This document shows, one piece after another, positions 1 through 64,000 of a stretch of DNA of 64,000 bases. The position numbers and the translations under genes are program-made. The notes beneath the pieces are model-generated. The model worked only from the letters and a program-made list of their open reading frames with translations, had not been told where the DNA came from and did not search any database. Source of the stretch: Spiroplasma taiwanense CT-1 (GTDB lineage: Bacteria; Bacillota_I; Bacilli_A; Mycoplasmatales; Mycoplasmataceae); NCBI RefSeq assembly GCF_000439435.1, contig NC_021846.1, positions 62,001-126,000 on the forward strand, written 5' to 3'. Positions within the stretch are counted from its first letter, which is position 1. Every line of letters starts with the position of its first letter.

Positions 1-2
1 TG

Positions 3-1580
3 GAAAATGCAAATCTTAAATTTGAAATGATAAATGCAAAAAATCACCATAGAGAAGCTGAAATAGTTGAAAAAGCAGGAAATTTAGGAGCAATTACTTT
101 AGCAACAAATATGGCAGGGCGTGGTACTGATATTAAATTAACAGATGAAACAAGAAAACTTGGTGGTTTATTTGTTATGGGAATAGAAAGAAATGAAGCT
201 AGAAGAATTGATAATCAACTTAGAGGTAGAAGTGGTAGACAAGGAGATCCAGGTAATTCAAGATTCTATATTTCAATGGAAGATGAATTAATGGTTAGGT
301 TTACTGCTCCAAAAGTTAGAGAGATGTTCTTAAAATTAGGTGATGATCATATTAAATCTAAAATGTTTACAAGAGCAATTACAAATGCTCAAAAAAAACT
401 GGAAGGTTTAAATTTTGATCAACGTAAAAATGTTTTAGATTATGATAATATTTTAAGTCAACAACGTGAGGCAATGTATTCACAACGTGATGGTATTCTG
501 CAACAAGAAGATTTAAAAGTTGTTTTATCAAGATTCCATTATACAATTGCTTTTGAAATGGTTGAAAGAAATTCTGAATTAGTTAGAGGAGAAGGAACAA
601 TTAACCTTAAATCATTAATTGATTCTGTTGATGGTCAATTAATTCCAAAAAATTCATTATCAGAGGATGATTTGGCTGGTTTGGAAAAAGGACAAATTGC
701 AAAATTAATATCAGAAAAAATGATGATTTTTTATTTAGCAAAAATTTCAGATGTACCTGAAAATGTAATAAGTGAACTAGAAAGAAGAACGATTCTTCAA
801 GCATTTGATAAACATTGAACTAAACATATAAACTTAGCTCAGAAATTAAGAAGTGGTATTTACTTACAACAGTATGCACAAAATAATCCTTTACATGAAT
901 ATGTCGAGGAATCTGCAAAATTATTTGCAAAAATGAAAGTTGCAATTGCTGAAGAAAGTGTTGAAAAATTAAATAATTCATTTATTAAAGAAGTAAGTCA
1001 AGAATATTTAAATCAAAGTATGGATATTGGGAAAAGGGTTATTAATATAACAGATAAAGATATTGATGTTATTTTAGAGGAGTGAAATATTGAAAAAAAT
1101 AAATTTTCGAGACCATTTGTAGAAAAAAAATTAAAAGAATTTCAAGAAACATTTAAAGATGATCAATCAAAATTGGAAAGATTAGGTTATCAATTTACTG
1201 TTCTTGATGGATTGATGAAAAAATTGGATGAAATGTTTATGGCAAAAAATAAACAAACCCTAAAGGTTTCACAAGAAGGTATTGATAAAATTATTGCAAA
1301 GTTTGGATTAACTCAAAAATTATTTACTGCAGAAGAAGTTAAATTAAAATTTGAAGAATTATCTAAATCAGCAGATCAAAGTGAAATAAATAATTTATTA
1401 ATAGAAACTCAAATTTTATTAGCAATAGCAAATCAATTAAAAGAACAGAAAAGTGAATTTGTTATAACTGATAAAGAGGGTAAAGTTGAGAAAAAATTTA
1501 AGACAAATGATGATGGTTCAATATCAGAAGATGATATAAAGGATACTGAACAAGTTCAAACTAAAATTAAAATTGGTTAA
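3..1580 (+). CDS. secA: Preprotein translocase ATPase SecA, C-terminal part (5' end outside window)
   Basis: SecA is the motor ATPase that drives proteins through SecYEG. The visible 525 residues begin in nucleotide-binding fold 2: MAGRGTDIKL and the DNQLRGRSGRQGD arginine-finger region are intact. The helical scaffold follows, with the conserved block LRSGIYLQQYAQNNPLHEY. TGA is read as Trp at 816 and 1083. Most SecA proteins end about 70 residues after that last block, usually with a zinc-binding tail. Here about 220 further residues follow, charged and helical (roughly 960-1580), with no Cys-rich tail, so this is a lineage-specific extension. A terminator lies directly after the stop. The N-terminus is cut off by the window edge. 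Confidence 0.96.
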
Positions 1581-1608
1581 ACAAAACTTTATGAGGTTTT
1601 GTTTTTTA
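1581..1608 (+). terminator. Intrinsic terminator after secA
   Basis: Inverted repeat ACAAAAC / GTTTTGT followed by a T-run, directly after the secA stop codon. Confidence 0.8.
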
Positions 1609-1713
1609 TTAATATATTTTTTTTAAAATTTTTAAATTTAAATAGGTAAAATATTGCTAGATGTATAAAATAGTCAATTTAGCTATTTTTTTTGCATAAA
1701 AGGTGGTAATGAA

Positions 1714-3699
1714 ATGAAAAAAGAGTTTAAGAAATTTAATTTAGTAACTGAATTTACTCCAGGTGGTGATCAACCAAAAGCTATAAAAGATTTAATTGAG
1801 GGTATTAAAGCAAATAAAAAACATCAAGTTTTAATGGGAGCTACTGGTACAGGTAAAACATTTACAATGGCAAATATTATAAAAGATTTAAATAAGCCCA
1901 CTTTAGTTTTAGCACATAATAAAACATTAGCAATGCAATTGTACATAGAATTAAAGGAATTGTTCCCAAATAATAGAGTGGAATATTTTGTTTCTAATTT
2001 TGATTTTTATCAACCAGAAGCTTATATTCCTTCAAGAGATTTATATATTGATAAAGATGCAAAAAGAAATAATGATTTGGAAATGATGAGATTAAGTGCA
2101 ATGAATGCATTAATGATTAGACAGGATACAATTGTTGTTGCTAGTGTTGCTGCAATTTATGCAACTCAAGACCCAAAAGAATATGGAAATGTTTTTTTTG
2201 AATTAAATGTTGGGCAAATTCTTTCAAAAAAACAATTATTAACTTTTTTAATTCAAACTGGTTATACAAGAAATGAAACAAACTTAGACATGGGATGTTT
2301 TAGTGCAAAAGGTGATGTGATAAAAATTGCACCAAGTTGAACAGATAAATTTAATTTAAGAATTTCAATGTTTGGAGATGAAATTGAATCATTAGATTTA
2401 ATTGATGTTCTAAATAATACAGTTGAAGAAAGATTACATATGTTTACAATTTTTCCAGCTGCAGCTTACGTTACAAATTTTGATAAAATGAAACTAGTTG
2501 TTGAAAATATAGAAAAAGAGTTAATATTAAGAGTTAAAGAATTAGAAAAAGAAGGAAAACTTATTGAAGCAGATAGACTTACAAAAAGAACTAAATATGA
2601 TATGGAAACATTAACAGAATTTGGAATTTGTAGTGGAATTGAAAATTACTCAGCACATTTAGATTTTAGACCAAAAGGAGTTCCTCCATTTTCATTAATT
2701 GATTATTTTGGAGATGATTTTTTAACAATAATCGATGAATCACATATGATGATCCCTCAAATTAGAGGAATGTTTAACACAGATAGAAGTAGAAAAGAAA
2801 CATTAGTTGCGCACGGATTTAGATTACCAAGCGCTTTAGATAACAGACCACTTAATTTTGAAGAATTTGCAGGTAAATTAAAAAACGTCATTTATACTTC
2901 AGCAACTCCTGGAGATTATGAGTTAAATTTAGTAGAAAATAAAGTTGTAGAGCAAATAATTAGACCAACTGGCTTAATTGATCCGATTATTGAAATAAGA
3001 GGAACAATGAATCAAATGAACGAAATAGTTCAAAATGTAAATCAAATTGTTGAAAAAAAACAAAAAGTATTTATTACAACTTTAACTATTAGAGCTTCAG
3101 AAGATATTACAACTTATTTACAATCAAGAAGTATAAAAGTAGCATATTTACACTCAGAATTAAAAACTTTAGAAAGAAATCAAATATTAATAGATTTAAG
3201 AAAAGGGGTTTATGATGTAATTGTAGGAGTAAATTTACTAAGAGAAGGATTAGACATTCCAGAAGTAAGTTTGGTTTGCATTTTGGATGCAGATAAACAA
3301 GGTTTTTTAAGAAATACAAGAAGTTTAATTCAAACTGTTGGACGAGCAGCAAGAAATGCTGAAGGAAGAGTTATTTTTTATGCTGATTCAGTTTCACCTG
3401 CTATGAAAGAAGCGATTGAAGAAACAGATAGAAGAAGAAATATTCAAATAGAATATAATTTAAAAAATAATATTATTCCAAAAACTATTACTAAAAAAAT
3501 AAGTGATTTTGGAATGGACATAAATATTAGAAATAAAATTGATGAATTATCAAAATTAAATAAAAAAGATAAAATAAAAAATAAGGAAAAATTAATTGAA
3601 GATTTAAGAAAACAAATGTTGTTTGCAGCAAAAGAACAAAATTATGAAAAAGCAGCAGAATTAAGGGATCTAATATTAGAAATTCAATCAGAGGAGTAA
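1714..3699 (+). CDS. uvrB: Excinuclease ABC subunit B (UvrB)
   Basis: UvrB is the damage-verification helicase of nucleotide excision repair; it receives DNA from UvrA2 and recruits UvrC. 661 residues, normal for the family. Walker A GATGTGKT is at residues 42-49, the DNA-inserting beta-hairpin region FYQPEAYIP near residue 105, the DEAD-type box IIDESH near 345, and helicase motif GRAARN near 545. The C-terminal UVR domain (KAAELRD) that binds UvrC is present. Start ATG is preceded by AGGTGG at 1701. TGA at 2338 is Trp. uvrA begins 9 nt downstream, so the two form one operon. Confidence 0.98.
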
Positions 3700-3708
3700 A
3701 TATATATT

Positions 3709-6549
3709 ATGAATAAAAAAATTATTGTAAAAGGTGCAAGAGAACATAACCTTAAAAATGTAAATATTGAAATACCAAAGGAAAAATTAATTGTTTTTAC
3801 TGGTTTATCCGGAAGTGGGAAATCTTCTTTAGCCTTTAACACAATTTACGCTGAAGGTGAAAGAAGATATATTGAATCTCTATCATCTTTTTCTCGTCAA
3901 TTTCTTAAATCAGTTGAAAAACCAGATGTTGATGAAATTGAGGGATTAAGTCCTGCTATTTCAATTGACCAAAAAACAACAAGTCATAATCCACGTTCAA
4001 CTGTTGGAACAACAACAGAAATTCATGATCATTTAAGGTTATTATTTGCAAGTATTGGAACACCTGTTTGTATTAATGGGCATGGTCAAATTAAAGCTTC
4101 TTCATTAAAAGAAATAATAGAAACATTAAAAAAAGAAACCCGGGATAATGAGCAGATTTTTATTTTAGCATCTTTAGTTAGGGATAAAAAAGGAACACAT
4201 AAGGAGATATTTCAAAAACTTAAAAAAGAAAATTTTTTGAGAGTACAGGTAAATGGAGAAATAAAAAATTTGGAAGAAGAAATTATTTTAGAACAAAATA
4301 AAAGACATAATATTGATATCGTTGTAGATAGATTAATTTTTAAAAACGAGGATGAAGATTTACAATCAAGAATTTATTCTGCAATTGAAATTGGCTTAAC
4401 TTATTCAAATGGATTAATAAAAATTTTATATCCAAATAAGAATAATACAACAAAGTTATTTTCTACAAAATATTCTTGTAGTGAATGCGGATTTGCAATT
4501 CCAAATTTAGAAGCAAATTTATTTTCCTTTAATAAAAAAAATGGAGCTTGTGAAACTTGCTCAGGGCTCGGTGTTAATTTAGAAGCAGATCCTGCATTAA
4601 TAATTCCTGATTTATCTTTATCAATTAATTCAGGAGGAATTTTGTATTATAAAAATTTAGTAGATAGTCAAAATATTGAATGACAAAGATTTAAACTTCT
4701 TTGTGATTATTATTTAGTAGATTTAAATCAAGCAATTTCTTCATTAGACGAAAAACAAATGACCGCTCTATTATGAGGAAGTCATGAACCAATTGAAACA
4801 AAAATTGTAACATCAAGTGGAAATGTTTTAAGATCATTCGACTTTATTGAAGGTGTTGCAAGTTTAATTGAAAGAAGATATATTGAAACAAAATCTGAAG
4901 ACAATAGAAAATATTATGGAAAATATATGATGTCAAAAGTTTGTAAAACTTGTGATGGAAAAAGATTAAATGAAATTGCATTAAGTGTAAAAATAAATGA
5001 TATATCAATTGCAGATTTTGTGGAAATGACAATTGAAGATGAATTTAATTTTTTATTAAATTTAAAATTAACTGAACAACAAGAAAAAATTGCAAGCTTA
5101 GTTTTAAATCAATTACTTTCAAGAATTAGTTTTTTAAATGAAGTAGGACTAAATTATTTAACTTTATCAAGATCTGCAACAACTTTGTCTGGGGGAGAAT
5201 CACAAAGAATAAGATTGGCAAAACAACTTGGATCAAAACTTTCAGGTGTACTTTATGTTTTAGATGAACCATCAATTGGTTTACATCAAAGAGATAATGA
5301 TAAATTAATTACCACCTTAAAAAAATTAAGAGATTTAGGAAATACTTTAATTGTTGTTGAACATGATGAGGATACTATGAAGGAAGCTGATTGAATTGTT
5401 GATATTGGACCAGGAGCAGGAATTCATGGAGGAGAAATTGTTGCACAAGGAACATATGAAGAAATCTGCAAAAATCTAAATTCATTGACAGGTAAATATC
5501 TTTCAAAACAGCTATCAATTCCAATTCCTAAAAAAAGAAGAGGAGGCAATGGTTTAAAAATTGAAATCCAACAAGCAAATGAAAATAATTTAAAAAATAT
5601 TGATGTTACACTTCCTCTAGGAAAATTTATAACAATAACTGGTGTTAGTGGAAGTGGTAAATCAACCTTAGTTGAAGAAATTATTTATAAAGGTTTGAGA
5701 AAAGAATTAAATAAAGAATTAATTAAACCCGGAAAATATAAAAGAATTAAGGGTTGAGAAAATGTTGACAAAATAATTTATGTTTCACAAGATCCAATTG
5801 GTAAAACACCAAGATCAAACCCAGCAACATATACTTCTGTTTTTGATGATATTAGAGACTTATATGCAGAAATTCCTGAATCAAAAATTAGAGGATATAA
5901 AAAAGGAAGATTTAGTTTTAATGTTCCTGGGGGTAGATGTGACGGTTGTCAAGGAGATGGGGTTGTTAGAGTTGACATGCAATTTTTAGGTTTTGTTGAA
6001 GTTATTTGTGAAATTTGTGATGGAAAAAGATATAATGAAGAAACACTACAAGTAAAATACAAAGGTAAACATATTTGAGATATTTTAAGTATGACTGTTC
6101 AAGAAGCAAATTTATTTTTTGAAAATATTCCAAAAATTAAAGAAAAACTTGAAACTATATTGGCGGTTGGATTAGGTTATATAAAATTGGGACAAAACGC
6201 AACAACTTTATCTGGAGGAGAAGCACAAAGAGTAAAACTTTCTACTTTTCTATTGAAAAAATCAACTGGTAAAACATTATTTTTATTAGATGAACCAACA
6301 ACAGGTTTACATATTGATGATGTTAGAAGACTAATTGATGTCTTAAATATTTTAGTAGACCAAGGCAACACTGTTTTGACAATAGAACATAATTTGGATT
6401 TTATAAAAGTTTCAGATTATATTATTGATTTAGGTCCTGAAGGAGGAAGTGGTGGGGGAACTATTTTAGCAACAGGAACTCCAGAACAAATTATTAAAGT
6501 AGAATCAAGTTATACTGCAAAATATTTAAAGGAATATTTAAATGATTAG
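3709..6549 (+). CDS. uvrA: Excinuclease ABC subunit A (UvrA)
   Basis: UvrA is the damage-sensing dimeric ATPase of nucleotide excision repair. 946 residues, full length. It has two ABC modules: Walker [10 protein letters not shown] near residue 32 and GVSGSGKST near 645, with signatures LSGGESQR and LSGGEAQR. Both zinc-finger regions show paired CxxC motifs (CSECG..CETC and CDGC..CEICDG). Several TGA codons (4681, 4774, 5392, 5755, 6076) read as Trp. The stop overlaps the start of folC by 8 nt, so translation of the two is probably coupled. Confidence 0.98.
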
Positions 6550-7642
6550 TGTAAAAGATGAAATTTTTGAACAAAAAATTTTATTTAAAAAAAATTATAA
6601 TTTAAATAAACTGCTTGATTCTTTAAAAAATCCACAAGATAATTTTAAAGTCATTAATGTTGTTGGAACAAACGGAAAAGGTTCAACATCAAATTTTATA
6701 TTTTCGGGATTGAAAACTAAATATGAAAAGGTAGGATTATTTACATCTCCTGCATTTTTATATCACAATGAAAGAATTAAATTTAATAATGATTATATAA
6801 GTGATGAAGATTTAAAAAGAATATTAAATGATAATAAAGAAATAATTAAAAAATTTGAACTTACTTTTTTTGAAATTTGAACTTACATTGCAATTTTATT
6901 TTTTAATGAAAAAAAAATTGATATAGCTGTTATTGAAGCTGGTATTGGAGGTTTAAAAGATTCTACAAATTTATTTAATAATCAAATAGCAGTATGTGTA
7001 ACTTCAATTGATTTTGATCATACTGAAATTTTAGGAAATAAAATTGAAGAAATTCTTTTTCAAAAAATTTCAATTGCTAAAAAGGGTGTACCTATTTTTT
7101 TAAGCAGAGACAATTACAAATATAAAAAAATAATTAATCAAATAAATTTAAATCAAAAAATTTATTGCAAAAAAATAAATGACCCAGTTTATTTTCAAAA
7201 ATTAAATAAGGGATTGGCAAAGGAAGTTCTAAAATATTTGGAAATTGATTTTTCACTTAAATGAAAGAGTTCTTTGGGAAGATTTACTATTTTAAAAGAA
7301 AAGCCGTTTTTAATTTTAGATGGATGTCATAATATGGATGGTGCAAAAAAATTAATTAAAAATATTAAAAATATTAAAAATATTAAAATAATTTTTGGTT
7401 CTAGTTTAAATAAAGAGCAATTAAAAATTATAAAAATACTTAAAAAGGCAAGTAAGAAAATATATTTGACTGAATTTGAACATCCAAAATCTTGAGAAAT
7501 TGATGAAAAATTATATAAAAATGAAAATATAATAAAAGATTGAAGAAAATTTTATTTAAATAATAAAAATGAAAATATAATAGTATGTGGAAGTTTATAT
7601 TTTATACCAATTTTTTATGAATGATTTAAGGAGATAGATTAA
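6542..7642 (+). CDS. folC: Folylpolyglutamate synthase / Mur-ligase family protein (FolC)
   Basis: FolC adds glutamates to folates, trapping them in the cell and making them better cofactors. 366 residues, somewhat short for the family. The ATP-binding loop GTNGKGST is at residues 42-49. EAGIGGLKD and the C-terminal DGCHNMDGA (Mur-ligase family) are present. TGA at 6878, 7262, 7493, 7541 and 7622 read as Trp. Start ATG overlaps the uvrA stop. The next gene begins 1 nt after the stop and looks like a folate ECF transporter subunit, which supports a role in folate salvage. Confidence 0.93.
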
Positions 7643-8305
7643 ATGAATTGATATTTAATTACAAATATTGTGGGGGGAATTAGTACATTACTAATATTAT
7701 TAATTTCACTTTCCATTGAAAATTTTTCTTTTAAAAAAATTAGCATAAGACATTTAACAATAATAGCATTATTTGCAAGTTGTAGTGCAATTATGACAGG
7801 TCTTTCATATAAAATACCCCCAATTTTTGGCAATATTTCTATTGCGTTAGGAGATTGATTAATTTTTTTACTTGGTGTCTTATTTGGGCCTTTATGTGGA
7901 GTAATTTCAGGAATTTGTACAGATACTTTAATGTCTGTATTATTACCTAGTAGTTATGGCTATCATGCAGGATATATGTTTGGAAAATGTTTACTTGGTT
8001 TTTTTGGAGCCTTAGTATATTTAACAAAATCAGAAAATAAAATCTTATTAAAAATCATTATTTTATATTCTTTAAGCTATATTTTTCAAAGTTTAGTTTT
8101 GAATCAAATATGAATGATGAGTTGAAAAGGAAATGCAGCGTGAGTTGATTTAGTTGTTAAACTAATAAAATTACCAATAACATTACCTATTTATATTTCT
8201 ATTACTTATATTATTTTTAAATCAATTAAACCATTATTAAATAGATGAACTTATGAAAATGTTTGATGCTATAGACATGTAAATAAGAATATTCAAATAA
8301 GCTAA
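7643..8305 (+). CDS. folT: ECF transporter S component, probably for folate (FolT-like)
   Basis: Predicted membrane protein of 220 residues with about six transmembrane segments. The motif GDWLIFLLGVLFGPLCG followed by a second Gly-rich stretch and TDTL resembles folate-specific S components of energy-coupling factor transporters. S components bind the vitamin and need the shared EcfA/EcfA'/EcfT module, which is not in this window. Placement straight after folC (1 nt spacing) supports folate as substrate, but specificity is inferred. Start ATG follows the SD-like AAGGAG in the end of folC. Confidence 0.75.
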
Positions 8306-8367
8306 TTTGAAAAAACACAATTTTTATATTTTTATATAATTTCTTTAACAGAAAGAAGGTTATTTAA

Positions 8368-9035
8368 ATGATAAGCTATTATGAAATAATTGAGAATATT
8401 TCAAAAGGAGATAAGAATTCTAATAATGCTTTAATTGCAAAAAATATTGTGGAAAATTTTTTAAAAGGTGTTGTATTACCACAAAATGAATTAGCTATAA
8501 AATGCTACTTATCAAAGTCGTCTATTACAAAATTTTGTAAAAAAATAAATTTAGATGGATATAGAAAATTAACTTATCATTTGAAAAATGAAATTGAAAA
8601 ATTTTTGGAACATAATAATAATATTCCAAAAGTAGAGGGAATTAGTTATTGTGAACTATATTTTTATGGAATTAAAGAGATAATTGATAATAATATTGAT
8701 TTCATGCAAGAGATCATAAATAAAATAAACGAATATAGAAAAATTACAATTGTTTTCTCTTATTCATTATTTTCATATGAGTAATTTTTTAAGAAGATTA
8801 TTTTTATTTGTATTGCAATAGATAATGAAACATTAAATAGAATATATGACATGGTTGAAAATAAAAAAACTTAAGTGTTATTACAACAGAATTGCAAAAA
8901 GGTAAATTTAAAAATTGTGAACAAAAAATGATAATACCTTCAGAAACAGTATTTTTTAATTGATCATTTAGACAAATTTTTTTAGAATTGTTTTTTTGAA
9001 TGTGTTTCAAAATATAAAGTAAACCAGTTTCTAAT
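8368..9035 (+). pseudogene. RpiR-family transcriptional regulator, decayed
   Basis: The first 138 residues (to 8784) are open and carry the N-terminal HTH_6 fold of RpiR regulators (LSKSSITKFCKKINLDGYRKL). These proteins sense phosphosugars through a C-terminal SIS domain. Here the SIS domain stops at TAA 8782; downstream sequence keeps recognisable fragments in shifting frames (for example IIPSETVFFNW near 8935) with several stops. The short product might still bind DNA. It lies upstream of a decayed beta-glucoside PTS/glucosidase pair it would have regulated. Confidence 0.7.
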
Positions 9036-9039
9036 TTGT

Positions 9040-9207
9040 AAATTAAAAACTAAACTAATAAAAATTATTTAATTTTCTTAGCTTTAATTAGAAAATTATT
9101 ATAAGTATTTTATTAGTTTTTTATTTTTTAAACTAATTTTATACAAATAGTTAAGAAAAAATACGTATTTAAATTATTGCTATTTTTCTTAAATTAGAAA
9201 GGAAAGT
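9040..9207 (+). other. AT-rich gap upstream of PTS pseudogene, with hairpin
   Basis: About 170 nt with no gene. It holds an inverted repeat AATTTTCT / AGAAAATT around 9069-9096 that could be an old terminator or operator, and AGAAAGGAAAG just before the EIIBC start. Nothing else was recognised. Confidence 0.4.
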
Positions 9208-11090
9208 ATGAAGAAAAATTTTACTAATTATAATCTTGAAATAAAAGAGTATAAAAATAAATATCGCCAAGCAGTTGAAAAAATTTTTATTTTTAGGAAA
9301 TCAAAATTATAAGAATCCTTATAATTGTATGACAAGATTTCGTGCAAATATTATTGATAAATCATTAGTTAATATTGATGAACTTAAAAAATTAATTTAG
9401 TTAAGGGAGTTAATTGAAATGGCCCTGAAATTCAAATAATTATTGGAGGAGAAGTACCAAAAGTATTAGATGAATTCAAAAAATATGAAGCAGAAGATAA
9501 AAGCAAAACTTCAGAGAATGTAGTAAAAACTATTATTAAACCCCCTTTGGCAAGTCGTTTCATGGCTGCAATTGTGGGTGTTATACAACCTGCTATTGCA
9601 TTAATAATTGTTGGAGGAATGCTTGTTGCTTTATATTCTTTATTATCATTAGATGGAGGCCCACTGAAAAGTAGCATTATTGATCCTAATGGTGCGACTG
9701 ACTTAAATGGTAATTCAATTATGATAGCAATAAGTATGCAAACATTATATTTATTTAATATATGGGATTCATTATTTTTTATATTGGCAAATACGATTAT
9801 GCCATCAATAGGGATATTTTTTATTTATAATGTTTCAAGATATTTTAATTCAAATTCTTGATTCTCAATTACAGTTGGTTTATTTTATGATTTGCATTAG
9901 CTCCAATAGCAAGTCTGATTGAGTTTGTTTTATTTAAACTATTAACTTTAATTGGAAATATTCCTTATGGTTTTGGTACAGCATTATTTGCTTTTCTATG
10001 GCAACCACTAGTAATAATTGGTTGGCATACACCATTAGGCGTTGCAATAGATACTTCAATTAGCAGTGGAACACCCCAATTATTAGGTACAGTTAATGTT
10101 ACTCCATATTGAGGGCAATTAGGTGCAGTGGTTGCTTTAGCAATTATTACGAAAAATATGTCATTAAGAAAAATGGCTTTTGCTACTGTTCCGGCAGGAA
10201 TTTTTGGTATAACTGAACCAATTATCTATGGAGTAAATTTACCAAGAGTAAAACCTTTTATATATGGATGTGTTGCAGCCTCCGTTAGGCGATTTTTAAT
10301 TGAAAATTTAGATTTAGATATGGATATTATGGGAACATTTGGAATTTTAAGTATACTTCGTTTTAATGATAGTGCTTGGAGTATAAATCCAGAATTTAAT
10401 CATGCTATTAATTATAGTCAAGGAGCAGAAATTGGATTAGTATTTTTAACATGAAGTATAACTTTTACAGTAGGTTTTCTAATTACATTCTTCTTTTATA
10501 AAGAAAGAAAAAATGAGTTAAGTTATTTTAAAAAAGCAATAAACAAAATTATTAAATTTACAAATAGTGAAAATAAAAAAGATGTACTTAAAAACTTTCA
10601 AAAACAGTTAGAAAGTATAAAAAATTCAGAAATAAACTATAAAAAAACTGAAAAATATTATTCACAAATAAGTAAAATTGAGGTGAAATTAGCAATAATT
10701 GAAGAAAAAAAATCTAAAATAAGAAATAATATTTTTAAAAAATTAAATCAATTAAAATTAAAACTTCAATTTAAAGAAAATGAAAAACTATATAATAAAT
10801 TTCAAATTTTAAACAATAAATATTCAACTTTTGGATATGATACTGAAAAAAATAAACTTCAAAATGAATTGACATCAGTAATTTCAGATTATAAGCAAAA
10901 TTTAAATGATTTTAATAATTTTAAAGAAGAAATTATATTAGAAACTAAACAAATATTAAAAAAATTTAAATTAAATAAAAATCAAAGTGAGCAAGTTCAA
11001 AATATAATGTGAAATGCAATTAATAGTGTTGAAATTTGTTTTGAAATCTTTGATTCCAAAAATGTGAATTTTAAAAAAAGAGAGCAATAA
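9208..11090 (+). pseudogene. PTS system beta-glucoside-type EIIBC component, frameshifted
   Basis: Reading across frames gives a complete beta-glucoside-family EIIB-EIIC. The EIIB motif NCMTRFR keeps the phosphorylated Cys, and the EIIC portion includes GITEPIIYGVNLP and about eight membrane segments. Three frame changes break it: near 9290 in a T-rich run, near 9396 (stop TAG), and near 9888 (FYDLH then TAG where FALAPIAS is expected). From 9891 to the end the frame is open, including a charged coiled-coil tail of about 190 residues (10520-11090) not usual for EIIC. The glucosidase pseudogene starts 1 nt after the stop. Confidence 0.85.
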
Positions 11091-11091
11091 T

Positions 11092-12492
11092 ATGAAGAAA
11101 ATTCCAAAAAATTTTTTATGAGGAGCATCAACAAGTGCTTACCAAGTAGAAGGAGCAAGTGATATTGATGGAAAAGGAATATCTATTCAAGACTTAACAA
11201 CTTCAATAAAGGGAAAAATTAATTTTAAAAATGCTTCTAATCGCTATTATTATTACAAGGAAGATATAAAACTAATGGCAGAAATGGGATTTAAATCATA
11301 TAGATTCTCAATTTCTTGAACTAGAATTTTTCCAAAAGGAGTTGGAGAAATTAATCAAAAAAGGAATAGATTTTTATAATAATTTAATTAATGAATTAAT
11401 TAAATATAATATTGAACCAATAATTACTGTATATCATTTTGATCCCCCTTTGGAATTAGAAAAACAAGGTGGTTGAAATAATAGAGATTTAATGGTAGAT
11501 GCATTTGTTTCGTGTTCAAAAAAAATATTTGAATTATTTGGAGATAGAGTAAAATATTGACAAACAATTAATGAGCAAAATATGATAATACAAGTTGAAC
11601 ATGTTTTAGGAATGGTTGATTCAAAAGAAAAAGATATTTTTAAAAAACTTTATCAAATAAATCATAATATGTTAATTGCACAAGCAATGATAATGAAAAT
11701 TTATCATGATATGAATTTGGGTGGTAAAATTGGATCAGCACCGAATATAAGTCTAGTATATTCGGAAACTTGTAAGCCAGAAGATTACGATGCAGCATAT
11801 AAGGAAAATGCTTGAAGAAATTGATTATATTTGGATGCAGCAGTTTATGGAAAATATAACAAAATTGCTTGAGATTGGATGGTAAAAAATGGTTATGACC
11901 CTGAAATTCGTGAGGGTGATCTAGAAATAATGAAATTAGGGAAAACTGACTTTATTGCCTTTAATTACTATAATACTTTTACTGTAAAAGCTTCTACAAA
12001 AATAGATGCAATAAAATTTAGTGCTTCTGATCAACAAACTTCATATGATATACCAGAAATGTTTGATATATCTAGAAATAAATATTTAAAAAAACACAAT
12101 TTGGTTGAGAAATATACCCACAAGGTTTTTTAAATACTTTTAGAATTATATGAGATCGCTATAAATTGCCATTAATGGTAACAGAAAATGGTCTTGGAGC
12201 ATATGACACTTTAGAAAAAGACGGAACTATGCATAATCAATACAGAATTGAGTATTTAAGAGAACATATTAAATATATAAGAGAAGCTATAAATGAAGGA
12301 ATTGATGTTATAGGATATCATCCTTGAAGTGCTATTGATTTAGTTTCAACCCATGAAGGAGTTAAAAAAAGATATGGTTTTATACATGTTAATATAGACG
12401 ATGAAGGTAATGGAGATTTTAAACGCACTAAAAAGGATTCATTTTTTTGATATAAAAAAGTTATTTCATCAAATAATGAAGATTTAAAATAA
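11092..12492 (+). pseudogene. 6-phospho-beta-glucosidase (GH1), two frameshifts
   Basis: GH1 enzymes hydrolyse the phosphorylated beta-glucosides delivered by the PTS. Start NFLWGASTSAYQVEG is typical. The acid/base motif TINEQN (near 11570) and nucleophile motif VTENGLG (near 12180) are both present, but in different frames. The frame shifts at the A-run near 11357 and again near 12118, where the expected PQGFLNTF is read out of frame. Summed over frames the length (about 465 residues) is normal. With the RpiR and EIIBC pseudogenes it forms a dead beta-glucoside operon. Confidence 0.87.
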
Positions 12493-12586
12493 TTAACTGA
12501 TGGTATTTTTTGTTAAATTGTAAGAATATTGTTAATCTTAATTATAACTCTTAATATAAATTTATAATTATATTAATTTTAGTAAT

Positions 12587-12619
12587 AAAAAACCTAGAAA
12601 TTTAAAACTAGGTTTTTTT
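12587..12619 (+). terminator. Intrinsic terminator before hprK
   Basis: AAAACCTAG / CTAGGTTTT hairpin with flanking A- and T-runs. Confidence 0.85.
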
Positions 12620-12631
12620 AATTATTATGGT

Positions 12632-12650
12632 TATAATAAAAATGTGAGGT
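12632..12650 (+). promoter_or_regulatory. hprK promoter -10 and Shine-Dalgarno
   Basis: TATAAT at 12632-12637 is followed within about 10 nt by GTGAGGT, 8 nt before the hprK ATG. The transcript leader would be very short. No clear -35 was seen. Confidence 0.5.
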
Positions 12651-12657
12651 TCAAATT

Positions 12658-13587
12658 ATGAGTAAGTTATATGCAAGTAAATTAATTGAGCAATTTAATT
12701 TAGAAATTTTATCTGGTAAAGGTAAAATAAAAAACTTAATTGAAGTTTATGGAATAAATAGAGCAGGTTTAGAATTGACTGGTTTTTTTGAAGATGGTGA
12801 AAAATCACACAGAATAATTGTAATGTCAACAAAAGAAAATAGTTATGTTTTAAATTTTAGTGCAGAAGAAAGAAGGGAAAAATATAAGAAACTTTTTTCA
12901 CAAAATATTCCCTTAATAATAATTACTCAAAAATTTGAAGATAAAATTGTAATAGATGTTGCAAAGGAACTTAATATTCTTTTAGTAAAAACTAAAAATA
13001 ATTCAACAAGTGATTTTACTCAAAACATTTTAGAGTTTATGGATGATTATTTTGCACCAGTCATTGAAATTCATGCTTCTTTTATAAGTATTTTTGGAAA
13101 AGGTGTTTTATTAATTGGTGAGTCTGGTATTGGTAAATCTGAAATAACATTAGATTTATTAAAAGCAAATCACCTTTTTGTTGGTGATGACAGAATAGTT
13201 GTTACAAAAAAATTTAATGAAATTTTTGGTAAAAGCCATGAAATATTAAAAAATCTTGTTGAAGTAAGAGGAATAGGAATTATTGATGTTTCAAAAACAA
13301 ATGGTTATCAAGTAATTTTGGATAAAAGCAAAATTGATATAGTTATTGAGTTATTGAAGTTTAAAAAAGATGGCATTGATTATTCAGAAAGATTGGGAGC
13401 AGATTTTGAAAAGTATGAACTTTTGGGAGTTCAAGTTCCATATTTAAAAATTCCAGTTACATCAGGAAGAAATATTCCAAATATTATTGAAGCTGCAGTT
13501 GCAAAATTAAAAATAAAGGAAAGTGGACTATATCAAGATGAAGCAACACTTTTAACTGAAAGAGCACTGAAATTTAATAATGATTAA
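12658..13587 (+). CDS. hprK: HPr kinase/phosphorylase
   Basis: HprK phosphorylates and dephosphorylates Ser46 of HPr, tying PTS transport to the energy state. 309 residues, normal. Walker A GESGIGKS at residues 154-161, VGDDRIVV after it, and the family signature around EVRGIGIIDV are all present. Its substrate HPr is encoded intact at 49084-49347 with Ser46 in place. The stop overlaps the start of lgt1 by 8 nt, and hprK-lgt-trxB order is conserved in Firmicutes and mollicutes. Confidence 0.97.
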   Translation: MSKLYASKLIEQFNLEILSGKGKIKNLIEVYGINRAGLELTGFFEDGEKSHRIIVMSTKENSYVLNFSAEERREKYKKLFSQNIPLIIITQKFEDKIVIDVAKELNILLVKTKNNSTSDFTQNILEFMDDYFAPVIEIHASFISIFGKGVLLIGESGIGKSEITLDLLKANHLFVGDDRIVVTKKFNEIFGKSHEILKNLVEVRGIGIIDVSKTNGYQVILDKSKIDIVIELLKFKKDGIDYSERLGADFEKYELLGVQVPYLKIPVTSGRNIPNIIEAAVAKLKIKESGLYQDEATLLTERALKFNND

Positions 13588-15001
13588 TTTTTTAAGTGAT
13601 ATTTGGGTAAATGGCAATCCAATTCCTGACTATTATGATTATGGTAGTGGTAAATATGCAGATCCACTTTCCTTTTTATATTCTATTTTTGTATTAATTG
13701 GAGTTTTCTCAGTTATTATTACTTCAGCTATTAGATTACATATGAGAGGAATTCCTTTAAAGGAATTTTTAAATGGTATTTATATTGCATTGCCTTTAGG
13801 TGTTATTGGAGCAAGTATTTTTGGAAAGTTAGGCTCATCAGGAGAAGATTGAAAAATTTATAGATTAATATTTTTTTGAGAACCAGGAATGAGTTTTTTT
13901 GGTTCGATGCTTGTAGGTGGAAGTGCTGCATTTTTATGATTTTGATATAAAAAAAGAATAACAAGAATTTCTATTTATACCTATTCAGATTGTATTGTTC
14001 CAAATATACTATTAGGACAATCAATTGGAAGGTGAGGTAATTTATTTAATCATGAAATAATGGGTAGAGCAATTGAGGACTCAAAAATGTCTTCAATTAC
14101 TTGATTACCTGATTGAATTTGACATAGATTATTTTATTTTTATAATCCAAGCAATGGTCAAGAACCATTAAAAGTTCTTCAATTTCATGAACCATTATTT
14201 CTATATGAATCTCTTTTAACATTATTTTTATGATTTTTATTAATTTTTGTTTTTTCAAATTTAGATAAATGATTTAGTAAAAAACCTTGAAAAATTGATC
14301 CATATGCATTTCCTTGTAAACAAAATAAAATATGTAAATTTTTAGATGAATCAAAAATTATAAATTATCAAACTCAAATTCCTATAAAATATAATAAAAA
14401 TTCATTAGAACAATTAAGTTTATCAAAAAAATGAGTTTGAAGGAAAGCATATTTATTATATGAACCAAACATCATTGATGTGGAAAATCAACAAAATTAT
14501 ATTTACGATCAAAAAATTAAAAGAGTTAAAGCAAATGAAAAATTTAATCAAATTAAATTAAAAAAACATCAAGAATTTGAAAAAATAAAGTTGAAATTTA
14601 AAAAAAATAAAATAGGTAAAGAAAAATATAAAGAAGATATTAAAATATTAAATGACAAATATAAAAATGATTTATCAAAATTTAGAAAAAATAAAAGTAT
14701 ATTGATTTCTTTTTTGAAAAGAGATTCAAAAAAATTATATAATCTAAATAATCCAAATAATTATTTTGTAATTCATTGTGGATTTTTAACTGGAATATAT
14801 ATATGTGCATATACAATTATAAGATTTATTTTAGATAAATTTAGAAATCCATATGAAATTTCAGTAAAAATGAATCCATTATTAAATTATTTATCATTAA
14901 CAGGTATTTTAATTATTGGAATAATTATAATGGTTTGTGCTCAATTTATAGCACCTAAAAAGTGAAGAGAGGTAGGATGATTATATGAAAAATCTTATTA
15001 A
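13580..15001 (+). CDS. lgt: Prolipoprotein diacylglyceryl transferase paralogue 1 (Lgt-like, His motif lost)
   Basis: Lgt moves diacylglycerol from phosphatidylglycerol to the lipobox Cys of prolipoproteins at the membrane. 473 residues, against about 270 usually. The signature [14 protein letters not shown] is intact, as is the late RFILDKFR. The usual HGG motif (His103 in E. coli) reads GMSFFGS here, so this His is missing. About 150 charged, helical residues (near 14280-14760) are inserted before the last two membrane segments. Many TGA codons read as Trp. The end overlaps trxB by 17 nt. It may be a specialised or inactive partner of the second copy at 15981. Confidence 0.88.
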
Positions 15002-15920
15002 TAATCTTGATTATGATTTAATAATAGCTGGGGCAGGACCTGCGGGATTAAGTGCAGCAATTTATGCAGGAAGAGCAGGACTAAATGTTTTGGTTCTAGA
15101 AAAAGAAGCACCAGGAGGTAAAGTTATCAAAACAGGAGAAATTGAAAATTATCCTGGTTTTACAAATATACAAGGCCCTGATTTAGCAATGCATTTTTTT
15201 GAACAAGCAACTTCAATGGGAGCTAAATATGAATTTTCAGGACTTAAAAGTTTTGAAAAAAAAGAAATTTTTTATGTTTTACTTGAAAATAAAAAAACAA
15301 TTACTTCAAAAGCATTAATTATTGCTACGGGAACGAAAGAAAATTTACTTGGAGTGCCAGGAGAAATAGAATTATATGGTAAAGGAGTATCATATTGTGC
15401 TGTTTGTGATGGAAGTTTTTATAAGGAAAAACCTGTTGTTGTAGTCGGTGGAGGTTATTCTGCAATAGAAGAATCAATTTTTTTAACAAGATTTGTTTCT
15501 AAAGTATATTTAATACATAGAAGAAAAGACTTTAGAGTAGATAATAAAACTTTAAATAAAGCAAAATCAATTGAAAAAATCGAATTTATTTTAGATAGTA
15601 TTGTAGAATCAATTGAAGGAACAAATAAAGTTGAATCTGTTAAAATTAAAAATCTTTTAAATAATGAAATTAAGAAACTAGAAGTAAATGCAATTTTTCC
15701 ATTTATTGGTCAATATCCAATAACTAATTTTATTAGTCAAAATGAAATTCTTGATGAAAATAAAAATATTATTGGAGATGAGAACATGAGAACAAAAATA
15801 GAGGGTTTATTTGTTGCAGGAGATGTAAGAGTTACTCCATTTAGACAGATAGCAACAGCTGTTGCTGATGGAGCCTTAGCGGGTCAAAATGCTGTTAACT
15901 ATATTGAAAACCTTGAATAA
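14985..15920 (+). CDS. trxB: Thioredoxin reductase
   Basis: FAD enzyme that passes electrons from NADPH to thioredoxin, which also feeds ribonucleotide reductase. 311 residues, normal. FAD-binding [18 protein letters not shown] near residue 16, redox-active CAVC at 138-141, the NADPH-binding [10 protein letters not shown] near 160, and the C-terminal [18 protein letters not shown] are all present. Start ATG follows AGAGAGGTAGG, inside the end of lgt1. Confidence 0.97.
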
Positions 15921-15980
15921 ATAGTTTTTTTGTATTTTTACTATGTTAAAATAAATTAGTTGTAAGGTGTGATAAAAAAT

Positions 15981-17291
15981 ATGTTTTTAAATTGAAATAG
16001 TAAAGATTGATCAGCTGTGAGTGATATGTGAACGGTAAGAGATGATTATGGTTTTTTTCATGTTTATGCATTTACAATGACTATTGGAGTTATATCAGCA
16101 ATAAGTATATCTGCTATTAAACTTTATATAAAAGGAGTTCCATTAAAAGAATTATGAATTGGGGCCTCAATTATTGTTCCATTTTCTTTATTAGGAGCAA
16201 GTTTTTTTGGAAAATTAAATGCAGATGGACCAGGTCAAAATGCTCAGGGCACTTCTTTTTGAGGATTATTTGCATTTTGAAAAGCAGGAATGGCAATTCA
16301 TGGGGGAGTATATTGTGGTGCTCTTGTTGGTATAGTTATATTTTATTTTTTAGGAAGAAAAACGAGAGTTTCTTTATGAACTTATGGAGATGCTATTATA
16401 CCAAATATTTTAATAGGACAGGGAATTGGACGTTGAGGTAATTTTTTTAATCATGAACTTTATGGTCAACCAATTGCAAAGTGATTTGTAGAATCTTCAA
16501 ATGAAATTAAGCAAACAAATGCACTATCTTGATTACCACAGTTTATTAGAGAAAATATGGTTTGAGAATATAGAGGTTCTGGTGGTTCGCTAAATGGTCT
16601 CGAATTAATTAGCGGAGAAAAATATTTAATGGCACCAATTTTCCTTTATGAATCTTTTTTTCTAATTTTATCTTGAGCAATTATTACATTTTTAATTTCT
16701 TTTATTGGTAGATGATTTGGAAAAAAACCTTGAAAAATTAATCCTGAAAAGTATTCATTTAATTTAAAAGTATCATATATTTGAAAGCAAGCAGTTTTTG
16801 CAAATCATGATGAAAAAAATGTTAATGAATATAATGAAAATATTAATCAAATCAAAGATAGTAATTGAATTAAAAGAAAATGAAAACAAGGGGAATTACT
16901 TGTAACAACTAATAATCCATATAAATATTTAACAGTAAAAGCTGGTGTTGAAATGGGTGTTTACTTTTTCTCTTGAAATATTGTTAGATTAATTTTGGAA
17001 ATTGACAGAGCAGAAGATCATTTATTTTTAATGTATCAAAGGGGACTTTCATTAGCGTTAATTTCATTAACAGCAATTTTAGGAATTATTTTAATTATAA
17101 TTGCACAATGAGTTAGTCCATATCTTTTTAGACAACCTGGTTATGTTTACGAACAGGAATATTTTTATACAAAAGCTGTAATTGAAAAAATTGTTAAAGA
17201 TAAATCTGTTTCAAATGAAAAAAAATTAAAACAAAAATTAAAAGAGAAAAAAATAAAAGAAAAACTTGAAAAAAAAATGGACAAGAAATAG
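15981..17291 (+). CDS. lgt: Prolipoprotein diacylglyceryl transferase paralogue 2 (Lgt)
   Basis: Second Lgt in the cluster, 436 residues. It keeps both key motifs: MAIHGGVYCG (the catalytic His) and GRWGNFFNHELYG, plus the late Arg in IVRLILE. It carries a smaller cytoplasmic insertion near 16740-16930 and a Lys-rich coiled C-terminal tail. It is very Trp(TGA)-rich. This copy is the better candidate for the working enzyme that modifies lipoproteins such as the Bmp protein at 27593. It starts 60 nt after trxB with AAGGTGTG upstream. The next gene's Shine-Dalgarno overlaps its stop. Confidence 0.94.
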
Positions 17292-17300
17292 GTGAATAAG

Positions 17301-18248
17301 ATGTCTTTTTCCTTAGAAGTTAAAGAAGAAATTTTAAATCATACCTTTACTGATAAACAAAAAAACATGCTTATTTCAGGTTTTATTAAATATAATGGTG
17401 ACTTAATTTTTGGAAATGATGGGGCAGCATTAAGATTAACAAGTAATAGTAATAATATAATTAGAAATATTTATTCTATTTTGAAGTATGTTTATAAAAA
17501 AAATATTAATATTTCTATTATTCAAACTCAAAATTTATCAAAAAAAAAGATATATCAATTACTTTTGATAGAAGACATAATGGCTTTTCTAAAAAATTAC
17601 TTAATTTATGATGATGAAAAATTAGAAAAAATTGTTGAAATCCCATTGTTTCAAAAGAATTTAAAAGAAAAACAAAGTTTAATAAGAGCTTATGTATCAG
17701 GAATTTTTATTGCGATAGGAAGTGTAAATTCTCCAGATACCACAAACTATCATTTAGAATTACAATTTAAAGATGAATTTTCAGCAATTTATTTTTGTGA
17801 AATTACTAATTTATTTAACTTTAACTTTAAAATATTTAGGAAAAAAAACACCTATATGTGTTATATTAAAAAATCAATAGAAATTTCTGATTTTTTAAAA
17901 TTTATTGATGCTTCACGAGCTGTTTTAAAATTTGAAACTACAAGAATTAATAGAGACTTTAATAATAATATAAATAGAATGATGAATATCGATATTTATA
18001 ATCAACAAAAAACATTATTTGCTGGTGCAAAACAAATTGAACAAATTAATATAATAATTCAAAAGGGCTTATTTAACGAATTATCAGAAAAAGCGCAGTT
18101 ACTAGCGACAATTCGTTTAGAAAATCCAGATAGTTCTTTTTCAGAATTAGAAATAATATTAAATGATAGAAATGTAAAAATTACTAAATCAGGAATAAGT
18201 AATTTATTTAAAATAATTTCTAGATTAGCAGAAAGTATTGGTGTATAA
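17301..18248 (+). CDS. whiA: Sporulation/division regulator WhiA
   Basis: WhiA is a DNA-binding protein with a LAGLIDADG-like N-terminal half and a C-terminal HTH; in Firmicutes it affects cell division and in actinomycetes sporulation. 315 residues from ATG 17301. That start is chosen because AGGTGA (17290) lies 5 nt upstream; GTG 17292 would bury it. The DINRMMNIDIYNQQKT-type linker and the C-terminal HTH (SFSELEIILNDRNVKITKSGISNLF) are recognisable. Same operon as lgt2 and the HTH protein that follows. Confidence 0.9.
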   Translation: MSFSLEVKEEILNHTFTDKQKNMLISGFIKYNGDLIFGNDGAALRLTSNSNNIIRNIYSILKYVYKKNINISIIQTQNLSKKKIYQLLLIEDIMAFLKNYLIYDDEKLEKIVEIPLFQKNLKEKQSLIRAYVSGIFIAIGSVNSPDTTNYHLELQFKDEFSAIYFCEITNLFNFNFKIFRKKNTYMCYIKKSIEISDFLKFIDASRAVLKFETTRINRDFNNNINRMMNIDIYNQQKTLFAGAKQIEQINIIIQKGLFNELSEKAQLLATIRLENPDSSFSELEIILNDRNVKITKSGISNLFKIISRLAESIGV

Positions 18249-18252
18249 CATT

Positions 18253-18477
18253 ATGAAACGAGAAAAATTAATTACTATATTTAGTAGTAATATGAAAAAT
18301 ATAAGACAAAGACAAGAGTTAACTCAAGAAGAATTAAGTTTTAGATGTGGATTACATAGAAATTATATTTCAGATACTGAAAGAGGAAAAAGAAATGTAA
18401 CTTTAAAGGCAATTGAAAAAATTTCATCTGGATTAAATGTTAAAGTTATTGAATTATTTAAAGAAATTGAAAAATAA
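18253..18477 (+). CDS. Small XRE/Cro-type HTH regulator
   Basis: 74 residues that are almost entirely one HTH_3 domain: NIRQRQELTQEELSFRCGLHRNYISDTERGKRN. Proteins like this are stand-alone repressors or modification-system controllers; no restriction-modification gene is nearby, so the target is unknown. ATG 18253 is preferred over the TTG at 18238 that overlaps whiA. The gene ends inside the bidirectional terminator. Confidence 0.85.
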   Translation: MKREKLITIFSSNMKNIRQRQELTQEELSFRCGLHRNYISDTERGKRNVTLKAIEKISSGLNVKVIELFKEIEK

Positions 18478-18507
18478 AAAGAACAGAATTTAAATTCTGT
18501 TCTTTTT
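18476..18507. terminator. Bidirectional terminator between HTH gene and rhodanese-like gene
   Basis: A perfect 32-nt palindrome built on AAGAACAGAATT, A-run on one side and T-run on the other. It overlaps both converging stop codons (18475-18477 plus, 18506-18508 minus). Confidence 0.92.
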
Positions 18508-18901
18508 AGTAAATTACAACTTTAGTATACTTATCAAAGCTAATATCATTTCTAATATTTTTATATTTCTCATTTAGAATAAAAACTTTAAATCCCCTTG
18601 TATTTAGTTTTTTATAAATTGACAAATGACTTCTTGGATCTTCATTGATTATAAGAATATTGTGATTTTTATCAATTAATTTAAAAAATTTAAAATTAAA
18701 AGCTGTAATTGGTATATTGATTGTTCCTTCAAGGTGATGTTCATTAAACGAAATTTGATTTCTAATATCAATTATTTGCCATTTTTTACTTTTAAGTAAA
18801 GTTGTTAGTTTTTTAATATTTTTTGTTTTATATTTTTTTCTAAAAGAATTTGTTTTAAAAATTTTTTCAATAAACTTAAATATAATATCTAATCATTGCA
18901 T
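18506..18901 (-). CDS. Rhodanese-like domain protein without the catalytic Cys
   Basis: 131 residues, read from the minus strand with TGA as Trp. Residues around 50-75 have the rhodanese entry motif (IDIRNQISFNEHHLEGTINIPI in pieces: IDIRN, HLEGTINIPI). The active-site loop, normally with a Cys followed by a Gly/Arg/Ser pattern, reads INEDPRSH with no Cys. It therefore probably cannot transfer sulfur and may be a binding or regulatory domain. An amphipathic N-terminal stretch could associate with the membrane. Start ATG is preceded by GGGGAT on the minus strand. Confidence 0.8.
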
Positions 18902-18984
18902 AATATCCCCTAATGAAATTATATACTCTATTAGTAAAGAAATGCTAATTTTATAATTTGTTATATGAATCATTAAAATTACTC

Positions 18985-18990
18985 TATAAT
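18985..18990 (+). promoter_or_regulatory. secG promoter -10
   Basis: TATAAT, about 35 nt before the secG start, in the divergent gap between secG and the rhodanese-like gene. -35 not clear. Confidence 0.5.
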
Positions 18991-19024
18991 TATAGTATTA
19001 TATATATTGAATGGAGGCAAAAGT

Positions 19025-19315
19025 ATGTTATTTTTAGCAACAGCTTCAGAAAGAGAACTAGCTAATCAAATAATATTTGGATTTGAAATAGTTGCCTTAA
19101 TTGCAGCGTTTTTAATGATTGTTGTTGGATTAATTCAAAATAAAAGTTCACAAACTGGTTTAAGTGCATTAAATGGTGGTAATGATGAATTGTTTTCAAA
19201 CTCTAAAGAAAGAGGAACAGATAAAACAATGTCTATATGGATGTTTAGTTTAGGCATATGTTTATTTATAATTACAATAGTCATAGGAATAATTTCAAAC
19301 ACTGTTTTAAAATAA
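19025..19315 (+). CDS. secG: Preprotein translocase subunit SecG
   Basis: 96 residues with two membrane helices and the SecG-type loop GLIQNKSSQTGLSALNGG between them. SecG assists SecA-driven translocation. ATG 19025 is chosen because GGAGG (19013) lies 7 nt upstream. The order secG-rnr-smpB is conserved in Firmicutes and supports the call. A weak hairpin (AAACAC / GTGTTT, 19297-19323) with a T-run follows, so some transcripts may end before rnr. Confidence 0.88.
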   Translation: MLFLATASERELANQIIFGFEIVALIAAFLMIVVGLIQNKSSQTGLSALNGGNDELFSNSKERGTDKTMSIWMFSLGICLFIITIVIGIISNTVLK

Positions 19316-19340
19316 TGGTGTTTTTTTATTAGAAAGAATA

Positions 19341-21443
19341 ATGTGTATGAAAGATTTAATAATAAAAAAATTAAACATTCAAAATAAAATTCATTTTAAT
19401 GAACTTTTTAAGTTTTTTTCAAAAGATTATGAAAAACTTACAAATTGCTTAAAAGAAATGCAAGAAGAAAATATAATCGCTTGAACTAAAGAAAATGTTA
19501 TATATTTTATTGGAGAAAAATATAAAATAGGAAGTATTAAAATTAATGATAAAGGATTTGGATTTGTAAAAGACTTCAATAAAGAAGATGAAGATTTTTT
19601 TGTTCCACCAAATTCTTTAAATAACTCAATTTCAACTGATGAAGTTGTATTTACAATTCATAAGGAAAATGATGATAGACTTAAAGCTAAAATTGAAGAT
19701 ATAGTTTTGAGAAATAAGACATTTTTGATTGGGGAAATTCAAAAAAGTGAATGTGGAAGATTTCTAGATTTTATTCCGAATGAGTTATGATTTAAAAATT
19801 ATAGAATTGTAATGATAAATGCAAAAGATTTTAAATTAGAAAAAGACTTAATTTTAAAAGTTAAAATACTTGATGTTAGAGATAAAAAGTTGTTTGTAAA
19901 AATTCAAAAAATAATTGGTAATTCAAATAAAGCGACAGATAGAATTTTATCAATAGCTTATGAATATGATATTAAATCTGAATTTAGCAAAAATGTTATT
20001 AATAATGCAAATGAAGTGGCAAAGCCAATTAATTATAATGAACCGTTAATAAAACGAAGATTAAATAATTTAATTAAAGATAAAAATTTAGTAACTATTG
20101 ATGGAGAAGATTCTAAGGATTTGGATGATGCAATTTATGTTGAAAAAACAGAAAAAGGATATAAATTGTTAGTTGCTATAGCTGATGTTAGTTATTATGT
20201 TACACCTTTTTCAGATTTAGATAATTCTGCTTTATTTAGAGGAAATTCAGTATATCTTGCAAATAAAGTTATACCAATGCTTCCAGAAAAATTATCAAAT
20301 GAAGTTTGTAGTCTTAACCCAAATGAAGAAAAATTATGTATGGTAGCTGAAGTGGAATTTGATTTTAATGGTGCAATTATAAATAAAAGGGTTTATGAAT
20401 CAATTATGATATCAAAAGCAAGATTAACTTATAAGGAAGTAAATGAACTTTATAAAAATAATAATTCATTAATTGATAAAGAAATTATTGATATGCTTTG
20501 AATTGCAAAAGAATTACATGAAATTATTGATAAAGAAAGATCTGAAAGAGGCTCAATCGAATTTGATATAGCGGAACCAAAAATAATTTTGGATAAAGAT
20601 TCAAATGTAATTGATATCATTAAAAGAGAACGAGGAATTAGTGAAAAATTAATTGAAAATTTTATGGTAAGTGCTAATGAGTGTGTAGCATCATTAATTT
20701 TTGATAAAGAATTACCTTTTATTTATAGAAATCACGATGATCCAAAAGAAAAGAATCTTTTGGAATGACATTCAATTTTAAAAGCACTAGGTATTAATGT
20801 TAAGTTAACTGAGTTGGACAAAATTAATCCAAAAACTATAAAAAAAGCTCTTAATCAAATTGAAAATCAAATTAGTGATGAAACTGAAAGAGAAGTTATA
20901 AATATAATATTGTTAAAATTTATGGAAAAGGCAGCGTATGAGCTTGATAATATTGGTCATTTTGGATTAGCAAGTGATTGTTATACTCACTTTACTTCTC
21001 CAATTAGAAGATATAGTGATTTGATTGTTCATAGATATTTAAAACAATATTTGATTGATAAAGATTTAAGAGAATTTAAATTGGAACAAAACAAAAAATT
21101 TATTTTAAAAGCATGTAGTATAATAAATGATACTGAAAGAAATGCTGTCTCAGCCGAAAGAGAAGTCAATAAAGTTTGTATGGCAGAGTATATGAAATCA
21201 AAACTTAATCAGGAATATGAAGGAATTATTGCAGCAGTTTTAAAATTTGGAGTATTTGTTCAACTATCCAATTGTGTTGAGGGTTTAATTCATATTTCTG
21301 AATTACCAGATTTTACTTTTGATGAGAAAACAAATATCTTAGTGAATAAACAAAATAAAATTTTTAGACTTGGACAAAAAGTAAAAATAAAAGTTAAAAA
21401 TGCTGATGTAAAAAAAAGAATAATTGATTTTACTTTAAAATAG
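19341..21443 (+). CDS. rnr: Ribonuclease R (VacB/RNase II family)
   Basis: 3'-5' exoribonuclease that degrades structured RNA and works with tmRNA/SmpB on defective messages. About 700 residues. The cold-shock-like N-terminal region (GSIKINDKGFGFVKD) precedes the RNB catalytic domain with TIDGEDSKDLDDAIYVEK (metal-binding Asp cluster), then HFTSPIRRYSDLIVHR, then a C-terminal S1 domain (YEGIIAAVLKFGVFVQL). TGA at 20499 and 20766 are Trp. Starts at ATG 19341 or 19347; both fit AGAAAG at 19331. smpB follows within 15 nt. Confidence 0.96.
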
Positions 21444-21457
21444 TGGTGGTGATTTAA

Positions 21458-21901
21458 ATGGGAGAACATATTCTTTTAAAAAATAAAAAAGCCTATTTTA
21501 ATTATGAAATTTTGGAAACATGAGAAGCAGGAATTGTTTTAACTGGGCCCGAAATTAAATCAATTAGAAAAAAAGAAGTTTCTATTGATAAATCGTTTAT
21601 TTTAATTAGAAAAAAACAAGTAGAAATATTAAATATGAATATTAAAAATTATGAATTTTCTCATAATATATTTTTAAATCCAACTAGAAATAGGATTTTA
21701 TTACTTAATAAAAAAGAAATTGAAAAAATTTTAAAGAGAGTAAAGTTAGAGAATTTGACAATTGTTCCTCTAAAATTATATTTAAAAAATAATTTTGCAA
21801 AATTAGAGATTGGACTTGGAAAAGGTAAAAAATTAATTGATAAAAGAGAAACAATTAAGAAAAGAGATATTGAAAGAAAACTAAAAAAAGTATATAAATA
21901 A
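21458..21901 (+). CDS. smpB: SsrA-binding protein SmpB
   Basis: SmpB binds tmRNA and brings it to stalled ribosomes. 147 residues, normal. N-terminal [27 protein letters not shown] and the [18 protein letters not shown]-terminal region are family hallmarks. TGGTGGTGA at 21443 is the ribosome site. Its partner tmRNA is 250 nt downstream, and RNase R is directly upstream. Confidence 0.97.
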
Positions 21902-22153
21902 TTTAGTTTTTAAATAATAAAAATATTTTTTTTTGATAAAATTAAATTGAGTTAATATTAATATTAACTCACTAGGGGTAAAAAATTAAAAAAAGTAGCA
22001 TTAACTTTAAGTTCAATTTGAATACTTGCGAAATTTCATATTTTCAGCAATAAAAGTATTTCAATAATAAAAGAAATAAAAAATGGGGAAACTTTTTCTC
22101 AATTTTTGTTATATAAATTCATTTTTTCTTTAATTGTTTTATAATAAAATTAT
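21902..22153 (+). other. smpB-tmRNA gap with 22-nt palindrome and tmRNA promoter
   Basis: A perfect palindrome occupies 21949-21970 (half-site GAGTTAATATT) without a T-run on either side, so it does not look like a terminator. AGGGG at 21974 precedes an open stretch of about 52 codons lacking ATG/GTG/TTG. TATAAT at 22140-22145 lies 9 nt before the tmRNA 5' end and is its likely -10. Confidence 0.55.
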
Positions 22154-22565
22154 GGGGATGTCCCGGTTTCGACAGGATATATTGGACTCATGACTGCAGT
22201 GGTTTGGTAGACCTTAATACTTCTAGGTTTGATAAAATGCAAACGATAAAAAAAATGAATTTGAAATGCCAGCATTTATGATCAATAATGCATCAGCTGG
22301 AGTTGCATTAGCAGCTTAATAAACTTTTAAGTTTATAGCACTCAACGCTACATGGTGTTTTTGTACTTCATCAAGATAGTGTATTACCTAGTACAATAGA
22401 ATAAGTGACTTTAATGATAAACTTGTTTGAATTTAAATCATTAACACTATAAAATTAAATTTTGTTAACTCTGTTGTTTTATAGTGTAATTTAGAGTTAA
22501 ATAAACTGTAGGCGTTATGGGTTGGAGTATTTTGGACGCGGGTTCGATTCCCGCCATCTCCACCA
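22154..22565 (+). ncRNA. ssrA: Transfer-messenger RNA (tmRNA, SsrA)
   Basis: tmRNA rescues stalled ribosomes and tags the nascent peptide. The 5' end GGGGATGTCCCGGTTTCGAC and 3' end GGTTCGATTCCCGCCATCTC pair as the tRNA-Ala-like acceptor; CCA is encoded at 22563-22565. The tag frame starts with the resume codon GCA at 22239 and runs 26 codons to TAA TAA at 22317. It begins ANDKKNEFEMPAF and ends VALAA. The EMPAF and NNASAG stretches match the long tags of the mycoides/Spiroplasma group, while the LAA end is the usual protease signal. Confidence 0.97.
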
Positions 22566-22608
22566 TTTTTTTATTTTTAATTGTTTTATAAGAAAAGGAA
22601 GTGAACGT

Positions 22609-24555
22609 GTGAATTTTTTAATTAGTTTGATTGCGTGTTTTTCTTATACAACAATTATGGCTTTTTTTTATACAATATTTTGAGGCTTAACAAGACATTT
22701 ATTTATAAAATTAACAATATATTATGAATTATTTTTGGGATTTGTTTTGGGATTTTTCTCATGTTTTTCTATTTTAATAATTAGTTTAATTAATGAAGAA
22801 CAAAAAAATCTAGAACTAACTGTATTGCTTCCAACTTTTCTATATTGGATTTCAATATTTTTTATTTCAATATTTTCATCAATTGGAATATTAACTTGCA
22901 ATATTTTAAACTTGACACTATTTTCTTCATTATTTCCTCAATATTTTGGTTCAATAAACAATAATTGAACTATGACATTAATAATTATTTCTTATTTAAT
23001 GCCTTTATTCTTAAATTTAATTAAACATAGATTTAAAAATTTATCAATTTGAGGAAATTGATCAATTACAACTTTAACTCTCTTACTTGTTGGATTAATT
23101 TGAAATTTTTCAATTATAAAAACTCAATCTGGAATTCTTAATTCAGTTAATTTACTTTTTTGATTAGGAAGTGGTTATTTAACATATGCATATATTGCAA
23201 TAATTAATCAAATTTATATTCATGCATTAAAACTACAAAATATAGTAACATATGAAAATACATATTATTTAAATTTTTCCTCAGCTCATAAACAAGTTTT
23301 AAATAATATTAGTATTAATAAGGTTAGACATGGTGTTTATTTAACTTATTTTATTTCAAATTTTGAAACTTTTGAATCAAAAGTAAATGGTAATACAAAA
23401 GATTTTATTGTTAATTCAATTTCAACAGAAACATATGAATTAATAAAAACAAATTTTTCAAATGTAACTTTTTTTAAACCTAATTATAAAACATTTGCTG
23501 CTTTTATACCTATAGAAATTAAAACTGATTTTAAAGAAAAAAATAATTCACATATTCATAAAGTAGAAGAAATAATGAAAAAAGTAAATACAAAATTCAA
23601 AATTAAAGGTTATAAAATATCTGTAAAGCTTAAATCAATTTGTTCATATTATGGATTACATTCAAATAATTTGGAAACATTGCTTGACTATAATAGATAT
23701 GTTGAACAAAATTTAGTTTTGAATAAAGATCAAAATAATGTCATTGTTAATCCTATAGAAATCTTGAATGAGCAAAATAAAAATAAAAAAATTATTTCTT
23801 TAAATGAGGTTGCAAATTTAAATCAATTTGTAACCTTATTTGAACCTATTTTTAATTTAAGTATTAATGATTTTGATAGTTATTTTTTAAATGGCTTGAT
23901 TGATGGTGTAGAAATTAATTCGGATTTATTTGAAGAAAAATTTAAATTAATTAATGATATGGGATTAACTTCTTTATTTTTAAGATTTATATCTCTACAA
24001 GCATTAAAAAAATTAAGTAAACAAAACAAAAATATTTTAGGAAAACAAATATTTTTAAATTATGACAGTGATTTTTTGTCTTCTACAGAATTTAATGTAG
24101 ATGAATTTATTTTAAAATTAAAGACTTTGAAATTGGATTTATCTAAATTAACTTTTAATTTTAATTTAAATAAAGAAGTTAATGATAAAGTTAATTTGGA
24201 AAAAAATATTATAAAATTAAAGAAATATAAAATAAAAATATCTGCATTTAATTTTGGTTCAGTTGACTCAGACTTTACTTTTTTAAATATTTATAAACCT
24301 GAATTTATTTTCTTGGAAGCAGATATATGTAAAAAAATAAACTCTATAAAAGAAAATGAATTAATTATTAAAGATTGTATTAATATTTCAAACAAAATTG
24401 AAGCAAAATTAATTGCTATTAATGTTGATAATTATATTAGTTATAAAAAATTAAAAGAATTAGGAATAAGTTTATTTACAGGAGAATTGATTGGTAGTTC
24501 AATTGAACCAAAGGAAATTATTTCAGAAGAATTAAAATTTTTATTAAGTAAGTAG
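22609..24555 (+). CDS. Membrane protein with degenerate GGDEF and EAL-like domains
   Basis: 648 residues. About seven membrane segments fill residues 1-200. Residues 220-310 look like a degenerate GGDEF fold: where RxGGDEFA is expected the sequence has FFKPNYKTFAAFIP. From about residue 405 an EAL-like domain follows (FEPIFNL, then GVEI in place of EAL). The catalytic DDFG reads FNFG (547-550) and AEGVE reads AINVD (603-607). All metal and base residues needed to make or cut cyclic-di-GMP seem lost. It may be a binding relic or have another role. GTG start with AAGGAAG upstream; mgtE follows after 15 nt. Confidence 0.72.
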
Positions 24556-24570
24556 AAAGGAATAAAAAAG

Positions 24571-26010
24571 ATGTTAGACCCAAAAGAAGCAGAAGAATTA
24601 TTTATAAAAATTGAGAAACTAATAAATGAAAATAATATAAAAGAATTAAGAAAGTTATCAGAAGACCATTATCCACAAGATATTGCAGATGCTCTTGAGC
24701 AACTTGAGGATAAACAAATAATATTAGCATTAAGAGTTTTTACAACAGATATTAGTTCTGAAATTTTTCCTTTTTTAGATAATGAAATTCAAGAAGAAAT
24801 AATTACAAAATGAAATTCCAAACAAATTAAGGAACTATTTGATGAATTATATACAGATGATATAGTTGATATTTTGGAGGAAATGCCTTCTAATATTGTT
24901 AAAAAAATTTTGCGTGCATCAACTCCAGAATCACGCTTACAAATAAATGAAATACTAAAATATAATGATGAAACTGCTGGGAGTATAATGAACGTTGATT
25001 ATACTAAATTAAGAACTGAATGAACGGTTACTAAAGCAATTGAAAAAATAAGAGATAAAAACAGTATTAATGAAAATCAAACAACTTTTTATGTTGTAGA
25101 TAATTTAAATAATTTAAAAGGAATAATAGAACTAAAAGATTTAATTTTTTCAAAAGGTACAGAAAAAATAAAAAATGTCATGGATGAAAGAGTACTATAT
25201 TCGTATACAACAGATGATCAAGAAGTTGTTGTAGAATTATTTAAAAAATATGATATTACAACTTTACCAATAATTAATAATCAACAAAAACTTGTTGGTA
25301 TAGTAACAGTTGATGATATTATTGATGTTATTGAAGAAGAAGCAACAGAAGATATTCATAAAATGGCTGGAATTAATCCAATTGAAAATGAATATTTTAA
25401 AACCAGTATTTGAAAAATGGTTAAATCAAGAAGTATTTGATTATTATTTTTAATGGTATCTGCAACTTTATCACAGATGGTTATTTCAACTTTTATGAAA
25501 ATTTATGGCACAGTCGATAGTATACATAATTCAAATGGTAATTGAGATATAACATATATTGTGACAATGTTATTAACACCTCTTTTAACAGTAATATCAG
25601 GGACTGCTGGTAATGCAGGAAGTCAATCATCAACAATGGTTGTTAGAGCTTTGTCCTTAAAACAAGTAGATACAAGTGATTTTGCAAAAGTTTTATGAAA
25701 AGAATTTAGAGTTGCTTCAATTACAGGAATTATATTGGTGAGTATTAATTTTATTAGGATTATTATAATTTATTCTATTGAATATAGAGGAAATTTAAAT
25801 CATATTGAATTATGATACTCAATTGCAACATTATCAATTGCTATGTATATTGCATTAATATGTTCAAAATTAATTGGGGGAAGCTTACCAATAGTTGCTA
25901 AAAAAATAAAGATTGATCCAGCAGTTATGGCTGCCCCATTATTAACAACATTAGTTGATGCATTATCAACTGCTGTATTCTTTTCAGTAGGGTTAATATT
26001 TTTTATGTAG
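24571..26010 (+). CDS. mgtE: Magnesium transporter MgtE
   Basis: Dimeric Mg2+ channel gated by cytosolic Mg2+. 479 residues. An N-terminal MgtE domain (residues 20-125) is followed by two CBS domains (through about 270, including LVGIVTVDDIIDVIEEEATEDI). Five membrane helices end the protein, with GTAGNAGSQSSTMVVR in the pore region and DPAVMAAPLLTTLVDALS carrying the pore Asp. TGA reads as Trp at seven or more positions. AGAAAGGA is upstream of the ATG. trmB starts 16 nt after. Confidence 0.96.
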
Positions 26011-26026
26011 AATATAGGAGTTAAAA

Positions 26027-26677
26027 ATGAGACTAAGAAATAAAAATTGAACAAAAGAATATATTAAAAATTATAATCAGTATGTACTTGACAGTTCATT
26101 AATTAATAATCTAGAGAATTTATTTAAAAATAATTATCCTACTTTTTTAGAAATTGGTTGTGGAAAAGGAAAATTTTTAATTAGTCAAGCAATTGATAAT
26201 CAGAAGAAAAACTTTATTGCAATGGAAAAAGAAGCTACTGTTATTGGAGTTGCATTAAAAAAAGCAATTACAACTAAGGAATTGGAATTAAATAATTTAC
26301 TTTTTTTAAACTCATATGCAGAAAAATTGCAAGATATTCTTGAACCGAATTGTCTTGATGGAATTTATTTAAATTTTTCAGATCCTTGACCAAAATTAAG
26401 GCATGAAAAAAAGAGATTAACACATTTAAAATTTTTAGAAATATATTGAAAATTATTAAAAAAGGATGGTTTTATTGAAATAAAAACTGATAATGATAAT
26501 TTATATAATTTTAGTTTGCAACAAATAGAGTTATCAAATTTTAAATTATTAGAAAAGACAAATGATTTATATAAAAATCAAAGATTATTAAAGGATAATG
26601 TTGCTACAGAATATGAAGAAAAATTTCATAAGATGGGAAAAAATATAAATAAAATAATAATTAAAAAAGAGGATTAA
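26027..26677 (+). CDS. trmB: tRNA (guanine-N7-)-methyltransferase TrmB
   Basis: Methylates G46 of tRNA using S-adenosylmethionine. 216 residues, normal. N-terminal MRLRNKNWT, SAM-binding EIGCGKGKFL, and the catalytic NFSDPWPKLRHEKKRL are all present. GGAG lies 7 nt before ATG 26027. The stop overlaps that of the convergent minus-strand gene. Confidence 0.96.
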
Positions 26678-26706
26678 TCTTTTAATTTAAGATTTTCCTC
26701 TTTTTT
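26663..26706. terminator. Bidirectional terminator between trmB and the minus-strand membrane gene
   Basis: AAAAAAGAGGA and TCCTCTTTTTT enclose an inner AATCTT / AAGATT stem. It terminates both converging genes and contains both stop codons. Confidence 0.88.
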
Positions 26707-27222
26707 ATTATATTGCTCTAAATATTCTTTTTTAAAATCATTGTTATTTTGAATTAAATATTTTGTTATTTCAATGAAAAGATATATATAAATAAAATTG
26801 ATCATAAATAAAATTAAATAAATTCATCATGAATCTTTGGCATTTATAACTCAACTTACTTTATTTATTAGTGAGCCACTTGTCATTTCAATAAAAAAAC
26901 ATCCAATTGTAAAAACCAAAAGAAAAATATAACAGTAGTTACTTTTTATAACATTTACCTCTTGTTCTTTTGTTTCTAAATCTGTTTTTATTTCCAAATT
27001 GTAAAATAGACTAACCATGGTTTTTCCAATATTTAAACAAACACAAACTAAGTAAACTAATATAAAATTTAATAAGATTTGAGAAGCTCAAGAAACTTTT
27101 GTTTTTGTTTCCATTGGTGAACTTAAAATTATTATTAATGTAATAACAATTATTGAAAATGTTAAAGAACCAAATCATAAAATTGACTTCTTTAAAGTTG
27201 GTTTAACTGTTTTAAAATTCAT
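26674..27222 (-). CDS. Predicted four-helix membrane protein, unknown function
   Basis: 182 residues with four hydrophobic segments (residues about 15-35, 50-75, 100-122, 145-165) separated by charged loops and ending in a Lys/Glu-rich tail. TGA reads as Trp at several places. The ATG is preceded by AGGTGA on the minus strand. I do not recognise a family. Its last codons lie inside the terminator shared with trmB. It faces the purine riboswitch leader across a divergent gap. Confidence 0.75.
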
Positions 27223-27375
27223 AATTAATCACCTAATTATAATTATAATGATTTTTTATAAATAATAATTTTAAATATTTATTTACCTTTATTCAAAATA
27301 AAAAATAAAATTTTATTTGTAAGTATAGTTTTTTACATTTTTTTTGATTAAAATAAAAATGTAAATTAAATAAAC

Positions 27376-27440
27376 GGCTTATATATTTCAACATAAAGGG
27401 TTGAAGTTTCTACAATACACCAATGTATTAGCTATGAGCA
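27376..27440 (+). promoter_or_regulatory. Purine-type riboswitch aptamer upstream of nucleoside transporter
   Basis: P1 GCTTATA (27377) pairs with TATGAGC (27433). P2 is TTCAAC / GTTGAA with 7-nt loop ATAAAGG. The junction GTTTCTAC matches the purine aptamer core, and the last junction GCTAT has C at the ligand-reading position, which suggests a guanine-type ligand. P3 is short (AATA / TATT, or AATACA / TGTATT). The loop GG and CC needed for loop-loop pairing are kept. The final junction has G where A is usual, so ligand specificity is uncertain. Confidence 0.78.
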
Positions 27441-27461
27441 TAATATATGTGTAAAAAGGAG

Positions 27462-27511
27462 GAAAGCAAATCTCTAATTATTTATAAGATGATTAGTATG
27501 CTTTCTTTTTA
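27462..27511 (+). terminator. Expression-platform terminator of the purine riboswitch
   Basis: GAAAGCA (27462) pairs with TGCTTTC (27499) around an inner CTAAT / ATTAG, followed by a T-run. It stands between the aptamer and the Bmp gene, so ligand binding probably stops transcription of the transporter. Confidence 0.8.
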
Positions 27512-27592
27512 TTTACATACAATATGATTGGGTTGATTTAATTAATTTACACGGTTTCAATGTTTAAATTATGCTTAAAAGGAGAAAATAAT

Positions 27593-28918
27593 ATGAAAAA
27601 ATTACTATCAAGTTTAATGGCAGCTGCAATTGTAACTTCAAGTGCAGCAACAGTTGTTGCGTGTGGAGGAGGTTCTGGAGAAAAAATTTGACTTATAACA
27701 GATACTGGAAAAGTAGCTGATAAATCATTTAATCAATCAGGATTTGAAGGTGGAAACTACTTTAATGAAAATATGCTGGGAATTAAGAGAGAAATTAATA
27801 AAACTGAACCTCAAGAGTTAACAGAATTAGAAGCGGCATATGAAAATGCAAAAGCTGATGGAGCACAAGTTTTAATTTTACCAGGATTTCATCACGCTCT
27901 TGAAGGTCAAAATAAAGCAGCAGATATTATGGGAGAAAGTGGAAGCACAATTATTTTGGATAGTACTCATGCTGGAAAAACAAATCAAATTGGAGTTATG
28001 TTTAGAGGAGATGTGTCAGGATTTTATGCCGCTTTTTCTTCATTAGTTCAATTAGCAGAAAATAAAGCAAACGTTATTAAAATGGCAACATATGGTGGTA
28101 CACACAATGCTGGAGCAGTAGATAATTTTATGGTAGGCTATTTAGCAGCAATTGAAGTTTTTAATAAAATAAACTCAGAGGATGCTTATTCAGAAATAAA
28201 AACAAGTCTAGGATTAGATGAAAATTTAGTTACTGCAGAAAGAATACAGAAAGAGGCACCTACTGCGGATGATGATTCAAAATGATTTACTAATTCTTTT
28301 GACCCAGGTAAAGGAAAGACTATTTCAGAAAATTTAGTTACTAGTGGTGCAGATATTATAATGCCAGTTGCAGGTCCACAAACAAAAGATACATTAGATG
28401 TAATTTCTCAAAAAAATGCGTCGACAATGGTTATTGGGGTAGATACAAATCAAGCTCAACAATATAGTGATGCAACCTATGCAGGAAAATTTTTAACATC
28501 TGCTGAAAAAAGTTTAAAAGATGCTACAATAATTTCTTTAGGGCACACAAAATCATTTATAAGTGAAGAAGGAGTGCAAGATAAAACTCTAGAATATGCT
28601 ACAAATAATAATGCTACATTTACAATTGAAAATTCAGAAGGTAATTTTGAAAGTTATGATTTAACTAAAAATAAAGCAGAAACTTGAGAAGGTAAAACAT
28701 TATGAATGGGTGGGAAAGCTTCAACAGGAGAAGGCAATTTAGTTACATCAGAAAATTATTCAAAAGTAACCTCACAAATTTCTTCAGAAGTTTTAGAAAA
28801 AGTTTCAATTGAATTATTTAAAGAAATAGCAAAAGACAGCAGCGCAAAAAATATTTTATCAGATGAAACAATTATTAATTATGCTAATACAATTTTAAAG
28901 GCAATTGAGAATAAATAA
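27593..28918 (+). CDS. rnsB: Bmp/PnrA-family nucleoside-binding lipoprotein
   Basis: Substrate-binding subunit of a nucleoside ABC transporter. 441 residues. Signal peptide of 23 residues with lipobox VVAC, Cys24 being the lipidated residue. The Bmp fold starts at WLITDTGKVADKSFNQS and runs the full length. TGA reads as Trp at 27689, 28283, 28685 and 28703. AGGAG lies 9 nt upstream of ATG. Controlled by the purine riboswitch. A terminator follows the gene, so the binding protein can be made in excess over the ATPase and permeases. Confidence 0.94.
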
Positions 28919-28970
28919 AATAATATAGTATTATATTATTTATAAGTGAAAAATAATATAATAAATTTAT

Positions 28971-29004
28971 AAGCTGATATTGATAAATAAGATATCAGCT
29001 TTTT
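28971..29004 (+). terminator. Intra-operon terminator/attenuator after the lipoprotein gene
   Basis: AGCTGATAT / ATATCAGCT hairpin plus T-run between lipoprotein and ATPase genes. Partial readthrough would set their ratio. Confidence 0.8.
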
Positions 29005-29019
29005 ATAAGGAGAAATAAA

Positions 29020-30549
29020 GTGGTAAATAATATTATTGAAATGAAAAATATTACTATGATATTTAATAAAAAAATTATTGCTAACGAAAATATTGATCTC
29101 GAAATTAAAGAAGGAGAAATTCATGCGTTGATTGGTGAAAATGGTGCAGGAAAGTCAACTTTGATGTCAATTCTTTTCGGTATTTATAATCCAACAAAAG
29201 GAACAATAAAAATAAGAAATAAAGAAGAAGTTATTTCAAATCCAATTAAGGCAAATAGATTAGGAATTGGAATGGTGCATCAACATTTTAAAATGGTGGA
29301 TATTTTTCCTTTATGAAGAAATATTTCTTTGGGTTCAGAAAAAAGATTAGGTAAAATGTTTATTGATTCAAAAACAATAAAAGAAGATATTTCAAATATT
29401 ATGAAAAAATATAATTTAAATGTTGATTTAAATATTAATGCTGAACATGCAACTGTTGGTATGAAACAAAGAGCTGAAATACTAAAAATTTTATATCAAG
29501 AAAATGATATTTTAGTTTTTGATGAGCCAACTGCTGTTCTTACACTACAAGAAATTGATGGTTTTTTAGAAGTCTTATTAGAATTACAAAAAAATGGAAA
29601 AACTATTATATTGATAAGTCATAAAATGAATGAAATAAAAAAAGTTGCAAATAGAGCAACAGTTTTACGTAGAGGTAAAGCAATAGGAACTTATGATTTA
29701 AAGAATACTTCAATTGATATTTTGTCTGAAGCAATGGTTGGAAGAAAACTAGTGGAAATAAAGAATAATTTTACTAATAAGAATAAAACAAAATTATTAG
29801 AATTAAGAAATATTTCTGTTCATAAAAAAGGTTATAAAAAAATTCAAGCTTTAAAAAATATTTCCTTTGAAGTAAAAAGAGGTGAAATTGTTGCTATAGC
29901 TGGTGTTGAAGGAAATGGTCAATTAGAATTGGCAGAGGCAATTTCAGGAATGACACGTCCATTTCAAGGTGAAATTTTTATTAATGAAGAGGATATAACA
30001 AAAAAAGGAATATCTCAAAGATTTATAAAGTACAAAATGTCACATATTCCTGAAGATAGACATAAACACGGATTGGCATTAGATTGAAATTTAATAAATA
30101 ATTCAGTTTTTGAAGATATTTCAACTCCAAACTTTTCAAGAAAGGGTATTTTAAGAAAAGGTAAAATGCAAAAACATGCTCAAGAAATTATTGAGAAATT
30201 TGATGTAAGAAATGCAGATTTTGGTTTTTCTATTGCTCGTCAATTATCAGGGGGAAATCAACAAAAATTAATTATAGGAAGAGAAATGTCAAGAGAGTCA
30301 GATTTTTATTTAATTTTTCAACCAACTAGGGGATTAGACATTGGTTCAATTGAATTTATACACTCAGAAATATTAAAGTTAAAAAATGAAAATAAAGGTA
30401 TTTTACTAATATCTTATGAGTTATCAGAAATTATTTCACTTGCAGATAGGATATTAGTTGTTAACTCTGGTGAAATAATCGGAGAAATTGAAGGTGTCAA
30501 TGCTGATAGAACAGTTATTGGAAAAATGATGATGGGGGTGAAAAATTAA
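29020..30549 (+). CDS. rnsA: Nucleoside ABC transporter ATPase (two ABC domains)
   Basis: 509 residues with tandem ABC modules of the RbsA/sugar-nucleoside type. The first has Walker A GENGAGKST (near residue 45) and VFDEPTAVL; its signature region reads VGMKQRAEI. The second has a degenerate Walker A GVEGNGQLE, the usual asymmetry in this family, then LSGGNQQK and QPTRGLD. TGA is Trp at 29314. GTG start with AAGGAGA 7 nt upstream. The stop overlaps the first permease by 1 nt (TAATG). Confidence 0.95.
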
Positions 30550-32381
30550 TGAATTTTAAACTTAAAACTTGAGTTAAAAAAATGAAATTTAATGCACAAT
30601 TAAATTCATCAGAAACTAAAAAAACAGCAAGTTATTTTAAGGCAAGTATAATTTCAATTTTAATTGGAATAATATTAACAATGATATTGATTTCTTTTTT
30701 AGGAGCTAACCCTTTTGAATTTTTTATAAAAACATTTAATGTTGTATTTACAAGAAATATTAATCTTCAAAATGCTTTATCATGATTTGTAACTTATTCA
30801 TTGTTTGGATTAGGTCTTGCTATTGGTTTTAAAATTGGTTTATTTAATATGTCAGGATCTGGTCAAGCCATAATTTCAATGGGAATAACAGGAATTATGT
30901 TAATTAAGTTATTTGGAAAACAACCAGATATTAATAGTGCTAATGGTTCAATAATTTTTCTTATTTTAATAACAATGATTTTTGTATCTGTACTATTATC
31001 ATCAATAACAGGAATACTAAAAGTATTTTTTAATATTCACGAAGTGGCAACTTCAATATTGCTTAATTGAACTGTATGATATATTTTTAAGTGAGCATTT
31101 ATGAGAAATGGTTGAAATTCTTCAACTCCATTAATTCCTTCAGAATGAATTGAATTAGCAGGTTTGAAATGACTATTTCCAATAATATTAATGACAATTG
31201 TATTTGTTAGTGTTTGGCTTATTTTAACTTATACAACAATAGGGTATAAATTTAAATTAGTGGGAACACAAAAAGATGCTGCAAAATATATAGGAATAAA
31301 TTATAAAAAATATATAATTTCTGCAACAGCAATTCAAGGACTTTGTATTGGATTGGGTTCATTTGTATACTGATGCGCAATTAAGAGGTCATATTCTTTA
31401 AATTCTGATGTTATTCCAACTATTGGTTTTGATGCAATTGCAATTGCATTACTTGCATTTAATAATATTTTAGGAATTTTACCTATTTCACTTTTATGAG
31501 GAACATTAAATGTAGGAATGACCGCAGCGATTCCATCTTTTTCAGAACTAGGAAGAGAGATATCACCATTGGTATTTGGTTTTGTTGTTTATTCATCAAC
31601 TTTTGTTTCATTATTTATTAGATTTAAACCAATAGAAATTATTAAATTTAATATTTATTATTACTATTTTGATTTAAAAACTAGAAAAATAGTTCAAGAA
31701 AAAAATATAGAAATTAAAAAAATCAAAGAAGAAATTAAAAAAATTAAAAATAATAATTTTAATACAGATTATCAAAATTTAATTTCTTTATATAATGAAG
31801 TTTTGCAATATAAAAATAATTTGCAAAAAATGCCAAAAGAAATATCTGGAAAATTTTTATTGGAAAAAAATGAATCAATTTTGTTATGAAAAAGAAAAAT
31901 GGAACAATTAAAAGAAGAAATAAAAGATTTAAAATTAGAAGGTTATGATTCTTTTAAACATAGGAGTTACAAAAATATTAAAACAAGTTTTTCATTAAAA
32001 AGTAAAAGATTAGGATGAAATTTATTAAATCCTGCTATAAAGGAATTAAGCGAATTAGAGGATTTAAAAATTAAATATGAGGCTGAAAAAAGAAAATTAA
32101 CCAAACATAAAAAAAAGTCAATTCGATTAATTTCAATAAAAAATGAAAAAGAAAATATTAAAAAAGTAGAAGAAAAATTAAATTTAAAATGAAAAGAAAT
32201 AATTTTTGATTTAAATAAAAATAAGCAAAATTTAAATATTCAAAAAAAACAAAATTTAAAGTCAGCTAAAGAAGAATTGAAATTATTCTTACAAAATAAA
32301 AAAGTATTATCAAAAAAAGAATTCCAACTTTTAAAGTTTGAAACATTAATGAAATTAGGTGAAAAATATGGATGTCGCTAG
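30549..32381 (+). CDS. rnsC: Nucleoside ABC transporter permease 1, with long C-terminal coiled coil
   Basis: BPD_transp_2-type permease, about eight membrane helices in residues 30-360 (FGLGLAIGFKIGLFNMSGSGQAIIS and FDAIAIALLAFNNILGILP are typical). From about 31660 to 32381 another 240 residues are Lys/Glu-rich and predicted helical, a cytoplasmic tail not found in most homologues. Total 610 residues. TGA reads as Trp throughout. Starts by 1-nt overlap with the ATPase gene and overlaps the second permease by 14 nt. Confidence 0.93.
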
Positions 32382-33291
32382 TTTATTTCAATATACAGCT
32401 GAGTTTTTTATAATTTTATCTTTAGCAGCACTTGCAGGTATGATTTCTGAAAGAGCTGGAGTTGTTAATGTTGCAATTGAAGGTTTTATGACATTAGGAG
32501 CATTTCTTATTTCTACTTTTGGAAGTTTAACATATAGTCAAAATAATAATTGAATTCAAATAATTTGATTTATTGTAATTTTGGCAATTGGGGCAGTAAT
32601 TTCATTAATGCATTCTTTTGTTTCAATAAAATTAAAGTGTGATCAGATTATTTCTGGAACAGCAATAAATTTATTTATGCAAGGTTTTGCACTTTTTATG
32701 GTAACTTCTGGTGTAATTGGAGGAGATAAAAATTTTATTGATGGTAAATGAAAATATATAACATTTGGCAATCAATCAATTTTTACCTTCTATTTATTAA
32801 TTACAATTTTAATAACTGCAATTTTAGGATGCTACTTTTCATTTACAAGAACAGGAAATAGACATATAGCTGCAGGGGAAAATCCAAACGCACTTGATGC
32901 TGTAGGTATTTCTGTTATTAAATATAGATATTTTGCAGTTGCGGCCTCGGGCGCAGTTGCATCATTGGCAGGAGCATTATTTGTTATATTAATAAGAATT
33001 TCTTCATTTTATGGTTCAGTTGATGGTTTTGGTTTTATTGGTTTGGCATTAATGATTATTGGGCAGTGAAGAGTTAAGTTTATTACATTATTTTCCTTAT
33101 TCTTTGCATTTATTTTTGCTTTTGTAAGAATTTCTCCAATAAGTTTAGGCCTTCCAGCCTTTTTCTCTCAAAATGGAATTTTACTTCAGGCATTTCCATT
33201 TATACTTTCACTTGTAACAATGGTGGCCATTTCTAAATTTAGTAGACCACCAGCTGCAAATGGAAAACATTTTGATAAATCTAAAAGGTAA
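32368..33291 (+). CDS. rnsD: Nucleoside ABC transporter permease 2
   Basis: 307 residues, BPD_transp_2 family, eight membrane helices. GMISERAGVVNVAIEGFMTLGAF and GENPNALDAVGISVIKYRYFAVAASGA are conserved blocks. It forms the translocation pore with permease 1. ATG 32368 follows AGGTGA by 5 nt; the in-frame GTG at 32359 would overlap that site. The C-terminus has no extension. A terminator ends the operon. Confidence 0.94.
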
Positions 33292-33313
33292 CTTAATAAA
33301 TAGACATTTGTTT

Positions 33314-33345
33314 AAAAAATTTGATTGATTAAATCAAATTTTTTA
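33314..33345 (+). terminator. Terminator of the nucleoside transporter operon
   Basis: AAAAAATTTGATT / AAATCAAATTTTTT hairpin, 22 nt after the last stop. Confidence 0.85.
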
Positions 33346-33349
33346 AATT

Positions 33350-34250
33350 CAATTAATGTAAAAATAATTTATATAGCATATTCTTTTTCACATTTCTTAT
33401 AAGATAATTTTTCTTAAAGTAATATACTAATTGTAAAAATAACTTTGTTGTTTCTTTCACAAGATGTTAATCACAGAATTAATGAAAAATTTCTCATTAA
33501 ATCAAAAACTAAATTTTATTATTTTCCCTTAAAAACTAAACTTTAAATTATAGAAATAATAAATATGAAATTTTTATTAACTCAATGTCAAATAGTATTT
33601 TAATTTTGCCATTAATTAATATTGTAATTTAAGAAGTTATTACTATTGAAAATAAAAATTTAAAAGAGGAAATAAATTATAAAAATCCACTTCCATATTA
33701 TACAAATGTTATTGAGTATTTAAAATTAGTGTAAGTTTAAGAGATACAATTACAATAGCAACACCAGTAGATACAATCTAACTGTTTGAGAACAAGTAAT
33801 AGTTGTAACTGTACATGAAACAATAAAAGGAATACACAAAGTATAAGGAAGAAAAAAAGTTTTAAGTTACAGAATAAATGTACAAATTCCATGAATCATA
33901 ATGCTTAGATTTGATTTTGAAACTGCCATTTACACGAAGTCCAAAATATAGAAATTAAGAACTTAAATTACTTTTGGGAGTAATTATTCATAATTACAAA
34001 GGTTTAGTGAGAGTTCCTGAGAAAAATAATCTATATATTCAGATAAATAGAAAAATGAGTTATGAATATTTGCACAATTAAAATTGGTACAAATGAAAAT
34101 AAATTAGAATTAAAAGTAAATTAGTATGACACAATATGTTTAAAAATAATTAAATGAAAAAAAAATTTTACATATCTTAAAAAGAAGATAAATTTTTTTA
34201 TCATACTTTAATTGTTTAATTTTTTACTAATTTTTAAAAAATAAAATTTA
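33350..34250 (+). pseudogene. Gene debris of unrecognised origin
   Basis: About 900 nt without an open gene. Protein-like fragments appear in changing frames on the plus strand: LKEEINYKNPLPYYTNVIEYLK (as two pieces around 33661-33725), RDTITIATPVDTI near 33741, VIVVTVHETIKGIHKV near 33798, and KLLLGVIIHNYKGLVRVPEKN near 33963. Each is cut by stops or frame changes. I do not recognise the family. The base composition is like its neighbours, so it is probably an old, resident or long-acquired gene in an advanced state of decay. Confidence 0.5.
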
Positions 34251-34292
34251 TATTTAATTCTTATAGTTTAATTATTACAGAAAGAGGTTTTT

Positions 34293-35102
34293 ATGAAAGA
34301 AATTAGAGAAGTTGAAAAATTTTTAAAATCAGAATTTAATGAAAAAATAGGTATAGCAATTATACTAGGGAGTGGACTCTCAAATTTAACTATGGATTTA
34401 GAAATTATTAAGGAAATTGATTTTGAAAAAATTCCACATTTTACAAAAAGTAATATAATAGGACATGATTCAAAAATAATTCTTGCAAAGTATAAGGAAA
34501 AAATAATTCTTGCATTAAAAGGAAGATTTCATTTTTATGAGGGTTATGATATATCAAAAGTTGTTTTACCTGTTAGAGTATTTGCATTACTTGGTATAAA
34601 AAATTTAATTGTTACAAATGCATGTGGGGGAATAAGTGATTATTTAAATCCTGGAGATATCATGTTAATTGAAGATCAAATAAGCATGTTTTGTCCATCA
34701 CCATTGAGAGGTGAAAATATTAATGAATTGGGAACAAGGTTTCCTGATATGACTGAAGCTTATAATAAAGATTTACTTGAAAAAACTTTAGATATTGCAA
34801 GTAAAAATAATATTCTTTTAAAAAAAGGGATTTATGCTTTTTTTCAAGGACCAATGTATGAAACACCAGCAGAAATTAGAGCTTATAAAAATTTAGGAGC
34901 TGATGCTATTGGAATGAGTACAGTTCCTGAGGTAATCGCTGCAAATCATGCAAATATAAAAGTTTTAGGAATTAGTTTAATAACAAATAAAGCAGCAGGA
35001 CTTGGTGGAAAACTAAGTCATAATGAAGTATTGGAAATCGCACAAGCTTCAGAAAACAAATTAAAAGAACTTGTAAAGTTAATTATTGAAAAAGTATTTT
35101 AA
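34293..35102 (+). CDS. punA: Purine nucleoside phosphorylase, trimeric type
   Basis: Cleaves (deoxy)guanosine and inosine with phosphate to base plus (deoxy)ribose-1-phosphate. 269 residues, normal. ILGSGLSNL phosphate-binding loop, GRFHFYEGYDISKVVLPVRV, VTNACGGI, and the AIGMSTVPEVIAANH substrate-site region are present. AGAAAGAGG upstream of ATG. It follows the nucleoside importer and precedes deoD, forming a purine salvage cluster. Confidence 0.95.
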   Translation: MKEIREVEKFLKSEFNEKIGIAIILGSGLSNLTMDLEIIKEIDFEKIPHFTKSNIIGHDSKIILAKYKEKIILALKGRFHFYEGYDISKVVLPVRVFALLGIKNLIVTNACGGISDYLNPGDIMLIEDQISMFCPSPLRGENINELGTRFPDMTEAYNKDLLEKTLDIASKNNILLKKGIYAFFQGPMYETPAEIRAYKNLGADAIGMSTVPEVIAANHANIKVLGISLITNKAAGLGGKLSHNEVLEIAQASENKLKELVKLIIEKVF

Positions 35103-35140
35103 ATGATAATATATTTTTAGTTAAAAAAGGAGTAATTAAA

Positions 35141-35845
35141 ATGACACCACACATTAGTGCTCAGAAAAATCAAATAGCAAAAATTGTTTTAATGCCAGGT
35201 GATCCATTAAGAGCAAAAAAAATTGCAGAGACATATTTAGAAAACCCAAAATTAGTTAGTCAAGTTAGAAATATGTTATTCTATACTGGAAATTATAAAG
35301 GAATTGAAATAACAGTTGCTGGTAGTGGGATGGGATGTCCAAGCATAGGAATTTATTCATATGAATTATTTAAATTTTATGATGTAGATTATATTATTAG
35401 AATTGGTTCAGCAGGAAGTTATTCAGAAAATATTAATGTATATGATATATATAATGTAAAAGAAGCTTTTGGAGAAAGTGATTTTGCAAAAATTTGTGCA
35501 GGAGTGGATTCAAGAATATTATCATCTGGAAAAGATTTATTTGAAAAAATTGAAGAAATTGCTCAGAAAAATGAAATTAAAACTTTTACAGGTATAGCTC
35601 ATTCTTCAGATGTTTTTTATAGATTAGAAAATTCTGTTGAATTTGCAAAAAAAAATAATTTGGATGTTGTGGAAATGGAATCATATGCACTTTTTGCGAC
35701 TGCAATTGCAACAAATAAACAAGCTGCTTGTTTATTAACTATTTCTGATAGTTTTATTACAAAAGAAGTTACAACTGCTGAAGAAAGACAAAATAATTTT
35801 ATGAAAATGGTAGAATTAGCTTTAGCGACTGCAATTGAATTATAA
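35141..35845 (+). CDS. deoD: Purine nucleoside phosphorylase, hexameric DeoD type
   Basis: Second phosphorylase, of the DeoD family, which also accepts adenosine. 234 residues. MPGDPLRAKKIAETYL, AGSGMGCPSIGIYSYELF and VVEMESYALFA (ribose-binding Met-Glu) are conserved, and the catalytic Asp region SDSF is present. AAAGGAG 9 nt before ATG. Having both types widens the range of nucleosides that can be salvaged. Ends at a strong terminator. Confidence 0.96.
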   Translation: MTPHISAQKNQIAKIVLMPGDPLRAKKIAETYLENPKLVSQVRNMLFYTGNYKGIEITVAGSGMGCPSIGIYSYELFKFYDVDYIIRIGSAGSYSENINVYDIYNVKEAFGESDFAKICAGVDSRILSSGKDLFEKIEEIAQKNEIKTFTGIAHSSDVFYRLENSVEFAKKNNLDVVEMESYALFATAIATNKQAACLLTISDSFITKEVTTAEERQNNFMKMVELALATAIEL

Positions 35846-35863
35846 TTTAAAATTATTTTTAAT

Positions 35864-35910
35864 AAAAAAATCAAATATTTTTCTAATTTGGAAAAATATT
35901 TGATTTTTTT
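35864..35910 (+). terminator. Strong terminator after deoD
   Basis: 20-bp inverted repeat (AAATCAAATATTTTTC / GAAAAATATTTGATTT plus A/T runs). Confidence 0.92.
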
Positions 35911-35950
35911 AAATTATTATGAAAAAAATCTTTTATCTATAAATATATAT

Positions 35951-35956
35951 TATAAT
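35951..35956 (+). promoter_or_regulatory. tsaD promoter -10
   Basis: TATAAT, 28 nt before the tsaD ATG and 21 nt before its AGGAGG. Confidence 0.5.
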
Positions 35957-35983
35957 TTAAGTGTCTAATTATAGGAGGAAAGT

Positions 35984-36946
35984 ATGAAAATTTTGGCAAT
36001 TGAATCTAGTTGTGATGAATTTAGTGTTTCAATAATGATTAATGGAAAAATATTTTCAAATATTATTTCTAGTCAAATAGATGATCATGCAAAATATGGT
36101 GGAGTAATACCTGAACTTGCTTCTAGACTACATGTAAAAAATTTTCACTGAGTATTGAGTAAAGCTTTAAAAGAAAGTGACGTAAAACTTGAAGAAATTG
36201 ATCAAATAGCATATACTTCAAATCCTGGTCTTATAGGAAGTTTAATTATTGGGAAATTAGTTGCACAAACTATTGCAAGTTACTTAAATAAACCAATTAT
36301 GGATTTAAATCATATTCAAGGACATATCTATGCAGCAAATATTGATGAAAAATTTGATTATCCTGTTCTTGCTTTAGTTGTAAGCGGGGGGCACACACAA
36401 ATTCAATATATAAAAGAGCCATTGAATTTTGAAATAATTGGAACAACCCAGGATGATGCTGTTGGAGAATGTTATGATAAGGTAGCTAGAGTTTTAGGGT
36501 TGGAATACCCGGGCGGACCAAAAATTGATGAATTAGCTCAAATTGGAAATAGTTCAAAATATACACTTCCAATCCCAAAGCAAGATGGTAGTTTAGATTT
36601 TTCATTTTCGGGATTGAAAACAGCAAGTCTAAATTTAATAAATAAATTAAAACTAAATAATCAGGAAATAAATATAAATGATTTTTGTGCAAGTTTTCAA
36701 AAAACAGCAATTGCGTCATTAATAAATAAATTAGAAAAGGCAATTATTAAATATAATCCAAAAACTTTAACTGTTGTTGGAGGAGTTAGTGCAAATAAAA
36801 GTTTAAGAATAGATTTTTTTTCCATTGGAAAGAAGTATAATATTAATAAACTTATTTTACCAAATTTATCATATTGTACAGATAATGCAGCAATGATAGC
36901 TGAATTATGTAATCAATATTTAATGAAAAAGATAAATATTAAATAA
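35984..36946 (+). CDS. tsaD: tRNA threonylcarbamoyladenosine synthesis protein TsaD
   Basis: TsaD transfers the threonylcarbamoyl group to A37 of ANN-decoding tRNAs, with TsaB and TsaE. 320 residues. [24 protein letters not shown], the metal-binding [15 protein letters not shown] and FSGLKTA are all conserved. TGA is Trp at 36149. ATAGGAGGAAAGT gives a strong ribosome site. The RpiR gene follows after 17 nt. Confidence 0.96.
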
Positions 36947-36963
36947 AAATTGGAGGTATAGAT

Positions 36964-37743
36964 ATGAGATCTTTTTTGAGCAAATTAACTACTATTGATG
37001 AAAAGGATTTAACAATCAAAGAAAAAAAAATAGTTGAGTATATTAAAAATAATTTAAAAGAAATTGTAGATACAAATATGAAGATTGAAAGAATGGCACA
37101 AGAAGCTGGAACAGGTTATAGTGCTATTTATGGTTTATTAAAAAAATTAAATATTAAAGGATTTAGAGATTTTGCAATTTCTTTAGCAAATGATGCAGAA
37201 AATCAAGAAATTAATGTTGCAAAAAATGATGAAAATGTTGTTGCAGGTTATATTAATATAATTAAACAAAATTATGCGCTTATTGAAAAGAGATCTATTT
37301 TTGATACATTAAATGTAATTAAAAATGCAAACAGAATATTTTTTTGTTATTGAGAAAATCTTTTAGCAGGTCCTACTCAAGAATTATCAAATTTTTTCTA
37401 TAAAAATAGTTATAATACATTTTTATTAGATAGTGATCAAGAAACTTTAAGACAAAGAATCAAATCTTCAAAAGAAAATGATGTTTTTATTTTCTTTACA
37501 AGATATGGAAATTCTACAAGATTAGATAATTTTATAGAAATAATTGGAAAATTAAATAGAAAAATAATTTATATTTCTGGTAAAATTGCAAATCCTGATG
37601 TCACAAAATATTTATCTTCAATTCATACACTAATTGTTGATAATCCAGATCAAACAATATATAAAGGTTATATTTCACATTCAGTTCCTTTTAATTATTT
37701 TAATGATTTATTAATTTATCATTATTTAAATTCAAATATATAG
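36964..37743 (+). CDS. RpiR-family transcriptional regulator
   Basis: 259 residues: N-terminal HTH_6 (residues 1-80; TGYSAIYGLLKKLNIKGFRDF) and a C-terminal SIS sugar-phosphate-binding domain (125-240; FTRYGNSTRLDNFIEIIGKL). One TGA Trp codon at 37351. Unlike the copy at 8368 it is intact. It is 3 nt upstream of manA in the same frame and probably regulates hexose-phosphate use, such as manA. Confidence 0.88.
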
Positions 37744-37746
37744 ATA

Positions 37747-38688
37747 ATGGCCTTAGATAATAAAATAATTAAACTATCTCCTTTTTTTTCTAAAAAAATT
37801 TGAGGAGGAAATAAATTAAAAGAACTTGGTTTTAATATACCATCAGATGACATAGGAGAAGCATGAGTTATTTCAGCACATGAAAATGGAATGTCCTTTT
37901 TGAAATCAAATAAAAATATTTCTTTTAAAAATTTTTTTGAGGAAAATAGAAGCTTGTTTGGAAATATAAAAGGTGATTTTCCTTTACTTTCTAAGATAAT
38001 AACAGCTAATGATTTTTTATCAGTTCAAGTTCATCCAAATGATGATTATGCTATTAAAAAACATAATTCTTTTGGTAAACCAGAAAGTTGATATATTATT
38101 GATTGCCCAGAAAATGCTAAGTTAATTTATGGACATAATGCAAATAATTTAAATGAATTTGAAACTTTAATTAAAGATAAAAATTGAAATTCTTTATTAA
38201 AAGAAATATCTGTAAAAAAGGGAGACTTTTTATATGTTGAACCAGGAAAAATTCATGCAATAACTCCTGGTGTAATTATTTATGAGTTGCAAAGATCAAG
38301 TGATATAACTTATAGATTATATGATTATGATAGGGTTGATAATGAAGGAAATGCTCGTGAATTACATATTAAAGAAATAATTGACAATATTTCAATTCCT
38401 GATTCAAAAGATATTATAATTAAAGCTAATAAAAATTTAAAATTTAATTGTGATTTCTTTTCAATTGAAAAAATTAAAGTTTCTCAATTTTTGGAATGAA
38501 AAAAACCAGAAAATTTGACATGGTACCAATTTACAGTTTTATCAGGAAATGGTATAATTAATAAAATTGATTTTAAAACAGGCGATTCAGTTTTTTGTGT
38601 TGATAAATTAGAATCTTTAAAAATTGAGGGTAATTTGGAAATATTAATCTCATGAATTGAGAGTTGTTGTTATGAAGAGAAAAAATAA
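37747..38688 (+). CDS. manA: Mannose-6-phosphate isomerase, type I cupin
   Basis: Interconverts mannose-6-phosphate and fructose-6-phosphate. 313 residues, the short Firmicutes form. Zinc-binding QVHPND (near residue 96), VEPGKIHAITPG and YELQRSSDITYRLYDYDR are all present. Start ATG lies 3 nt after the RpiR stop, and the end overlaps the hydrolase start by 17 nt. No mannose transporter was seen in the window. Confidence 0.94.
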
Positions 38689-39769
38689 AAAAACATTTTT
38701 TGCAAAAATAAACAAAGGATTAATACATTTTTATAATAGTTTGGAATTTCCTTTTTCTCCATCAAGAAAGATAATAAGAAAACAAAAAGCTAATTTAAAA
38801 AATAATTCAAATAATTACTGAGTAAAGGATCTTTTAAGAACTAATCAAATAATGAAAAAATTTTATAAGAGATCTGAATTGATAGTGAATAATTTTGAAC
38901 AAATATATGCATTTACTTTTAAATCTAGAGATGGCTTAAATTTAAGTGGATTTACTTATGAAGTAAATCCAAATTCTAATAAGTGAGTAATAGCTTGTCA
39001 TTGATTTTCGGGACATAAAAATTGAGCTTTACATCACAGTATTATTTTTACAAAAATGGGATATAATGTAATGGTTTTTGACTTTAGAGGTCATGGCTAT
39101 TCTGATAATTTTTCAACAACTTTGGGAATGAAAGAAGAAAATGATTTAATGGGTGCGGTTGACTGATTAAAAGAAAATAGAAAAATAGATTCATTAGCAC
39201 TTATGGGAACAAGCATGGGAGGCTTTGTTGTAAATTTTGCTTCTTTAAGATATGCAAAAGAATTTGAAAAATTAAACTTAAAATTTATTATTTCAGACTC
39301 TACATATGTTAGTGTATATAGTTTAATTTTGCATACTAAAAACATTTACTTAAAATTTTTGTCAAAAAAAAGGATAAAACAAATAGCAAATAAAGTTATT
39401 GATAAAAATAATAAATATGAAGACGCTTTTGATTTTTATGATGTCAATATTTTGAAAACTATTGATAAAATGAAAAATCCTGTATTTTTTCCAACACTTT
39501 TTTTTCATTCAATTGATGATAAAGTAACTGCTGTATCAGATACTTATGAATTAATAATTAAAAGAAAATTTCAAGAAGATGATCATTTAATATTTAATTA
39601 TTGTATGCATACTCAATGTATGAGAATACATTTTAAAATCATGAATTATAAAATTGCTGAATTTATTTTAAAATTTAATAAAGATAAAACATTATTTGAT
39701 AAAGTAGTTAGTGATTGAGAGCTTTTAGTTTTTGATAAAAAAGATATAAATTCAATAAAGTTAAAATAA
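38672..39769 (+). CDS. Alpha/beta hydrolase, likely membrane-associated lipase/esterase
   Basis: 365 residues. A basic N-terminal stretch with an amphipathic segment (residues 10-60) precedes the hydrolase core. Oxyanion region HWFSGH, VFDFRGHGYSD, nucleophile elbow GTSMGG and an acid-site candidate HSIDDKVTAV are seen; a His near HTQCMR could complete the triad. TGA reads as Trp at several sites. Substrate unknown; homologues in mollicutes are annotated as lysophospholipases or esterases. Overlaps manA and ends at a palindromic terminator. Confidence 0.85.
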
Positions 39770-39797
39770 AAAAATATTAAATTTAATATTTTTTTAT
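39766..39797. terminator. Palindromic terminator after hydrolase gene
   Basis: Perfect 32-nt A/T palindrome (ATAAAAAAATATTAAA and its complement), directly after the stop. Confidence 0.85.
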
Positions 39798-39878
39798 TTT
39801 AAAAACATTTTATTATTATAAAATAAATTGCTTTTTTTTAAAAATTTTAGATAATATTTCCGAAAAGGAAATAAAATT

Positions 39879-42356
39879 TTGAAAAATCTATTCAAAGAAG
39901 AAACTGTCTTTTTAGATATTGATTTAAAAACAAAAGATGAAGTTTTAGCATTTATTTAAAGAAAAGCTTTTGAATTAGATATTGTTTTAAATGAAGAAGA
40001 TTTATTTAAAGGTTTTTTAAAAAGAGAAGAAGAAATTTCAACAGCTTTTGAAGATGAATTTGCTATTCCAAATGCAAAATTGAATTCAATTAAAGAACCT
40101 TCAATTATTTGTATAAGAACTAAAAAAGCAATTGAATGAAATTCATTGGATGGTCTTCCCACCAGTGTGATTATAGCTTTAATTATTCCAAATAATGCGG
40201 TAGCTCAACATTTAGAAATTTTGAGTAAAACTGCTGTCAAGTTAATGAATGATGAATTAAGAAATAAATTAAAAATTGCAAAAACACCAAAAAAATTTGT
40301 TGATTTATTAAGTTATAAAAAAGAAGAAATTAATTTAAAAATTAACTTAAACGAAAACAAATTAAAAATTATCGCTGTAACCTCATGTGTAGTAGGGGTA
40401 GCCCACACTTATATGGCAGAAGACAAATTATTAAGAGAACTTTCAAAAAAAGGTCATAATATTAGAGTTGAAACTCAGGGTTCAAAAGGAGTTGGAACAG
40501 AACTTACTCAACAAGAAATTAAAGAAGCTGATATAGTAATAATTATTGCAGCTGATACAAAAGTTGATTTAAGTCGTTTTAGTGGAAAAAGATTATATTC
40601 AACTAATGTTGCAAGAACCATTAAGGAACCTTTAAAATTACTTGAAGATGCTTTAAAAAAAGGCACAATTCAAGAAAAAATTGATTTTACAAATTCTAGA
40701 GGAACTTCAAAAACAAAACAAGGAACATTGCAACATATTTTAGCTGGAATTTTATATATGATTTCAATAATAATATTGGGAGGTATTTGTTTAGCATTTT
40801 CTTTGGGAATAGCAAAAGCAATTTGAGGACCTGAGGCTGGAACAAAGGGTCCAAATATAGGGACAACTGAAAACCCTATTTATCAGTATCCATGGAATCC
40901 TTTGGCAATTTTAGAAATGATTGGTGGTGCATCATTTACATTGATGATTCCAATTCTTTCTGGTTTTATTGGTAATTCCATTGCAGGAAGAGCAGCATTA
41001 ACTCCAGCAATGCTTGGTGGCTTTATTGGAAATAGTGCATCAAATTTTATGCCAATGCCAGGAATGGAAAATGTACAAACTCCAATGGGATTTATTGGTG
41101 CAATTTTAACAGGATTACTTGTAGGATATTATGTTAGATGAGTAAATACTTGAAATATTCCAAAAACACTTCAAGCAGCAATGCCAATATTTTTTATACC
41201 ATTAACAGCAGGAATAGGAATTTGTATACTATTTATGTATGTTATTGGAGGACCATTGGTTATGTTATGGGAAAATTTTCAAATTTTATTGAAAATTCAT
41301 ACACTAATCCAAATTTTGAAGTAGGAATAGCATTGATTTTAGGAATTTTAATTTGTGCAATGGCATCATTTGACATGGGTGGACCAATTAATAAAATAGC
41401 ATTTGTAACTTGTTCTGCATTAATAACCCAAAAAATTTATTATCCAATGGGAACAATGGCAGCAGCAATTCCAGTTGCTCCTTTAGGAATGGGAATTAGT
41501 GCATTAGTTTTTAAAAGATTTTTTAGTCAAGAAGAAAGAGGAATGGGAACTGCTGCAATTATTATGGGTACAATTGGAATCTCAGAAGGAGCTATACCAT
41601 TTGCAATTCGAGATCCAAAAAAAGCAATTATATGTAATGTGCTTGGTGGAATGGTTGCAGGAGCAATTGCAGGAGCATTTAAAATAGAAGATTTTGCAGC
41701 ACATGGGGGACCCTATTGTTGCATTTTTAGGAGCCGTTCCTTATGGTTCTCAAATTGCAATTTATTTCATTTCGGTGGGTGTAGGAGTTGCTTTAACAGT
41801 ATTTTCATATGGTTTACTTTTAATAGCAAGTCAAGGAAAAATAGGCTTTGTAAAAGAAGCACACCTAAAAAATATAGAAAAAATTAATAATAATTGAGCT
41901 GAAAAAATTACAGAATTAAAAAATGAAATTTCATTAAAAAAAGATAAGTTAAAATTATCAAAAATTGATAATGAAAAACAAAAGATTTATGAGGAAATTC
42001 AAAAATTAAAAAATGAAATTAATGACTATAAAAAAAATAGAAGGCAAGAAATTAATAAAGCAAAGTTAGTATTAAATTCTTTAAAAAATGAGGAATCTAA
42101 GTTTGTAAAAACTCAAAAACAAAATTTGATGGAGTTTAAAAAAAATGAACTAAAATTAAAAAATGAGTTAATTCAAAATTTAGTGAAACAAAAAACTGAA
42201 AAAATATCAAATTTAGATAAATATCAGAAAAAAGAATATTTATCTAAATTTAAAAATAATATTGAAAAAATTAAGGAAAAATATAATAGTAATATAATTA
42301 ATAAAAATATTTCCTTAAGAAAAGAGTTTGTAAATAGTTATAATAATAAATTTTAA
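39879..42356 (+). pseudogene. PTS fructose-type EIIABC, broken
   Basis: All three domains can be read. EIIA (39879-40320) has an in-frame TAA at 39957, and its phosphorylated His is Asn (IPNAK, codon 40071). EIIB keeps its Cys (VTSCVVGVAHTYMAE, codon 40386). EIIC is open until near 41260, where the frame shifts, and shifts back near 41708 (GGPYCC for GGPIVAFLGAVP). A Lys/Glu-rich coiled-coil tail of about 155 residues ends the gene. TTG start with AAAAGGAA upstream. Nonsense codon, lost active His and two frameshifts together make function very unlikely. Confidence 0.88.
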
Positions 42357-42433
42357 ATATTTAAAAAATAGGTTTTACTTATTTTTTTTATTTTAGAATA
42401 TATAATATATTTATATAAAAGGAGAAAATTAAA

Positions 42434-43801
42434 ATGAAAGATATAAAAGAAATCTTTGAGTCGTATTTAAAATTAGTTGAAAATCAAATTACTTTTATTG
42501 GAAGGGTTAGAAGTCATAGGCAAAGTAAAGTGGTTTCTTTTTTAGTTTTAAATGATGGAACAACAATTAATGATATTCAAGTTGTTTATAAAAACGATAT
42601 AGAAAATTATGATTTAGTATCACAAGGTAGAGTAAGTTCAATTTTTGAAGTTACTGGAAATTTAATTTTAACTTCTGGTAAGCCTCAACCTTTTGAAATT
42701 CAAGCAACAAAAATTAATTTATTAGATCAGTCTATTGAAGAATACCCTTTGCAGAAAAAAGAACATTCACAAGAATTTTTACGTGAAATTGCTCATTTAC
42801 GTGCAAGAACAAAAACTTTTCAAGCAATCTTTAAAATAAGATCTTCTGCAGCTTTTGCAATTCATAAATTTTTTCAAGAAAAAAATTTTGTTTATGTCAA
42901 CTCTCCAATAATTACTGAAAATGATGCTGAAGGTGCAGGTGAAGCTTTTGTTGTAACAACAAGAACTGATGGAAAATATAGTCAAGATTTTTTTGGGAAA
43001 AAAGCAGCTTTAACTGTATCAGGTCAATTGAATGCTGAAGCATATGCGCAAGCTTTTAAAAATGTTTATACTTTTGGACCTACATTTAGAGCAGAAAATT
43101 CTTATACTTCAAAACACGCTGCAGAATTTTGAATGATTGAACCAGAAATGGCCTTTGTTGATTTATCTATTAACTTAGAAGTTATTGAAGAATTAATAAA
43201 ATATATTGTAAATTATTTATTTGATAATAATATTGATGAGCTAAAATTCTGTAATGATAATTTGGAAGCAGGCTTGATTGAAAAATTAAATATTCTAAGA
43301 AACTCAAACTTTGCAGTAAATTCTTATGAACAAGTAATAGAAATCTTGAAGGATGCAGTTAAAAATGGTTATGTATTTGAAGAAAATAATATTGAATTTG
43401 GCTTAGATTTAGGAACAGAACATGAGAGATATATTTGTGAAGTTGTAAATAAAAAGCCTACTTTTGTTACTAATTATCCAAAGGAAATAAAAGCATTTTA
43501 TATGAAGCAAAATAGTGATAATAGAACAGTTGCAGCAGCAGATTTATTAGTTCCAGGAATTGGTGAATTAGTTGGTGGAAGTCAAAGAGAAGATAACTAT
43601 GAAAAGTTAATAAAAAGATCAGAGGAAATGGGCATGAATCCAAAAGATTTATGATGATATAATGATTTAAGAAAATATGGTTATTATAAGTCTTCTGGAT
43701 TTGGTTTAGGTTTTGAAAGATTAATCATGTATGTAACAGGAGCAAGTAATATAAGAGATGTAATTCCTTTTCCAAGAACTCCAAAAAATTTATTTTTTTA
43801 A
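42434..43801 (+). CDS. asnS: Asparaginyl-tRNA synthetase
   Basis: Class IIb synthetase charging tRNA-Asn. 455 residues. N-terminal OB-fold (residues 15-105), motif 2 [26 protein letters not shown], and motif 3 [16 protein letters not shown] are intact; the ending [11 protein letters not shown] is typical. TGA is Trp at 43130, 43652 and 43655. AAGGAG lies 9 nt before ATG. An imperfect hairpin with a T-run follows (about 43802-43840). Confidence 0.97.
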
Positions 43802-43840
43802 TAAAAAAATAAATGGAAAATTTACTATTTTTTTTATTTC
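43802..43840 (+). terminator. Probable terminator after asnS
   Basis: AAATAAAT / ATTTACTATTT imperfect stem with A-run before and T-run after. Confidence 0.5.
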
Positions 43841-43926
43841 AAATTAGATAATATTATTTCTTTTTAAAATATTAAATTTATGCTATTTTTTTTGGTGTAA
43901 AATTATACTAGTCAGGAGGGAATAGT

Positions 43927-44892
43927 ATGCTAATTTCATTTGTATTGGTTTATCAAGAGTTTGGGAATAAAGTTAAAGAGACAATAGATAGCATAAAAAA
44001 ACAGACAGATAATGATTATGAAATTATTTTAGTTTGTGACAGAACTATTGAAGATAATTCAAAAGATGAATGATTAAAAGAATTATTTTGAAATAATTCA
44101 AACATAAAATTAGTTTTTAATAATTCAATTCAAGGGGCCTCAGTTTCTTGAAATACAGGCATTGATTTAGCTGAGGGAGAATATATTAAATTTATTGCTC
44201 AAGGTAATATACTAAATCCTGACTTCGTTGAAACTATTAAAAAGGAATTAAATAATTTTAAAGAAAGAGAAATTGATTTAGTTGAATATACAGTTAACTT
44301 AACAGGAAGTGTTCATATTGATACTTTAACATATTTAGAAAAAGGAAAAATTTATAATTTATCTTCTGAATTTGATCCATTTGCTTATGTAAATGTTGTA
44401 CTATACAATAAATTATTTAAGGCTAAAATTTTAAATGAGTTTGGTTTTAAATTTAGAAGATTTGTTAGATTTGATTTATTATTTGTATACAAAGTTTTAG
44501 GGCAAACAAATTCATACTTATTTTTAGATACAAAGCCACTCGGTACTGTTAATATTGGACCAGTTTCATATTCAGTTTTTGATGTTGTAAATCAATGAAA
44601 TCATATATTAAACTATTATAGAAGAATTGGAAAATTTAAACAGTTAAAAGATTATTTAAATTATTCTTATTATAAGGTTTTGATTCATTTGTGATTATGA
44701 GAAATTAGAACATATGATAATAAAATATTAATTAAAAAGGCAACAGCTTTTGCAAATAGAAAATTTGAAGATAAAAGAGATGATTTTTTAAAAAATAATA
44801 TTATTTTTAAAAAGACAAATGATGAAAGATTTAAAGAAATAGTTAATAACTTTGGTACCTATATAAAAGAAAATCTAAAGAGAGCAAAATAA
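43927..44892 (+). CDS. Glycosyltransferase family 2 protein
   Basis: 321 residues. The N-terminal GT-A fold has ISFVLVYQEFGNKVKETIDSIKKQT, a weak DXD-like region, and SWNTGIDLAEGEYIKFI at the usual acceptor-side position. TGA reads as Trp many times. Such enzymes build glycolipids or capsular polymer; the acceptor here is not known. Promoter -10 TATACT at 43904-43909 and TCAGGAGGG ribosome site. The RDD gene follows after 15 nt, so they are probably co-transcribed. Confidence 0.85.
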
Positions 44893-44907
44893 ATTAAGGT
44901 GACTTAA

Positions 44908-45618
44908 ATGGTACAAAAAAATTTAAAATTAAAAAAACAAAAAAATTCTTCATATAATTTGGTTAAACCTCATTTGGGAAGAATTTTTTTTGCTAGATTA
45001 TTTGATCTTATCTTATGCTCCATTCCAAATTTTATTTTATTATTTTTTTATAAAATATCTGATTGACAAAGTGCTTTAATAAATATTTCGGTAAGTCAAA
45101 TTTTTATATTTTTATATTTTGTTATTATTCCATTTTTATTAAAGGGAAATACAATAGGCAAAAAATTGTTTCATTTAAAATTAGTAAACATCCAAAATCA
45201 AAAAATAAAAATTTCAAATATATTTCTAAGAGAGTTGTATTTTTTATATATTCCATTATTATTTCAATTAGTATGTCAAATAATTTCAATAATAATTTTT
45301 GCAAATTTTTCTCCAGGTAATAATAATCAAAACGAAAATGGATGAACAATTGCAAATATAATTCAGAATATAGGATATACATTTTGTGGAATTTGATTTT
45401 TGTATATTCCTTTAACAATTTATTTGCAAAAAGATAAACTTTCTTCAATAGATTTAAAATTAAAATTAAGAGTGTTTTTCTTAGAGAAAATACTTGTCAA
45501 AAATCAAAAAGTTGATATAGAAGGAAAAAAAGTAAATCATATTCATTTAGAAAATGATTTACCTGGAAATGTTAATATTAAAGAAATAGAAAAACTTATT
45601 GGTGAGAATAATGAATAA
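44908..45618 (+). CDS. RDD-family membrane protein
   Basis: 236 residues. RDD signature: Arg and Asp in ARLFDLIL on helix 1 and Asp-equivalent region in KGNTIGKKLFHLKLVN between helices. Three to four membrane segments and a soluble C-terminal tail of about 50 residues. RDD proteins are proposed ion exchangers or stress proteins, but the function is not settled. AAGGTGA precedes the ATG. Overlaps the following serine hydrolase gene by 8 nt. Confidence 0.82.
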
Positions 45619-46786
45619 TTTTTATAATACAAATCAAAAAATAAATGAACTAATTGAAAAAAAATATTTTACAGGAGCAGTTTTAAAAGTAGCAAAACAT
45701 GGGGAAATTATTTTTGAAAATGAATATGGAATAAATGATGTTGATAAAAATACAAAAATGAAAGATAATTTAATTTTTAGAGCATACTCTATGACTAAAC
45801 CAGTAACAGTTGTTGCAGCATTAATCTTGGTAGATAGAAAAATAATTAATATTAATGATAAAGTTTCAAAATATTTACCTGAATTTGAAAATGTTTTAGT
45901 TTTAAAAGAGCAAAACTCAAAAGAAACAGAAAATACGAAAAAAGATTTAAGGATATGAAATTTATTAACAATGACATCTGGTATAACATATGCAGGTAAT
46001 AAAAATGATACACAATTACAAACTTCATTTTTATTAAAAGAATTTCACAAAAAAAATAATGGAAAATATATGAATTATGAAACTTTTATAAAACTACTTT
46101 CAAAAATTCCATTATCATTTAATCCTGGTGAAAATTGAAGATATGGTTTATCTATTGATGTACTTGCAGCAATCATTGAAAAAGTTTCTAATAAAAACTT
46201 TAGAGATTTTGTTAAAGAAGAAATTTTTGATAAATTGGAAATGAATGACAGTGATTTTTATTTAAAGGATAAAAATAGAGAAGCTTGTGTCTACAATTGG
46301 ACATTAAATGAAAATGATCAAGTTGAATTAACAAAAGTAGAAAATTTTAATTTTTTTATTCAAGATTATGAAAAGGTCCCTCCCATGCCAATGGGTGGAG
46401 CAGGATTGTTTACAACTGCAAAAGATTATTTAAATTTTTTAAACTTTTTAATTGATGGTAAAGATAAAAAACAAAATCAATTATTGAGTATGAATTTAAT
46501 TAGAGATATGTCTAGTAATCAACTTGGTGATTTAAAGAAAAATTTTATTTGAACTTTAAATGAGGATTATAGTTATGGATATGGTGTAAGGGTTAGAATT
46601 AAAAATAATTTATATCCAAAAACAGAGCTTGGTGAATTTGGATGAGATGGTCTTTTAGGTTCAACAGGTTTAGTTGATCCAAAAAATGGAATAACAATGT
46701 GTTTAATGTTAAGTTCAAAACCAGGTCATAATAAGTTAATTGAAAGTGAATTTTTTGAAGCGTTATATAATGACTTAAACATTTAA
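45611..46786 (+). CDS. Serine hydrolase of the beta-lactamase (class C/EstB-like) family
   Basis: 391 residues, no signal peptide, so likely cytoplasmic. SMTK at residues 60-63 is the nucleophile motif; WRYGLSID near residue 177 supplies the Tyr; GWDGLLGSTG near the C-terminus replaces the KTG box. Mollicutes have no peptidoglycan, so an esterase role is more likely than penicillin binding. GGTGAG 5 nt before ATG 45611. Confidence 0.87.
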
Positions 46787-46822
46787 GGATAAACAAATTT
46801 TAAAAAGATTGGAGTACTTTTT

Positions 46823-48991
46823 ATGAATGATTTATTAAAACAATTAAATGATGAGCAATTAGATTCAGTAATAACAACAGATGTTCCTTTAATAATTATA
46901 GCAGGAGCTGGAAGTGGAAAAACAAGAGTTATTACATATAAAATTGCATATTTAATTGAAAAATTAAATATTTTACCATATAAAATTTTAGCTGTTACTT
47001 TCACAAATAAAGCAGCTCAAGAAATGAAACAAAGAATCGGAAATATTTTACCTAACTTAGAAAGTAAACCTTTAATTTCAACTTTTCATTCTCTTTGTGT
47101 AAGAATTTTAAGAGAAGATGGAGAATATATTGGTTTAGAAAAAAATTTTACTATTATTGATTCAAGTGATCAGTTTAAAATTGTAAGACAAATAATGAAA
47201 GACTTAGGAATTGATATCGAAAAAGAAAAAGTAGAGAGAAAAATTATTTTAAAAATAAGTAAATGAAAAAATTCATTTACACCATGAGAAAATGCATTTG
47301 CTGAAACATTCAAACTTGAAGAAAAAAAATGAGCAAAAGTTTATAGAGATTATGAAGCCTTTTTATTAAAGAAAAAATTTTTAGATTTTGATGACTTAAT
47401 TTTAAAGGTACATAAATTATTTTTAAAAAATTTAAATGTACAAAGAAAATGAAGAAATAAATTTGATTATGTGTTAGTTGACGAATTTCAAGATACAAAT
47501 TATGCTCAATTTGATTTAATAAAAGGCTTGGTAGGTAGTAAAAATAATTTAACTGTAGTTGGTGATTCAGATCAAACAATTTATTCTTGAAGAGGAGCAA
47601 AAGTTAATATAATTTTAAATTTTAATAAAGAATTTAGAAATGCAAGAACAATTGTATTGAATGAAAATTATAGATCAACAAAATCAATTTTGGATTTGGC
47701 AAATAATTTTATTGAAAATAACAAAAATAGAGAAAAGAAAGATATTTTTACTAAAAAAGATGCAGGAGAAATGGTTTATTTAAAAGAAGCTGCTTCAAGA
47801 AATTTTGAAGCAAAATATGTAGCATTAAAAATTAAAGAATTAATAAAACAAAAAAATTATAATTATTCTGATTTTTTTGTCCTATTTAGAATGAATGCTT
47901 GATTACCAGAATTTGAAAAAGAATTTCAAAATTATAAAATTCCTTTTCAATTAATTGGTGGGTTTCAATTTAGAGAAAGAAAAATTATTAAGGATATAAC
48001 AGCATTATTAAAAGTAGTAGCTTTGAAAAATGATATTGCGTTAGAAAGAGTTCTAGCTTTTACACCAAAAGTTGGAGCTGTTACAATTGATAAATTATTT
48101 AAAGCTGCTAGTGAAAATAATGTAAGTCTTTTTGATTTTTTACTATATGACCAAGAAAAAGTATTACAAATCTCAAAAAACTTAAAGGATTTAATTTTTT
48201 GTCTTTTAAAAGGAAGACAGCTATTTGAAAAAAATAGCAAAATAGTTGATATTGCACAAACATTAGTAGCAATAAGCGGATATAATGACAGATTAGATTT
48301 AAAAATAAAAGAAGATGAAGAAGCATTGCAGAATTTAAAAGCATATTATGATAAAATGGAAAAATTTGATTTTGAATATGAGACTGAAAAAAATTCAGAA
48401 AATAGATTGATTTTATTTTTACAAAATGAAGCACTTACAAATGTACAAGATGATTTAAAATCAATTAATAAAGTTGCTTTATTGACAATTCATGCAGCTA
48501 AAGGTTTAGAAAATAAAATTGTTTTTATTGTAGGTTTGAACAAAGACGTATTTCCATCAAAAATGAGCTTTAATTCAATTGATCAGTTAGAAGAAGAAAG
48601 AAGAGCTTTTTATGTTGCTATAACTAGAGCACAAGAACTATTATATATTTCTTATGTAACTGGTGGGTATTCATATATTTCAAATGGAGAACTTGGCGCC
48701 TCAAGATTTATTTCGGAATTGGATCCAAATTTATACGAAATAGAGAAAAATATATATTTTCATTCATTAACAGAAAAATCAAGTAGTTTTAAAGGAAATG
48801 GTAGTTTATTAATTAAAAAACAAGAAAAATATGAAGCAGGAGTTGTTAAAGGCGATAAGATTAATCATATGATGTTTGGGGAAGGAATAGTTGTTAAAGT
48901 TGTAGACAAATTTATTTCAGTTGCCTTTTCAAATCCAACTTATGGTGTTAAATCTTTACCAATTAAAACAAATGCATGAGAAAAAATGTAA
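46823..48991 (+). CDS. pcrA: ATP-dependent DNA helicase PcrA/UvrD
   Basis: Superfamily 1A 3'-5' helicase for repair and for clearing proteins from DNA. 722 residues. Walker A AGAGSGKT at 27-34, [45 protein letters not shown] and [18 protein letters not shown] are all intact. TGA reads as Trp at several sites, including the Trp of motif III. AGATTGGAGT precedes ATG. Confidence 0.97.
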
Positions 48992-49083
48992 AATTTTTTC
49001 AAAAAATTTATTTAAATTGGAAAAAATCTATTGTATATAAAAAAGATTTATATAAAATAATAATGTCAAGGAGGAATAAGAAT

Positions 49084-49347
49084 ATGACTTCATTTACAGC
49101 AAAAGTAATTGATCCTGTAGGTTTACATGCAAGACCAGCTTCAGTTTTGACAAAAGAAGCTTCAAAGTTTGCTTCAGAAATAAAAATTAAATCTGGAGAA
49201 AAAGAAGGAAATTTAAAATCAATTATGAACGTTATGGCTTTAGCAGTTAAATCTGGTGCTGAAATTACAATTGAAGCATCAGGAGATGATGAAAAAGAAG
49301 CGATTGCAGCAATTGAACAAGCAATGAAAGATAATTCAATTATATAG
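49084..49347 (+). CDS. ptsH: Phosphocarrier protein HPr
   Basis: Carries phosphate from Enzyme I to PTS EIIA domains. 87 residues. His15 in GLHARPAS and Ser46 in NLKSIMNVMAL, the HprK site, are both present. AAGGAGGAATAAGAAT upstream. It stands alone with its own terminator. It is intact although the two PTS transporters in this window are broken, so other PTS permeases should exist elsewhere in the genome. Confidence 0.97.
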   Translation: MTSFTAKVIDPVGLHARPASVLTKEASKFASEIKIKSGEKEGNLKSIMNVMALAVKSGAEITIEASGDDEKEAIAAIEQAMKDNSII

Positions 49348-49357
49348 TTGCTAAAAT

Positions 49358-49383
49358 AAAAAAACCCATTTTGGGTTTTTTAT
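49358..49383 (+). terminator. Terminator after ptsH
   Basis: AAAAAACCCA / TGGGTTTTTT hairpin. Confidence 0.93.
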
Positions 49384-49412
49384 TTTTAATAATTTTTTTC
49401 ACTTTTAATGTA

Positions 49413-49461
49413 TTGACTTTTATTTTAAAATGAATTAAATTAAAAAAACAACTATGTTGTT
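49413..49461 (+). promoter_or_regulatory. nrdJ promoter with inverted repeat at the start site
   Basis: TTGACT (49413) and TAAATT (49436) with a 17-nt spacer. Just downstream, AACAAC TAT GTTGTT (49447-49461) forms a perfect inverted repeat around the expected transcript start, and could be an operator. No cobalamin riboswitch precedes nrdJ. Confidence 0.6.
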
Positions 49462-49477
49462 TAAAGGAGAGAAAAAA

Positions 49478-51964
49478 ATGGGCTATAAAAAGGAACAAAT
49501 TAATAATTTGAATAATAATATTAAAAAATATTTTAATCATTTATATGAAATAGAAGATACAGATAAAATGTTTTTTGATGGTGTCTCAAGAATGGTAATG
49601 CTAGATAGATATTCACAAAAAGATAAAAATTTAATTTCACTGCAAATTGGAGATTTAATAATAACTACTGTAAAAGCTGATTCTGTTTTTCCCAGTAGGG
49701 CAATTGGATATGTTAAAGAAATAAGAGAAAATAATAATTATCTTATTGAAATTGAAGAAAACTACATTAATTCAATTGACCATGAATTATTAAAGCAGAC
49801 TAATTCAGAAAATTTAATTATAAAACAAAAATATGAATTAGAAAAACCATTAGAATTATTTTTTGAACAAATTGCAAAAAGAGTTGGTCATAATTTGGCA
49901 AAAGTAGAAAAAGAAGAGTTAAGAGAAGAAATAGGGCATAAATTTGCAAAAGAGTTAGAGAATTAAATATAATTCCAGCAGGTAGAGTTTTATATTGAGC
50001 AGGTAGTGGAAGTGAAGTTACTTATTTTAATTGCTATGTTATGCCTTTTATTAAAGATGATAGAATGGGAATTTCAAGTCATAGATCTCAAGTAACAGAA
50101 ATTATGTCAAGAGGAGGAGGAGTTGGAACAAATGGTTCTACTTTGAGACCAAAAGGAGCTCCTGCAAAATCAGTTGGGGGAAGATCTAGTGAAGCAGTTT
50201 CTTGATTGAATGATCTATCGCTTTTAACTCACTTAATTGAACAAGGAGGTTCAAGAAGAGAGGCTCAGATGATTATGCTTGCCGATTGACATCCTGATAT
50301 TATTGAATTTGTTGTTTCAAAAATGCAAAACTCAAGTATATTACTTTGATTAAGAAATAATTCACCAAGTGAATTAATTCGTCAAGAAGCAAATAATAAA
50401 TTACGATTTGAATACTTAAATGATTTTGAATTAAAAATGTATGAATCAATTGTAAAAAATAAAGATAATGTTGATAAAGAAGTTTTAGATGAAACTCAAG
50501 AAAAATTAAAAATTGGTGGAAGGTGAGTTGTTTCAAATCCAGAATTTATTACAGGTGCAAATATTTCGGTTACAATTTCACATAAATTTATGAAGGCAGT
50601 TGAAGAAAACCTTGATTGAGAATTAAAATACCCAGATTTAGAAATTCTTACAAAAGAGCAAAAATATTTTTATGACAATAAATGATCTGAAATTGGAGAT
50701 ATTTTTGAATGAGAAAAACTTGGATATCCTTTAAAAAATATAAGAAAATTAGGGCAAAAGATTTGGGAGATTTAATTAATTTTTGTGCAACTTATTTAGC
50801 AGAACCTGGAATTTTCTTTTTAGACGCGGCAAACGATATGAAAAATGCAAAAAGTTATGGGCAAAAAATTGTTGCTACAAATCCATGTGGAGAACAACCA
50901 CTTGCACCATATTCGGTATGTAATTTATCTGCAATAAATTTGTCAAATTTTGTTAATAAGGATACAAAAGAAATTCTTTATGACAAATTAAAAAATACAG
51001 TGGAGGTCTGTGTAAGAATGCAAGATAATGTAATTGATTCAACTCCTTATTTTTTAGAAGAAAATAAAAAACCAGCTCTTGGAGAAAGAAGAGTTGGTTT
51101 AGGTGTTATGGGATTACATGATTTATTAATTTGAGCTGGTATAAAGTATGGTTCAAAAGAAGGAAATAAAATAGTCAATAAAGTATTTGAAACAATAACA
51201 GTAACAGCTTATAAAACTTCAATAGAATTAGCAAAAAAAAAGGATCTTTTCCTTTTTTAGAAGATAGAAGTAAATTTATTCAATCAGGTTTTATGAAAAA
51301 AATGTCAAAAGAAATTCAAGATTGTATTATTAAATTTGGATTAAGAAACTCACACTTAATAACAGTAGCTCCAACAGGTTCAACAGGAACTATGGTTGGT
51401 TGTTCAACAGGGTTGGAACCATATTTTGCTTTTAGTTATTTTAGAAGTGGAAGACTTGGAAAATTTATGGAAGTAAAAGCAAAAATTGTTGAAGATTGAT
51501 TGTTACTAAATCCTACTTTTAAAGATAAACCTCTTTCAGAATATTTTGTAAGTGCAATGCAATTATCTCTTGAAGATCATGCAGATGTTCAATGTATAAT
51601 TCAAAGGTGAGTTGATTCTTCAATTTCAAAAACTGTTAATGCTCCAAAAGGATATAAAGTTGAACAAGTAGAAAAAATATACATGAGACTATATAAGGGC
51701 GGTGCCAAAGGATGGACTGTTTATGTTGATGGAAGTAGAGATTCTCAAGTTCTTTCTCTTGAATCGACAGATACAGAAGAAGTTATAGAAGAAAAATTAT
51801 TACCAATTAATGAGCAAGATATTCCAAAAAAAATTACAAAGGAGCAAAAAATAGGAAATGATGTTGGTTATTTGTGCCCTATGTGTACAATTGGAACTTT
51901 AATTGAATCAGCAGGTTGTATAACTTATGCTAATTGTGGAGCACAATTGAAATGTGGTTTATAA
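49478..51964 (+). pseudogene. nrdJ: Class II adenosylcobalamin-dependent ribonucleotide reductase, three frameshifts
   Basis: NrdJ reduces ribonucleotides using a radical made from adenosylcobalamin, without oxygen or a second subunit. Read across frames it is complete, about 828 residues. IMSRGGGVGTNGSTLRPKGAPAKSVGG, GGSRREAQMIMLADWHPDI, the active-site loop NPCGEQPLAPYSVCNLSAINL and APTGSTGT are intact, as is a C-terminal Cys cluster (CPMC..C..CG..KC) typical of NrdJ. Frame changes, all -1, fall near 49960, in A-runs near 50733, and near 51243. Unless slippage rescues it, no full-length enzyme is made. TGA reads as Trp at many sites. Confidence 0.9.
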
Positions 51965-51992
51965 GAATTAGAATTTAATCCAATTCTTTTTA
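51963..51992 (+). terminator. Terminator after nrdJ
   Basis: AAGAATT / AATTCTT hairpin with a T-run, separating nrdJ from the B12 locus. Confidence 0.7.
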
Positions 51993-52024
51993 ATTTTAAA
52001 AATCTTTTTTATAATTTTTATAGA

Positions 52025-52030
52025 TATAAT
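52025..52030 (+). promoter_or_regulatory. -10 element for B12-locus transcript
   Basis: TATAAT about 20-30 nt before the aptamer. No convincing -35. Confidence 0.5.
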
Positions 52031-52049
52031 GAAATTGAAATTTAAACAC

Positions 52050-52225
52050 ACACTATAAGGGAATTTGGTTAAAAGCCAAAACTGTAACAGCAGCTGTAAT
52101 GGGAATTAAATATTATATAATCATTGGAATTAATTTTCTGAGAAGGATATATTTAAGATGAACCAAAGTTAGGATACCTTATTTTTATGTAATATTTTAT
52201 TATTCTTTTACTGGCTATGAAAGAA
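52050..52225 (+). promoter_or_regulatory. Cobalamin riboswitch 1 (upstream of B12-locus genes)
   Basis: Consensus cobalamin aptamer elements in order: GGGAATTTGGTTAAAAGCC (52059), AACTGTAACAGCAGCTGTAAT (in two parts, 52079-52099), and the B12 box AAGTTAGGATACCTT (52166-52180), then ACTGGC at 52209. Two conserved positions differ from the second copy at 57125: GCTGT for ACTGT, and TTAGG for the invariant TCAGG/CAG of the B12 box. This aptamer may already be weakened. A terminator follows, so B12 binding would have stopped transcription of the uptake genes. Confidence 0.87.
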
Positions 52226-52254
52226 AATATTTATTTAAAATAAATGTTAATTAG

Positions 52255-52287
52255 ACACGATTGTAAAAAATCGTGTTTTTATTTCAC
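52255..52287 (+). terminator. Expression-platform terminator of cobalamin riboswitch 1
   Basis: ACACGATT / AATCGTGT stem followed by T-run; same CACGAT core and downstream TTTTTATTTCACT as the platform of riboswitch 2. Confidence 0.88.
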
Positions 52288-52314
52288 TATTATTTATTAA
52301 TTGGAGAAAACGAT

Positions 52315-53333
52315 ATGAAAAAAATATTATCATTATTAAATAGTTTTAGTTTGGCAATTTCAACTTTTGTATTTTTATGCACAAATATAATTTCTTGTTC
52401 AATTCCTAAAGTGGCAGATTAGGATTTTATTGATTATAGTTATATTAAAGATACTCAAAAAAATTTAGAAAAAATCTTTTTTAAATGAAATAATATTAAA
52501 AATAATTATATAAAATCTTATATGGTAAATAATTCTATAATAAAAGTTGATCAGCAAAAATTTGAAAATAATGAAATATTTATTCAAGATATTAATAAAA
52601 AAGTTATTGATATTTTTTCTTCTAATTTAAGAATGTGAAAACTGATTGAAAATAATTTAACTTTAAATCCAGAAGATTTAAAGTTAGACTTACAAAAAAT
52701 AGATTCAGTTGCAACTACATCAAATCAATATATGTTTAAATATTTTTCATTAAAATTAAGTTTTAAGGATGATGAAATAAATTTTTTTAATATAGTAGGA
52801 AAAATTTATAATTATAATTTTGTTCCTATTGAAATATTAAATAAAGATACTTTTATAGAATTAAATAAAAATATTGAAAAAGCACAAAATAAATTTATTT
52901 CACAAGAAGCATTTATAACAATTGCATTTAATGGAAATGAAAAACAAAATATAATTTGTACTAAGGAAAATATTGGCTCACAAATTGGTGAAGAAGGTTG
53001 TGACTGAGATGGAGAGCAATGAGTTTCTATCAACGAGTTAAAAAAAGATAATTTGGTTTTTTGTCAGTTAGACTAAGAAGCATTGGATTGCTTCCTATAA
53101 ATAGAAAATTAAAAATTGAAGATATCGAAATTGATGTTTATTCTGGAATAAATAGTTGAAACACAGAAAGTAAACCTTATATAGATGAAAATGATTTAAA
53201 TAAAATAATCTTTAAAAAACAAAATAATTTTGGTCCACATTCTATTTTATTTAAAACTAATATAAGATACTCAAAAGATAGTAATGAAAAAATTGAAATA
53301 TGAGGATCATATTTAAAAAAAATTAATTATTAG
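52315..53333 (+). pseudogene. Lipoprotein of the B12 locus, broken
   Basis: ATG 52315 after TTGGAG begins a lipoprotein signal (MKKILSLLNSFSL...NIISC, Cys near residue 31). In-frame TAG at 52420 cuts it six codons after the Cys. The frame is then open to 53076, where LVFCQLD ends in TAA, while the continuation RLRSIGLLPINRKLKIEDIEI lies one frame over, across a T-run near 53057. The C-terminal part runs to TAG 53331. No family recognised. First gene after the B12 riboswitch, so it was probably a cobalamin- or corrinoid-binding surface lipoprotein; that is inference from position only. Confidence 0.72.
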
Positions 53334-53345
53334 AGGAATTTGTTT

Positions 53346-53771
53346 ATGAAAAAATATAAAATTGCAGTAAATATTTTAACTATTTTTTTAGTTTTCTTTA
53401 TTATTTTATCTTCAATCTTTATTTATAAATTTTTTACTTTTAAAAATGATGTTGTAAATAGTGAAAATAATAGTTTTTTAAAAGTAAAAGTATTTAATCA
53501 GGATGAAATAATTTTGGAAGAAAGAAAAGAAAATGTTATTGGTTTAAGTTTATTAAATGTTTTAAAAAATGATTCAAGATTTGTTTTTAGTGCTCAAAAT
53601 TTTTTAAAAAAAATTTTGGAAATTGAAAATGCAAATAATTTTTTTTGAATGATCTATTCTGCGACTCATAATTCATGTAAAGATGAAATTAATTTTTCAT
53701 CTAATGTTGGAGCAGCGGATTTATATTTAGCAAGGGAAAATGATTTTGTTTTTAAATTCGAAAAATTTTAG
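53346..53771 (+). CDS. Membrane-anchored DUF4430-like (transcobalamin-type) protein
   Basis: 141 residues: one N-terminal membrane helix (residues 8-32) and an outside domain. The C-terminal block FFWMIYSATHN...NVGAADLYLARENDFVFKF matches the pattern of DUF4430 domains (aromatic-Trp near the strand, then Gly-Ala-x-x-Tyr, then Asp-x-Val), which also occur in cobalamin-binding proteins such as transcobalamin/intrinsic factor C-terminal domains. TGA at 53646 is the conserved Trp. It is the only unbroken gene of the B12 locus. AGAGGA 8 nt before ATG. Overlaps the S-component gene by 32 nt. Confidence 0.68.
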
Positions 53772-54267
53772 TTCTAATTTTAGAGCTACTTTCAATATAA
53801 CTGTTTTAGCTTTATATTTGGTATTAGTTTTTATTTCTCAAATAGTTTTATTTTTTGTTCCAAATGTTGAACTAGTAACTTTATTAATTGCATATTCAGT
53901 TGTTATTTTTAAATTTGGATTTTCATTATCAATTAGTCTAATTTTTTGTTTTTTATAAGGATTATATTATGGTTTTGGAGATTGAATAATAACTTACTTT
54001 ATTATTTGACCCTTACTTGTTAATGTTATTTTTATTTTTAAAAAAGCAAAAATATTAAATTGTTTTACATTTATTTTTATTTGTACTTTATTTGGCTTTT
54101 CTTTTGGAGCAATTGATTCCTTATATAATAAATTTATTTTTTATACATATTGAATTAAGGGTCTTATTTTTGATTTGATTCATGGTTGTTCAAATTTCTT
54201 AATTGCATTTTTTTGTTATAAACCCTTGATAAATATTTGAAATTTAACTTTAAAGAAATATTTTTAA
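53740..54267 (+). pseudogene. ECF transporter S component (cobalamin-type), nonsense codon
   Basis: Six-helix S-component fold of about 175 residues. The second half, DWIITYFIIWPLL, GAIDSLYNKF and GLIFDLIHGCSNFLIAF, resembles S components of the CbrT kind. An in-frame TAA at 53956-53958 (FCFL-stop-GLYYGFG) cuts it at residue 72. S components bind the vitamin and dock onto a shared EcfAA'T module. Its place between a DUF4430-like protein and cobO, under a B12 riboswitch, points to cobalamin. The next gene starts 1 nt after its stop. Confidence 0.72.
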
Positions 54268-54268
54268 A

Positions 54269-54801
54269 ATGAAAATTATTTTGGAACTAAAAAATATTTC
54301 AAAGAAAATTAATGGAAAAAAAATTTTGGATAATAGTTCATTCAAAGTAAATCAAGGAGCAATAGTTGGGTTTTTAGGTAATAATGGTTCTGGAAAAACG
54401 ATGTTGATGAAATTAATTTTTGGCGAAATAAAAAAAGATTTTGGCGAAATATTATATTTTGGTAATAGTATTTTCTTAAATAATTTTTTGCAAGAAATTA
54501 GTTTTTTTCCTGATTTAAATAATATTAATTTAAATTTTACAGTCAAAGAATATTTATTTTACATTGAAAAATTATTAAATAAAAAATGTGTAACAATTTT
54601 TTAACAACTCACTTGATTGAAGAATTAGAAGATTTAATAAATTACTTAATAGTAATTGATAATGGAAGAATAATTTATGAGAATCACTTTGATTTTAAGA
54701 AGCAAAAAATTAAAAATATATATAATAAATTAATTAATTTTAATAAAATTGATATGAATAAAATTGAATCTGCATTAAAAGAAATAAAAAATGAAAATTA
54801 A
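54269..54801 (+). pseudogene. ABC transporter ATPase remnant, internal deletion
   Basis: Paralogue of the intact ATPase at 61248. The N-terminal part has Walker A GNNGSGKTM and SFFPDLNNINLNFTVKEYL. The reading frame ends at TAA 54602, and the sequence resumes as LTTHLIEELEDLINYLIVIDNGRI. About 70-80 residues present in the paralogue, including the signature (LSSG) and Walker B (FDEPTA), are absent. It cannot hydrolyse ATP. Confidence 0.85.
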
Positions 54802-56407
54802 CAAAAAAATATTAGTTGTAATAATGAAAATGAATTTTAAAAAGATTTCATTAATATTCCTTTTTTAATTTTATCTATTATTTTTTTTATTTTTAATACT
54901 ATTTTTTTAATGGAATAATTTTGGGATTGTTAACTTTAAGAAATTTGCTTTTCGTAAAATATTCAATAGATATATTACTAATTACATTAATCAATTTATT
55001 TGTATGTTTATTTTTTTTAAAAAATAATATAATGATGGAATGCATAATATTGAAAAAAGATTTGGCGTAAAAATAAAAAATATTTTTTTAATTAGATTTT
55101 TAATTTCAAAAATATTAATCTGACAAATTATTATAATAACTTTTTTAGTTCAATTAATGGGATTTTCTTTAATGGATAATTTACCAAAAGATATATACTT
55201 AACAAAATTAATTTTGCCATTTGCTTTTTATTTTTTATATGATGTTTTTATTTTTTCAATAATTTTATTTTTAATTTTTATAATACATCAGATAATTGTA
55301 ATTTTTATTCCTTTACTAATGAGTTTTTTAATAATTTTAAATCCATTAATTTTTAATTATAAATATTTTAATAATTATGAGGGAAAAGTAGAATATGAAT
55401 TACTAAAAAATCAAACTATATTAACTGCAAAAATTTTTTTAGGGAAAAATTTTAATAATTTTATTAAAAAAAATTATGAATATTCATTTTTAAATAAAGA
55501 ATATTTAGGCTTTAATATTTCATGAAATAATGGAATTCAACATTATTGAGATTTATATGAAAGAGCATTTTATTTTGGTGATATATTTTTTGAAGACTTT
55601 AAAAAAGAATTTTAAAAAAATTCTCCAACTATTTTTAAATTTTTTACAGATATAAATAATTCCTTATTCGAAAATGAATGAATTCAGAATTGCAATAAAG
55701 AATAAATTCCTTTTAACTATGGAAAAGAAGAAAAAAAAGATAAAAGATATTTAAAAAATATGTGTAGTATTTCAGATTTTTCAATTTATTTAAAAAATAA
55801 AAATATAAATCATGGCTTATATAATAATTTACTAATTCATATATCTAACTCATCAATTTTATTTCAATTTCTTAATGAAATGAATAGTGTTATTTCATTT
55901 GCACCTGGAACTAAAGGAGGTTTGATTTTTAAGTATGGTCATACTGATAATAAAGAAGTTACTTTAAATTCTTTAACATTAAATTATAAAACATCAATTC
56001 AGTTAGTTTTTAATTGGTACTTTTTAAATTTATTAAGATCTTCCTTAAATTTTGATACTCAACAACTAATTGCAATTAAAAAACAATCTGAAATTATGGA
56101 CAAATTTAAAATTCAAAACAATTTAAATTTGTTTAATCATTTTTCCTTGCTACGAATGGGGGAAAACCATTTAAATAAAACCTTAGACGATATTTGATCA
56201 ATTATTAGCAATGTTGATATTGGTGTAATAAATAATTATTTCAATATTAATTTAACAAATGAGCAGGAAAAAATTGATACTTCATTAGTAAAAAATGACT
56301 TTAGATTTAGTATTGAAAATTCAGATTTAAATGAAGATTATATTTCAAATATAAAATCAATAGTAATTTATGAAATTATGTTTTTACTTACTTTTTTATA
56401 TTTTTAG
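54791..56407 (+). pseudogene. ABC permease remnant, heavily decayed
   Basis: Hydrophobic fragments interrupted by many stops up to 55140, then two longer open parts (55157-55614 and 55730-56407). Order of membrane segments, then a large soluble domain, then a last membrane helix matches the intact permease at 61994. Recognisable pieces include WNNGIQHYWDLYERAFYFG and IVIYEIMFLLTFLYF. It starts overlapping the ATPase remnant as the intact pair does. Function lost. Confidence 0.75.
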
Positions 56408-56466
56408 GGTTTAATTATTTCGGTTATCTTTTTTATAGAAAAAATGAAATTAAAGGAGAAATTTAA

Positions 56467-56986
56467 ATGAAAAAAAGATATTTACATATTTACTGTGGTG
56501 AGGGAAAGGGCAAAACATCCATATTAAATGGAACAGCTATAAGAGCTATTGGAGCAGGCTTAAAAGTTAAATATATTAGATTTTTAAAAAATAGGGAAAC
56601 AAGTGAAAATAAGGTATTAGAAAAAATAGGTATAAAAATTGAGAATTATTATCATTTTTCTAAAAAATTTGTTTGAGAAATGAATCTAGAAGAAGTTGAA
56701 TTATTTAAAAAAAGAGACATTAAAAGGGTATGAAAAATTCACAAATTTACTTCAAGATGATAATGTTGATTTAGTCTTAGCAGATGAAATTTTAGGGGCT
56801 ATTGGAAATGGTTTTATTAATAAAGAAGAAATAATTCAAGTTTTATTAAATAGAAAGCAACATATAGAAGTTGCATTATCTGGAAGGTATTCTTTTAAAG
56901 AATTAAATGATATTGCAGACCTTATTTCCGAAATTACGCCCAGAAAACATTATTTTGAAAAGGGTGTAATTTCAAGAAGGGTTTAG
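56467..56986 (+). pseudogene. cobO: Corrinoid adenosyltransferase CobO/BtuR, frameshifted
   Basis: CobO attaches the adenosyl group to cob(I)alamin, making the cofactor NrdJ needs. The P-loop HIYCGEGKGKTSILNGTAIRA (residues 8-28 in pieces: CGEGKGKTS, NGTAIRA) and later VDLVLADEILGAI and EVALSGRY are clear. The frame changes by +1 in the A-run near 56708, so residues after about 80 are in another frame. Total about 172 residues, normal for the family. TAAAGGAGAAATTTA precedes ATG. Last gene of the B12 locus. Confidence 0.88.
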
Positions 56987-57059
56987 AATTTTAATATTTA
57001 AAAAATTTCTATTTTTTTTTAAAAAAATAATAATTCTTTTTTTAATTTTTTATACCTTT

Positions 57060-57087
57060 TTGCGATATTTTGATATATAAACATAAT
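57060..57087 (+). promoter_or_regulatory. Promoter of the nrdFIE transcript
   Basis: TTGCGA (57060) and CATAAT (57082) with a 16-nt spacer, about 40 nt before the conserved part of riboswitch 2. Confidence 0.5.
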
Positions 57088-57124
57088 AGAAATAAAAAAC
57101 ACAATTTAATATTTAAACAATTTA

Positions 57125-57290
57125 AAAGTTTTAGGGAATTTGGTTAAAAGCCAAAACTGTACCAGCAACTGTATTGGGAATTAAGTATTGTATAACCATC
57201 AGAATTAATTTTTTGAAAAGAATACATTTAAGATGAACCAAAGTCAGAATACCTAGCTTTAAATTTATATATTCTTTTACTGGCTATAAA
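57125..57290 (+). promoter_or_regulatory. Cobalamin riboswitch 2 (upstream of nrdFIE)
   Basis: Same element order as riboswitch 1: GGGAATTTGGTTAAAAGCC (57134), ACTGTACCAGCAACTGTAT (57156), B12 box AAGTCAGAATACCT (57241-57254) and ACTGGC (57279). Its core fits the family consensus better than copy 1 (CAGCAACTGT kept, CAG of the B12 box kept). It controls a B12-independent reductase, a logic known from bacteria that have both B12-dependent and B12-independent isozymes. Confidence 0.88.
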
Positions 57291-57318
57291 AGAGATTATT
57301 TGAAAAATAATATTTTAG

Positions 57319-57345
57319 CCACGATTTTATATCGTGTTTTTATTT
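57319..57345 (+). terminator. Expression-platform terminator of cobalamin riboswitch 2
   Basis: CACGAT / ATCGTG stem with T-run, 140 nt before nrdF. B12 binding would favour it and turn off nrdFIE. Confidence 0.87.
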
Positions 57346-57354
57346 CACTAAATA

Positions 57355-57465
57355 AGTCTAAAAATAACTTGTTTTGTGTAATAATATTTAGGACCTATCT
57401 TTAATGACCCTAAATTTAATTATTTCTATACAAATTTTAAATAATAAAAAGTTAATAGTTAGACT
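57355..57465 (+). promoter_or_regulatory. Possible structured leader between terminator and nrdF
   Basis: AGTCTAA (57355) is complementary to TTAGACT (57459). Inside lie ATTTAGG / CCTAAAT (57386, 57409) and AATTTT / AAAGTT with one G-U (57433, 57448), which would give a three-helix junction ending 8 nt before AGGGGG. It has TTTCTA in the middle junction as purine riboswitches do, but loop sizes do not fit that family. Function unknown. Confidence 0.3.
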
Positions 57466-57485
57466 GAAAGATTGAGGGGGTAATT

Positions 57486-58511
57486 ATGTCTAAACAACAA
57501 AAAAATCAGTATTATAATGAATCTTATTCTCCATTAGAATATGCAATGAATAATTTTACTGGAAAAATGAGATCTGTTAATTGAAATGTAATGAATGATG
57601 AAAAAGATTTAGAAGTATGAAATAGAGTAACTCAAAATTTTTGATTACCAGAAAAAATACCAGTTTCAAATGATTTAGTATCTTGAAAAACATTAACGCC
57701 TGAATGACAAGAATTAATAACAAGAACTTTTACAGGTTTAACTTTATTAGACACAATTCAAGCAACAGTTGGAGATACAGCACAAGTGCCAAATTCATTA
57801 ACAGACCATGAACAAGTAATATATACTAATTTTGCTTTTATGGTTGCAGTTCACGCAAGAAGTTATGGGACAATTTTTTCTACTTTGTGTTCAAGTCAAC
57901 AAATTGAAGAAGCTCATGAGTGAGTTATCAATACAAAAAGCTTACAGGAAAGGGCTAAAGTTTTAATACCATTTTATACTGGAAATGATTCTTTAAAATC
58001 AAAAGTAGCAGCAGCATTAATGCCAGGTTTTTTACTTTATGGAGGTTTTTATTTACCATTTTATTTATCTGCACGTGGTAAGCTGCCAAATACTTCAGAT
58101 ATTATAAGACTAATTTTAAGGGACAAAGTTATTCATAATTACTATAGTGGTTATAAATACCAAAGAAAAATAGAGAAATTGGAACCAAAAAAACAAGAGG
58201 AAATGAAAAAATTTGTTTTTGATTTACTATTTGAGTTAATTGATTTAGAAAAAGATTATTTGAATGAGTTATATGCAGGTTTTGGATTAGCAGAAGAAGC
58301 TATTAAATTTAGCTTGTATAATGCAGGAAAATTCTTGCAAAATTTAGGTTATGATTCACCATTTACAGATGAAGAAACAAGAATAGAGCCTGAAATATTT
58401 ACACAATTATCTGCAAGAGCAGATGAAAATCATGATTTCTTTTCAGGAAATGGTTCTTCTTATGTTATGGGTGTAACCGAAGAAACACAAGATGAGGATT
58501 GGGAGTTTTAA
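57486..58511 (+). CDS. nrdF: Class Ie ribonucleotide reductase radical subunit NrdF (VPK metal-free type)
   Basis: 341 residues, intact. Compared with class Ib NrdF, the ligand positions fall at D89, V120, H123, P180, K214 and H217, with the radical Tyr at 127 (AVHARSYGTIF); spacing equals that of the canonical D-E-H-Y-E-E-H set. Three Glu ligands are replaced by Val, Pro and Lys. This VPK pattern defines class Ie enzymes, as in Mesoplasma florum, which use a Tyr-derived DOPA radical made with NrdI and O2 and no metal in the active state. Strong GAGGGGG ribosome site. First gene of nrdF-nrdI-nrdE under riboswitch 2. Confidence 0.95.
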
Positions 58512-58513
58512 TT

Positions 58514-58978
58514 ATGCATAGTGATGTAATAAGAGTTTCAAGAGAAAAAATATTGAAACCAATGGGTGAAATAATAGTAGTTTACTTTTCTTCGCCATCA
58601 AATAATACTCATAGATTTATTCAAAAACTGGAATTTGAAAATTATAGAATTCCATGAGAAATTGATGAGGAATTAATTGTAAATAAGGAATTTGTAATTG
58701 TAACGCCAACTTACGGAGGCGGAGGATCAGACTTAACAGGTGCTGTTCCAAAACAAGTTATCAAATTTTTAAATAATTATCAAAACAGAAATTTATGTAG
58801 AGGAGTAATAGCTTCTGGAAATACTAATTTTGGCGATACTTTTGCGATTGCTGGACCAATTATTTCTAAAAAATTAAATGTGCCTTTACTTTATCAATTT
58901 GAATTATTGGGAACTGAAAATGATGTTCAAACAATAAAGGAAATCTTAGAAAACTTTTGAGAAGAAGGGGTAAAATAA
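58514..58978 (+). CDS. nrdI: Flavodoxin-like NrdI
   Basis: 154 residues. [18 protein letters not shown] binds FMN phosphate, then [24 protein letters not shown] and [15 protein letters not shown]. NrdI supplies the oxidant (superoxide) that activates NrdF; in class Ie it drives hydroxylation of the active-site Tyr. Lies 2 nt after nrdF and 1 nt before nrdE. TGA is Trp at 58652 and 58958. Confidence 0.96.
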
Positions 58979-58979
58979 A

Positions 58980-61139
58980 ATGAATGAAAAAAATTTTTCT
59001 ACTTTGTCAGGTTCAGAAGAATCAGACGAATATATAAAATTAAATGCAAGATCTAAACTATTTGTTAAAGATCAGGACAACTTTAAATTAGATATTGAAG
59101 CAGCACAACTTTATATGAAAGAACACATTGTTCCAAATACAAAAAAATTTAAAGATGTTAAGGAAAGAATTAATTATTTAGTTGAAAATCAATATTATGA
59201 TGAGAAAATAGTTAATCAATATAATATAAATGAAATTGAAGAAATTACCAAAATTGCTTATGACTATAATTTCAAATTTCCAAGTTTTATGGGAGCATTA
59301 AAGTTTTTTAATGCATATGCATTAAAAAGTTTTGATGGCAAACAATACTTGGAAAATTATGAGGATAGAGTTATTATGAATGCTTTATTTTTAGCAGGAG
59401 GAAATTTTTTAAAAGCTAAAAAAATTATGAAGCAAATAATTACTGGAAGATTTCAACCAGCAACACCAACTTTTTTAAATGCGGGAAAAAAACAAAGAGG
59501 AGAATATGTTTCATGTTATTTACTTAGAGTAGAAGACAATATGGAATCAATTGGTAGAGCAGTTACAACTTCACTTCAATTATCAAAACGAGGTGGTGGA
59601 GTTGCTTTATGTTTAACAAATATTCGTGAATTTGGAGCACCTATAAAAAATATTGAAAATCAAGCTACTGGAATTGTTCCAATAATGAAAATTTTAGAAG
59701 ACTCATTTTCATATGCAAATCAGTTAGGGCAAAGACAAGGAGCTGGTGCTGTTTATTTACATGCACATCATCCGCAAATTCTTGATTTTTTAGATACAAA
59801 ACGTGAAAACGCTGATGAAAAAATAAGAATAAAATCATTGTCACTTGGAATTGTTATTCCAGATATTACTTTTGAATTAGCAAAAAATAATGAACAAATG
59901 GCTTTATTTAGTCCATATGATGTTGAAAAAGAGTATAAAAAAGCTTTTTCAGATATATCAGTAACTGAGGAATATCAAAATCTTTTAAATAATCCTAAAA
60001 TTAAAAAAACTTTTATTGATGCAAGAAAATTATTTCAAGCAATAGCAGAATTACATTTTGAGAGTGGATATCCATATTTATTATTTGATGATACAGTAAA
60101 TAATAGAAATGCACATCCTGGAAGAATTGTTATGAGTAATTTATGTAGTGAAATTGTTCAAGTTTCAACACAAAGTGAATTTTCATCAGATTTAAGTTTT
60201 AAAAAAATTGGTGAGGATATTTGTTGTAATTTAGGAAGTATTAATATTGCAAAAGCAATGGAAAGTGGAACAGAATTTGAAGAATTGATTTATAATTCAA
60301 TTCTTGCATTAGATCATGTTTCAAGAAATAGTGATTTGTCAAGTGCCCCATCTATTGAACAAGGAAATAAAAAAAATCATGCAGTTGGTTTAGGTGCTAT
60401 GAATTTACATGGATTTTTAGCAACAAATTTCATTTATTATAATTCAAGTGATGCTATAGACTTTACAAATATGTTTTTTTATACAATGGCATATTATTGC
60501 TTTAAAGCTTCAAATAAATTAGCAAAAGAATTTAGTCCTTTTGAAGGATTTAGCAAAACTAAATTTGCTGATGGAAAATATTTTGAAAAATATACAAAAT
60601 GTGAAGAAAATAAATGAACACCAGAATCAAAGACAGTTTCTGAGTTATTTAAAAAATTTAATGTCGAGATACCATCACAAAAAGATTGAATTGAATTAGT
60701 TGAAGAAATTAAAAAAACTGGAATTGCTAATTCACACTTAATGGCAGTTGCTCCAACAGGGTCAATTAGTTATTTATCTTCATGTACACCAAGTTTGCAA
60801 CCAGTTGTTGCTCCAGTTGAAGTAAGAAAGGAAGGAATGCTTGGTCGTGTTTATGTGCCAGCTTATAATATAAATTTTGATAATATGGGATATTATTCAC
60901 TTGGAGCATATGAAGTTGGACCAGATCCAATAATTGATATTGCTGCAGCTGCACAACAACATGTAGATCAGGCTATTTCATTAACTTTATTTATGACAGA
61001 CCAAGTCACAACTCGTGATTTAAATAAAGCTTATATAAGAGCTTTTAAAAAAGGTTGTGCTTCAATTTATTATGTAAGGGTGAGACAAGAAGTTCTTGAA
61101 GATAGTGAAAATTATGAATGTGATGCATGTGTAATTTAA
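58980..61139 (+). CDS. nrdE: Ribonucleotide reductase large subunit NrdE
   Basis: 719 residues, intact. The N-terminal 10/11-strand barrel entry [21 protein letters not shown] (first active-site Cys), [27 protein letters not shown] (thiyl-radical Cys), CCNLGSINI, and [20 protein letters not shown] are in place. The C-terminal redox pair is CDACVI. TGA is Trp at 60615 and 60687. It reduces ribonucleoside diphosphates with NrdF. Ends at a strong terminator. Confidence 0.97.
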
Positions 61140-61140
61140 T

Positions 61141-61172
61141 AAAAAATAAATGCTTTTGCATTTATTTTTTAT
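61141..61172 (+). terminator. Terminator of nrdFIE operon
   Basis: AAATAAATGC / GCATTTATTT hairpin, loop TTTT, T-run after. Confidence 0.92.
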
Positions 61173-61247
61173 TTATAAAAATTTTTTTATCTTAATAAAA
61201 CTTTATAAAGATTTTATTAAGATAAAATATTATTATGGAGGAAAAAA

Positions 61248-61994
61248 ATGATTGAAATAAAAAATATTTCCAGAAAACTTGGAAATTTTAGTTTAAGTAA
61301 TGTTACTTTTACAATAAATGATGGTGCAGTAGTAGCATTTGTTGGTGACAATGGTGCTGGAAAAACAACAACAATTAAGGCATTATTTGGTGAATTAAAA
61401 TTAGATAGCGGAGAAATTTTAATTAATGGTCAAAATCTTTTTTTAAATAATAATTTAAAGAGAATTGCTTTTTTTCCAGATTCTAATAATATTCCACTTA
61501 ATATAAAAGTTCACGATTATTTAGTTTATATATGTGCTGCAAATGGATTTTCAAAAGAAGAAACAGAATTAAATGTTGATAATGCTTATAGATTATTAGA
61601 ATTAAGACCCTATAAGGATAAAAAAATAAAAGAACTTTCTTCTGGATGAAAGAAAAAAGCAATTATGGCAAGTGTTTTAGTAAGAGCTCCAGAATATATT
61701 ATTTTTGATGAACCAACAGCAAATGTTGATGTAGAATCAAAACTTTATTTTATGGATATCATTAAATTATTATCAAAGGCGGGTATAACAATTTTAATAA
61801 CAAGTCATATTATTGAAGAGTTGCAAGAAATTGCAAATTATTTAGTTTTAATTAAAAAGGGTGAAATTGTACACGCACAAAATTTTGATAATAAAAAAAA
61901 TCATATAATGGATATTTATAAACAACATATGAAAAATCCAATTAAAGATTTACAAATTTTAAGATGGTTATATGGAAATGGAGAAAATAATTAA
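61248..61994 (+). CDS. ABC transporter ATPase (intact paralogue)
   Basis: 248 residues, single ABC domain. Walker A GDNGAGKTT, the Q-loop region FFPDSNNIPLNIKV, signature LSSGWKKK, Walker B YIIFDEPTANVD and switch His SHIIEE are all present. TGA at 61650 is the Trp after the signature. GGAGG 6 nt before ATG. It overlaps the permease start by 1 nt. Paralogous to the remnant at 54269. The substrate is not known. Confidence 0.92.
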
Positions 61995-64000
61995 TGGAAG
62001 TATCTCTTAATTTAAAAGATAAATCAAAAGATAAATCAAAAGGTAATAAAAAAGAATTAAGAAATTATTTTGTTCTTTATGGAATAAATTTAAATTTAAC
62101 TTTTAAAAATGTTGGTGTTGTATTAAGTGGGTTGCTCTTTTTATTAATGGCAATTATATTTTTTTCATTGGAAACTTTTTCGGCAGTTAAACAAAATAAT
62201 TTAAAAAATTATTCACTATATAAAAATCTTAGTTATATTTTTTTAAGTGGAACCATTATTTTTCAAGTTTTATTAACTTCTTTATATTTATTTAAAAGAC
62301 AATTTAAAAATGGTATAACCGCTATTGAATTAAGAGCTGGTTATAAAGCTTGAAAATCTTTTACAATTAGAATATTAATTGAATTAACTGTATTATGAGT
62401 TTATGTAACAATTGCATTAGTTATTGTGGTGTTTTTAAATTTAATTTCTGGTGCAAATATGGAAATTTTTGCCAGTTTACTTTATGCGCAAATTTTTTAT
62501 TTATATTTTCTGTCTTTAATTTCTATTTTAATAATTTCTGCTTTAATGATATTTTTTTCTACAGCAATATCAACTAGTTTAGGAATGGTTTTTATATGTT
62601 TAGTTTCACTTAGTCCGGTTTTTGGGTCTTTAAAATATATTATTTCATCTTCTGGTCAAACAAATTATTTAGCAAATATAAAATTAAAAGCAGGGTATGA
62701 TTTTTATAATAATTTTAAATATGACCAAAATTTATTTGATGATAATGCAGAAAAAAGTGAAACTGATTTATATGAAAAATCAAAGACGTTATCAAATATA
62801 AGTGAAAATATTGAAAAAATAATTAATCCATTGGTAGATACAGGAGAATTTAATTTTTCAAATTTCTTTTCTTATTTTGACAACAAATCTTATTTATCAA
62901 AAGTACCATTACATTTAGATTCTTATGATATTGGAAATGAAACACTTAATTTAGTTAGAATTCAAAATATATTAACAAAAAATTTAACAGCTGGACAAAT
63001 ATTATACAATTACAATTTATATAATCATTCTTCAAACGATCCAATTTATATTTTTGAAGGTAATCCAATTTGAGATTTTTTATATAAAATAAATAATGAA
63101 ATTTTTGAAAATATGAATAATTATAGCAGTTATAATGAAACTAAATTACCCGATATTTTTTCATATACTAATTATTCAAATCAAAATAAATTAAGAGAAT
63201 TTTTAAATATTAAAGAAATTATTGAGCAATTAAGTGCAAAAATTCCTGAGTATAAGGATTTATTAAAGTACATTGAAAACTTTTATAAAGAATATTCATT
63301 AATATTAGCTTCATCTACAAGAAATAATAATTTTTATAATTCAGCATGATCTTTAAATTCATTATTAGACATTTTTTCATTGCAATTAGATAGTAATAAT
63401 TCTAGATATTTTAATTGAAAAGATAGTTTTTTTAGAAATAATTATTATATTGATGACTATATGTGTGAAAAAATTATTGTGAATGAAAATGGTGAAAAGA
63501 TAGTTGAAAATATTTGTAATGAAGAAGTTATTGATAAAAACGATAAAATTTCTAAAATGTATAGAAAATTTCCAGAACTAGCAATTATTAATGTACTTGC
63601 AATTAATCTTTGAAAAGAAGCTATGGTATTTGATATTCCAAATTTCAATATAGTAAATAACGTAAATGATATAAATGAAGGTTTATATAATTACTTTAAT
63701 GAGGGTGAAACATCAAATACATTAACAACTGATATTTTCAGACATTTTAGTGTTATGTCTTCGGGTGTATTTACATCTCCTTTAATTAATGATAGTTATA
63801 ATTCACAAAGTTCATTAATTTTTCAAGGACAAACCATTAAAATTAAAAATATTTTCAATTTTGAAAATCAAGCACCAATTAATAAAAAAGAATTTCAAGC
63901 ACTAGAACCAGTATATAAGGATAAAAAATTTGAATATAAAAATGCATTTATTATTCCACTTGCATATTTTATATATTTATTATTAGTAAGTCCTTTAAGT
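61994..64000 (+). CDS. ABC transporter permease-like membrane protein with large extracytoplasmic domain (3' end outside window)
   Basis: 669 residues visible, open to the window edge. A charged N-terminus with repeated KDKSK is followed by about four to six membrane helices (residues 33-215; LSGLLFLLMAIIFFSLETF, FASLLYAQIFYLYFLSLISILI). Residues about 220-650 are a soluble Asn/Ser-rich domain. Another hydrophobic segment starts at the window end (FIIPLAYFIYLLLV). ABC-2-like layout, paired by TAATG overlap with the ATPase. Paralogue of the remnant at 54791. Lipoprotein, peptide or lipid export are all possible. Confidence 0.8.

Follow-up and report, generated by a model that had tools for sequence, protein, structure and literature searches.

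In Streptomyces, a cobalamin riboswitch stands before nrdABS, which encodes a B12-independent ribonucleotide reductase, and NrdJ is also encoded in the genome. A cobalamin riboswitch (B12 element) likewise precedes nrdDG in Desulfovibrio vulgaris and Desulfuromonas, again in genomes that carry NrdJ, and repression of the B12-independent isozyme had already been put forward for other bacteria (PMC545781). L. delbrueckii encodes its B12 transporter, ECF-CbrT (6FNP), in an nrdJ-cbrS-cbrT-pduO cluster (PMC5997447). A 2'-deoxyguanosine (2dG-I) riboswitch, RF01510, lies before nrdF in Mesoplasma florum (PMC12268651).

We analysed 64,000 nucleotides of Spiroplasma taiwanense CT-1 (the whole stretch is referred to as the window). 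As in Desulfovibrio and Desulfuromonas, a riboswitch of RF00174 precedes a B12-independent isozyme and NrdJ is encoded elsewhere in the genome. Unlike the nrdDG and nrdABS cases, the target is the class Ib nrdFIE operon, the host is a mollicute, the uptake locus has a riboswitch copy of its own, and NrdJ, the uptake locus and both riboswitches have decayed. The juxtaposition of NrdJ with an ECF S component of the CbrT type and with a corrinoid adenosyltransferase recalls the L. delbrueckii cluster, although the adenosyltransferase is of CobO type here and PduO there, and a transcobalamin-beta-like protein, an ABC-2-type pair (in some genomes) and riboswitch control of nrdFIE are added. The M. 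florum 2dG-I element also precedes an nrdFIE operon, in the same family, but it senses a deoxynucleoside rather than the cofactor of a rival enzyme, and its aptamer is unrelated to the cobalamin riboswitch.

We consider it very likely that the window holds what is left of a decayed circuit by which B12 selected one of two ribonucleotide reductases, with the B12 half dead, nrdFIE predicted to be ON and uptake predicted to be OFF. The regulatory logic is of a known kind (PMC545781), here in a group for which the literature searched does not describe it. Like the preliminary description of this DNA, which knew of no such circuit in mollicutes, we found no description of one in that literature, of which few subscription papers formed part.

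Gene content and decay of the locus

The features of the locus are collected in Table 1. As had been claimed from the letters alone, nrdJ, the S component, the ABC pair, the lipoprotein and cobO are each broken, by frameshifts, stops or a deletion, and nrdFIE is intact: nrdF, nrdI and nrdE are each a single full-length frame under genetic code 4 and all pass the curated cut-offs. Under the same code every gene between the two riboswitches is split save one, the small anchored protein gene, an unbroken member of the locus that the earlier list of decayed genes did not include.

Table 1. Features of the nrdJ, B12-locus and nrdFIE region (window coordinates).
Feature	Coordinates	Strand	Evidence and state
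nrdJ pseudogene, class II, adenosylcobalamin-dependent ribonucleotide reductase	49454..51964	+	four pieces, three frameshifts; NF005991 pieces and tblastn
Cobalamin riboswitch aptamer, B12 locus	52058..52179	+	RF00174 44.8 bits; five departures from near-invariant sites, L5 loop among them
B12-locus expression platform	52203..52281	+	P13/L13 52203-52225; antiterminator strand 52252-52257, one pair lost; terminator 52256-52281
Lipoprotein pseudogene	52315..53333	+	one stop, one frameshift; tblastn 28-42%; homologue of G003 375-aa lipoprotein
Membrane-anchored transcobalamin-beta-like (DUF4430-like) protein	53346..53771	+	unbroken reading frame; tblastn 34% to G003
CbrT-like ECF S component pseudogene	53740..54267	+	in-frame TAA at 53956-53958; 51% to G015 (tblastn)
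ABC ATPase pseudogene	54269..54801	+	about 84 codons deleted, including signature and Walker B region
ABC permease pseudogene	54793..56407	+	several stops; tblastn 41% to G003 permease 83-550
cobO/cobA (corrinoid adenosyltransferase) pseudogene	56467..56986	+	two pieces; frameshift near 56705; 77% and 61% to G015 CobO
Cobalamin riboswitch aptamer, nrdFIE	57133..57254	+	RF00174 38.3 bits; five departures from near-invariant sites, L5 kept
nrdFIE expression platform	57273..57342	+	P13/L13 (L13 57281-57286); intact antiterminator strand 57313-57321; terminator 57320-57342
nrdF, class Ib reductase beta, intact	57486..58511	+	NF010572 621.6 bits, cut-off 486
nrdI, intact	58499..58978	+	TIGR00333 over cut-off
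nrdE, class Ib reductase alpha, intact	58980..61139	+	TIGR04170 966.6 bits, cut-off 750

Homology searches with the regions previously assigned to nrdJ (49478-51964) and cobO (56467-56986) placed them with NrdJ and CobA/CobO, respectively, rather than with other families. The class II NrdJ match (NF005991, TIGR02504) covers 49484-51961, NF005991 is the best NCBIfam assignment of every piece (E from 2.5e-34 to 3.4e-98), and the pieces match the intact NrdJ of G015, a genome of the same genus, at 77-83% (tblastn). None of the four reaches the 854-bit cut-off of NF005991, and the gene is therefore classed as a pseudogene. The CobA/CobO match spans 56467-56980, with both pieces assigned to corrinoid adenosyltransferase (NCBIfam).

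Amino-acid differences unique to one genome were counted in three-way comparisons of the window with G015 and G003, a further relative. NrdJ gave 101, 20 and 24, respectively, and NrdF 18, 10 and 17 (Fisher P=7e-4 for the NrdJ excess); the nrdJ genes of G003 and G015 are unusually alike (90%), and horizontal transfer could inflate the apparent acceleration in the window. For the S component no window-only excess was observed (23, 24 and 28), so that its loss looks recent.

The S component was identified through its intact homologues. The 174-aa membrane protein of G015 is recognised by no Pfam or NCBIfam model. A profile built from 18 homologues retrieved 6fnp_A (E 3.4e-16), the AlphaFold2 model of the G015 protein has six helices (pLDDT 92), and in Foldseek it matches ECF S components best, at a probability near 1 but with weak E-values. 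By profile and fold the family thus resembles S components of the CbrT type, and its intact members would transport cobalamin; the window copy is broken. Three genomes encode an S component-CobO fusion directly 3' of nrdJ. For the small anchored protein, the G015 homologue matches the transcobalamin beta domain fold (5np4, E 7.5e-6; 3u7z, E 1.1e-7), and the DUF4430 (Pfam) match is weak (17.9 bits against a cut-off of 23.8). The protein is transcobalamin-beta-like by fold and, by homology, may capture cobalamin.

Of the B12 uptake locus proposed in the preliminary description, the S component and CobO stand. The ABC pair does belong to the locus, since its gene order matches that of G003, but as the energising module of B12 uptake it was ruled out: it is of DrrA/ABC-2 type, has paralogues at 29029 and 61248, and is not an ECF module. 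EcfT was located elsewhere in the genome (G000:C2:974796); PF02310, NrdD and FecCD proteins were sought there and none were found.

Riboswitch aptamers and expression platforms

A cmscan run over the full window recovered both leaders proposed as cobalamin riboswitches, each scoring above the gathering cut-off of RF00174 (31.5 bits). Both have an altered ligand-binding core. With five departures each from near-invariant sites, they are the most altered of 48 family riboswitches; the 38 from nrdJ-bearing genomes have at most 3 (mean 0.45). The departures in the nrdFIE aptamer include the GRGAAG and CAYTR motifs. Both are members of RF00174 by descent, and from their sequences it is doubtful that they still sense; the nrdFIE copy, its core altered, has probably lost B12 sensing. 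Riboswitches of nrdJ-less genomes that do not belong to the window's lineage carry on average only slightly more alterations than those of nrdJ-bearing ones, which indicates that loss of nrdJ is not always followed by erosion.

Each expression platform contains a P13 hairpin with loop CUGGCUA and a strand that can pair with all or nearly all of this loop; in both, the 5' arm of the intrinsic terminator overlaps the complementary strand. When the transcript was folded up to the terminator 3' arm, the antiterminator formed and P13 was excluded in most homologues folded. The antiterminator covaries, with a C-G to U-A and a U-A to C-G change occurring together in G072 and G073; this covariation score was equalled by 1 of 500 shuffles, and its signal comes mainly from that one lineage. 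The window nrdFIE leader keeps 6/6 antiterminator pairs. In the B12-locus leader one G-C pair is lost and the antiterminator helix is absent from the predicted fold. Minimum-energy folds of these AT-rich RNAs predict the nrdFIE leader to be ON and the B12-locus leader to be OFF.

Distribution among relatives

Intact versions of the locus, which the preliminary description had suggested looking for, occur in the same genus and family. In G015, NrdJ (843 aa), an FAD oxidoreductase, a cobalamin riboswitch, the small anchored protein, the membrane protein and CobO are all open, and a second cobalamin riboswitch lies elsewhere, directly before nrdF. In G003 the riboswitch, lipoprotein, small anchored protein, membrane protein, ABC ATPase, ABC permease and CobO are all open, and the six genes at 52315-56986 of the window have the identical order.

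We then compared 60 Spiroplasmataceae genomes. A full-length or nearly full-length nrdJ is present in 20 (the G054 copy seems broken near its start) and nrdF in 40. All 20 nrdJ genomes carry cobO and 19 carry the S component. Of the 10 genomes with both enzymes, 8 have a strong cobalamin riboswitch ahead of nrdF, whereas none of the 29 that have nrdF but no nrdJ does (P=7e-7, a value that overstates independence because the genomes are related). Co-occurrence with both enzymes is the pattern expected from repression of the B12-independent isozyme, and it bears out the earlier interpretation of the wiring as an isozyme switch. The two exceptions, G003 and G074, have both enzymes and no riboswitch before nrdF. 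NrdJ, a B12-independent reductase and a riboswitch before the latter are thus found together in eight relatives; in the window, NrdJ is broken. In a second family (f5: G028, G076, G081, G098, G102 and others), a riboswitch also precedes nrdF, mostly with a second before the S component.

A 2009 survey reported that nickel and cobalt use were both lost in 88% of 17 Mollicutes and that the two nickel users carried urease (PMC2667541). In contrast, about one third of the Spiroplasmataceae genomes in our comparison carry a B12-dependent reductase, many with a complete uptake and switching circuit.

Shortened riboswitches in nrdJ-less relatives

Six nrdJ-less genomes (G002, G006, G008, G013, G017 and G019) carry, ahead of nrdF, a shortened homologue of the riboswitch that lacks the long P6 arm. 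This miniature consists of an aptamer of about 100 nt plus P13, antiterminator and terminator, and in five of the six genomes it scores 22-27 bits against RF00174, under the cut-off. A model of the miniature (R1) matches full-length cobalamin riboswitches, including both window copies (E about 3e-5). Model searches for the miniature before other genes gave nothing convincing; strong matches were one per genome, always before nrdF. RNAalifold, run on the miniature together with its platform, returned a mixed fold that showed little covariation, and helices were set by hand.

Conservation was compared with the four-fold sites of nrdFIE and pcrA, of which 162/499 are invariant in the same five genomes. 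Invariant columns number 40/41 in the P4-P5/L5 block, 21/21 in P13 and 38/41 in the antiterminator strand and terminator taken together (Fisher P about 1e-17, 1e-10 and 1e-14, respectively). The short P6 and the closing helices are variable, and part of the change is compensated (7 pairs changed on both sides). The miniatures are under strong purifying selection, and this test rules out that the nrdF leaders of the six genomes are decaying remnants. NrdJ, CobO and CbrT-like and FecCD importers were sought in the six genomes and none were found, nor was any PF02310 match over cut-off; B12 sensing by the miniatures via another importer was rejected on these grounds.

In the nrdF tree, the six miniature genomes and three with a ruined element form a clade, and the window's genome lies outside it. 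It is possible, and we put it forward tentatively, that in this one clade the nrdFIE riboswitch was shortened, kept without B12 genes and re-tasked to another ligand or signal controlling the sole reductase, with the window leader as an independent early stage; that the miniature was given a new ligand is speculation. The window represents a half-way stage of circuit loss, and together with its relatives it gives a graded series that runs from a whole circuit, through a broken one with eroded switches and a miniature without B12, to a relic and finally to none. How an essential riboswitch-controlled gene survives once the ligand is lost becomes testable in this series, and the conserved miniature may matter more than the main finding.

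Proposed circuit and alternative readings

In the ancestral circuit, whole in relatives such as G015, homology suggests that the membrane-anchored transcobalamin-like protein would capture cobalamin, the CbrT-like S component would import it and CobO would adenosylate it for NrdJ. Plentiful cobalamin would bind both riboswitches, so that L13 docks on L5 and the antiterminator is blocked; the intrinsic terminators would then halt the uptake locus and nrdFIE, leaving the work to the B12-dependent enzyme. Without cobalamin, L13 would pair with the terminator 5' arm and both operons would be transcribed. In the window, the B12-locus riboswitch has lost its antiterminator and would be OFF; the nrdFIE riboswitch has lost core residues, keeps its antiterminator and would be ON, with NrdFIE the only reductase left. 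The B12-controlled switch with its B12 half in decay, as first described, is therefore supported as a circuit, but the decay extends to both riboswitches: the switch itself is apparently failing, with nrdFIE left ON and the dead locus OFF, and is thus broken in a safe position.

The window nrdFIE riboswitch might instead still sense cobalamin or a related corrinoid and repress nrdFIE, with only the uptake and NrdJ genes dead. Its score above the Rfam cut-off and its retention of L5, L13, antiterminator and terminator are compatible with this, which we nevertheless judge unlikely: the five departures affect near-invariant sites, two motifs among them, and repression of a sole reductase would be harmful in a genome where NrdJ, CobO and the importer are broken and the searches for FecCD, PF02310 and NrdD came back empty.

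Slightly less likely still is that the leader has been re-tasked to another signal, like the miniatures of the sister clade, rather than being on its way out. The two are homologous and share L5, L13, antiterminator and terminator. Against this, the window leader retains the long P6 arm and belongs to a lineage outside the miniature clade, one sampled by a single genome.

Sequencing or assembly errors in a strain with an intact circuit are a very improbable source of the breaks, for although one nrdJ frameshift falls in a run of about 10 A (near 51235), a common error site, the lesions include the 84-codon deletion and several stops, are confined to one locus with intact flanking genes (pcrA, 722 codons; nrdE, 719 codons), and are accompanied by the excess of amino-acid change in NrdJ and by alteration of both riboswitches at conserved sites.

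Cobalamin and other riboswitches upstream of nrdF

The nrdF operon, encoding the B12-independent class Ib ribonucleotide reductase, is preceded by different riboswitches in different lineages of the family. Six genomes carry a miniature homologue of the cobalamin riboswitch that lacks the long P6 arm; it lies about 270-360 nt ahead of nrdF and is under strong purifying selection. A search of the same six genomes for B12 genes found none. In four genomes from other lineages of the family, the element ahead of nrdF was instead a 2dG-I riboswitch (RF01510). Further genomes had nrdF leaders similar to the 2dG-I type.

Riboswitches and fused genes
Feature	Location	Strand	Remarks
Miniature cobalamin-riboswitch homologue	L073-L076, L078, L079		G002, G006, G008, G017, G013, G019
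2dG-I riboswitch before nrdF	L085:2633-2696	-	
2dG-I riboswitch before nrdF	L130:833-896		
2dG-I riboswitch before nrdF	L138:921-984		
2dG-I riboswitch before nrdF	L096:1215-1278		
S component-CobO fusion	L234, L236, L238: 1498-2574		358 aa
Purine riboswitch	window 27359-27454		score above gathering score

B12-dependent loci and genomes without a reductase match

At three loci, nrdJ was followed directly by a gene joining the CbrT-like S component to the adenosyltransferase CobO, and then by the transcobalamin-like gene. In G054, nrdJ (L146, G054:C1:347896-350425) appears interrupted close to its N-terminal end, with two frames and one TAA there; the loss seen in the window may have begun independently in this genome. 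In G072 and G073, the two riboswitches within each genome were very similar (L062, L063, L144, L264), which may point to gene conversion or to a duplication of recent date.

No match to nrdF, nrdJ or NrdD was found in ten genomes (G022, G040, G050, G052, G055, G056, G060, G061, G067 and G069), most of which are rated more than 94% complete.

Weak cobalamin-riboswitch matches of the short-P6 type (24-30 bits; L286, L287, L288) were also observed in genomes of another family, and FecCD-type importer genes lay downstream of such matches in G109 and G143.
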